A DNA stretch of 38,572 nt from the NCBI GenBank assembly GCA_002898575.1, contig BEHT01000034.1:1-38572 (forward strand), written 5' to 3'. Positions 1 to 38,572 of this stretch are shown here, in pieces. The DNA comes from a bacterium HR17 (GTDB taxonomy: Bacteria; Armatimonadota; Fervidibacteria; Fervidibacterales; Fervidibacteraceae). The notes under the pieces are model-generated. The model made no database searches. It was not told the DNA's origin and saw only the letters and a program-made list of their open reading frames with translations. Within the stretch, counting starts at the first letter, position 1; each line of letters opens with the position of its first letter. The position numbers and the translations under genes were made by a program.

Positions 1-90
1 GGTTTTCTGGCAGCCACCAACTGTGGCGGTGAACATGCTTTCCGTGCCTGTGATGCTGCGATCGCTGCAATGGTGCAACGCTTTTTGTAA
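1..90 (+). CDS. C-terminal fragment of an unidentified protein
   Basis: Reading from base 1 in frame gives 29 residues ending at a TAA stop at 88-90. The peptide contains NCGGEHAF and ends in a helix-like AAIAAMVQRFL. The rest of the gene lies before the window. I do not recognise the family. It is convergent with the MtrA-like gene that ends at 221. No typical SD precedes anything here, as expected for a gene that is cut. Confidence 0.45.
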   Translation, partial: GFLAATNCGGEHAFRACDAAIAAMVQRFL

Positions 91-181
91 CGCTAAGCCC
101 AAACGATAATTTGCTGCTCAGAGGAATTGCGACGGGAACGGCAGGAAACGACACAGCATTAGAGACGACAGATATTGCCCC

Positions 182-217
182 GACGGTGGTGACTTGACAA
201 AATTATCTTCCACCGTT
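182..217. other. Inverted repeat between convergent genes
   Basis: ACGGTGG at 183-189 is matched by CCACCGT at 210-216, with a 20-base loop between. It sits between the converging end of the partial gene and the end of the MtrA-like gene, where a bidirectional terminator would be useful. The long loop and lack of a clean T-run make termination uncertain. Confidence 0.25.
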
Positions 218-220
218 CGC

Positions 221-1336
221 CTAAGCACCATCTTGGACGAAAGGGAGACCGAAGCGCAAAGCCAACTCTGCCCGCATCAGTTCGCGACCAAGATAGGCAG
301 CGTGGTCAAGTTGTGTTACCAAACCTAACTCAACAATGGTGTCGCACAGCGTCTTGGCATCTTCACCTTCAATGATGTGCTGCAAGCGGTCTTTGTAGTC
401 GTAATGCTCCACGACGATAATGCCCTTGTCAGGTTGGGGGATGATGACGAAATAACCAGCCTTGTCCAGTTTCAACGGGCGCTGAGTTGGCTGGGCTCGG
501 ATGCGAGGCACTGGCTGCATGATAGCATCTTGCCTTAAAACCCCTTGACAACCACAAGGTCGTGCTTGGGCGCGGGCTTCCACCTCCGCAGCGATGCGTT
601 CGGCGTCTTCGCAACCGATCAAATCCACGACTGTTACCTGTTGGCGAAAATGTTCTATCTCTTGCAGCGTGACATTTCGCAGGAACGGGCGCTTCCCTTT
701 CGCACCGATAATGCGCTGTCGCTCATCTACGCCGTTCTCCGCCAGAGCCAACAACGCTTGCCCGCTCATGTGCCCTTTGGGCTCTTGACCAGCAACGATG
801 AGGGTGTGGATGCATGGGTTCGTGACAATGTTCTTGATCACTTTGTCAATGCCGATGTTCTCCGTTTCCGTCTTACCGACGATAGCCAAACCGCGTGGAC
901 GCAATTGCGCTAACTTTTCGGGCAAATCGGTGCTGGCAAGGGTAGAGACGGCAACGCTACCTTCTCGGTCAAGGACAAAGTATTCACCTGCCACGATCGG
1001 CCAATCGCCGTCAGTTCGCACATCAAAGGAGCACGATGGTCGTTGAACTATTGTCAAGGGCAAGACTCCTTCCGCAGCAGTGTAGAAGCGGTTTTCGGCG
1101 ACGGCGGGATAACATGGGTCGCAACCCAAGCAGGCATACTTGATGGGTTCCATGCCTGCGAGGAATTGGTCAATGTCCGCTCGCAAAGCATCGGCTTCTT
1201 CGCCCGTGATATTGGCTGTTTCGTCTCGCAATGCGAGGAGAGTATCTCGCAGGCAACCGCACTTTCGGCACTTAGGTGTGTCAAAGGCTTGTCTCAAGTC
1301 CGCTCGCAATTGGCGCAATATTTCATCTTGCGACAT
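221..1336 (-). CDS. MtrA-like corrinoid protein with DUF4346 C-terminus
   Basis: This 371-residue protein has three parts. Residues 20-76 hold two cysteine clusters (C23, C26, C28 and C69, C72, C75) that could bind a metal or Fe-S cluster. Residues about 104-255 match subunit A of tetrahydromethanopterin S-methyltransferase (MtrA), with WPIVAGEYF, TETENIGIDKVI, KGHMSGQA and IIGAKG. H189 in GHMSGQ aligns with the MtrA histidine known to be the lower axial ligand of the corrinoid cobalt, so B12 binding is likely. Residues about 290-370 resemble DUF4346 (HAAYLGREL near residues 345-353). Methanogen MtrA is membrane-anchored and acts in the MtrA-H complex; no anchor or other Mtr subunit is seen here. 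The gene overlaps the preceding membrane-protein gene by 14 bases and lies last in an ArsR-led operon. A methyl-carrier role acting on a metal or metalloid is inference only. Confidence 0.85.
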   Translation of the reverse strand: MSQDEILRQLRADLRQAFDTPKCRKCGCLRDTLLALRDETANITGEEADALRADIDQFLAGMEPIKYACLGCDPCYPAVAENRFYTAAEGVLPLTIVQRPSCSFDVRTDGDWPIVAGEYFVLDREGSVAVSTLASTDLPEKLAQLRPRGLAIVGKTETENIGIDKVIKNIVTNPCIHTLIVAGQEPKGHMSGQALLALAENGVDERQRIIGAKGKRPFLRNVTLQEIEHFRQQVTVVDLIGCEDAERIAAEVEARAQARPCGCQGVLRQDAIMQPVPRIRAQPTQRPLKLDKAGYFVIIPQPDKGIIVVEHYDYKDRLQHIIEGEDAKTLCDTIVELGLVTQLDHAAYLGRELMRAELALRFGLPFVQDGA

Positions 1337-1871
1337 CGCTTTTCACCTCCTGCCGTTGACAACAATCAGGGCAGCAACTTTGTCGCCGAAGCCACAAGAA
1401 ACCGCAACCAACCGACAACGCTGTGACAAGTGCTACCAGAGGTTTTGTCAATCCCAGCGCTTTTGCCCCAAACAAACCCAGCCAAACGCTCAGCATGGGT
1501 GAACCACAGCAGCCGACCAAAAAGCAAGTGCCCGTCCATAGTGCCGAACCTAATCCCACGCCGAACGCTGCACCTGCCACCGCTCGTTTGCGGTTGTATC
1601 GCCAATGCATCAAGGCATAAGCAGCGAAGGCAAAAGCCAAAGCGTAAGCGAAACCGAGGAAGTAGTCTTGATGTTGCAAGTAGCGCCTAAATCCATCGCG
1701 TGACAGAACGGTGGAAGTGGTTCGTATGACCTTGTCTTCCACGCAGTTGCCTTGCTCGTCCAGGACACAGATGACCTTTTGGTTCACCTGAGTAGTGCGG
1801 GACGCATAAACGACATGAGCGCTTATGACAAGGGCGAACACCGCCAACGGCAAAAAGCGAATCCATAGCAT
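1323..1871 (-). CDS. Cysteine-rich membrane protein in ArsR operon
   Basis: The protein has 182 residues: an N-terminal signal or anchor (about 1-24), an extracytoplasmic stretch with C35 and C43, then about four hydrophobic segments (70-90, 98-120, 124-142, 143-161). A CFLVGCCGSP motif (C116, C121, C122) lies at the edge of a membrane segment, and the tail has CCPDCC (C166, C167, C170, C171). Paired cysteines inside a membrane helix followed by a proline recall MerT-type mercury transporters, but overall similarity is too weak for a family call. It starts 6 bases after arsR and overlaps the MtrA-like gene, so the three are very probably co-transcribed. Metal or metalloid handling is inferred from the cysteines and from ArsR. 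Confidence 0.75.
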   Translation of the reverse strand: MLWIRFLPLAVFALVISAHVVYASRTTQVNQKVICVLDEQGNCVEDKVIRTTSTVLSRDGFRRYLQHQDYFLGFAYALAFAFAAYALMHWRYNRKRAVAGAAFGVGLGSALWTGTCFLVGCCGSPMLSVWLGLFGAKALGLTKPLVALVTALSVGCGFLWLRRQSCCPDCCQRQEVKSDVAR

Positions 1872-1877
1872 CGTTGG

Positions 1878-2270
1878 TCACCTCTCTTTCCTTCGGCTCG
1901 GTGGCAGTTTGCCTGAGCCGAGGGGGCATTTGCCGTCTACCCTCATTTGCAACCTTTGCTGCAGCCTTTCCCAATCCAGACGGGTTCGGGGTGTGTCCAA
2001 GTTGCCGAAAGTCGTTAGCAACTTTTTCACCAGTGGCTTGGCATCTTTGGCGACGGTGTAATAAACCCAGAGTCCCTCTTTGCGGTCACTAACGAGCCCA
2101 GCGTTTTTCAAGACGGCGAGGTGGCGGGAAAGGTTGGACTGGTTCACTTCCAGCGCATCCACAAGTTCGCAAACGCAAAACTCACTTTGCATCAGAACTT
2201 TCAGCACCCTAAGTCGGGTTTCATCGGCGAGTGCCTTGAGCACCTTGACAATTTCCTTCACAGTAGCCAT
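1878..2270 (-). CDS. arsR: ArsR/SmtB-family metalloid-responsive repressor
   Basis: This 130-residue winged-helix regulator shows the family pattern LADETRLRVLKVL at about 13-26 and the recognition-helix region NQSNLSRHLAVLKNAGLV at 43-60. The sequence EFCVCEL places C32 and C34 where E. coli ArsR has its As(III)-binding cysteines, and C115 is an additional C-terminal cysteine. In this family the repressor leaves DNA when thiol-binding metalloid or metal is bound. The ATG at 2270 is chosen because AAGGAG precedes it at good spacing; an upstream extension to 2300 would run through the operator. It is the first gene of a three-gene operon with the membrane protein and the MtrA-like protein. Confidence 0.9.
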   Translation of the reverse strand: MATVKEIVKVLKALADETRLRVLKVLMQSEFCVCELVDALEVNQSNLSRHLAVLKNAGLVSDRKEGLWVYYTVAKDAKPLVKKLLTTFGNLDTPRTRLDWERLQQRLQMRVDGKCPLGSGKLPPSRRKER

Positions 2271-2280
2271 CACTCTCCTT

Positions 2281-2305
2281 ATGAGTGTATGAGCAATCAC
2301 TCATG
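2281..2305 (-). promoter_or_regulatory. Putative ArsR/SmtB-type operator
   Basis: Just upstream of the arsR start lies TGAG, six bases, CTCA (2290-2303), which matches the TGAA-N6-TTCA layout of SmtB/ArsR operators. An overlapping perfect inverted repeat, ATGAGTG (2281-2287) with CACTCAT (2298-2304), shares the right arm. The site lies between a TTTACA-like -35 (about 2331-2336, minus strand) and the SD, as expected for autorepression. Binding is inferred from position and symmetry. Confidence 0.6.
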
Positions 2306-2355
2306 AACATGTCATGGTATTCAGCCGATGTAAAGGAGGGAAAAATGAAAGGTGG

Positions 2356-2428
2356 TGCGCCGGGCAGGAATCGAACCTGCGACCCCCGGATTAAAAGTCC
2401 GGTGCTCTGCCGACTGAGCTACTGGCGC
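2356..2428 (-). tRNA. tRNA-Lys(UUU), copy 1
   Basis: This is a 73-base cloverleaf on the minus strand. The anticodon loop CTTTTAA gives anticodon UUU, and the T arm is GCAGG-TTCGATT-CCTGC. The acceptor stem begins GCGCCAG against CCGGCGC, so base 6 (A) faces C and leaves an A-C mismatch. The second copy at 27211 has G there and pairs perfectly. CCA is not encoded. The gene stands alone between arsR and a repeat-rich spacer. Confidence 0.95.
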
Positions 2429-2813
2429 ACTAAGAAAAAATTTTGCGCAAACGAATCTCCACGTGGTAGTTTTAGCGGGCTTCTCCTTCAAGGACAGTTA
2501 TCGGCTCTCGGTTAACCATCCCAATCTAAGTGTTATTCATTTAGCGCGCCCTCGCAAATAAATCAACACCTACTGACGGTGCACTGGGAAAATTCGGCGT
2601 TGCGACACAACTTCGCACCGACAGTTAGCTCCTTGACACCGTCGCAAGTTCATGTTCTGTCGTTGTCCCTGCTTGGTTTGAGGACTGAAGCGTAGGACTT
2701 TGCTTTGTTGATTTCCCTTCCATTGGAGGGTCGTGCGCCTGCATGATGCCGAGCCGTAATTTCCTGTAGATGGGACGAGGGACGCAGGGCGAGGAACGGG
2801 GACGGAATTCAGT

Positions 2814-2876
2814 AGGTCGGTAATCCGGCAGGTCAGTAAATCGGCAAGTCAGCAAATTGGTAGGTCGGATGTCGGC
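2814..2876. repeat. 16-bp degenerate tandem repeat, four units
   Basis: Four units of 16, 16, 16 and 15 bases follow each other: AGGTCGGTAATCCGGC, AGGTCAGTAAATCGGC, AAGTCAGCAAATTGGT, AGGTCGGATGTCGGC. All are non-coding. The unit does not resemble the double-hairpin repeats elsewhere in the window. Confidence 0.75.
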
Positions 2877-2894
2877 AAAAAATTCCGACTCACC

Positions 2895-3245
2895 AGAGGT
2901 TCGCCCTCTGAAAAATTCTTCAGTTCGTCGCAGCTAGAGTTGTTCCTTCCGATGTATCCCTTTTCACGCCAATTTTTTCAACGTCTTTCAGAGGGCGATT
3001 CTCTGAAGCGCCGATCGGCTGCTCGGGGGAGCAGCCCTCCGATTGACAAATTTTTTCGTGTCGTTCGGAGGGTGCGTCTCCTGACGCACCGATTTTTCTT
3101 CGGGGGCTCAGGAAAGCCACCCTCCGAGGAGTGATAATTTTTCCACGCTGATTTTTTCTTCGGCTGCTCAGGAGAGCAGCCCTCCGAGAAGCAATTTGTT
3201 CTCTCACGCGGTTTTTTATCGGCTTAGGAGAGTTGCCCTCTGATC
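2895..3245. repeat. Degenerate double-hairpin repeat cluster
   Basis: Several diverged copies of the intergenic hairpin family occur here. Clear stems are GGCTGCTC/GAGCAGCC (3017-3036, loop GGGG), GGTGCGTC/GACGCACC (3071-3090, loop TCCT) and GGCTGCTC/GAGCAGCC (3162-3181, loop AGGA). Outer blocks like CGGAGGG and CCCTCCGA flank several of them. Stem sequences differ from the other arrays yet stay paired, and T-rich tracts separate the copies. Confidence 0.75.
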
Positions 3246-3296
3246 ACCCTTCCCAATATAGCGTGAGGATTCTTTGCATCGTTTTTAGGGTTTTTG

Positions 3297-3329
3297 TGTT
3301 ACAATTGCGACAGCGTCCCGCAAGGACGC
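3297..3329 (+). promoter_or_regulatory. Extended -10 promoter and leader hairpin
   Basis: TGTTACAAT at 3297-3305 is an extended -10 element; no good -35 is visible at normal spacing. A hairpin GCGTCC-CGCAA-GGACGC at 3313-3329 starts near the expected transcription start, just before the SD GAAGGAG. It may protect or modulate the mRNA of the following small gene. Confidence 0.5.
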
Positions 3330-3347
3330 GAAGGAGATGAAAAAGCG

Positions 3348-3587
3348 ATGAGCAAAGTGGAATGGATTGAGACGGCAGTAATCTTCGTTGCGTTGGCGCT
3401 GCTTTGGGTTCCGATTTTGGGGTTACAGCAGTGGTGGCTCAAGGTAGCACTTTGGACATGTGTGCCTGTCCTCCTTTGGATCGCATGGCGGCGATGGCAA
3501 AGGTTCAACGAAGCCTTGAAGAGCATCCAACGGGAAGACGAAATTTTCCGCCCACTTCCGCCCGAATTGTGGGAGCGCTTAAAGTAG
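3348..3587 (+). CDS. Small two-helix membrane protein
   Basis: The protein has 79 residues, starting MSKVEWIETAV. Two hydrophobic segments (about 7-24 and 30-45) are followed by a basic, tryptophan-rich turn (WIAWRRWQRF) and a soluble tail ending in PPELWERLK. The ATG at 3348 is preceded by AAGGAG at 3331-3336, and a strong extended -10 lies upstream. It stands alone, convergent with pfkA. I do not recognise a family. Such proteins are often membrane-associated accessory factors, but there is no evidence for a specific role. Confidence 0.65.
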   Translation: MSKVEWIETAVIFVALALLWVPILGLQQWWLKVALWTCVPVLLWIAWRRWQRFNEALKSIQREDEIFRPLPPELWERLK

Positions 3588-3754
3588 CGTCTTTCATTGA
3601 CGATTGCCCCAAAGGCATTTAGAAGAGCGTAGCAAATGCCGCTCAAGATTTGTTCAACCGCTCAGTGGACCGAGACACGAACACATTGACTCAATTGGCG
3701 CAGCGGCAATTGGCAGGCTGGGATTCGGACGCTTGTTCACCTTTACCGTTTCAC

Positions 3755-4723
3755 TCATTGTCCCAGCAGATAGGCTAACGCGTAAAGGGTGCTGTCTATC
3801 GGTTTGGGTTTGGTGACGGCATCTTCCAGCGGCGTCAGCACGATGTCGCTTTTCACTTCGCCGACCAATTTATCCGTTTCGCCTTGCAGCAGGAACTCAA
3901 CGGCAGCGTTGCCCAAGCGGCTCGCCAAGATTCGGTCGCGGGCTGTGGGCGAACCGCCCCGTTGGATGTGCCCCAACACTGTGACCCGCACATCCAAACC
4001 CGTTCGTTGTCGCACTTGCTCGGCGATGGCGAACGCCCCGCCCGCTTCGTCGCCTTCCGCAACGACGACGATACTGGAGGTTTTTCCATGTTTTCGCCCT
4101 TCCATCAATCGCTGGCAAACAGCGTCAATGTCCGTCGGCGACTCGGGGATGAGGATTTCTTCGCAACCGCCTGCCAGCCCTGCGTAAAGCGCCAGAAAGC
4201 CCCGATGCCGTCCCATCACTTCCACGAAAAAGATGCGCTCGTGGGCTGCTGCTGTGTCCTTGATTTGGTCAATGGCGCGCACCGCTGTCGTCACTGCTGT
4301 GTCAAAGCCGATGGTGAAGTCGCTGCCGTAAAGGTCGTTGTCAATTGTGGACGCACAAACCAAGATCGGGATGCGTTGCTCCTGCCAGAAGAGGTGGGCG
4401 CCGGTGGATGTCCCGTTGCCACCGATGGCAATCAACCCATCGATGCCCGCTTTACGCACTTGCGCAGCGGCTTGGGCGCGTCCCTCAGGCGTGAAGAATT
4501 CGGGGCAGCGGGAACTCTTCAGAATTGTCCCACCCAAGTGCATGATACCCGAGACGCTCCGCATGTCCATCGGGCGCCACTCGCCTCGCACCAATCCAGC
4601 GTAGCCGCGCAAAATGCCGACAACTTCCACGCCCTTTGCGAGGGCTGTCCGCACGACAGCGCGAACGCATGCGTTCATGCCCGGCGCATCGCCCCCGCTG
4701 GTCAACACGCCGATGCGCCGCAC
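3755..4723 (-). CDS. pfkA: 6-phosphofructokinase with unusual GGNG motif
   Basis: This 322-residue protein matches bacterial phosphofructokinase A, which phosphorylates fructose 6-phosphate in glycolysis. Visible motifs are TSGGDAPGMNA (8-18), STIDNDLYGSDFTIGFDTA (125-143, catalytic base D128), EVMGRHRGFLAL and HIQRGGSPTARDR. The nucleotide motif is GGNGT (101-105), so position 103, an aspartate in E. coli PfkA, is asparagine. G104 is retained and position 125 is S rather than the K typical of PPi-dependent enzymes, so ATP use is more likely than PPi use, but the donor is uncertain. It starts 6 bases after selB ends, so the two are likely co-transcribed. Confidence 0.93.
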   Translation of the reverse strand: MRRIGVLTSGGDAPGMNACVRAVVRTALAKGVEVVGILRGYAGLVRGEWRPMDMRSVSGIMHLGGTILKSSRCPEFFTPEGRAQAAAQVRKAGIDGLIAIGGNGTSTGAHLFWQEQRIPILVCASTIDNDLYGSDFTIGFDTAVTTAVRAIDQIKDTAAAHERIFFVEVMGRHRGFLALYAGLAGGCEEILIPESPTDIDAVCQRLMEGRKHGKTSSIVVVAEGDEAGGAFAIAEQVRQRTGLDVRVTVLGHIQRGGSPTARDRILASRLGNAAVEFLLQGETDKLVGEVKSDIVLTPLEDAVTKPKPIDSTLYALAYLLGQ

Positions 4724-4729
4724 GGCGTA

Positions 4730-6628
4730 TCACCCCTTTCGCAACATGCGGACATCGCCCCGCCGCACTGTGACACCCAAATGGTCTAAAAACTCCAGCA
4801 GCGGGACGGCATACTTGCGGGTCGTTTGCGCTGCCTCACGAAATTGCGACGCTGTGAAGCTGCCGTGTTGCTCGCACAACTGCTGGGCGATCGCTTTTGC
4901 CCGCTCAATCGTTGCGGGATGGACGATGAACTCGGCGACCCGCAGCAACTGTCCTTGCTCTATGAGCAGCGTCAGCACATCCATCGCCTGCTCACGGTCA
5001 GGGAACTCCGCAAGCAACTCGTCCAAATCGGGCGGTGAAAAGCCGGCGTCTTTCGCCCGCCGTTCCATGCGTTCCGCCCATTGACGCCACTCGTCTGTCA
5101 GGTGGACTGCATGGTGGGGCAACCGCACAACTTCTCGGTCTATGACGACGGTGCCGTCCTGCTCAAAGTGCTGTAGCAGCGCTTCAAACAGCGGCGGCGA
5201 CAGTTCGGGTGCGACAGCACTGCGCAGCGCTTCTTTGCTCAGACCCCGCCTCAGCGGGCGTTCAGCGTGGAAGCGTTGGAGCGTGGTGACGATAGCGGTG
5301 CGCCATCGCTCCACTTGGTCGCGGAGCAGCAAAGTTTGCCTGTCTACCGCGAAGGCAACACCGCTTTGCAACAAGGAATCGGCGATCTGCCGCGCCCGTT
5401 CAGGCGACACGAAGAGGCGTCGGGCGATGTCCTTCAGCGGGACACCGTCGGGGCGCTCGTGCAGCCATGCGGTGACGAACTCCGTTTCGCTGCGGGCTTT
5501 TTGCGCTGCCTGCCCCGCTTCGGCAGGGACTTTGCGGCGGCGCCGCTGGCGCGGATAGGGGTCTATGACCTTGCCCCCGCCAATCGTGACCATCGGCGAA
5601 TAACTGCGGATGACAAACAGGTCGCCCCACGCGCATGCGACGGGCTTATCTAAGCGGAGTTCGGCGAAAGTCGTTTCGCCCGGTTGCAGTTCGTTGCGGT
5701 CAAAGAAGAAGACACGCCCGATGCGTTCGGCGGTGCCGATATAGAAGCGAAGGGGAGCACCGTCTTTCAGCGGACGGGGCGCTGAAGCCAGCAGTTGCAC
5801 TTGGACATCCAACCGCTGTGTCGCCAGCAAAGTGTCGGGATGCACCACGACATCGCCCCGTTCTATGCCTTCCCGTTCAATCCCGCTCAAGTTCATCGCC
5901 GCCCGTTGTCCTGCAACGGCGACTTCGACAGGGTTGCCGTAAGCGTGCAGCGACCGCACACGGCTGACCAACCCTTTGGGGGCAATTTCCACTTCGTCGC
6001 CAACCCGCACCGCGCCTGAAAAGACAGCGCCCCGCACGATCGTGCCGAACCCTGCTTTAACAAAGGCGTCGTCAATCGGCAAGCGGAAAGGGCGACTTAC
6101 ATCTTTTGGCGGCACTTCCTGTGCGATGGCGTCCATCGCGGCAAGAAGTTCGTTCAACCCTTCCCCTGTCACCGCTGAGACAGCGACGATGGGGGCACCG
6201 TCCAAAAAGGTCCCTTTGACTTTCGCCTGCACATCGTCTTTGACCAGCTCCAACCATTCGTCGTCCACAAGGTCGCACTTGGTCAGGACGATAAGCCCGC
6301 GTTTACCGTGGAGCAGTTGCAGGATTTCCAAGTGCTCAACGGTTTGGGGCATGACACCTTCGTCGGCAGCGACGACCAGCAGCACCATGTCCATCTCCGC
6401 CGCGCCTGCCAGCATGTTGTGCACGAACCGCTCATGCCCTGGAACATCCACGAGTCCCGCCACGATGCCGCTGGGCAAGGTCAGGTGGGCAAAACCCAAG
6501 TCTATGGACATGCCCCGTTCCCGTTCTTCGGGATGGCGGTCCGTTTCCATACCTGTTAGCGCCCGAATGAGCGTCGTTTTGCCGTGATCCACATGTCCTG
6601 CTGTGCCGACGATGATGTGCTTCGCCAT
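4730..6628 (-). CDS. selB: Selenocysteine-specific elongation factor SelB
   Basis: The protein has 632 residues. The N-terminus is a translational GTPase with GHVDHGKTT (11-19), DVPGHERF and TKCDL. EF-Tu-like beta-barrel domains follow, then a long C-terminal part of winged helices ending in [17 protein letters not shown] and RRGDVRML, diagnostic of SelB. SelB delivers Sec-tRNA to UGA codons by binding a SECIS hairpin. The start at 6628 ([12 protein letters not shown]) is chosen because the GTPase domain begins there; only a weak GGGA precedes it, and a 13-residue extension is possible. No selA, selC, selD or obvious selenoprotein is in the window. Confidence 0.95.
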
Positions 6629-6746
6629 GATGCATCCCGACCCAAAAGTATGGCGTTTGCCGACCAAGTGGCTTATCGCGGCGCGATGCCCTAAAACTTA
6701 CAGCGGTGTCGGTTGCCATGCCTTTTTGATGCGGGGGTGGTGTCCG

Positions 6747-7427
6747 ATGGACGAACTGGTGCGCTTGTTTGAGGGGTTGCGGGTAGCGGACGTTTCGGAC
6801 GGGATGGATGCCGTCGGGTTGCGCGATGTCGGGTTGATGGACCGTGCGATCCGACCCGTGTGGCGCGGTGCCCGCATTAGCGGCGTGGCGCTGACGGTGC
6901 GCTATGTGCCAACGAATGAGACGGTGCCGACAATGCCGCCTCAAGACTATGCCGAATATGCCCGCCGTTGGTACGCGGAAAAATGCCCCTACCCTTTCCT
7001 GCAAGTCGCCCAGCCGGGCACAGTGCTGGTCGCCGATTTGAGTGGGCTGGAAGTCGGCTTTTGGGGCTCGCAAGTGGCGCTGGCAGCCCGAAAGGCAGGC
7101 ATCGTCGGGGTCGTGTTGGACGGCGGGTGCCGCGACACTTCCGAGATAGAAAGGCAGCGCTGCCCTGTCTGGACACGCCACATTGCCCGCACGACCGTCA
7201 TCGGGCGATTGGAGTTTGCGGGCATGAACGAACCCATTCACTGTGGTGGGGTCAAGGTGTGCCCCGGCGATATTGTGGTCGCTGACGACGACGGCGTCAT
7301 CGTCGTGCCCCGCGCCGCAGCGGCGGAAGTCGCCCGCTGGGCGCGCAAGGAGTTGGACGCTGACAAAGCCGCCCGGCGCCGCCTCTACGAAGCGCTGGGC
7401 ATGCCGCCTGACGAAACGGTGCAGTGA
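6747..7427 (+). CDS. RraA/HMG-aldolase-like family protein
   Basis: This 226-residue protein has the RraA-like fold signature: VSDGMDAVG near the N-terminus, GSQVALAARKAGIVGVVLDG (107-126) and CRD (R129, D130). Members include class II HMG/CHA aldolases and the RNase E inhibitor RraA; older databases call many of them menaquinone methyltransferase. The aldolase metal-site pattern D-x20-R-D is incomplete because position 108 is serine. The exact reaction is therefore unknown. The ATG at 6747 follows GGGGGTGG; an in-frame ATG at 6729 is less likely. The next gene begins 16 bases after the stop, suggesting an operon with murE. Confidence 0.8.
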   Translation: MDELVRLFEGLRVADVSDGMDAVGLRDVGLMDRAIRPVWRGARISGVALTVRYVPTNETVPTMPPQDYAEYARRWYAEKCPYPFLQVAQPGTVLVADLSGLEVGFWGSQVALAARKAGIVGVVLDGGCRDTSEIERQRCPVWTRHIARTTVIGRLEFAGMNEPIHCGGVKVCPGDIVVADDDGVIVVPRAAAAEVARWARKELDADKAARRRLYEALGMPPDETVQ

Positions 7428-7443
7428 GAGGGAGGGAAAGACG

Positions 7444-8433
7444 ATGCGAAGCGTTTGCGGACTCTTGCTGCTATTGATCGGGCAGTGGGCATGGGGCGAC
7501 AACATCGCTCTGGTCCCTGAGAACCCTGTATTGGCGCGGGTGCAAGGGGGTGAACTGCAGCGCTACCGGCTGCCCGTGCCGAGCGGGCAGCGCGGGTTCG
7601 TCACGCTCGTCCCGCTGGACGGTGACGCCGATGTGTTCATCTTGCTGCCGCCTGAAATGTCGCTGGCAAAAACGCCCTTGAAGTCGGTCAGCGCCGCATT
7701 GCAACCGGAACGCGTCGTCGTGCCGGCTCAGAAGCAAGCGGCTGATGCAGTGGTTGTCGTCAAAGGTATCACGCCGACCCGCTTCTTGCTGACAGTGAGT
7801 TGGACGAAGCGGCAGGGGCGACAAGTGCCCGACCGTTCACGCGTGGTCGCCATACATTGGCAGGAAGTGCAAGCGACAGACAGCGTGGCGCTGGGCGCCG
7901 TGACGGTGCAAAACCGCACGCCGGGCTGGTATGAAATCCGCCTGCACCCGAAGGGTATGAGTAAAGCGGTGTTGCCCAATGTGTTCCTGTTGGGACCGAA
8001 CGGCAACCGCTATCTGGGCTGGGTAGCGTTGGCGCCCGGTGCACACCTGCAGGTGGCAGCGGAGCGAACTCCCAAAGCCGACATCGCACTGGTCGCCGAT
8101 TTGGTCAGCCGTGCTGTCGCCGGGACGGCGCTGGCGCCCGATTTACAGGTAGCGATGGACGACCTGCTGCCCCACTTAACGCCATTGCTGCCCGTCGCAA
8201 CGGCAGTGCGGCAGGGCGATTGGCGACGAGCGGCGCAAGAGTTGGTGACGACGCTGCGTCAGCGCCCGCAAACGTTGCGCGCTTTGCAGACCTTTTTAGC
8301 GCGGGCAGGGCTCACGCTGCCCGCTACGGGGTTGCAAAAGCCCGTGCGTTTCGGGGCACTCTCCGCCGTCGTGACCGCCATCGCGGCGGCAAAATTGCCT
8401 GCCCGAGAAACCGTCACGCTCGTTTGGCTGTGA
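7444..8433 (+). CDS. Secreted protein of unknown function
   Basis: The protein has 329 residues with a clear signal peptide (about 1-18, MRSVCGLLLLLIGQWAWG). The mature part is soluble and beta-rich in its first half (about 25-200, alternating V/T strands), then helical. I recognise no catalytic motif. Residues 20-100 resemble the layout of pre-peptidase or bacterial beta-sandwich domains only loosely. A good SD (GGGAGGG) precedes the ATG. It lies between an RraA-like gene and murE with gaps of 16 and 19 bases, so it is probably co-transcribed with them and exported to the envelope. Confidence 0.65.
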   Translation: MRSVCGLLLLLIGQWAWGDNIALVPENPVLARVQGGELQRYRLPVPSGQRGFVTLVPLDGDADVFILLPPEMSLAKTPLKSVSAALQPERVVVPAQKQAADAVVVVKGITPTRFLLTVSWTKRQGRQVPDRSRVVAIHWQEVQATDSVALGAVTVQNRTPGWYEIRLHPKGMSKAVLPNVFLLGPNGNRYLGWVALAPGAHLQVAAERTPKADIALVADLVSRAVAGTALAPDLQVAMDDLLPHLTPLLPVATAVRQGDWRRAAQELVTTLRQRPQTLRALQTFLARAGLTLPATGLQKPVRFGALSAVVTAIAAAKLPARETVTLVWL

Positions 8434-8452
8434 AGGTGCGGGGTGATCGCTG

Positions 8453-9988
8453 ATGCGGCTGCGGGAATTGATCGCTGCGTTGCCCGAAGCGCATTTAAAA
8501 GGCGACGATGCGGACATCACTGCTATCGTGCACGATTCGCGCAAGGTGGCGGAGGGGGCGTTGTTCGTTTGCTTAAAAGGCTTGCACACAGATGGGCACA
8601 ATTTTGTCGCCGACGCGCTACAGCGGGGCGCTACCGCTGTCGTCGCAGAGCGGGAAGTACCGACGAACGGCAAACCGCTGGTGCTCGTGCCCGACTCTTG
8701 GCGCGCGCTGGCGTTGCTGTGCCATCGCTTTTATGGCGAACCGACGAAAACGCTGACGCTCATCGGCGTCACAGGCACCAATGGCAAAACGACCACGACA
8801 CACCTCATTGCCCATCTGCTCAACACTGCGTTTGGTGAAGTGGCAGCGACTGTGGGCACGGTCGGTCTCAAATGGCGCGAGGAGTGGCATGAGTTGGAGC
8901 AGACGACGCCCGACGCGCCCGAACTTGTGCGCCGGCTGGCATGGCTGCGGGACGGCGGCGCCCGTTTCATCGTTATGGAAGTCTCGTCGCACGCGTTGGC
9001 GCAAAAGCGCTCCGACGGTTGCCTGTTTGACGCTGCCGTCTTCACCAACCTGTCCCACGACCATCTGGACTTTCACGGCGACATGGAAAACTACTTCGCC
9101 GCCAAAGCCCGTCTGTTCACCGATTACGCCCATGCTGCGTTGGCGTCAGGCAAAACCTTTCACGCCTTCATCAACGCCGATGACCCTTACGGTCAACGGC
9201 TCATCGCGATGACACCTGCACCCGTGACGACTTACGGGTTTGCTGACGACACCGATTACCGCGCCGTTGATTTGTGTCTGTCCGCATCGGGCACGCAGTT
9301 CACCGTCGTCGTTCGTGCCGCGCCCAATGCTCCGCATCCCGTCCGCATGCGGTTGTTGGGGCGGTTCAATGTCGCCAACGCGTTGGCGGCGATCGCTGTC
9401 GCACGGCATTTCGGTGTGGCGTGGGATGCGATAACAGATGCCCTGCCGCGCTTTGCGCCACCAGCGGGGCGGTTGGAGCTAGTGGACGAAGGGCAGCCCT
9501 TCACGGTCGCCGTTGATTACGCTCACACGCCCGACGCATTGGAGAAAGTGTTGCGGACAGTGCGGGAAGTCGCCAAGGGGCGCGTGATCGTCGTGTTCGG
9601 GTGCGGGGGTGACCGTGACCCGCACAAGCGCCCTGTGATGGGACGCATCGCGACCCAACTTGCTGATCACGCCATCATCACTTCCGACAACCCCCGCACC
9701 GAGGACCCGCTGAAAATCATTGAGCAAATCGTTGCGGGCGTTGCGGACGGCGCCCGCTACCATGTCCAGCCTGACCGGCGCCAAGCCATCTTTGACGCCA
9801 TCCAAATGGCGCGTGCGGGCGATTTCGTGCTTATCGCAGGCAAAGGGCATGAGACTTACCAAATCGTCGGGACAGACAAGCACCATTTTGATGACCGCGA
9901 AGTCGCCCGCGAGGCGTTGCGCCAGTTGGGTAAAGGCGCGATGAGCCGCTGCCACAGTGCGCCCGTTCGGCGCAGTTTGCACAAGTGA
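8453..9988 (+). CDS. murE: UDP-MurNAc-tripeptide synthetase
   Basis: This 511-residue Mur ligase adds the third amino acid to the peptidoglycan stem peptide in the cytoplasm. The ATP-binding motif GTNGKTTTTH lies at 108-117, and the carbamylated-lysine region (NYFAAKARLF) and the C-terminal domain are complete. DNPR at 412-415 is the signature for meso-diaminopimelate rather than lysine, so the wall is likely mDAP type. The start overlaps no upstream gene and has a GGGGTGAT-like SD. The last 15 residues extend beyond the usual end. No other mur or fts genes follow, so it is outside a dcw cluster. Confidence 0.96.
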   Translation: MRLRELIAALPEAHLKGDDADITAIVHDSRKVAEGALFVCLKGLHTDGHNFVADALQRGATAVVAEREVPTNGKPLVLVPDSWRALALLCHRFYGEPTKTLTLIGVTGTNGKTTTTHLIAHLLNTAFGEVAATVGTVGLKWREEWHELEQTTPDAPELVRRLAWLRDGGARFIVMEVSSHALAQKRSDGCLFDAAVFTNLSHDHLDFHGDMENYFAAKARLFTDYAHAALASGKTFHAFINADDPYGQRLIAMTPAPVTTYGFADDTDYRAVDLCLSASGTQFTVVVRAAPNAPHPVRMRLLGRFNVANALAAIAVARHFGVAWDAITDALPRFAPPAGRLELVDEGQPFTVAVDYAHTPDALEKVLRTVREVAKGRVIVVFGCGGDRDPHKRPVMGRIATQLADHAIITSDNPRTEDPLKIIEQIVAGVADGARYHVQPDRRQAIFDAIQMARAGDFVLIAGKGHETYQIVGTDKHHFDDREVAREALRQLGKGAMSRCHSAPVRRSLHK

Positions 9989-10075
9989 CCGTGCACCGCT
10001 TGGTAACTGACGAACCAAAACGCAGGCACGCGAAACGGTAACATCACCCACAACCGAGAGGGCGGCACCCCACGA

Positions 10076-10095
10076 CGGCAGCGAAAGCGCTGTCG
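10076..10095 (+). other. Hairpin downstream of murE
   Basis: CGGCAGCG (10076-10083) pairs with CGCTGTCG (10088-10095) across a four-base AAAG loop, with one G-T pair. It may help end the murE transcript, but it has no T-run. Confidence 0.35.
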
Positions 10096-10328
10096 GTCAG
10101 CGGCGCACTTAACCGTGGCGAAGCGTGTTGCCCTCAGATGTAAGGCGGTGTGAGATGGTGGGTAGATAACCCAAGGTCACCGACGGGTTCCGGCGCCGAC
10201 CGCAACGATTTCGGCAAACCATGTGGGTATCAAACCGCTATCAGTCGTGCTGTCAGGAAGGGGTTGCTATCAGGCAGCCTCCATCGCCTCATCACCGAGC
10301 CAAAACAGCCCACAAAAATTGTTTTGTT

Positions 10329-10521
10329 CGGAGGGCGGCTCTCCTGAGCCGCCGAAAAGCAAGCGGCGCATCGGGAGATGCGCCCTCCGAGACATTCGGA
10401 GGGCGGCTCTCCTGAGCCGCCGAAAAGCGGTGCGTCAGAGACGCGCCCTCCGAGACATTCGGAGGGCGGCTCTCCTGAGCTGCCGAAGAAAGAGCGGCGC
10501 ATCGGGAGATGCGCCCTCCGA
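10329..10521. repeat. Double-hairpin repeat array 1, three copies
   Basis: Copies begin at 10329, 10397 and 10460 with CGGAGGGCGGCTC. Each has hairpin 1 (GGCGGCTC-TCCT-GAGCCGCC; copy 3 ends GAGCTGCC) and a second hairpin: GGCGCATC-GGGA-GATGCGCC in copies 1 and 3, and a variant around GTGCGTC-AGA-GACGCGC in copy 2. Each closes with CCCTCCG. Spacing is 68 and 63 bases, less regular than the array at 15999. Confidence 0.85.
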
Positions 10522-10563
10522 AGCATTGCTGAGGGGAAACATTCAACTCAAACAGATGGATCG

Positions 10564-11484
10564 CTAACCGCACAAACGGGTGCGCCAAACCGCGAAGGGC
10601 TTTTGTGGTGAAAGCAGCAAGGCGAAACTGATAAGATGCCACCGTTGTGGGCGCCGCAAAAAGCGGGCGAATTGTTGCAGCAGCAATGCCATCCGCACCG
10701 CCATCGCTGCCGCGCACCCGTGATGTTTGCGAAAGTAACGCAGGGCGCTGTGCTGTTGCGCCAACCGCGCCAATGCGGGCACCTGGCTGACCGACGCCCC
10801 CCAACGGTGGCGCACCTTTGCCGTCGGCAAGTAGACGATGCGCCAGCCCGCTGATTTCAACCGACGGCACAAGTCCAACTCCTCAAAAAACAGGAAAAAA
10901 CCGTCGTCCATGCCTCCGACTTGTGCGAAAGCGTCGCGACGGACGGCGAAGGCAGCGCCTGAAACTTCGTCCACATCTTGCACCCGCGTGAAATCGCGTC
11001 CTGCGAACCAGCGGGCATTCACGACGCGATGCCAACCCAACGCTGCCAACACGAATTCGCCCGTTGTCGGGAACCGCCGCCCCGACGGTTGCAATTGCCC
11101 GTCAGGGTGCAGCAGTTGAAAGCCGACGACTGCGACGGGAGGATGATGGGCTGCGGGCGATTGAATGAAGGTGCAAAACGCCGCGAGGGCTTGCGCGTCC
11201 AATTCGCAATCGGGGTTGAGCACCAGCAACCAATCACCGCGTGCCACTTGAGCGCCCGCGTTGACGCCCGCTGCGAATCCCCGATTTTCGGCGTGGCAAA
11301 TCAAATGCCCGTCGCCAAGTTGCCGGACGATGGCTGCCGTCCCGTCCGTTGACGCGTTGTCCACGACGATCGTTTCCCAGCGGACGCCTGCGTGCGTGCC
11401 AGCGCGTTCAACGCTGCGCAAGCAATCGGCGATGACCGCTGCAGCGTTGTAGGTGACGACGATGACGGAGACGAAAGGGTGCAT
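10564..11484 (-). CDS. Family 2 glycosyltransferase, rhamnosyltransferase-like
   Basis: The protein has 306 residues. The N-terminal GT-A fold shows VSVIVVTYN, VVDNASTDGT, ENRGFAAGVNAG and LVLNPDCEL, the last holding the DxD-like metal site. The acceptor half has SGAAFAVRRDAFAQVGGMDDGFFLFFEELDLCRR, typical of WbbL-like rhamnosyltransferases. The C-terminus is basic and partly hydrophobic (about 260-300), suiting membrane association. These enzymes add sugars to surface glycans; the actual donor and acceptor are not known. It begins 6 bases after trpF and is the last gene of the rpmH-to-trpF run. Confidence 0.88.
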   Translation of the reverse strand: MHPFVSVIVVTYNAAAVIADCLRSVERAGTHAGVRWETIVVDNASTDGTAAIVRQLGDGHLICHAENRGFAAGVNAGAQVARGDWLLVLNPDCELDAQALAAFCTFIQSPAAHHPPVAVVGFQLLHPDGQLQPSGRRFPTTGEFVLAALGWHRVVNARWFAGRDFTRVQDVDEVSGAAFAVRRDAFAQVGGMDDGFFLFFEELDLCRRLKSAGWRIVYLPTAKVRHRWGASVSQVPALARLAQQHSALRYFRKHHGCAAAMAVRMALLLQQFARFLRRPQRWHLISFALLLSPQKPFAVWRTRLCG

Positions 11485-11490
11485 CGGCAG

Positions 11491-12156
11491 TCATGCCTTC
11501 CCACCTTTTGCCCGTCGGCAGAACTGGCGGATTTTTTCGGGGTCTTTGATGCCTGCCGTCACTTCCACGCCGCTGGACACATCCACACCGAACGGGCGAA
11601 CGACAGCGATCGCAGAGGCGACATTGTCGGGTGTTAACCCTCCCGCCAAAAAGCAGGGCGCTTCCACGCGGTGCACAAGTTCGGTAGCCAATTCCCACGA
11701 TGGGCAAATACCCTGCCCACCAAATCCCTGCGGAGTCGCGGCGTCCAGCACAAACGCGTCCACACCTGCACCCAAAAAGGCGTGGGCGCTTCGCAACAGC
11801 GCGTCAAGGTGTGCGTCGGAAGGCGTAACAGGCAAGGGCAGTGCCTTCCAAACGGTGCAGGGTAACCGGTGTTTGAGGGCTGCAATACACTCGGGCGGTT
11901 CGTCGCCGTGCAACTGCACGACGGCAGGGTTCAAATTGCGCGCCAGTTCCAGCAACTCGTTGAGGGATTTGCCCTTGGTGACCAAAACGGGCGGGACAGT
12001 CATAACAGCGAAAAGTTGGCGTGCATGGTCGCGGGGAACGCTGCGGGGCGATGACGGCACTTCTACGACGACGCCGCAGAAATCCGCCCCCGCCGCGCAA
12101 GCAGCGGACACATCGTCGCGCCGCGTGAGCCCGCAGATTTTCACCGCGACAGTCAT
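11491..12156 (-). CDS. trpF: Phosphoribosylanthranilate isomerase
   Basis: This 221-residue TIM barrel converts N-(5-phosphoribosyl)anthranilate to CdRP in tryptophan synthesis. Motifs are VKICGLTRRDD (active-site C8), VQLHGDEPPE, AFVLDAAT, FLAGGLTPDNV and GVDVSSGVE. ATGA overlaps the end of khpB, so translation is coupled. No other trp gene is nearby, and the upstream partners act in RNA processing and membrane insertion, an unusual setting for trpF. Confidence 0.95.
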   Translation of the reverse strand: MTVAVKICGLTRRDDVSAACAAGADFCGVVVEVPSSPRSVPRDHARQLFAVMTVPPVLVTKGKSLNELLELARNLNPAVVQLHGDEPPECIAALKHRLPCTVWKALPLPVTPSDAHLDALLRSAHAFLGAGVDAFVLDAATPQGFGGQGICPSWELATELVHRVEAPCFLAGGLTPDNVASAIAVVRPFGVDVSSGVEVTAGIKDPEKIRQFCRRAKGGKA

Positions 12157-12884
12157 TGGGCGTTGTCACCTGAGGGCGTCGCGCCTTCTTCGGACTGCGA
12201 CGGCGTGCGTGAGGAGGGGCGTCCGGGCAACCGGGAACGGTTCGGGCGCAACAGGCGCTGTCGCAACTCTATAGGGGCAACGATAACGACACGGTCAGCC
12301 CCTTCCCCCTCGCTGATGGTGAACACCGTCGGGTCACTTTGCAGCGTGAGGTGGACGATGCGGCGCTCGCTGGCGGTGAGGTAGCGCAAGCGAACGGGGC
12401 GCTTTTGCGTGCGGGCGCGCTCAGCGGCGTTGAGCGCCAGTTGGACGATGGCAGCCCGACGGCGTTCGCGATACTTGCCGGCGTCCAACACGACGCGGAC
12501 AGGGTTGGACCATTTGCGGGCGACGGCAGCGTTGACCAACAGTTGCAGCGCTTCCAAGTGACTGCCGTGTTTGCCGACGATCAACCCGACATCGCTGCCT
12601 TCCATGTTGATGTAAATTTCGCCTTCTCGGTCTTCTGGCTCCTGCACCGTCACATCCCAGCCAGCAGCTTGCACGATGGCGGTCAGCAACGCCTTGATAA
12701 AGGCGGCGGGCGAATCCTTAACGGTCACGCGCACCCGAGCGGGTTCGCCGCCGACGCCGAAGATGCCCGCTGTGCCTTGACTGAGAATTTCAATGTCCAC
12801 CTGCTCGCGCGTCACACCCAATTGCTGCAGGGCTTGTTGGACGGCGTCTTCTACCGATTTGCCCATCACTTCCACCGAACGCAT
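12153..12884 (-). CDS. khpB: KhpB/Jag RNA-binding protein
   Basis: The protein has 243 residues with a Jag N-terminal domain (about 1-50, SVEDAVQQALQQLGV), a KH domain (about 80-150, with VGLIVGKHGSHLEALQ) and an R3H domain (about 155-215, RRIVHLTLQ). It binds RNA and is implicated in cell-envelope growth in Gram-positive bacteria. The ATG at 12884 follows GGAGGGG at about 8 bases; upstream ATGs at 12902-12905 are less likely. It follows yidC, the classical order. The C-terminus has a charged low-complexity tail. Confidence 0.92.
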   Translation of the reverse strand: MRSVEVMGKSVEDAVQQALQQLGVTREQVDIEILSQGTAGIFGVGGEPARVRVTVKDSPAAFIKALLTAIVQAAGWDVTVQEPEDREGEIYINMEGSDVGLIVGKHGSHLEALQLLVNAAVARKWSNPVRVVLDAGKYRERRRAAIVQLALNAAERARTQKRPVRLRYLTASERRIVHLTLQSDPTVFTISEGEGADRVVIVAPIELRQRLLRPNRSRLPGRPSSRTPSQSEEGATPSGDNAQ

Positions 12885-12901
12885 CGCAAACTTCCCCTCC
12901 A

Positions 12902-14428
12902 TCATGCCTTCTTGGGCGTTTTGACTTTTGTCGGTTTCTGCTTCTCTGCCCCGTCGGGAGGCACTTCCCGCACGGGCGCCATCTCCCGTTGGTGCAACCG
13001 CTTCAGGTAAAGGCTCTCCACCATGTAGAACACCTGAAACGATAGCCAGTAAAGGATGAAGGCAGCGGGAAAGTTGTGGAAAAACAGGGCGAACATCCCG
13101 ACGAACATTAAGTTCATGAAAATTTGCTGCTGGCGCTGCTGCGGGTCAGCAGTCGCCGTCGGCGTCATGAGTAGCGACGATGCGACGAAACTGATGAGGT
13201 AAATGGCAAACAGCACATAGTCTGGTTGGGCGAGGTTGCGCACCCACAAGAAACTGGCTTTGGCAAATTGAAAGCGATAGTGCTGCACGCCGTAATAGAC
13301 CCAAATGAGAACGGGCAACTGCAAAAGCATGGGCAAACAGCCGCCTAACGGATTGATGCCGTGCTCTTTGTATAAGCGGAGCATCTCCTCGTTGAGCCGC
13401 TTGGGGTTGTCGCGGTAGCGCTCTTGCAAGTCCGCCATCAATGGCTGCAACTCCTGCATGCGCCACATGCTCCGCATCGCTTTGCGGTTGAGCGGATGCA
13501 GCAACACCCGCAACAAAAGCGCCAGCAGGATGACCGCCAAGCCGTAACTGTAATTGGGGTCACCGCCGCACAACCGCACCAGCGCATCAAAAAGTTGGTA
13601 GTTCAAGCCCTTGCGGTAAATGGCGTCCAACTGTTCGCTGACGACAGCGTAGGCGCTGGGGTAACGGCGCAGCGTTTTCTGCTTTTCATCCCATGCCCAC
13701 AAAGGCACATCCCGTCGGGGCGGACCGTAACCGCTCATCCCTTCGTCCGCTTTAAGCAAATGCTCCACTTGCTCCAATGCCTTGACTGCGTTGCGGCTTT
13801 CCGTCCCTTCCTGCCGAGCGACGAGTTGCGCCTTGTGATAGGCTGCTGCAATCGCTAGTTCCTTTACTGTTAGAGGCAGGAGCGCGTTGCGATGCTGGCG
13901 CAGCCAGCGTTCATAAGTATGCATGGCGTCGGTCAATGCAGTGAGGGCTTCCTCGGTGCGGTTCAAACGCCCCAGCAAAACCCCTTCGCGCAACTTCCAG
14001 CGGAGGAGCAACAATTCGTCTTTGGGCGGGTTGTCGGCGAGGGCGGCTTGCAGGCGCGTCCATTCCCCGCTGGCTTGCCGGGTGGAAACAGGCGGCGTGA
14101 GCAACTCCCTCAACGACGCCGTTGACCAATCACTGAGCGCCCAACTGACTTGCAGCGTCATAAGCACTACCAAGAGGGTAGCCCAAACCCGCGCTGTGCG
14201 CCGCGAGGGCAGTTGGTCGGGCACAGGATCGTAACCGCCGGGGTGGAAGGGATGGCACCGCAGTAAACGCCGCAACGCTAACCAACTCCCCCGCCAAACC
14301 CCGAACCGCTCAATGGCTTGCATCGCATATTCACTACAAGTCGGCGTGAACCGACAAGCCGACGGTAACAGCGGTGAAACGCACCGCTTGTAAAACCGCA
14401 ACAGCCAAAGTATCGTCGTCGTCAGCAT
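12902..14428 (-). CDS. yidC: YidD-YidC fusion, membrane insertase
   Basis: This 508-residue single reading frame joins two normally separate genes. Residues 1-72 are YidD, with [22 protein letters not shown] and HPGGYDPVP. Residues 82-98 form a membrane helix. Residues 105-270 are helical and TPR-like, replacing the usual periplasmic domain. Residues 275-480 are the Oxa1/YidC core, with the groove arginine R307, a coiled cytoplasmic hairpin (320-355), [16 protein letters not shown] and later membrane helices, then a basic tail. YidC inserts membrane proteins together with SecYEG or alone. The gene sits 180 bases after rnpA and before khpB, as in the standard rpmH-rnpA-yidD-yidC-jag order, which supports a natural fusion. 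Confidence 0.92.
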
Positions 14429-14608
14429 GGTCGTCTTACCTCGTCGCTGGCGAGTGTTGTTGCTGGCGTCATTGACGGCTGCGCTTTTTGGGCATCGCCC
14501 GCCTCAAGGCGTCCTTCGGGAACGGTCATGTGAGTCATATGCCACTGTCGCCACCTGCTTGTGCCGATTGTCTTCCACTTTCTGCCAGTTCAGCCTGCCA
14601 AACCGCGC
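14429..14608 (-). other. Spacer between rnpA and yidDC
   Basis: These 180 bases separate rnpA from the yidD-yidC fusion. In many genomes yidD follows rnpA directly. I see no separate reading frame or clear terminator here. Confidence 0.4.
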
Positions 14609-15022
14609 TCACAGCGGCGTTCGCCCCAAAGTTGACGGTGCGTCGGTTGCCACCTGCAACACTTGCGCCTGCATCAGCACCTCCGTCAAGGCAGCGTCAA
14701 CCGCCGGAAAGTTTGCCGCAGCGCATACGGGGTGTGCCACCACAAACAGGTCCACGCCGTCCGCCATCGCCCAGCGTTTCGTCCGATAGGCTTCTCGGAG
14801 CCACCGCTTGATGCGGTTGCGCTGGGTCGCTTTCCGGGCGACCTTACGCCCGACCGCGAAAGCGATACGCCGCACACCCTGCCTGCCATGCCAAAGGACA
14901 TAAAGTGTCAGCAGCGAATGGCGGTAGCGTTTGCCGAACCGCAAGCACGCTTCAATGTCCTTTTGGCGCCGCAACCGCTCGGCGCGCGGGAAGCGGTTAG
15001 CGCCTTTGGGTCCCGACGGCAT
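14609..15022 (-). CDS. rnpA: Ribonuclease P protein component
   Basis: RnpA is the protein subunit that helps the RNase P RNA mature tRNA 5' ends. The protein shows FPRAERLRRQKDI near the start and the core motif RNRIKRWLREAYR. From the ATG at 15022 it has 137 residues; the in-frame ATG at 15043 would give 144 and overlap rpmH by 19 bases. I prefer 15022 because it lies 2 bases after the rpmH stop and suits coupled translation, but neither start has a strong SD. The C-terminus is somewhat longer than in common homologues. Confidence 0.93.
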   Translation of the reverse strand: MPSGPKGANRFPRAERLRRQKDIEACLRFGKRYRHSLLTLYVLWHGRQGVRRIAFAVGRKVARKATQRNRIKRWLREAYRTKRWAMADGVDLFVVAHPVCAAANFPAVDAALTEVLMQAQVLQVATDAPSTLGRTPL

Positions 15023-15024
15023 TG

Positions 15025-15174
15025 TCACACGGTCAAGCGCCATCGTCCTTTCAACCGCCGCCGCTTCAAAACATTGCGTCCTGCTTTCGTCGCCATGCGC
15101 GCCAGAAACCCGTGCGTCTTTTTGCGCTTGCGCTTGTTGGGACGGTAAGTGCGTCCCTGCAACGATTTCGCCAT
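15025..15174 (-). CDS. rpmH: 50S ribosomal protein L34
   Basis: This 49-residue basic protein starts [19 protein letters not shown] and continues [20 protein letters not shown], the L34 signature. It is a structural protein of the large ribosomal subunit. The SD (AGGGGTG) lies inside a predicted hairpin loop just before the ATG. It heads the rpmH-rnpA-yidDC-khpB-trpF-glycosyltransferase run. dnaA, the usual divergent neighbour, is absent; a folate gene is there instead. Confidence 0.95.
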
Positions 15175-15175
15175 T

Positions 15176-15203
15176 AACCTGTCACCCCTAACGCTAACAG
15201 GTT
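15176..15203 (-). promoter_or_regulatory. Hairpin around the rpmH SD
   Basis: AACCTGT (15176-15182) and ACAGGTT (15197-15203) form a perfect 7-bp stem, ending one base from the rpmH ATG. The SD AGGGGTG is in the loop. This could hide or present the ribosome site and allow feedback control, as several ribosomal leaders do; function is inferred. Confidence 0.4.
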
Positions 15204-15217
15204 TGCGTGTTCAAGAG

Positions 15218-15246
15218 GGCACGGGCAATTATAACGCCCGCGTGCC
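15218..15246. promoter_or_regulatory. Divergent rpmH/fthC promoter with inverted repeat
   Basis: ATTATA at 15228-15233 reads TATAAT on the minus strand, a perfect -10 for rpmH, and TATAAC at 15230-15235 could serve the rightward folate gene. The arms GGCAC-GGGC and GCCC-GC-GTGCC flank these elements. The -35 regions are weak on both strands. Confidence 0.45.
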
Positions 15247-15265
15247 ACACTGAAAGCGGTGCACG

Positions 15266-15841
15266 GTGATGACCAAAGAGGAACTGCGGCGCATGGTGCA
15301 GGAGCGTTTGCGGGCGCTGCCGCACGATGAGCGGGTGCGGCGGACGCAGTTGGCGTTGCAGCGGGCGCGGGCATTTCTGCTGACGGTAGAGGCAGACCTC
15401 GCCGCGTTCTACATGCCGACGCCCGAAGAAGTGGACATCGTTCCGCTCATCCGTTGGTGGCAGGCGCGGGGGTTGTCCGTCGCTTTGCCGTGCACCATCG
15501 TGCCCGAACGCCGCTTGGAATTCCGTCGCGTCACCCGCTTGGAAACGGACTTGCAACAGGGTGCCTTCGGCATCTGGGAACCCAAACCTGCCTGCCCGTC
15601 GGTGACGCCGCAAGAGTTGCCGCTCATCGTCGTGCCCGGACGAGCGTTTGATGAATGTGGCAATCGGTTGGGACGCGGGTTGGGCTACTATGACCGCTTT
15701 TTGAAAACGCTACCTCCCAACACCCTCAAAATCGCCATCGCGTTGGAAGCGCAAATCGTGCCCCGTATCCCGACGACGCCCAACGATGTCGCCGTTGATG
15801 TCGTCATCACCGAGCAGCGCACCCTCTTTCGTCCCCATTGA
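15266..15841 (+). CDS. 5-formyltetrahydrofolate cyclo-ligase
   Basis: This 191-residue protein belongs to the MTHFS/YgfA family, which converts 5-formyl-THF to 5,10-methenyl-THF using ATP. It shows basic N-terminal helices, AAFYMPTPEEVDIVPLI, PGRAFDECGNRLGRGLGYYDRFL (the nucleotide and folate site) and a VVITE ending. Two tandem ATGs begin it at 15266 and 15269; the leader is short. It is divergent from rpmH, with a shared promoter region of about 90 bases. Confidence 0.94.
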   Translation: MMTKEELRRMVQERLRALPHDERVRRTQLALQRARAFLLTVEADLAAFYMPTPEEVDIVPLIRWWQARGLSVALPCTIVPERRLEFRRVTRLETDLQQGAFGIWEPKPACPSVTPQELPLIVVPGRAFDECGNRLGRGLGYYDRFLKTLPPNTLKIAIALEAQIVPRIPTTPNDVAVDVVITEQRTLFRPH

Positions 15842-15998
15842 CGCCGCGCTAAGGTTGCGGATGGCTGTCACCCGGTCGCTGCCGAGAGCGTTGACAATGT
15901 GCTGGTGTGTGTGATTGCTGGGAGTGGCTGGAGGGTAAAGAGCGAACCCAAGCCGCTGAAGAGCAAGTGTTTGTCAGCGGTGTGCTGTGTTGAATAAT

Positions 15999-16580
15999 CG
16001 GAGGGCGGCTCTCCTGAGCCGCCGAAGAAAGAGCAGCGCATCAGGAGATGCGCCCTCCGAACGACGCACTCTCGGAGGGCGGCTCTCCTGAGCCGCCGAA
16101 GAAAGAGCAGCGCATCAGGAGATGCGCCCTCCGAACGACGCACTCTCGGAGGGCGGCTCTCCTGAGCCGCCGAAGAAAGAGCAGCGCATCAGGAGATGCG
16201 CCCTCCGAACGACGCACTCTCGGAGGGCGGCTCTCCTGAGCCGCCGAAGAAAGAGCAGCGCATCAGGAGATGCGCCCTCCGAACGACGCACTCTCGGAGG
16301 GCGGCTCTCCTGAGCCGCCGAAGAAAGAGCGGCGCATCAGGAGATGCGCTCTCCGAACGACGCACTCTCGGAGGGCGGCTCTCCTGAGCCGCCGAAGAAA
16401 GAGCAGCGCATCAGGAGATGCGCCCTCCGAACGACGCACTCTCGGAGGGCGGCTCTCTTGAGCCGCTGAAAAACGGCGCATCAGGAGATGCGCCCTCCGA
16501 AGGACACACTCTCGGAGGGCGGCTCTCCTGAGCCGCCGAAAAACGGTGCGTCTCTTGACATGCCCTCCGAGGAACTGCCG
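15999..16580. repeat. 74-bp double-hairpin tandem array, eight copies
   Basis: Copies start at 15999, 16073, 16147, 16221, 16295, 16369, 16443 and 16513. The first six are 74 bases and nearly identical; copy 7 is 70 bases and copy 8 decays. Each unit has hairpin 1 (GGCGGCTC-TCCT-GAGCCGCC), a purine linker, hairpin 2 (GCGCATC-AGGA-GATGCGC), then CCCTCCG matching the opening CGGAGGG, so an outer stem can enclose both. The two apical octamers TCTCCTGA and TCAGGAGA are reverse complements. Confidence 0.95.
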
Positions 16581-16731
16581 AAAAAGAAAAATTCAACAAA
16601 GCCCAGCGACGAAGAACTGGAAGAAGTGCCTGCAGAACGGGAAGCAGACCTCGTCCCCGCTAGGTCATGAGGGAGGGTTAATGAGTGGGTGCATCGTCTT
16701 CAACGCTAGAGCGGGCATGTCCGCTCTGATA

Positions 16732-16761
16732 TTGCTTTTTGCGGCGCTGCTTGGCTACAAT
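16732..16761 (+). promoter_or_regulatory. Promoter of membrane protein-hisD operon
   Basis: TTGCTT (16732-16737) and TACAAT (16756-16761) are separated by 18 bases, a plausible sigma-70-type promoter about 38 bases before the start at 16800. Confidence 0.5.
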
Positions 16762-16799
16762 GGAAGCGCAGCGGCACCTGTGCAGCAGGAGGGGCGAGC

Positions 16800-18734
16800 A
16801 TGCGCGAATTGGACGAGACCGTCGCGGCAGCGCCCCGCAAAATCGTCGTGCCGACCGCGCGTCCGTTTTGGTCATGGCGGGCGGTAGCCATCGGCATCTT
16901 GCTTTTGCCCCTCAACCTCTACTGGGTCGGTGTCACTGAAGGGTTGTGGCACGCGCTCCACATGACGACCCTTTCGTTGCCGATGAACGCTTTGATGCTG
17001 CTATCGGCGCTGGCGATAGTCAATCGCGGGCTACAACGGGCGGCACCTGCGTTGGCGCTCAGTGCCGGCGAGTTAGGGCTCGTCTTTTTGGCGCTGACGG
17101 TGCAAAGCGTGTTTATTGGGCACGATGGGATGGTCAGTTTGCTCGGCGTCATTCCCGCTGCGGCGTGGTTTGAAAATCCTGCCAACCGCTGGCGCGCGCT
17201 CTTTTTCCCTTTTTTGCCCGACGGTTGGGTCGTCACCGAAAAATCCGCCGTGCGCCACTTTTACTTGGGCGGTGCGGCGTTTTACGGGCAAGGTTTTTGG
17301 CGTTTTTGGCTCACACCGACGGTGCATTGGACGATGCTGCTGACCCTGTTGTCCGTTGCCTACTTAGCGCTCACCGTTCCGTTTTATCGGCGCTGGGCAC
17401 ACGAGGAACGGTTGGCGTTTCCTGTCTTGCGGTTGCCGATGGACATCATTGACGGACGGTTGCACTGGCGCACGCCGGCGTTTTGGTGCGGTTTTGCCCT
17501 TGCGGCGTTCGTGGACATGGTCAATCACCTGAATTGGCTCTACCCACAAGTGCCCTTTTTACGGGTGCGGGCGCGTGACCGCGATTTGCTGTGGTATTTG
17601 ACCGAACCGCCTTTCAACGCCATTGGCTCCACACCGTTGGCGTTTTACCCGTTCATCATTGGCTACGGTTACTTGATGCCGTTGGACTCGTGCGCTTCGG
17701 CGTGGTTTTTCTACCTGTTGCGGAAAGCGCAACGCATCGTCGGGGCGTGGTGGGGCTTGACTTTTTTGCCCCGTTTCCCTTACGAGAACGAGCAAGCCGC
17801 TGGGGCAGCGTTGGGCATCGCTGCGCTAACCCTGTGGCGCAGCCGCCATGCCTTGCGCGCTTTTGGGCAATCCACAAACGCCCCGCTGCAGCCGATGACG
17901 ACCGCGACCCTCTTTGCCGTCGCTGCGTTGCTTTGCTGGGGCATCGCTGTTCAAGTTGGGATGCGCCCGAACACAGCAGCAGCCTTTTGGCTGGTGCATT
18001 TTCTCATCGCCTTGACTGTCACGCGGTTGCGGGTGGAGGCGGGACCGCCCTCCCATTCGCTGCTTTACGCCAACCCGCAAGATTTGCTGCTGGCGTCGTG
18101 GGGCACACGCTCGTTTCGCCCCCGCGAGTTGACGGCGCTGGCGCTGTTTTTCTGGTTCAACCGGCTGAACCGCAACCACGCTGCCCCCGTCATCATGGAA
18201 GGTTGGCGGTTGAGCGAATGGGCAAATGTGTCGTTTCGTCGTGCCGCGGGGTTGATGGTGGCGATGGCGGTGTTGAGCGTTGTCGGGTGTTTTGTGCTTT
18301 ACCCGCCCCTGTTTTACCGGGATGGTGCGGCGACGCGCATCGGCGAAGTCGTTTGGGTCGGACAGGACACTTTCAACCGCTTGGCATCTTGGGTCGCCAA
18401 CCCGACACCGCCCGACCGTTGGGCGCGGTCGTTTGTGGCGGGCGGATTTGCAGTCACTGCCGCACTCAACGCCCTTTATCACCGCTTGCCTTGGTGGGGC
18501 TTGCACCCGTTGGGTTACTTGTTGGGCACGAGTTTCGCTGTTGACTACTACTGGCTCTGCCTGCTGCTCAGTTCCGTCGCAAAATGGTTGCTGTTGCGCT
18601 ATTCTGGGGCACGCGCAGTGCAAGCGATGACGCCCTTTTTCGTCGGGCTGATTTTGGGCGAAGGGACCGTCGCTTGCGCATGGAGCGTTTACGGCATCGC
18701 CATCCACAAACCGATGTATGACGCTTGGTGGTAA
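16800..18734 (+). CDS. Large multi-pass membrane protein, DUF6785/6784-like
   Basis: The 644-residue protein has a cytoplasmic N-terminus and well over ten hydrophobic segments. Stretches such as TEPPFNAIGSTPLAFYPFIIGYGYLMPLD, LRVEAGPPSHSL and the aromatic-rich SFRPRELTALALFFWFNRLNRN recall the large DUF6785/DUF6784 membrane proteins I know from Armatimonadota and Planctomycetes; this family call is from memory. Function is unknown; a transporter is possible. AGGAGGGG precedes the ATG. It is followed after 54 bases by hisD, so the two are probably co-transcribed, but nothing in the sequence ties it to histidine. Confidence 0.7.
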   Translation: MRELDETVAAAPRKIVVPTARPFWSWRAVAIGILLLPLNLYWVGVTEGLWHALHMTTLSLPMNALMLLSALAIVNRGLQRAAPALALSAGELGLVFLALTVQSVFIGHDGMVSLLGVIPAAAWFENPANRWRALFFPFLPDGWVVTEKSAVRHFYLGGAAFYGQGFWRFWLTPTVHWTMLLTLLSVAYLALTVPFYRRWAHEERLAFPVLRLPMDIIDGRLHWRTPAFWCGFALAAFVDMVNHLNWLYPQVPFLRVRARDRDLLWYLTEPPFNAIGSTPLAFYPFIIGYGYLMPLDSCASAWFFYLLRKAQRIVGAWWGLTFLPRFPYENEQAAGAALGIAALTLWRSRHALRAFGQSTNAPLQPMTTATLFAVAALLCWGIAVQVGMRPNTAAAFWLVHFLIALTVTRLRVEAGPPSHSLLYANPQDLLLASWGTRSFRPRELTALALFFWFNRLNRNHAAPVIMEGWRLSEWANVSFRRAAGLMVAMAVLSVVGCFVLYPPLFYRDGAATRIGEVVWVGQDTFNRLASWVANPTPPDRWARSFVAGGFAVTAALNALYHRLPWWGLHPLGYLLGTSFAVDYYWLCLLLSSVAKWLLLRYSGARAVQAMTPFFVGLILGEGTVACAWSVYGIAIHKPMYDAWW

Positions 18735-18788
18735 CGCAAGCCAGCGGTCAGGCACAGCACGCCAACCGTGCAGCGAGGAGGTTGAAAG

Positions 18789-20129
18789 ATGGCGTCAGCG
18801 CAAGCCTCAGTTGTGCCCATTTTGTCCACGCGCAAAGACGGGGTGAAAGCCGTTCGTCAACGGTTGCAACGCACCACTTTTGACCCGCTGGCGATGGCGG
18901 AAGTGGAGAATCAAGTCCGCACCATCATCGCTGCAGTCCGCCGACGCGGCGATGACGCGTTGGTGGACATGGAGCGCCAGTTTGGTTGGAAAGGATGCAC
19001 CCGAGAACGGTTGCGCGTCAGCGATGCGGAAGTAAAAGCAGCGTTGGCGCAAGTGTCCCCGAAAGTGTTGGACGCGTTGCGGGTCGCCCATGAACGATTG
19101 GAACAGTTTCATCGCCGTCAAGTGCCGTCGGCGTGGTTCGTGCACGAGGATGGGGCGATGTTGGGGCAACTCGTGCAGCCTGTAGAGCGTGTCGGCATTT
19201 ATGTGCCTGGTGGGTTGGCGGCGTATCCGTCCACCGTTTTGCATGTCGCAGTGCCCGCTAAAGTGGCGGGGGTGCGGGAAATTTGTTTGGCGACACCGCC
19301 TGATGAGCGTGGCACTATTGCGCCCGTCGTGTTGGCGGCGGCGCACCTTGTGGGCGTTCACGCCGTCTTTCGCATCGGTGGCGCCCACGCCATCGCCGCT
19401 TTCGCGTTCGGGACGGAAACTGTCCCGAAAGTGGACAAAATCGCAGGACCTGGCGGCATTTACCCCGTCGTCGCTAAGCGATTGCTGTTCGGCGTCGTCG
19501 GCATTGACCTTTTGCCCGGACCGAGCGAAGTCGCCGTCATCGCTGACGAGGCGGCGCCCCCTGAATGGGTTGCGATGGAGTTGTTGGCGCAAGCGGAACA
19601 TGGTCCTGACTCCGTCGCCGTGTTGTTCACGCCATCGGAAAAATTGCTTTGCGCTGTCGCTGCGACCCTGCAGCGGCAATTGCAACGGTCGCCTCGGCGC
19701 CGCTACCTTGAACCCGCGTTGCGCGAACATGGGGCGTTGGTGCTCACTCGCGATTTGGATGAAGCCATCGCGTTGGTCAACGATGGAGCGTTTGAGCATG
19801 TGGCGTTGATGGTCACTGAACCGATGGCGTGGGTCGGTAAGGTGCGCCACGCTGGAGCGGTTTTCGTGGGGGTAGCGACGAGCGTGGCGTTCGGCGATTA
19901 TTTGGCAGGACCGAGTCATGTGTTGCCGACGGCAGGAACAGCGCGGTTTGCGTCGGGATTAAGTGTGCACGATTTTGTGCGGCGGACATCGTTGGTGATG
20001 CTGTCGGCGGAGAAGTCCCGCGAACTGGCGGAGATCGCCGCCGTTTTGGCAGATGCCGAGGGGTTGCCCGCTCACGCCCAAACACTGCGGTTGCGCCGTT
20101 CAATAGCGCGACGGCAACGACAGCGTTAA
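18789..20129 (+). CDS. hisD: Histidinol dehydrogenase
   Basis: This 446-residue NAD-dependent enzyme oxidises L-histidinol to L-histidine, the last two steps of histidine synthesis. The zinc-site residues are present: Q268 and H271 in LLAQAEHG, D370 in FGDYLAGPSHVLPT and H429 near the end. The general-base pair E336-H337 is also present. The usual GPGN motif reads GPGG (220-223). The C-terminus carries an extra basic tail of about 10 residues. GGAGG before the ATG is a good SD. No other his gene is adjacent except possibly the HAD phosphatase downstream. Confidence 0.94.
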   Translation: MASAQASVVPILSTRKDGVKAVRQRLQRTTFDPLAMAEVENQVRTIIAAVRRRGDDALVDMERQFGWKGCTRERLRVSDAEVKAALAQVSPKVLDALRVAHERLEQFHRRQVPSAWFVHEDGAMLGQLVQPVERVGIYVPGGLAAYPSTVLHVAVPAKVAGVREICLATPPDERGTIAPVVLAAAHLVGVHAVFRIGGAHAIAAFAFGTETVPKVDKIAGPGGIYPVVAKRLLFGVVGIDLLPGPSEVAVIADEAAPPEWVAMELLAQAEHGPDSVAVLFTPSEKLLCAVAATLQRQLQRSPRRRYLEPALREHGALVLTRDLDEAIALVNDGAFEHVALMVTEPMAWVGKVRHAGAVFVGVATSVAFGDYLAGPSHVLPTAGTARFASGLSVHDFVRRTSLVMLSAEKSRELAEIAAVLADAEGLPAHAQTLRLRRSIARRQRQR

Positions 20130-20252
20130 AACCGGTGACCGTTGAACTTGCTCTCATCTCAGCGATGCGCCAACTTGTTGGTGGCACTCATTCGCTGTGG
20201 AAGGTGTTCGCCGATGAATGCGGCATTTGCGACCCGCATGGAAGGCATGTTA

Positions 20253-21230
20253 ATGGTGCGTCAGGAAATTTTGGACGACTTGCCCAAAGTGGACGCATTG
20301 GTGCTGGACATTGACGGCGTGCTGATTGACGCGTCGCAGAGTTATCGGCTCGCCGTCTGCGAAGCGGTGCGCTTTTTCGTGGCGCACGAACTGGGCTGGG
20401 TCGTGGACGCCCCACCCATTACACCCGACGAAGTGGATTTGTTCAAACGCGCCGGCGGGTTCAACAACGATTGGGACTTAACACAAGCCGCTGTGCTCTT
20501 TTTGCTGTTCAAAGGGTTGCGACACGGTGCCAAGCGCATCAGCGAGTTGCGACGCCTCCCCCCGACATTGGAGGAGTTTTTAAGTGCCGTGACAGCCGAA
20601 GGCGGCGGACTGCAAGGCGCAGAACGGGTGGTCGTAGAGCGATTGGAGTTGCGCCAGCGTCGCGATCTGGCGCGCCTGTGGAAGCGCCGGCTTATCGTCC
20701 AGGTGGCACAAGAGTTTTATGCGGGACGCAAGTGGTGCCCGTTGCTGTTCGGTTTTGAACCGCAATTTGTAGACCGAGACGAAGGTTTGCTGGCGCAAGA
20801 ACGGGCGCTGGTGAACGCCGATTTGTTGCTGCCCGATTTGAAGTTGGGCATTTTGACGGGACGGGCGCGGCGCGAAACGGCGTTGGCGCTGGAACGCTTG
20901 CGACTCCTCAAACGCATCCCTCCCGACTTTTGGGTCACCGACGACGATGCGCCCCGTAAACCTGACCCCCGTGCTCTCGCGGGACTGTTGGAGCGGTTAC
21001 AATCTCGCCGGGCGATTTATGTCGGTGACACCGTGGACGATTTGCGAATGGTCAACGACTATAAAGCCCAGCAACGCCCGCTCAGTCCCATCGTTTACGC
21101 CTGTATGGTGCTAACGGGTCCCAACGGTGAAAAGAACCGCACCCTCTTTTTGGAGCAAGGGGCAGACATCATTGCGACGGATGTCAACATCCTCCTGAGT
21201 TACTTGCGCCATGTGCGGGGCGACCGATAG
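20253..21230 (+). CDS. HAD-family hydrolase, possible phosphatase
   Basis: The protein has 325 residues. Motif I is LDIDGVLID (nucleophile D19, acid D21). ILTGR serves as the motif II region and KPDP as motif III, and IYVGDTVDDLRM is motif IV. It resembles the subfamily IA group annotated as TIGR01548. Between motifs I and II lies a large helical cap (about 55-190). The ATG at 20253 is chosen for GGAAGG seven bases before; 20238 and 20247 are alternatives. It follows hisD by 123 bases, which makes histidinol-phosphate phosphatase an attractive guess, but cap-type HADs are too promiscuous to call it. Confidence 0.8.
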   Translation: MVRQEILDDLPKVDALVLDIDGVLIDASQSYRLAVCEAVRFFVAHELGWVVDAPPITPDEVDLFKRAGGFNNDWDLTQAAVLFLLFKGLRHGAKRISELRRLPPTLEEFLSAVTAEGGGLQGAERVVVERLELRQRRDLARLWKRRLIVQVAQEFYAGRKWCPLLFGFEPQFVDRDEGLLAQERALVNADLLLPDLKLGILTGRARRETALALERLRLLKRIPPDFWVTDDDAPRKPDPRALAGLLERLQSRRAIYVGDTVDDLRMVNDYKAQQRPLSPIVYACMVLTGPNGEKNRTLFLEQGADIIATDVNILLSYLRHVRGDR

Positions 21231-21232
21231 CG

Positions 21233-22093
21233 TCAGAACGGCTGCGCCAACGCAGCGGGCGCTCGGGAACGGTGTCCCGCGACGGATAACACACCCAAAG
21301 TGATGGCGTAAGGCAGCGCCAGGAGGACTTGGTAAGGCACCCCGGCAAAGGTCACTTGCCACTGCAGAGCGACAGCCCGTAACATCCCAAAGCCGAGACA
21401 ACCCAGCCCAACCCACAACGGCTGCCACCGTCCCAAGATGACCATGCACAAGGCGATGAAGCCTTGCCCCGCTGTGACGCCCTCGTTGAACGAACCTGTT
21501 TCGCCCAAAGTCAACGCCGCACCGCCCAAGCCCATCAACCCGCTGCCGACAAGGGCGATGATTGTGCGCCATCGTCGCACCGCGTAACCTAACTCTTGCA
21601 CTGTCGCTGGGTCTTCGCCGATCGCCCGCACGACTAACCCCCAATGGGTGCGGAAAAGCCACAGTGTTCCGCCGATGGTCGCTAACCATGCCGCATAAGT
21701 GAGCCCATGCTGCCCCAGCGGTGGCAAGGAAGGTAACAACGCCACCGTGAAAGTTGTCCCCGTTTGTTGCACGCTCCGAAAAAGCGTGCCTGTCAGCCCC
21801 AACGCTAACAAGTTCAACCCTGCCCCGACAATCACTTGGTCGGCGCGCCCCCGCACGCACAAAAGGGCGTACAAGGCACCGAACGCCCATCCTGCCAGAA
21901 CGCCTGCACCGATGCCTAGCAGTGGGCTGTCCGTCGTCCAAGTCACCCACGCCGCCGCGAAGGCGCCGACGAGCATGGTCCCTTCCGCCCCAATGTTCAA
22001 CAACCCTGCCCGCTCCAGCAGCGTTTCGCCCAGTGCCACCCACAGCAACGGGGTCGCCAAACTGAGCCCCGATTGCCAAAGGCTACCTACCAT
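21233..22093 (-). CDS. ABC permease, nucleoside/simple-sugar type
   Basis: This 286-residue inner-membrane permease of the BPD_transp_2 family has about eight to ten hydrophobic segments. ETLLERAGLLNIGAEGTMLVGAF at the start and VRAIGEDPATVQELGYAV in the cytoplasmic loop are typical of YufQ/NupQ-like subunits that work with a BMP-type lipoprotein, an ATPase and a second permease. None of those is adjacent. The ATG at 22093 is preceded by AAGGGGG. The stop is 2 bases from the convergent HAD gene. Substrate is inferred from family only. Confidence 0.88.
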   Translation of the reverse strand: MVGSLWQSGLSLATPLLWVALGETLLERAGLLNIGAEGTMLVGAFAAAWVTWTTDSPLLGIGAGVLAGWAFGALYALLCVRGRADQVIVGAGLNLLALGLTGTLFRSVQQTGTTFTVALLPSLPPLGQHGLTYAAWLATIGGTLWLFRTHWGLVVRAIGEDPATVQELGYAVRRWRTIIALVGSGLMGLGGAALTLGETGSFNEGVTAGQGFIALCMVILGRWQPLWVGLGCLGFGMLRAVALQWQVTFAGVPYQVLLALPYAITLGVLSVAGHRSRAPAALAQPF

Positions 22094-22119
22094 CCCTTTG
22101 TCCCCCTTGCGACGAACCC

Positions 22120-22148
22120 TTGACGCCCATTTTGGCGCAAAACACAAT
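22120..22148 (+). promoter_or_regulatory. Promoter of M48 protease gene
   Basis: TTGACG (22120-22125), a 17-base spacer and CACAAT (22143-22148) form a good sigma-70-type promoter 36 bases before the ATG at 22185. Confidence 0.6.
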
Positions 22149-22184
22149 AACGCCGTCACGCAACAGCAAAGGGGGGGACGAGCA

Positions 22185-23813
22185 ATGGCGCTGTGGGCGC
22201 GGTCGTTGCTGGTATTGGGGTTTCTTTTTGGGTTGTTGTTTGCGGTCGTCATGGTCGTTGCGGAAGTGTTGCAATTCGGCGTGGCGGTAACAGTCGCACT
22301 GACAGCCGCTGTGGTTGCGCTGGAGTTCCTGTTAGCGCCGTTTCTCATTGACTGGACTTTGCGTTGGCTTTACCGCTTTGACTGGGTGGACCCTGAAAGC
22401 GTTGACCCGAAGATGGCGGAGTTTCTGCGCCGGCTCTGCCGTGCCCACAACATTCCCGTCCCGCGCTTCGGGCTCATCGCCGACGCCCATCCCAACGCTT
22501 TCACTTACGGACATGTTCCCTTTAACGCCCGTTTGATCATCACGCAAGGCATCATAGACATGTTGGACGAAGACGAGCGCAACGCTGTCTTGGCTCACGA
22601 GGTCGGGCACATCGTTCACTGGGATTTTGTCGTGATGACTGTCGCAACTGCCATCCCCGTCATCCTTTATGTGCTCTATCGGACAATGACACGCGTTGCT
22701 GCCCGTTCTCGGCGCAAAGGCGCTTATCTTTGGGTCGTCGCCATCTCTGCTTACCTCGCTTACATCCTTGCCCATTACCTCACGCTCTTGTTGTCGCGGG
22801 TGCGGGAATACTATGCCGACGAATTTTCTGCTCTCGTCACTCGCAACCCCAACGCGTTGGCGACGGCGTTGGCGAAAATTGCCTACGGGTTAGCCCGTAT
22901 GGGCACGGAAACGGAGGACATCGGAGATGAGCAAGGCAAGATGGAAACGGTGCGAGCGTTGGGTGTTTTTGACCCGCATGCCGCTCACGCCCTTGCTCTC
23001 TCAGTCCTTGGCACTTCTGTCACGACAACTCTTTCGCCCACTGCAGTCATTAAAGCGATGCGATGGGATTTGTGGAACCCTTGGGCTTCAGTCCACGAGT
23101 TGCACTCTACCCACCCGCTTCCCGCAAAGCGATTGAAAGCGTTAGAGCGCCTCGCCGAGCGGTTGGGACAACGCCCCGCCTTTGATTTCCCCGAACGCCC
23201 ACCCGAAAGTTACTGGGACGAGTTTCTCGCCGATTTGCTGATCGCATCCCTGCCTTATGCGACAACATTGTTGGGGCTCATAGTCGCTTTCACGATGGCG
23301 ATGAATTTCCAACTTTCAATGGTGACCCTTGCTGGCATTGTGCTTGTCTTTCTCGGCTTGGGCTACTTGGGCAAAACCGTGTTCATACATCCGTCAGGCA
23401 CTTTTGCGCCCAAACGCGTGGAAGAGTTGGTCGGTGAAGTGAAGGTCTCGGGTGTGCGGGCAATTCCATGCACTGTGAGCGGCACCATCATCGGACGGGG
23501 CATCCCTGGCTTTTTGCTGAGCGCTGATTTGGTGCTGCAAGACGAAACGGGTTACATCGTTTTGGTCTATCGGCAACCGCTATGGCTGCTTGACTGGCTG
23601 TTTGCCCTGTTCCGAGTGGATAGTCTCATCGGCAGGAAAGTGACCGCCATCGGTTGGTATCGGCGCGCCCCTGCTCCTTTTGTTGAGTTGCTTGAAGTGA
23701 GTGTGGACGACGGCACAACCCATCGTTGCTACCTGTATGCAGGCAAGTTAGTGCTGGGCTGGCTGATGGTGCTGGTCGGTATTGCCCTTTGCCTTCTGCC
23801 GTTTGTGTTGTGA
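22185..23813 (+). CDS. M48 (HtpX-like) membrane metalloprotease
   Basis: The protein has 542 residues. Two N-terminal membrane helices (about 8-30 and 35-58) precede the M48 domain: NAFTYGH, AVLAHEVGHIVHWD (zinc ligands H138 and H142, catalytic E139) and REYYADEFSA, which supplies the third ligand. HtpX-like enzymes degrade misfolded membrane proteins from the cytoplasmic side. Two further hydrophobic segments occur near 345-385, followed by a beta-rich C-terminal domain (about 395-515) and a last helix. HtpX is about 290 residues, so the C-terminal extension of about 200 residues is notable. It has its own promoter and stands alone. Confidence 0.9.
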   Translation: MALWARSLLVLGFLFGLLFAVVMVVAEVLQFGVAVTVALTAAVVALEFLLAPFLIDWTLRWLYRFDWVDPESVDPKMAEFLRRLCRAHNIPVPRFGLIADAHPNAFTYGHVPFNARLIITQGIIDMLDEDERNAVLAHEVGHIVHWDFVVMTVATAIPVILYVLYRTMTRVAARSRRKGAYLWVVAISAYLAYILAHYLTLLLSRVREYYADEFSALVTRNPNALATALAKIAYGLARMGTETEDIGDEQGKMETVRALGVFDPHAAHALALSVLGTSVTTTLSPTAVIKAMRWDLWNPWASVHELHSTHPLPAKRLKALERLAERLGQRPAFDFPERPPESYWDEFLADLLIASLPYATTLLGLIVAFTMAMNFQLSMVTLAGIVLVFLGLGYLGKTVFIHPSGTFAPKRVEELVGEVKVSGVRAIPCTVSGTIIGRGIPGFLLSADLVLQDETGYIVLVYRQPLWLLDWLFALFRVDSLIGRKVTAIGWYRRAPAPFVELLEVSVDDGTTHRCYLYAGKLVLGWLMVLVGIALCLLPFVL

Positions 23814-23818
23814 GCGGG

Positions 23819-24934
23819 TTAGCGTTGCAAAGCGGATTTCAGCCGCAGCGCCCCAAAAGTCGTCAAGCGGTGCAAGCGGGCGGCGACAGTGGAGCGCAAT
23901 TTGTCGTTTTGCCAGACGAACAGGTGGAAGTTATGGGCGACGACGGTGCCGAATTCTGCCTTGTAGCTTTCGCCGCCCCGCATAAAGTCAAAAACCTTCG
24001 CCCCTTCCTGTTCCGCCTCATCAATGACTTTCGCCAACAACACTTTGCCGACGCTATAGCGTCCAAACGCGGGGTGAAAGCCACAGGCGTAAAAACCGGC
24101 GTAGTCACCGCAGTGGAAGGCGTAGTAAACTGCCGCTGGCACTCCGTTCAGCGTGAGGGAGTGCAGCCGCAACCTTCCCTGCTGCAACGCCTGCAATGCA
24201 AACTCTCGGTGAAACCGTTGCACTTTAGGCGCCCAGAGCACGCCCGGCTGCCACCGCTGTCCCCACCGAAGGCGGTGCAACGCGAACAGGTGTGCCATTC
24301 CCGCCGCGACTTCTGCAGGCTCCGTTGCCCGTTGAAACCGCGCGTCAAAGAGCCGGGCGATTTGGCGCTCGCGGCGTTTCAGTTGCTCTCGCAAGGCGTT
24401 GGTCGCTCGGGCACGCCATCCAGTGCCGTCGCCGGTGTTAAGGGGGATTCGGTGGCATGGTTCGCCCCGCAGCACTTGCACTTGTGCCCATTGGGGCAAC
24501 GAAACCTGCGCCAGCGTTCGGAAAGCGATGCTGTCTTGGGGCAACTCGTGGAAGGCGATGACATCCCACAACGCTCGGTGGGCAAACAACCAACGCCACA
24601 GCATCGCCGCTGCTTCTTCGCACCCGCGTCGGATGAGAAAGTCGCCGTAATCGGCATGTCCTGTGCCGATGAAGCGTAGCACCCGTGCGGTAGGCATCAA
24701 AGGGGACGGGGCGCAAAAGAGGGGTGCCATACTGAGCCAGCGCTCCCTGTCGGTAACTGTCAGCAAAAACGCCTTACCCCGTCCGAAATATCTCCACCAC
24801 ATCGTCACCCACTCAGGGCTGAGGAACAAGCGCGTCTCCGGCAAAGGGTTATCGTTCAGCAACTCCTCCCACGCAGGACAAGGGAGGGACAGGTCGGCAA
24901 TGAGGTGGACGGTCAGCGCACCCTCACTCCTCAA
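23819..24934 (-). CDS. GNAT/FemAB-like acyltransferase, CelD/BcsL type
   Basis: This 371-residue protein fits the CelD/BcsL acetyltransferase group (Acetyltransf_6). It begins with LFLSPEWVTMWWRYFGRGK, has a basic helical middle (REQLKRRERQIARL) and a second GNAT-like half with YYAFHCGDYAGFYACGFHPAFGRYSVGKVLL and KVFDFMRGGESYKAEFG, typical of the acyl-CoA-binding half. Such proteins modify exopolysaccharide or other envelope glycans. It overlaps the preceding MFS gene by 11 bases and follows the same strand as a glycosyltransferase, so a surface-glycan role is plausible. Substrate is unknown. Confidence 0.8.
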   Translation of the reverse strand: MRSEGALTVHLIADLSLPCPAWEELLNDNPLPETRLFLSPEWVTMWWRYFGRGKAFLLTVTDRERWLSMAPLFCAPSPLMPTARVLRFIGTGHADYGDFLIRRGCEEAAAMLWRWLFAHRALWDVIAFHELPQDSIAFRTLAQVSLPQWAQVQVLRGEPCHRIPLNTGDGTGWRARATNALREQLKRRERQIARLFDARFQRATEPAEVAAGMAHLFALHRLRWGQRWQPGVLWAPKVQRFHREFALQALQQGRLRLHSLTLNGVPAAVYYAFHCGDYAGFYACGFHPAFGRYSVGKVLLAKVIDEAEQEGAKVFDFMRGGESYKAEFGTVVAHNFHLFVWQNDKLRSTVAARLHRLTTFGALRLKSALQR

Positions 24935-26237
24935 ATGGGTTCGGTGCCGCCAATTCCGGTTCGGTGTCGTCCACTTCGGCGGGGCGCATCGCCAAAATGC
25001 GACTCAGCCAGAAAGTCAACAGCAAGGCGACGAAAATGGCTACCGCGCCCCCGAAAAACGGTGCCCGTAACCCCCATGCCCTGCCCTGCCACCCCTTCAC
25101 CCCTTCCGCCAAAAAGCCGCCGACTAGGGAACCGAAGATAGCGCCGACGCCTTGCCCTCCATACACTAACCCGACCGCTGCCCCTCGCTCTTGCTCCGTC
25201 ACGATGTCGCTGCTCAGCGCCAGCACGGCTGGGAACGCCAACAGCCACGCCAACCCGGCTAAGACGCCTAAGGCGCCAAGAAGCAAGATGTGTGGGGTGA
25301 ACGGCGCCAGCAAGAAGCAAACGATACCGCACGCCAACGCCCAACGGATGGCAGCGTCCCGCCCGATGCGGTCAGACAGTTGCCCCAGCGGCACCGCTCC
25401 CAACGCTAACGCGCCCGCGATGACCCCGATTCCTGCGCCCATCACGAAGTCAATTTGCCCTTCGCTCAAACCCGATTGGCGCGCCACCTGTCGGGCAAAA
25501 GGGACTAACACAGGCACCAGCATGGAAATGGCAAACTGAGTGAAAGCGAAGATTGTCGCCAACAACAGCACCGGAAACGACACAGCGGACAATCGCGCCC
25601 GACGCAGCCGCCAAGGTGCCTTGCGGTCACCCATCGGTTTGTGCCGCCTTTGCACCTGCCCGGGCGGTAACCGCAGTAAGACGAACGCCCCTGCCAGCAA
25701 AAGCAACGCCACCGTGATGTAAAAGGCGTGGCGGTAGGTCGCTGTAAGGCTATGCAGCAAGGAGCCGAGAGGGACGCTGATGCCCATGCCCAAAAAGTAG
25801 GTCAGGTTCAACACCCCCATCATGCTGCCGCGTTGCTCTTCGGGTGCAAAGTCCGCTGCCAACGCAGCGATGGTCGGGAAAAACGCTGCCACGCCCAAGC
25901 CGGCTAGCGGGAAAAGCAACAGGAAGTGATGGGGTGTACGGGTCAGCGCCATCAGCGTCGCCATCGTCGCCGTGATGCCGATGCCGAGCAGCAAGACAGG
26001 CTTGCGCCCGATGCGGTCGCTGAGCGCCCCGAAAGGCGTCTTCAGCAGCATTTCAATAGCGAAGTAGCCAGAGAACGCCATGCCCGTGATGCGCTCGGGT
26101 GCCTTGAGTTCCACCGTCAGGTAGAAGTTGACAAAGGGCACTAACGCCCCGAAGGCAATGTCCGCCAGCAGGGCGATCACCAGCAACCAACGCACCATTG
26201 GCTCCCGTTGCCACAAGTTGCGGTAAGTTTGCAGCAT
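24924..26237 (-). CDS. MFS transporter
   Basis: The protein has 437 residues with twelve predicted membrane helices in two six-helix halves. Motif A appears as GALSDRIGRKPVL in the first half and GQLSDRIGRDAAIR in the second, with a long basic central loop (RRHKPMGDRKAPWRLRRAR). The C-terminal tail is acidic. It resembles drug-efflux or sugar-export MFS proteins; substrate cannot be assigned. It lies between a glycosyltransferase (86 bases upstream) and a GNAT gene that it overlaps by 11 bases, suggesting one operon. Confidence 0.9.
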   Translation of the reverse strand: MLQTYRNLWQREPMVRWLLVIALLADIAFGALVPFVNFYLTVELKAPERITGMAFSGYFAIEMLLKTPFGALSDRIGRKPVLLLGIGITATMATLMALTRTPHHFLLLFPLAGLGVAAFFPTIAALAADFAPEEQRGSMMGVLNLTYFLGMGISVPLGSLLHSLTATYRHAFYITVALLLLAGAFVLLRLPPGQVQRRHKPMGDRKAPWRLRRARLSAVSFPVLLLATIFAFTQFAISMLVPVLVPFARQVARQSGLSEGQIDFVMGAGIGVIAGALALGAVPLGQLSDRIGRDAAIRWALACGIVCFLLAPFTPHILLLGALGVLAGLAWLLAFPAVLALSSDIVTEQERGAAVGLVYGGQGVGAIFGSLVGGFLAEGVKGWQGRAWGLRAPFFGGAVAIFVALLLTFWLSRILAMRPAEVDDTEPELAAPNPFEE

Positions 26238-26323
26238 CGCCGGTCATCGCTCCCTGCAGCAGCGTTTGTGTGCCCACAGTGGCTTCGGTGACGCTGTGTT
26301 GACATTTTGTCGCCGAAAGGTAA

Positions 26324-26992
26324 TCACTTGCGGTCGGGCTTGCGTCCGTTCAGGCTGACGAGCCATCCTTTGCTCACCTCCCAATACATGTGGGTGCGGG
26401 CAGCAAGGGCGCGCCACAGCCCCAGTTTCTCCTCCTTCATGACATGGCTGACGCCGCGCCACACGACAGTGTCCACGCGCCATCGGTGCTCTTTGGCGAA
26501 CTTGTTCAACGCGGCCTCTAGCCCATAGCCCAACCCCGAAAAATCGGGCAACTCCCGCACCCGCCTTAGCGGCAAAGCGCGTTGCCCGCTCACCCAAGGG
26601 GCAATCCGATGCGACAAATCTGTCCACAAACGCCCCCCGCGAAAAATCCCGAGCGTCATATCAACCCCGCGTTCTGCGACAGGGCGTGCCAAGTCAACGA
26701 TGTGTTGAGGCGTCAGCCCCTGTAGGTCAGCGTCCAATAACACGACGATGGGCTGAGCGACCTCTTGCAAACCTACCCAGACCGCGCCTGCTTTGCCCCG
26801 GTTTTCATGTAGCCGAATGACCCTCACGCCGAACCGTTCGGCGACTTGAGATGTTCCATCGTGGGAGCCGTCGTCTACGACAACGACTTGCCGCACCTCA
26901 CTGCACGCCGTCACCGCACTCAACACCCTTGGCAACCGCGTCGCCTCATTATAAGCGGGAATAACGACAGCGATTTTCACGCTTTGTTCCAC
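26324..26992 (-). CDS. Family 2 glycosyltransferase
   Basis: The protein has 222 residues with a single GT-A domain. Motifs are AVVIPAYNEATRLPRVL, VVVDDGSHDGT, ENRGKAGAVWVGL and VVLLDADLQGL, the last holding the DxD metal site. It is short and lacks the C-terminal membrane helices of DPM1-like or GtrB-like enzymes. The GTG at 26992 is used here (AAGGGTAG precedes); a second GTG at 26980 has a better GGTGG spacing and would start at VKIAVVIP. It is the first gene of the group with MFS and GNAT genes. Donor and acceptor are unknown. Confidence 0.85.
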   Translation of the reverse strand: MEQSVKIAVVIPAYNEATRLPRVLSAVTACSEVRQVVVVDDGSHDGTSQVAERFGVRVIRLHENRGKAGAVWVGLQEVAQPIVVLLDADLQGLTPQHIVDLARPVAERGVDMTLGIFRGGRLWTDLSHRIAPWVSGQRALPLRRVRELPDFSGLGYGLEAALNKFAKEHRWRVDTVVWRGVSHVMKEEKLGLWRALAARTHMYWEVSKGWLVSLNGRKPDRK

Positions 26993-27107
26993 CTACCCTT
27001 CTTATGCACCGCAACTCGGTCAGATAGTAGCCCAAGTCATTAAGGGACGCAATGCCCGCGCAGGCGCTTGTGGCGCCCATGCCTTTGCGCTGCGCCTCGG
27101 TCTCTGC

Positions 27108-27135
27108 TTGACAGACCTCTAATTTGCGCTATTCT
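27108..27135 (+). promoter_or_regulatory. Promoter of tRNA-Lys copy 2
   Basis: A perfect TTGACA (27108-27113), a 16-base spacer and TATTCT (27130-27135) lie 75 bases before the tRNA, a strong consensus-like sigma-70 promoter. Confidence 0.75.
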
Positions 27136-27210
27136 AAAGAGCGTGTTAAAGTGAGCGGTGTGCTCCCCTCACAATTGTGTGCGTCTTATCGCTCAAGGGC
27201 TGCAACAAAT

Positions 27211-27283
27211 GCGCCGGTAGCTCAGTCGGCAGAGCACCGGACTTTTAATCCGGGGGTCGCAGGTTCGACTCCTGCCCGGCGCA
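27211..27283 (+). tRNA. tRNA-Lys(UUU), copy 2
   Basis: This is a 73-base cloverleaf with anticodon loop CTTTTAA (UUU). It differs from copy 1 at acceptor position 6 (G instead of A, giving full pairing with CCGGCGC) and at one T-loop base (TTCGACT versus TTCGATT). It lies 44 bases before the dipeptide epimerase start, in the same direction, so it may share a transcript with that gene. Confidence 0.97.
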
Positions 27284-27327
27284 TTGATGTCTCATGCGTG
27301 ACACCTTCAAGTAAGGGGAACGGTGCG

Positions 27328-28401
27328 GTGGATTTGGTCATCGCAGATGTTGCGTGGGCGCCATTGCAAGTCCCGTTGCATACCCCGTTTGTTATCGCCC
27401 CAGAGACGACGCAAGTCACCGGCAATTGGTGGGTGCGGGTGCAACTCAGCGATGGCACGGAAGGATGGGGCGAAGCGGCGCCGTCTCCCGCCTTGATGGG
27501 CGAAACGATGGCAATGACAGAAGCCGCCCTCATGGACGCCAAACACGCCCTCATCGGTCAACCCGCAAGGTGGCGTCCCATCGCTCAACGGCTCGCCGAA
27601 ATATTGGGCGCCGCCCGAGCAGCGCGTGCGGCTCTTGAGGTGGCGTTGTTGGACGCTTTAGCGCAACGCACCGCCACCCCCCTCTGGCAATGGTTCGGTG
27701 GAGCAAATGACCAACTGGAAACGGATGTGACGGTGCCCATTATGCCCGTTGATGCCGCCAAAGCTTTCGCTGCCCAATGCGTCGCCAAAGGGTTTCGCAA
27801 GTTGAAACTGAAACTCAGCGGCGATAGAGACGCCGATGAAGCCCGTATCGTCGCCGTGCACGAAGTGGCTCCCGATGCGGCACTGCAACTGGACGCCAAT
27901 CAGGCTTATACGCCGACAGCTGCTTGGCAACTGCTGCGAGGCTTGGAACGGCGGGGCATTGTCCCGACGCTGTTTGAGCAACCTGTGCCCAAAGACGATT
28001 GGGATGGCATGCGTTGGCTGACGCGGAAATCGCCCGTGCCCATTTGCGCCGACGAGATGGTCGTCACTGCCAGCGACGCGTTGCGGCTCGTGCGAGAGAA
28101 TGCCGCCCACGCCGTCAACATCAAACTCGCCAAAAGCGGTGTCGCTGAGAGTTTGCGCATCGTTGCCATCGCGCAAGCGGCACGGTTGCAACTGATGGTG
28201 GGGGCAATGGTGGAAACGGAATTGGGCTTGACCGCCGCCGCCCATTTGGCAGCGGGCGTCGGCGGTTTCGCCTTCGTGGACTTGGACACGCACCTGTTTT
28301 TGCATAATTCCCCCTTTGTCGCCGGCTTTGAGCAACATGGAGCGCAGTTGCGGTTGGGTCGGCGTGCGGGGCTGGGCGTGACGCTAACAGAACGGGGTTG
28401 A
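27328..28401 (+). CDS. Dipeptide epimerase (enolase superfamily)
   Basis: This 357-residue member of the muconate-lactonizing subgroup resembles L-Ala-D/L-Glu epimerase, which recycles murein peptides. The catalytic K160-x-K162 is present (KLKLKLSG), as are metal ligands D189, E217 and D242 and the second-base lysine K266 (NIKLAKSG). The usual LxxxGxxEADL barrel landmarks fit. The GTG at 27328 follows AAGGGGAA; a longer frame from 27124 is rejected because it runs through the tRNA. Other dipeptide substrates are possible. Confidence 0.88.
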   Translation: MDLVIADVAWAPLQVPLHTPFVIAPETTQVTGNWWVRVQLSDGTEGWGEAAPSPALMGETMAMTEAALMDAKHALIGQPARWRPIAQRLAEILGAARAARAALEVALLDALAQRTATPLWQWFGGANDQLETDVTVPIMPVDAAKAFAAQCVAKGFRKLKLKLSGDRDADEARIVAVHEVAPDAALQLDANQAYTPTAAWQLLRGLERRGIVPTLFEQPVPKDDWDGMRWLTRKSPVPICADEMVVTASDALRLVRENAAHAVNIKLAKSGVAESLRIVAIAQAARLQLMVGAMVETELGLTAAAHLAAGVGGFAFVDLDTHLFLHNSPFVAGFEQHGAQLRLGRRAGLGVTLTERG

Positions 28402-28423
28402 AAAATGAGCAGGTGGTCGCCCG

Positions 28424-28443
28424 ACCCTACCGGCAGGGTTTTT
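28424..28443 (+). terminator. Rho-independent terminator after epimerase
   Basis: ACCCT (28424-28428) pairs with AGGGT (28435-28439) across ACCGGC, followed directly by TTTTT. It ends the tRNA-Lys/epimerase unit and separates it from the aldolase gene at 28507. Confidence 0.6.
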
Positions 28444-28506
28444 CCGTCTCCCTGCGTTTTTGCGCCTTCGCCGTGCGGCAAAATTGGGGGCGGAGGTGAA
28501 AAGGGA

Positions 28507-30591
28507 ATGCCGCCGCTGCCGTCGCTGTGGGATGACGAGAAAGCGGCACAATTGCGAAGTGACCTTGAGTTGCTCGTTTACCGCTCCAACTTGCTGGGGG
28601 CAGAACCGGCGATTGTCAACTGGCGGGGTGGCAACACCAGCAGCAAAACCCTTGAGCGCGACCATTTGGGACGATCGGTGCGCGTCCTTTGGGTCAAAGG
28701 GAGCGGCTCCGACCTCGCGACTTGCACCGCCAAAGATTTCGCAGGGCTGAAACTGGACGAAGTGTTGCCCCTGCAACAACGGGAACGCCTGACCGACGAA
28801 GAGATGGTGGACTACCTTGCCCATTGCGTGTTCAAGCCAGGCGGTCCGCGCCAATCGGTGGAGACTTTGATGCACGCCTTTTTGCCCTTTGCGCAGGTGG
28901 ATCACACCCACCCTGATGCCATTTTGGCGTTTGCCAATGCTGCCAACGGGGAAGAGTTGGCGCGGCGAGTCTTTGGCAACCGCATCGTTTGGGTGCCTTA
29001 TGTGCGCCCGGGTTTTCCGCTGGCGAAAGCCGTCGCCCAATTGGTGCGGGACAACCCTAAAGCAGAAGCCGCTATCTTGCAAAAGCACGGGCTTGTCACT
29101 TGGGGCGAAACACACAAAGAGTCTTACCACAACACGCTCCGCATCATCAACGAAGCCCAAGCCGCCGTGGACGAGGCATTGAAGGGCAAAAAAGTGTTCG
29201 GTGGGCTAAAGGTGCAACCTGTGGATAAGGAGAAACGAGAGCAAATCATGGCGGCGTTGCTGCCGACGCTGCGCGGCGCGGTGAGCCGCTGCAAACGGGT
29301 CATCCTGCACTATGACGACAGCGAGCGCGTGCTGCAGTTCGCCAGCGGGCATGACGCCCCGCGCATCAGCATGGTCGGCTCCGCCTGCCCCGACCACCTC
29401 GTGCACACCAAGCACTACCCCGTTTGGATTGATTGCGCGCCTGACAAGATAGATCTGGCGGAAATCAAGCGGCAAATCCGTGACCGCAGCGAAGAATTTG
29501 CCCGCCGCTACGAAACCTACTACCGTGAAAACGCTGAGCGGACAGGCACGACGGAGCCGATGATGGACCCGTATCAGCGCATCACCTTGTTCCCTGCCCT
29601 TGGGCTGGTGGCGACGGGCAAAGACAAGTTCACCGCCCGCATGTCCGCCGAAATTTTCCATCGCGCCATTGAGGTCATGAAAGGCGCATCCGCACTGGAC
29701 TCTTACACTTCGCTCAGCGATGCCGAAGCCTTCGCCGTTGAATACTGGCCGCTGGAACTTTACAAACTCAAACTTGCCCCGCCTGAACGGGAGTTGGCGC
29801 GACGGGTCGCCGTCATCACAGGGGGGGCAGGGGGCATCGGCAGCGCCATCGCCGAGCGGTTGGCAGAAGAAGGGGCGCATGTCGTCGTCGCCGATGTGGA
29901 TGAGCCCGGGGCAAAAAAGGTCGCGGCGAACATCGTCGCCCAACACGGGGAAGGGCGCGCCATCGGTGTCGGCGTGGATGTGACCGATGAAGGCAGCGTG
30001 GAAGCACTGTTCCGCCAAACAGTGCTCACTTACGGCGGCGTGGATATTTTGGTGTGCAGTGTCGGCGTGGCGCTAGCGAAACCCGTTGAGGAAACGACGG
30101 TCAGTGACTGGCGCAAACTGATGGACATTTTGGCGCTCGGCTACTTTCTCCCTGCCCGCGAAGCCTTCCGCATCATGAAGGAACAAGGCATCGGCGGCGC
30201 CATCGTGTTCGTCACCAGCAAAAACGCGATAGTCGCCAGCAAAGGCGCAGCAGTCTACAACGCCGCCAAAGCCGCTGAAGCCCATCTCGCCCGCTCGTTG
30301 GCGGAGGAAGGTGGTGCCCATGGCATTCGGGTCAACTGCGTCGCGCCCGATGCCGTGCTGGAAAGCAGTAAAATTTGGTCGTCAGAATGGCGCCAGCAGC
30401 GGGCAAAAGAGTATGGCATCGCGCCCGAGCAACTGGAGGAGTTTTACCGCCAGCGGACAGTGCTGAAGGTCAATGTCTACCCTCGCGATGTCGCCGAAGC
30501 CGTGCTGTGGCTTGTGTCTGACCGTTCCAGCAAGACGACAGGCTGCACCGTCACTGTGGACGGCGGCGTGACCGCCGCGTATGTGCGCTGA
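28507..30591 (+). CDS. Bifunctional rhamnulose-phosphate aldolase/dehydrogenase
   Basis: This 694-residue fusion has a class II aldolase half (1-420) with NWRGGNTSSK, HTHPDAIL (zinc histidines) and QKHGLVTWG, and a short-chain dehydrogenase half (440-694) with VAVITGGAGGIGSAI and the YNAAK catalytic motif. It matches the RhaD-ADH family (TIGR02632), which cleaves rhamnulose 1-phosphate into DHAP and L-lactaldehyde and then oxidises the aldehyde. The ATG at 28507 follows GGAGGTG; an upstream extension to 28405 would cross the terminator. No rhaA, rhaB or transport gene is adjacent, so a related sugar substrate is possible. Confidence 0.93.
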   Translation: MPPLPSLWDDEKAAQLRSDLELLVYRSNLLGAEPAIVNWRGGNTSSKTLERDHLGRSVRVLWVKGSGSDLATCTAKDFAGLKLDEVLPLQQRERLTDEEMVDYLAHCVFKPGGPRQSVETLMHAFLPFAQVDHTHPDAILAFANAANGEELARRVFGNRIVWVPYVRPGFPLAKAVAQLVRDNPKAEAAILQKHGLVTWGETHKESYHNTLRIINEAQAAVDEALKGKKVFGGLKVQPVDKEKREQIMAALLPTLRGAVSRCKRVILHYDDSERVLQFASGHDAPRISMVGSACPDHLVHTKHYPVWIDCAPDKIDLAEIKRQIRDRSEEFARRYETYYRENAERTGTTEPMMDPYQRITLFPALGLVATGKDKFTARMSAEIFHRAIEVMKGASALDSYTSLSDAEAFAVEYWPLELYKLKLAPPERELARRVAVITGGAGGIGSAIAERLAEEGAHVVVADVDEPGAKKVAANIVAQHGEGRAIGVGVDVTDEGSVEALFRQTVLTYGGVDILVCSVGVALAKPVEETTVSDWRKLMDILALGYFLPAREAFRIMKEQGIGGAIVFVTSKNAIVASKGAAVYNAAKAAEAHLARSLAEEGGAHGIRVNCVAPDAVLESSKIWSSEWRQQRAKEYGIAPEQLEEFYRQRTVLKVNVYPRDVAEAVLWLVSDRSSKTTGCTVTVDGGVTAAYVR

Positions 30592-30672
30592 CGGCGCGCC
30601 ACGCAACTTTCGCCGACACTGTCGGGGTGCAGCATGTTAGGTCTTGTGTGACCGCGATGTGAGGTGCAGGCG

Positions 30673-31419
30673 ATGAAGGGCGTCGTATTGGCAGGCGGTT
30701 TGGGGACGCGCCTTTACCCGCTGACGAAGGTGACCAACAAGCACCTGCTGCCCGTGTATAACAAGCCGATGGTGCTGTATCCGCTGGAGGCGTTGGTGTT
30801 AGCGGGCGTCACCGATATCTTGCTCATCACAGGTGGCGAGTGGGCGACGGACTTCGCCCGGCTGCTGGCGGACTTCAAAAGTTTGGGCATCCGCAACCTC
30901 TACTTCGCCTATCAGGAGAAGCCGCTGGGTATCGCCCACGCTTTGAGCCTTGCTAAATCGTTTGTCGGTGACGACAAGTGCGTCGTGTTTTTGGGCGACA
31001 ATGTGATTGAGGGCAACATCATCCGCGCCAAAGAGCGGTTTGAGCGAATGGAACGGGGTGCGCTGGTGCTGCTGAAGGAAGTGCCTGACCCGCAAAACTA
31101 CGGCTGCCCCGTCTTGGACGAACAAGGACGCATCGTCCGCATCGTGGAAAAACCCAAAGACCCACCCAGCCCTTACGCCGTCATCGGCATCTACTTTTAC
31201 GATGCAGCGGTCTTTGACATCGTGCAACAGTTGACGCCCAGCGAACGGGGCGAACTGGAAATCACCGATGTCAACAACGCCTACGCCGAGGAAGGGTTGT
31301 TAGCGCATGAGTTTTTGGAGGGTTGGTGGGGTGATGCCGGTGCAAGCATCGACGCGTGGCTGCAGGTCAACAACTTGGTCGCGCAAACGGGTGCCAACAA
31401 GGTGAAACTTGGACGGTGA
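30673..31419 (+). CDS. Sugar-1-phosphate nucleotidyltransferase, RmlA-like
   Basis: The protein has 248 residues. The nucleotide loop is LAGGLGTRLYPLTKVTNKHLLP, and VFLGDNVIEG, EKPKDPPSPYAVIGIYFYD and EITDVNNAY match glucose-1-phosphate thymidylyltransferase (RmlA/RfbA), first step to dTDP-rhamnose. It is about 40 residues shorter than E. coli RmlA, consistent with the short type lacking the C-terminal allosteric helices. GAGGTG precedes the ATG at 30673; a GTG at 30664 is an alternative. rmlBCD are absent here. Confidence 0.9.
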   Translation: MKGVVLAGGLGTRLYPLTKVTNKHLLPVYNKPMVLYPLEALVLAGVTDILLITGGEWATDFARLLADFKSLGIRNLYFAYQEKPLGIAHALSLAKSFVGDDKCVVFLGDNVIEGNIIRAKERFERMERGALVLLKEVPDPQNYGCPVLDEQGRIVRIVEKPKDPPSPYAVIGIYFYDAAVFDIVQQLTPSERGELEITDVNNAYAEEGLLAHEFLEGWWGDAGASIDAWLQVNNLVAQTGANKVKLGR

Positions 31420-31424
31420 CGGCA

Positions 31425-32174
31425 ATGAGCAAATCTCCCAAAGGGACGACGCTGACCGAACACTTGCCCCAACTGGTGCAAGCAGCGAAATGGGTAACGG
31501 TTGGCAAGGCACTCCCGAGTATCATTCACGACCTGAACAACGCGCTTAACACGATGATAGGTTTCGCCGATTTGTGGCGCACCGATACAACCTTGTCCGA
31601 TAACTTGCGCGCGGATCTGAGCGAAATCGTCCAAGCAGGTTTGCACGCCCGCGAACTGCTCACCCTTCTACGCGAAGCGGTGAAAGCCCCTGTCAACGAC
31701 CTCCCCTTGGGTTTAGGTAAAGTCATGTTGCCGCAGGTATGCGACCAAGCGCTTGGGTTGCTTGCCACGCCGGTGCGCCGTTGTCGCATCCAAGTCGTTC
31801 GGGATTACCATCCTCAAACCCCATCGGTGCCGAGTAGCAGAGGCACCTTGCTGTTGCTGCTGCTTTGCTTGTTGCACAATGCCTGCGAGGCATTGGCGGA
31901 CAATGGCGGTACACTGACCCTGCGCACTTATGGGGCGCAGAATATGGCTGTTTTGGAAGTGGAGGACAATGGGCAGGGGCTTCCGCCTCGGCTACAAAGG
32001 CGGTTGTTTGAACCCTTCACGACGACCAAACCGACAGGAACGGGGCTGGGGCTGTTCTTAGCCGACCACCTGGTCCGCCAAATGCAGGGGCAATTGGCGC
32101 TGGACAGCCCAAAGGGGGAAGGCACAAAAGCCATCGTCCGCTTGCCCGCTGAGGACCTCTCTCAACGCCCTTGA
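31425..32174 (+). CDS. Sensorless histidine kinase
   Basis: The protein has 249 residues and starts 5 bases after the RmlA-like stop. It has a DHp-like helical hairpin with IIHDLNNALN (H35), of the HDLNN type seen in NtrB-like kinases, and an ATPase domain with LLLCLLHNACEAL (N box), VEDNGQGLP (G1) and GTGLGLFLADHLV (G2). There is no membrane helix, PAS or other sensor, and no response regulator adjacent. It may act as a soluble kinase taking input by protein contact. Its end overlaps the convergent JAMM gene by 13 bases. Confidence 0.85.
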   Translation: MSKSPKGTTLTEHLPQLVQAAKWVTVGKALPSIIHDLNNALNTMIGFADLWRTDTTLSDNLRADLSEIVQAGLHARELLTLLREAVKAPVNDLPLGLGKVMLPQVCDQALGLLATPVRRCRIQVVRDYHPQTPSVPSSRGTLLLLLLCLLHNACEALADNGGTLTLRTYGAQNMAVLEVEDNGQGLPPRLQRRLFEPFTTTKPTGTGLGLFLADHLVRQMQGQLALDSPKGEGTKAIVRLPAEDLSQRP

Positions 32175-32608
32175 TCGCCACTGTTTTCAACGATGCTCAA
32201 CGGTTCCTCCACGAACTCACCGTCGTCGGTGAGCCGATAGCACCGTGCATCTGGGGCGTCAGGGTCCATGAGCGAGACGATCAGGTACTTGACGCCAGGG
32301 TAATAAGGCTGCCGGTGCTCAAAGTCGTAAGCCCACTCCAAATCGCGCCGCGACGGAATGGGTGGCGCTGGCGGGTGGGAGTGAAAGATAGCGACTAACT
32401 CGTAGCCGTCCCGCAGCATCTGCTTGAAGGCGCGCAATTGTTCCGACGGCTCCATGAAAAACTCCGTCGGGCTGTGCAGGGCGTTGGTTACGGGATAGAA
32501 GGCTTCGGCGATATCGTCGTGCCCGCCCAACAGCCCACAGGCTTCCTCAGGCAAACACCTCTCTGCGTGTGCCAGCAACTGTTCCCACGCCGTTTTGCGA
32601 AGGCGCAT
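32162..32608 (-). CDS. JAMM/M67 metalloprotease
   Basis: This 148-residue single-domain protein has the JAMM motif: E22 in EEACGLL, then HSHPPAPPIPSRRD with H76, H78, S86 and D89. Bacterial JAMM proteins process ubiquitin-like or sulfur-carrier proteins or cleave at C-terminal glycines. The ATG at 32608 follows GGGGTGAG; an upstream extension to 32644 is less likely. It follows pstA by 55 bases on the same strand, where pstB usually lies. No sulfur-carrier gene (ThiS/MoaD-like) is adjacent, so the substrate is unknown. Confidence 0.9.
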   Translation of the reverse strand: MRLRKTAWEQLLAHAERCLPEEACGLLGGHDDIAEAFYPVTNALHSPTEFFMEPSEQLRAFKQMLRDGYELVAIFHSHPPAPPIPSRRDLEWAYDFEHRQPYYPGVKYLIVSLMDPDAPDARCYRLTDDGEFVEEPLSIVENSGDQGR

Positions 32609-32663
32609 TGTGCTCACCCCGGTGAGCCGGAAGGGATGCTTCACTTTGTGTCAGCCGTCGCCT

Positions 32664-33554
32664 TCACAGCCGCCACCGCTGGCGGTAACGGTTACGCAAG
32701 TAGATGGCGGTCCCGTTCATCAGCAATAACAGCACCAACAGCACGATGAGGGCGGCAGCAGCGTTTTGGTGGAATTCGGGTTGCGGGCGCGAGACCCAAT
32801 TGTAAGCCTGAATGGGTAAAACAGTGAAAGGGTCAAAGGGCGATTTGGGCAGGAAAGCGACGAAGGTCAGGGCGCCAAGGGTTACCAGCGGCGCCGCTTC
32901 GCCGATGGCGCGCGACAGCGCTAAGATGGTGCCCGTTAAAATGCCCGGCAGCGCCAAAGGCAAAACATGGTCGCGTACCGCCTGCCACTTCGTCGCCCCT
33001 AACGCCAACGCGGCTTCGCGAATGGAGTTAGGGACGGCTCGCAGCGCCTCCCGCGCCGCGACGATGATGACGGGCAAACTCATCAACGCTAAGGTGCACG
33101 CGCCCGCCAGCACGCTTTCGCCCATCCGGCACCAACGGACGAACACTTGCAAGCCCAGCAAGCCGTAGATGATCGCAGGCACACCCGCCAAATTGCTAAT
33201 ATTGAGTTCCACCAACCGCGTGAACCAGTTGCGCCGCGAGAACTCCTCAAGGTAAACGGCGGCGCCGACCCCGACAGGGATGGCAATAGCAGCGGTCAGC
33301 GCCATGACATATACCGTCCCGACCCACGCCGGGAGGATGCCTGCCTCTTCGGGGCGACGGGACGGAAAACTCGTGAGGAACTTCCAACTCAACCGCGCCC
33401 AACCGTCGTGCAAAACATCGGCAAGGATGGTGACCAACAGGGAGACGACCAGGAGCAAAGCAAACCACGCAACACCGACGAAAATCCGTTCCATCCATTG
33501 CTCCCATCGGCGGCGGATAGTGCCCCTTTCAATTGACGCGATATCCGCTTGCAT
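32664..33554 (-). CDS. pstA: Phosphate ABC transporter permease PstA
   Basis: This 296-residue inner-membrane protein has about six membrane helices. It shows VALTAAIAIPVGVGAAVYLEEF, SNLAGVPAIIYGLLGL, REAALALGATKWQAVRDHVLPLALPGILTG (the ATPase-contact EAA loop) and SRAIGEAAPLV, all typical of PstA. PstA and PstC form the channel for high-affinity phosphate uptake. It begins 20 bases after pstC. The normal ATPase gene pstB does not follow. Confidence 0.95.
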   Translation of the reverse strand: MQADIASIERGTIRRRWEQWMERIFVGVAWFALLLVVSLLVTILADVLHDGWARLSWKFLTSFPSRRPEEAGILPAWVGTVYVMALTAAIAIPVGVGAAVYLEEFSRRNWFTRLVELNISNLAGVPAIIYGLLGLQVFVRWCRMGESVLAGACTLALMSLPVIIVAAREALRAVPNSIREAALALGATKWQAVRDHVLPLALPGILTGTILALSRAIGEAAPLVTLGALTFVAFLPKSPFDPFTVLPIQAYNWVSRPQPEFHQNAAAALIVLLVLLLLMNGTAIYLRNRYRQRWRL

Positions 33555-33574
33555 CGGCGCTCACTCCCACACGG

Positions 33575-34477
33575 TCATAGATGACGCAAAATCCGCGTAA
33601 ACCGTTCCCGTAGCAGCAAGCCCAGCAGATTGAACGCGAGGGTGATCGCAAAAAGGCTCAACCCGACGGCGAAAATCGTGCGATATTCTAGCGAACCGTG
33701 CGGCACATCACCTAAAGACACCGCGACGATGTACGCCGTCATCGTCATCACGGGCTCCAAGGGGTTCAAAGTTAGGTTGGGCATTTGACCCGCTGCGATG
33801 GCGACCAACATCGTTTCGCCGACAGCGCGGGCAAAACCCAAAAGGCAAGCGGCAACGATGCCCGACGCAGCAGCAGGAAGCACCGCCCGCACGGTCGTCT
33901 GCAGTTTCGTCGCCCCCAACGCCAACGATGCTTCACGAATGCTTTGCGGGATGGCGTAGACGATGTCTTCGCTCAGCGACGCAATTGTCGGCAACACCAT
34001 GAACGCCAACACGATGCCCGGCGATAAGGCGTTGAAGCCACTGAGCGACGGCAAAAATTTTTGCAGCAACGGCGTCACAAACAACAGCGCAAAGTAGCCG
34101 TAAAGCACCGACGGAATGCCTGCAAGCAGTTCTATCGCAGGCTTGAGCCACCGTCGGGTAGATGGTGACGCATACTCTGCCAAGTAAGTGGCGATCAGCA
34201 GCGAGAGCGGCACAGCGAGCAGCATGGCAATGCCTGCGATCAGAAAGGTGCCACATAAAAGGGGCAGGACACCAAACTTTTTGACGGCGAACAGGGGTGT
34301 CCACTCTCGCTCCGTTAAAAATCGCCCCAACGGCACCTCTCTAAAAAACCCGATCGCTTCCCAACCCAACGCCGCTACGATCGCGATGGTTGTGGCGATG
34401 GACACCGAAGCGCACAGCGCCAGCAAAGCGACGACGATGCGCTCTTGCCAGTGAACCCATCGACGGTCCTGAAGCAT
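33575..34477 (-). CDS. pstC: Phosphate ABC transporter permease PstC
   Basis: The protein has 300 residues. TM1 is near 15-40, followed by REVPLGRFLTEREWTPLFAVKKFGVLPLLCGT (the PstC-specific periplasmic segment) and four to five more helices. The EAA loop reads REASLALGATKLQTTVRAVLPAAASGIVA. FARAVGETMLV is a family landmark. It is separated from pstS by 155 bases holding a long hairpin. It acts with PstA as the membrane channel. Confidence 0.95.
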   Translation of the reverse strand: MLQDRRWVHWQERIVVALLALCASVSIATTIAIVAALGWEAIGFFREVPLGRFLTEREWTPLFAVKKFGVLPLLCGTFLIAGIAMLLAVPLSLLIATYLAEYASPSTRRWLKPAIELLAGIPSVLYGYFALLFVTPLLQKFLPSLSGFNALSPGIVLAFMVLPTIASLSEDIVYAIPQSIREASLALGATKLQTTVRAVLPAAASGIVAACLLGFARAVGETMLVAIAAGQMPNLTLNPLEPVMTMTAYIVAVSLGDVPHGSLEYRTIFAVGLSLFAITLAFNLLGLLLRERFTRILRHL

Positions 34478-34526
34478 TGCCCCGTCACTCCGCTCGGTTC
34501 AATTCTCCGCATCACATCCTAAACAA

Positions 34527-34576
34527 CGATGCGCTATCATCGCCAACACGCGCGTCGCGGCAATGATAACGCATCG
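34527..34576 (-). other. Intercistronic hairpin between pstS and pstC
   Basis: CGATGCG-C-TATCAT-C-GCC (34527-34544) pairs with GGC-A-ATGATA-A-CGCATCG (34559-34576): sixteen base pairs with two C/A mismatches and a 14-base loop. No T-run follows on the minus strand. Hairpins after a binding-protein gene often protect its message and lower expression of the permeases; that role is inferred. Confidence 0.55.
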
Positions 34577-34632
34577 CTCAGGGTGGACGACAAACCCGCG
34601 ATATCCTGCCCTCGGACGTATCGTTGACCGTG

Positions 34633-35667
34633 TCACTTCGTTTTTGCCTCTTCTTGCGCCAGTAACTTCTCAAGGCTAACGCCCACCTGTGATCCCTTCG
34701 CCCCGAAGACGGAGCCCACAACGCGCTTTTGGAACCGCCGCATCGCTAACCGATAGGCGCGCTGGGGCAACGGCACATAGCCGACTTCTTTCGCCAACAG
34801 TGCCGCGTTGCGCAGGTAAAACTCCACAAACGCCTTCACCTCAGGGCGGTCCGCTGATTTGCGATTGACATAGATGAACAACGGACGGGCGAGGTGGTAA
34901 CGCCCTTCCGCGACGGTCTTGGGCGACGGCAGCGCTGGCTTTCCGCCGTTATGACAACGGCACTGAACTGCCACCAACTTCAATCGGGTGCGGTTTTCGG
35001 CGTAGTAGGCATAGCCCAAGTAGCCCAGCGCGTTCGGATCAGAAGCGATACCTTGCACCTCCACATTGTAGTCGGCATTTGCCATGTAGTCACCTCGGCT
35101 GGCGCCTTCTTTGCCGACGACGGCGGCGGTGAAAAAGTCAAAGGTTCCGTGCGCGGTGTTCGGACCGTAAAGTTTGAGCGGTCGGTCGGGGAAACCTTTG
35201 CGCACCTGCGACCAACGAGTGATTTTGCCTTGCGCCGCTGGCTCCCAGATGCGCTTGAGTTCCTCAACGGTCAAATATTTGACCCAATTGTTGGCAGGGT
35301 TAACGACAACGGCGAGGGCATCGTAAGCGACGGGCAGTTCAATGTAAGTGATGTTGTTTTTGCGGCACTCCGCGTCCTCGGATGCCTTGATAGGACGGGA
35401 CGCATTACTTATGTCTGTCTCGCCGCGGGCGAACTTTCTAAATCCGGCGCCTGTCCCTGAGTTACCGACGGTGACCCTGACCTGCGGATACTTCCTCTGA
35501 AACTCTTCTGCGACGGCTTCTGTCAACGGGTAGACCGTCCCAGAGCCGTCAACTTCCACCCGCCCCGAAAGTTGAGTTTGGCTGACGACCGAAAGGGTGA
35601 AAATTGTCAACACCGAGACGGTAATCAACAGCGCTGCACCGACCAAGTTGCGCCATCGCTTGCGCAT
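34633..35667 (-). CDS. pstS: Phosphate-binding protein PstS
   Basis: The protein has 344 residues with a signal peptide (about 1-29). [44 protein letters not shown] and [17 protein letters not shown] match PstS/SphX-type proteins; the GETDIS aspartate is the residue known to favour phosphate over arsenate by hydrogen bonding. It delivers phosphate to PstCA. A CRCH pair of cysteines (about 235-240) may form a disulfide. No lipobox was seen. It is the first gene of a leftward operon behind a Pho box. Confidence 0.95.
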
Positions 35668-35760
35668 TGAACATCAACCCCCTTCAGGTTTTTTTCGCCC
35701 GCTTGAAACGGGTCTCTGTCTTTTGCCAGTTACATTTTGTCTGTCGGGTTTTAACCGAAA

Positions 35761-35804
35761 GTCAAGGTTAAGTTAAGACAAAGTTAAGGTCAACTTCAGT
35801 CCCT
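35761..35804. promoter_or_regulatory. Pho box, 11-bp direct repeats
   Basis: Three perfect-phase units GTCAAGGTTAA, GTTAAGACAAA, GTTAAGGTCAA (35761-35793) and a weak fourth follow an 11-base period, the layout of PhoB/PhoP operators. It lies between divergent pstS (start 35667) and arsC (start 35866), next to the phoBR genes, so PhoB very probably binds here and controls both directions under phosphate limitation. Minus-strand units TTGACCTTAAC and TTTGTCTTAAC show the same phase. Confidence 0.8.
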
Positions 35805-35865
35805 TCGCCGAGCCGCAAAATTAAAAGTGGCTGAACGCCGTTCAATTATTGCGAGGTGATTTCAA

Positions 35866-36279
35866 ATGCCGCAACGAGTGTTGTTTGTTTGCACGGGCAA
35901 CTCCGCCCGTAGCCAAATGGCGGAGGGCTTCGCGCGGGCGATGGGCATGGAAGCGTTCAGCGCAGGGACTCATCCCAAAGGCTCGGTCCACCCGATGGCG
36001 ATCGCTGTCATGGCAGAGAAAGGTATTGACATTTCTCACCACCAGCCGAAGCCCCTTGACTTGGAATTTGTCAAAACCGTTGACTTGATTGTGACGGTTT
36101 GCGGTGAAGCGGACAAAGAATGCGCTCAATTACCCCTACCCGTCCCCAAAATCCACTGGAACTTGCCCGACCCGGCAAAGGAGGCGGGCGACGAAAACGA
36201 GCGGTTGCAAGCCTTTCGCAAGGTCCGCGACGAAATAGAACGATTGGTCGGTCAACTTGCCTCGCAACTGCGGGAGTGA
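35866..36279 (+). CDS. arsC: Thioredoxin-coupled arsenate reductase
   Basis: This 137-residue protein has the low-molecular-weight phosphatase loop CTGNSARS (C9 nucleophile, R15) plus VCGEADKEC (C79, C86), the triple-cysteine layout of thioredoxin-dependent ArsC; HWNLPDPA supplies the acid loop. It reduces arsenate to arsenite in the cytoplasm. GAGGTG precedes the ATG. It is first in the arsC-phoB-phoR operon, 86 bases from the Pho box. A protein tyrosine phosphatase is less likely because both resolving cysteines are present. Confidence 0.93.
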   Translation: MPQRVLFVCTGNSARSQMAEGFARAMGMEAFSAGTHPKGSVHPMAIAVMAEKGIDISHHQPKPLDLEFVKTVDLIVTVCGEADKECAQLPLPVPKIHWNLPDPAKEAGDENERLQAFRKVRDEIERLVGQLASQLRE

Positions 36280-36286
36280 GTTGGCG

Positions 36287-36973
36287 ATGAACGAAAAAAT
36301 CCTCATCGTTGAGGACGAATTGCCGTTGGCTCAAGCCATCGCTTACGCCCTCAAACGGGAAGGCTACCAAGTTCGCGTCGCTTCTGACGGTCAGGACGGT
36401 CTCAGGGTCGCTTTGGCTGAAAAACCGGACTTGGTCATTCTTGACCTGATGTTGCCGGCGTTGGACGGTTGGGAAGTTTGCCGAACCTTGCGGGCAAAGT
36501 CGGCTGTGCCCATCCTCATCCTGACAGCGCGCGGCGATGAGCAGGACAGAGTGCTGGGATTGGAGTTGGGAGCGGACGATTATGTCGTCAAGCCCTTCTC
36601 CATGCGGGAACTGATCGCCCGCGTGCGGGCGTTGCTGCGACGGGCGAAGCGCCTGACGATCGTGGACGAACCCGACATTTTGCAAAGCGGCAATTTGACC
36701 CTTTTTGTCGCTGAGCACCGCGCCGAGTTGGACGGCAATGAGTTGCCGTTGACGCCCCGTGAGTTCGCGCTGCTGAAAGTGCTGATGCTGCACAAAGGGC
36801 GTGCGCTCTCGCGCGAGCAATTGTTGGAACTGGCGTGGGGCTTCAAGGAGTTCATTGACCCCCACACCGTTGATGTCCATGTGCATTGGTTGCGCGAAAA
36901 GATTGAACCCGACCCGAAAAACCCTAAACGCATCGTGACCGTGCGCGGTGTCGGTTACCGATTTACGGGATGA
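36287..36973 (+). CDS. phoB: Response regulator PhoB
   Basis: This 228-residue OmpR/PhoB-type regulator has a receiver domain (1-120; acidic D10 and E11, phosphoacceptor D53, K102 in VVKPF) and a winged-helix DNA-binding domain (about 130-228, ending TVRGVGYRF). It begins 7 bases after arsC and overlaps phoR by ATGA. With the Pho box and pst genes across the divergent promoter, assignment to phosphate control is well supported by context. Confidence 0.92.
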   Translation: MNEKILIVEDELPLAQAIAYALKREGYQVRVASDGQDGLRVALAEKPDLVILDLMLPALDGWEVCRTLRAKSAVPILILTARGDEQDRVLGLELGADDYVVKPFSMRELIARVRALLRRAKRLTIVDEPDILQSGNLTLFVAEHRAELDGNELPLTPREFALLKVLMLHKGRALSREQLLELAWGFKEFIDPHTVDVHVHWLREKIEPDPKNPKRIVTVRGVGYRFTG

Positions 36974-38379
36974 AACCCCTTGTCACCATCGGGAACCGTG
37001 CCAACGCGCCTGCTACGGTGAAACCTGCAATGCATGGTGATTTCAAACAGCGGTCGCTGGTGCTTTGGCTGATAGCCACATTAATTGGCGTGAGCGTTGG
37101 TGTGATGACAGCCGCGTGGCTTGATATCTCGCTGACCAAAGCGACAGGGCTCGCCGTTGCGGCAACGCTTAGCGCGTCCGCCGCCTTCGCTTTCTTTGCG
37201 CGTTCGTTCGTTGAGTCGCTGCAGCAGTTAAAAGTCGCCCTGCAAAAAGGGGAAGAGCCCAACGCCTTGCTGCTGCAAGAGTTGGGGGCTTTGGGCGAGG
37301 CATTGGCAGCGGCGTGGCAGCGTTGGAGCACAACGGTCACACAGTTGCGCGAAGAGCAAGCGTTGTTGCAGGCGATGTTGAAGCGCATGGCGGAAGCCGT
37401 TGTCGTCGCCGACGAACACGGCAACATCTTGCTCATCAACCCCGCCGCCGAGCAGTTGTTCCATTCCAAAGCCCCCACGCAGCGTCGCGTGGCGGAATTG
37501 CGTTTGCCCTTTGAGTTGCTGGAACTGATGCAACGGGCATTGCACACCAACACGCCGCAAATGGGGGAGGTGCAAATGCTACGCCCCGACGAGCGATTTT
37601 TGGACGCCTACGCCGCGCCCTTGTCCGTCGGCGGCAAAACGATCGGCGTTTTGCTGGTCGCCCGTGACCTGACGGAGTTGAAGCGGTTGGAACAAGTCCG
37701 CAAGGATTTTGTCGCCAATGTGAGCCACGAATTGCGCACGCCCATCGCCACGCTGCGGTCACTGACGGAAGCGTTGTTGATGGGCGGCAAAGACGACCCT
37801 GAAGTGCGCGACAACTTTTTGAACGCCATCGCGGAAGAGACGGAGCGGATGGAACGGTTGTTGGATAACTTGCTGGCGCTGGCGCAAATTGAGTCGGGCA
37901 AGCGGGCTTGGCTGCACCAAACCGTTGCAGTTGCGGAAATTGTCGCGCAAGTCGTTGAGCGTTTTCGTCCCACCGCATCGCAGAAAGGGTTGCGGATGTT
38001 CACTGAGGTTGATGCAGGGTTGACAGTGACCACTGACCCTGATGCGTTGGTGCAAATTTTGAGCAACCTCATGGACAACGCCGTCAAATACACGCTGCAA
38101 GGCGAAATTACCGTCACAGCGGAGCGCATTGAAACGGTGGACGGCGCATGGGTTGTCATCAGCGTGCGAGACACGGGCGTCGGAATCCCGCCGGAACATT
38201 TGCCCCGCATTTTTGAGAGGTTTTACCGCGTGGACAAAGCCCGCAGTCGCCAACGGGGCGGCTTCGGGTTGGGCTTGAGCATCGCCAAACACTTGGCGGA
38301 AAATTTGGGCGGCACGATTACCGTGCAAAGCCAAGTCGGTAAAGGCAGCACCTTTGCGGTTTGGTTGCCGGCGGGCTGA
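36970..38379 (+). CDS. phoR: Histidine kinase PhoR
   Basis: This 469-residue kinase has two N-terminal membrane helices (about 29-50 and 58-76) with almost no periplasmic loop, as in PhoR. A PAS domain (about 130-235, with VVVADEHGNILLINPAAEQL) is followed by HisKA (FVANVSHELRTP, H253) and an ATPase domain with NLMDNAVKYT, DTGVGIP and GGFGLGLSIAKHL. PhoR phosphorylates PhoB when phosphate is low, normally through Pst and PhoU; no phoU is in this window. The start overlaps phoB by four bases; an ATG at 37030 is an alternative. Confidence 0.92.
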   Translation: MKPLVTIGNRANAPATVKPAMHGDFKQRSLVLWLIATLIGVSVGVMTAAWLDISLTKATGLAVAATLSASAAFAFFARSFVESLQQLKVALQKGEEPNALLLQELGALGEALAAAWQRWSTTVTQLREEQALLQAMLKRMAEAVVVADEHGNILLINPAAEQLFHSKAPTQRRVAELRLPFELLELMQRALHTNTPQMGEVQMLRPDERFLDAYAAPLSVGGKTIGVLLVARDLTELKRLEQVRKDFVANVSHELRTPIATLRSLTEALLMGGKDDPEVRDNFLNAIAEETERMERLLDNLLALAQIESGKRAWLHQTVAVAEIVAQVVERFRPTASQKGLRMFTEVDAGLTVTTDPDALVQILSNLMDNAVKYTLQGEITVTAERIETVDGAWVVISVRDTGVGIPPEHLPRIFERFYRVDKARSRQRGGFGLGLSIAKHLAENLGGTITVQSQVGKGSTFAVWLPAG

Positions 38380-38427
38380 AGAACGATGCGGCAAGCAGGG
38401 AATTAGCACCTCGCTACCTATCCTTGC

Positions 38428-38572
38428 GGCGCGTCGGAGACGCGCCCTCCGAAACGCTGCTTTGTTCGGAGGGCGGCTCTCTGAGCCGCCGAAAAGCAAA
38501 CGGCGCGTCAAAAGACGCGCCCTCCGAAACGCTGCTTTGTTCGGAGGGCGGCTCTCTGAGCCGCCGAAAAGC
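38428..38572. repeat. Double-hairpin repeat array, runs off window
   Basis: Full CGGAGGGCGGCTC starts occur at 38467 and 38542, a 75-base period, after a partial copy at 38428-38453. Hairpin 1 has a three-base TCT loop here and hairpin 2 is GGCGCGTC-AAAA-GACGCGCC. The stems are intact but the apical octamers differ from other arrays. More copies probably follow beyond the window. Confidence 0.85.

Follow-up and report, generated by a model that had tools for sequence, protein, structure and literature searches.

We report a three-gene operon in bacterium HR17, a hot-spring member of the Armatimonadota, in which an ArsR/SmtB-family regulator and a cysteine-rich membrane protein are encoded together with an MtrA-like protein that keeps the cobalt-ligand residues of methanogen MtrA. 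The operon recurs in other genera, relatives of its corrinoid-type protein repeatedly neighbour metal(loid) genes, and in one Nitrospirota locus an HgcAB-like fusion takes the place of MtrA. Together these data link the operon strongly to thiophilic metal(loid)s. By analogy with ArsR-controlled hgcAB, we give about an even chance to the reading that it is a corrinoid methyl-transfer unit induced by thiophilic metal(loid)s and built on MtrA instead of HgcA.

To our knowledge, no dedicated corrinoid system for a toxic metal has been established other than HgcAB. This system forms methylmercury via methyl-cobalamin, with SAM as the donor (PMC11588087), and ars genes often flank hgcAB (PMC7438021). 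According to work cited in PMC10349881, the hgcAB genes of Pseudodesulfovibrio mercurii have an arsenic-responsive ArsR-like regulator.

The operon of bacterium HR17

The window, that is, the whole stretch of 38,572 nucleotides that was analysed, carries the three open reading frames in its first 2.3 kb, all on the minus strand (Table 1). They are read in the order arsR, membrane protein gene, MtrA-like gene, with a gap of 6 bases followed by an overlap of 14 bases; a tight operon with these spacings had been proposed from the sequence alone, and the coordinates confirm both. A plausible ribosome-binding site lies ahead of all three genes, that of the MtrA-like gene being a strong AGGAGG. We place the start of arsR at the ATG at 2270, which has AAGGAG upstream, in preference to a longer form from a GTG at 2300, which is unlikely. 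In this frame the cysteines named in the sequence-only reading are correctly numbered and make up the alpha-3 CxC metal site, and the protein scores 101 bits on NF033788 against a cut-off of 55, as expected of an ArsR/SmtB metalloregulator. The CxC motif is known from As/Sb as well as Cd/Pb sensors and therefore does not fix the metal.

Table 1. Features of the operon, with positions in the window
Feature	Position	Strand	Basis
MtrA-like corrinoid protein, 371 aa: Cys-rich N-domain, MtrA domain and PterinBD-DUF4346	221..1336	-	Pfam/NCBIfam; AlphaFold2 and Foldseek
PterinBD-DUF4346 domain, residues 290-369	230..469	-	PF14251 5.1e-24
MtrA domain, residues 110-258; E159/N160 codons 857-862, H189 codon 770-772	563..1009	-	PF04208 3.9e-44
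CxxCxxC motif (C69, C72, C75)	1112..1132	-	invariant in 25/25 full-length relatives
CxxCxC motif (C23, C26, C28)	1253..1270	-	invariant in 25/25 full-length relatives
Membrane protein, 182 aa, about four helices, GTCFLVGCCGSPML core, C-terminal SCCPDCC; distant MerT-like family	1323..1871	-	hydropathy; profile comparison
ArsR/SmtB-family metalloregulator, 130 aa, C32-V-C34 in alpha-3 recognition region	1878..2270	-	Pfam HTH_5 1.1e-18; NCBIfam NF033788
Inverted repeat ATGAGTG-N10-CACTCAT, a probable ArsR operator, directly before the ribosome-binding site of arsR	2281..2304	.	repeat comparison with G003 and G093

Inverted repeats occupy the same place before arsR in the window and in two further Armatimonadota genomes (G003 and G093), and the core TGCTCATA-A-TCAT is invariant in all three. 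Judged by sequence and position, the repeat at 2281-2304 is probably an autoregulated ArsR operator, to which the regulator would bind. The data support regarding the trio as one ArsR-controlled unit. Only 3 ArsR-family genes are present in the 3.15 Mb HR17 genome, and the chance that one of them lies at most two genes away from any particular gene is roughly 0.4% (an estimate that assumes about 2,900 genes); this scarcity, together with the recurrence of the trio in other genera, rules out chance co-location.

The layout resembles two familiar types of operon. With ars operons (ArsR with ACR3/ArsB, ArsC, ArsM, ArsP) it shares an ArsR with a CxC motif, and short relatives of the MtrA-like protein do occur in true ars operons; with the mer operon (MerR, MerT, MerA) it shares the combination of metal regulator, small cysteine-rich membrane protein and cytoplasmic enzyme, and a weak MerT profile similarity. 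However, the three genes include no arsenite pump or arsenate reductase (ACR3, ArsB, ArsC), so that the term ars operon does not strictly apply, and MerR, MerP and MerA are missing as well; a true ars or mer operon is ruled out.

In the 1.98 Mb of the HR17 genome examined for arsenic genes, two P1B ATPases and one ArsP-like permease were found but no relative of ACR3, ArsM, ArsC-like proteins or ArsI. The HR17 genome has no MerA over the cut-off and no HgcA, CFeSP or PF02310 proteins; the lack of the last three counts against the methyl-transfer reading. The absence of PF02310 had suggested an organism devoid of corrinoid, an idea ruled out by an adenosylcobalamin (B12)-dependent NrdJ over the cut-off, which indicates that the organism uses corrinoid.

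The MtrA-like protein and its ligand residues

The central domain scores 150.8 bits on PF04208 against a cut-off of 25 and is clearly an MtrA domain. An AlphaFold2 model of the whole protein (pLDDT 75) has MtrA structures 5laa and 5l8x as its best PDB matches in Foldseek, and the match to 5laa (E 6e-14, TM-score 0.84 by target) predicts the Rossmann-type fold of MtrA. H189 aligns with MtrA His84, the base-off/His-on cobalt ligand, and E159 and N160 align with Glu54, the hydrogen-bond partner of that histidine, and Asn55, a corrinoid contact. All three residues are invariant in 36/36 sequences (25 full-length relatives, 9 short relatives and the structures 5laa and 5l8x), and none of the six N-terminal cysteines is replaced in any full-length relative. 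The set of corrinoid-ligand residues is intact, and the features by which the sequence-only reading had characterised the protein, namely the kept cobalt-ligand histidine, the two N-terminal cysteine clusters and the DUF4346 tail, all proved to be real. The PF14251 domain of this tail is also present at the C-terminal end of TIGR00284 dihydropteroate synthase-like proteins.

The conservation of the ligands weighs on a reading in which the operon only sequesters or delivers metal, the cysteine clusters binding it for efflux and the corrinoid fold being a relic or a redox aid. Six invariant cysteines and a cysteine-rich membrane partner would suit such a role, as would the extra cysteine repeats of Planococcus relatives and a variant (G145) that keeps a cysteine motif and DUF4346 without the corrinoid core. 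Yet a relic would not keep H189, E159 and N160 invariant in 25 full-length and 9 short relatives, and the short forms, which lack the cysteine domain, are still found in a metal context. We consider sequestration or delivery alone very unlikely.

The three-part architecture is not new, since it is already curated as NF002128 (PRK00964.1-6, 'tetrahydromethanopterin S-methyltransferase subunit A', about 390 aa), a family whose function stands in its MtrA name only. The HR17 protein matches this model over residues 8-371, that is, at full length, yet with 379 bits against an equivalog cut-off of 568 bits that was reached by 0/497 genomes surveyed. Nor does it score as the MtrA subunit of the Mtr complex (TIGR01111, 144 bits against a cut-off of 249). 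It shares with the methanogen subunit (PDB 5laa, 5l8x, 8q3v, 9qtr) the corrinoid fold, the His84/Glu54/Asn55 equivalents and the conserved loop after helix 3, but differs in having no membrane anchor and no adjoining mtrB-H, in its additional cysteine N-domain and DUF4346, and in its setting, a bacterial ArsR operon.

Homology to HgcA was ruled out by domain searches, which gave no match in the HR17 protein to NF040863 or PF03599 (the CFeSP-type domain with the N(V/I)WCA motif) and none to CdhD. HgcA has a CFeSP-type fold, a cysteine as cobalt ligand and a membrane domain of its own, whereas the HR17 protein has the MtrA fold and a histidine ligand.

Recurrence of the operon and its membrane protein

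A search for the trio in other genomes, which the sequence-only reading had proposed as a check, found it in two further Armatimonadota genera. In one (G003), a different genus of the same family as HR17, the whole trio lies inside an RND metal-efflux cluster, in opposite orientation, between CzcB-like and CzcA-like genes; G093 likewise has the full trio. Parts were found in further genomes: the membrane protein and MtrA on a contig that begins just before them (G063), the membrane protein with a frameshifted MtrA (G135), MtrA without its partners (G055), an ArsR-DUF4346 deletion remnant (G034) and a fragment only (G004). The relatives that bear names belong to Armatimonadota or unclassified MAGs, HR16 and SKYB36 among them.

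The membrane protein reaches the cut-off of no Pfam or NCBIfam family and has no match to PF02411 (MerT). The earlier impression that it recalls MerT nevertheless holds at a distance: its family profile aligns with a MerT-like profile at an hhalign probability of 93.5, and one relative (L102) scores 20.5 bits on PF02411 (5e-4; cut-off 32.9). An AlphaFold model of the membrane protein (pLDDT 52) was too poor for use.

This family proved to be a marker of corrinoid-protein genes. A profile search of 497 genomes (296 Nitrospirota and 201 Armatimonadota) gave ten strong matches (E < 1e-40) in as many genomes, and without exception a gene for a corrinoid protein follows shortly downstream. The downstream gene encodes a three-domain MtrA in eight cases (one of them frameshifted), a short MtrA in one (L102) and an HgcAB-like fusion in the last. 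The latter locus (L128, genome G393, Nitrospirota) reads ArsR, lipoprotein, membrane protein, CpaM, HgcAB-like fusion and has no MtrA; its CpaM (NF043040, 264.6 bits against 180) and fusion (NF043039, 376 against 285) both exceed their NCBIfam cut-offs, and its lipoprotein also precedes the membrane protein and MtrA in another locus (L098, E 3e-15). Two unrelated corrinoid folds therefore alternate behind a common membrane partner. The comparison with HgcA, which had been drawn at first because HgcA, too, can occur near ArsR-like regulators, is strengthened by this locus, in which the HgcAB-like fusion and CpaM stand behind an ArsR and the membrane family. On Pelobacter plasmid pPRO1 a relative of the membrane protein adjoins a P1B ATPase without any corrinoid gene; this suggests that the membrane partner is metal-linked more generally, and it counts against the methyl-transfer reading.

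Metal-gene neighbours in other phyla

Beyond the Armatimonadota, ArsR lies directly upstream of MtrA/DUF4346 in three Nitrospirota loci (L085, L086 and L087). A Pfam-positive MerT is found directly downstream in L086; the neighbourhoods of L085 and L087 contain a thioredoxin-like protein, a MerT-like protein and a MerR-family gene, and L087 has in addition an ArsI/CadI-family gene, an ArsC-like phosphatase and ACR3. MerR and a thioredoxin-like protein accompany a further copy (L104). On Planococcus plasmids the order is ArsR, HMA protein, P1B ATPase, MtrA/DUF4346, and it is these copies that carry further cysteine repeats.

MtrA proteins of a short form, which have neither the N-domain nor DUF4346, are likewise encoded in arsenic or metal operons (L045, L046, L047, L106, L107 and L108). 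They are accompanied by ArsR, ACR3 and ArsP in L108, by ArsR, ArsP, ArsM, an ArsC-like protein and ACR3 in L046, and by ArsP, ArsR, thioredoxin and CcdA in L107, where an HgcA over the cut-off is encoded about 2.5 kb upstream. Characterised ArsP-family permeases export methylarsenite. Taken together, the contexts of the relatives include As/Sb, Hg and Cd/Pb/Zn, and the metal handled by the HR17 operon may belong to any of these groups.

Relatives without metal genes

A different setting is found in Nitrospirota, in which nine three-domain relatives and one broken copy (L100) adjoin parA/parB, and no metal genes were found in the neighbourhoods of these ten. The nine have the same cysteines and ligands. 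In the tree of MtrA domains the parAB clade, which holds the nearest cross-phylum relatives of the HR17 domain, is the sister of the HR17 clade (99/94), and the remaining metal-linked groups fall in other parts of the tree; this leaves a loss of the metal link in the parAB clade, or its gain on several occasions, as the two explanations. Residue 344 sets the parAB clade apart, being Asp in 16/16 full-length members outside that clade and Ser, Ala or Thr within it. No recognised metal neighbours were found for the copies of Paraburkholderia, G055, L097 and L109.

A sister clade without metal genes implies that this type of protein has a non-metal role somewhere, and the chief rival to a methyl-transfer unit acting on metal(loid)s builds on such a role. 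The protein would then be an ordinary methyl carrier of protective one-carbon or corrinoid housekeeping, for example one that feeds methionine synthase or repairs corrinoid chemistry, induced when thiophilic metals poison enzymes, so that the metal is the signal and not the substrate. The parAB copies, with their housekeeping position and identical cysteines and ligands, fit this well; DUF4346 suggests pterin one-carbon chemistry, and for methanogens it has been predicted that MtrA supplies core methionine synthases (PMC7857596). On the other hand, no methionine synthase gene was found in the operons examined, and a housekeeping carrier leaves unexplained the constant MerT-like partner, the HgcAB-like fusion in MtrA's place and the short MtrA proteins with ACR3, ArsP and ArsM. 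We regard it as rather unlikely.

A possible mechanism and the direction of transfer

A metal(loid)-induced methyl-transfer unit might work as follows. ArsR would repress at the inverted repeat before arsR until As(III), Sb(III) or a soft divalent metal is bound by its cysteines, whereupon it would come off the DNA. Through cysteine pairs in the membrane and on the cytoplasmic side, the MerT-like membrane protein would move or hand on the metal. A corrinoid would be held by the MtrA-like protein, with H189 below the cobalt and E159 behind H189, and the six-cysteine N-domain of this protein may bind the metal itself or else an iron-sulphur cluster serving to reduce the cobalt. DUF4346 could supply or dock a methyl-pterin donor, a pterin role suggested by the family name only. 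The methylated corrinoid would finally give its methyl group to the metal(loid), or else the protein would remove one from it, with expulsion or lower toxicity as the result.

As to direction, methylation is somewhat favoured by the exchange with an HgcAB-like fusion and by the ArsP neighbours of the short forms. In the opposite scheme a Co(I) corrinoid would strip the methyl group from methylmercury or methylarsenite and pass it to a pterin, as a corrinoid alternative to MerB or ArsI. Corrinoid methyl transfer can run in either direction, substrate import by a MerT-like protein would then make sense, and one of the Nitrospirota copies (L087) has a gene for an ArsI-family C-As lyase in its vicinity. 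Nevertheless we judge demethylation unlikely: short MtrA proteins adjoin ArsP-family permeases, in L108 with no ArsM seen, and the nearest ArsR-linked functional analogues, hgcAB, methylate (PMC11588087; work cited in PMC10349881).

Novelty and implications

Neither an MtrA in ars or ArsR operons, nor the trio operon, nor the exchange with an HgcAB-like fusion was found in the literature covered, which lay outside the organometal selenoprotein-neighbourhood work (Haft). The search also returned no mention of DUF4346, and the paper on Planococcus strain ANT_H30 does not mention the plasmid cassette. The statement in the sequence-only reading that no described ars operon is known to have this set of genes is thus to be divided: it stands for the operon, whereas the domain architecture was known already and the operon is not an ars operon proper. 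What we found undescribed is the place of this architecture in an ArsR operon.

We tentatively suggest, as a possibility short of an even chance, that the operon represents a class of metal(loid)-inducible corrinoid methyltransferase that is independent of HgcA, would be the second of its kind and has MtrA as its scaffold. Members of this class would be interchangeable with HgcAB-like fusions that follow a shared MerT-like protein and an ArsR; their metal-linked relatives are spread over at least three phyla and also occur on plasmids. The class may be dedicated to methylating or demethylating a soft metal, be it mercury, arsenic or another, in bacteria lacking hgcAB. For HgcAB, the reason for the link with ArsR and arsenic genes is not yet settled. 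If our suggestion is true, an MtrA counterpart would share its type of regulator and its membrane partner with HgcAB-like fusions, and corrinoid metal(loid) chemistry would have arisen more than once. Genomes without hgcAB would then join the possible methylators or demethylators, and a testable role would be offered for the uncharacterised HgcAB-like fusions and for the bacterial MtrA proteins that are now annotated as methanogenesis subunits.

Loss and divergence of the operon

Two decayed copies in Armatimonadota, in genomes G034 and G004, show that this phylum has lost the ArsR - membrane protein - MtrA/DUF4346 operon on more than one occasion. A variant in genome G145 keeps DUF4346 and a CxxCxxC-like cysteine stretch, the corrinoid core of its MtrA domain being gone. 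The 38.6-kb window holds two tRNA-Lys(TTT) genes, of which the first (2353-2428) adjoins the operon on its upstream side and is a possible integration site.

Feature coordinates
Feature	Position	Source
tRNA-Lys(TTT)	window 2353-2428	
tRNA-Lys(TTT)	window 27210-27284	
Decayed copy, in-frame ArsR-DUF4346 deletion fusion	L003 1495-1812	G034
Decayed copy, small fragment	L004 about 1501-1629	G004
MtrA/DUF4346 variant without corrinoid core	L043 9280-10077	G145
GCFLTGCCGSPML membrane protein, unannotated	L245 5833-6180	Pelobacter propionicus pPRO1
ArsR - HMA - P1B ATPase - MtrA/DUF4346 cassette	L112 4345-8729	Planococcus plasmid pA30H1
HgcA gene and nearby ArsR - short MtrA - thioredoxin - CcdA series	L107 8358-13148	G422:C48
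ArsR/lipoprotein/membrane protein/CpaM/HgcAB-like fusion operon	L128 5644-8767	G393:C57

Relatives in other gene settings

In Nitrospirota loci L088-L096 and L100, parA-parB lies directly downstream of the MtrA/DUF4346 gene and no metal genes were found beside it; the encoded proteins have the same ligands and cysteines, with Ser, Ala or Thr, not Asp, at position 344. The Planococcus cassette, also present on plasmid pA26H3, is followed on pA30H1 by an ISL3 transposase, and its MtrA/DUF4346 protein there has additional ACGCD-type cysteine repeats. On pPRO1, the GCFLTGCCGSPML membrane protein has a DUF302 gene on one side and a heavy-metal P-type ATPase on the other.

Short MtrA-like proteins (235-260 aa) are regularly included in arsenic/metal operons of Nitrospirota and Armatimonadota (L108, L106, L046, L045, L047) and are probably annotated as methanogenesis subunits. 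At locus L107, an ArsR - short MtrA - thioredoxin - CcdA series is preceded, at a distance of about 2.5 kb and on the same strand, by a true HgcA gene; an ArsP permease is encoded between them. The Nitrospirota operon at L128 encodes, in order, ArsR, a lipoprotein, a window-type membrane protein, CpaM and an HgcAB-like fusion, and offers a lead on the function of such fusions.
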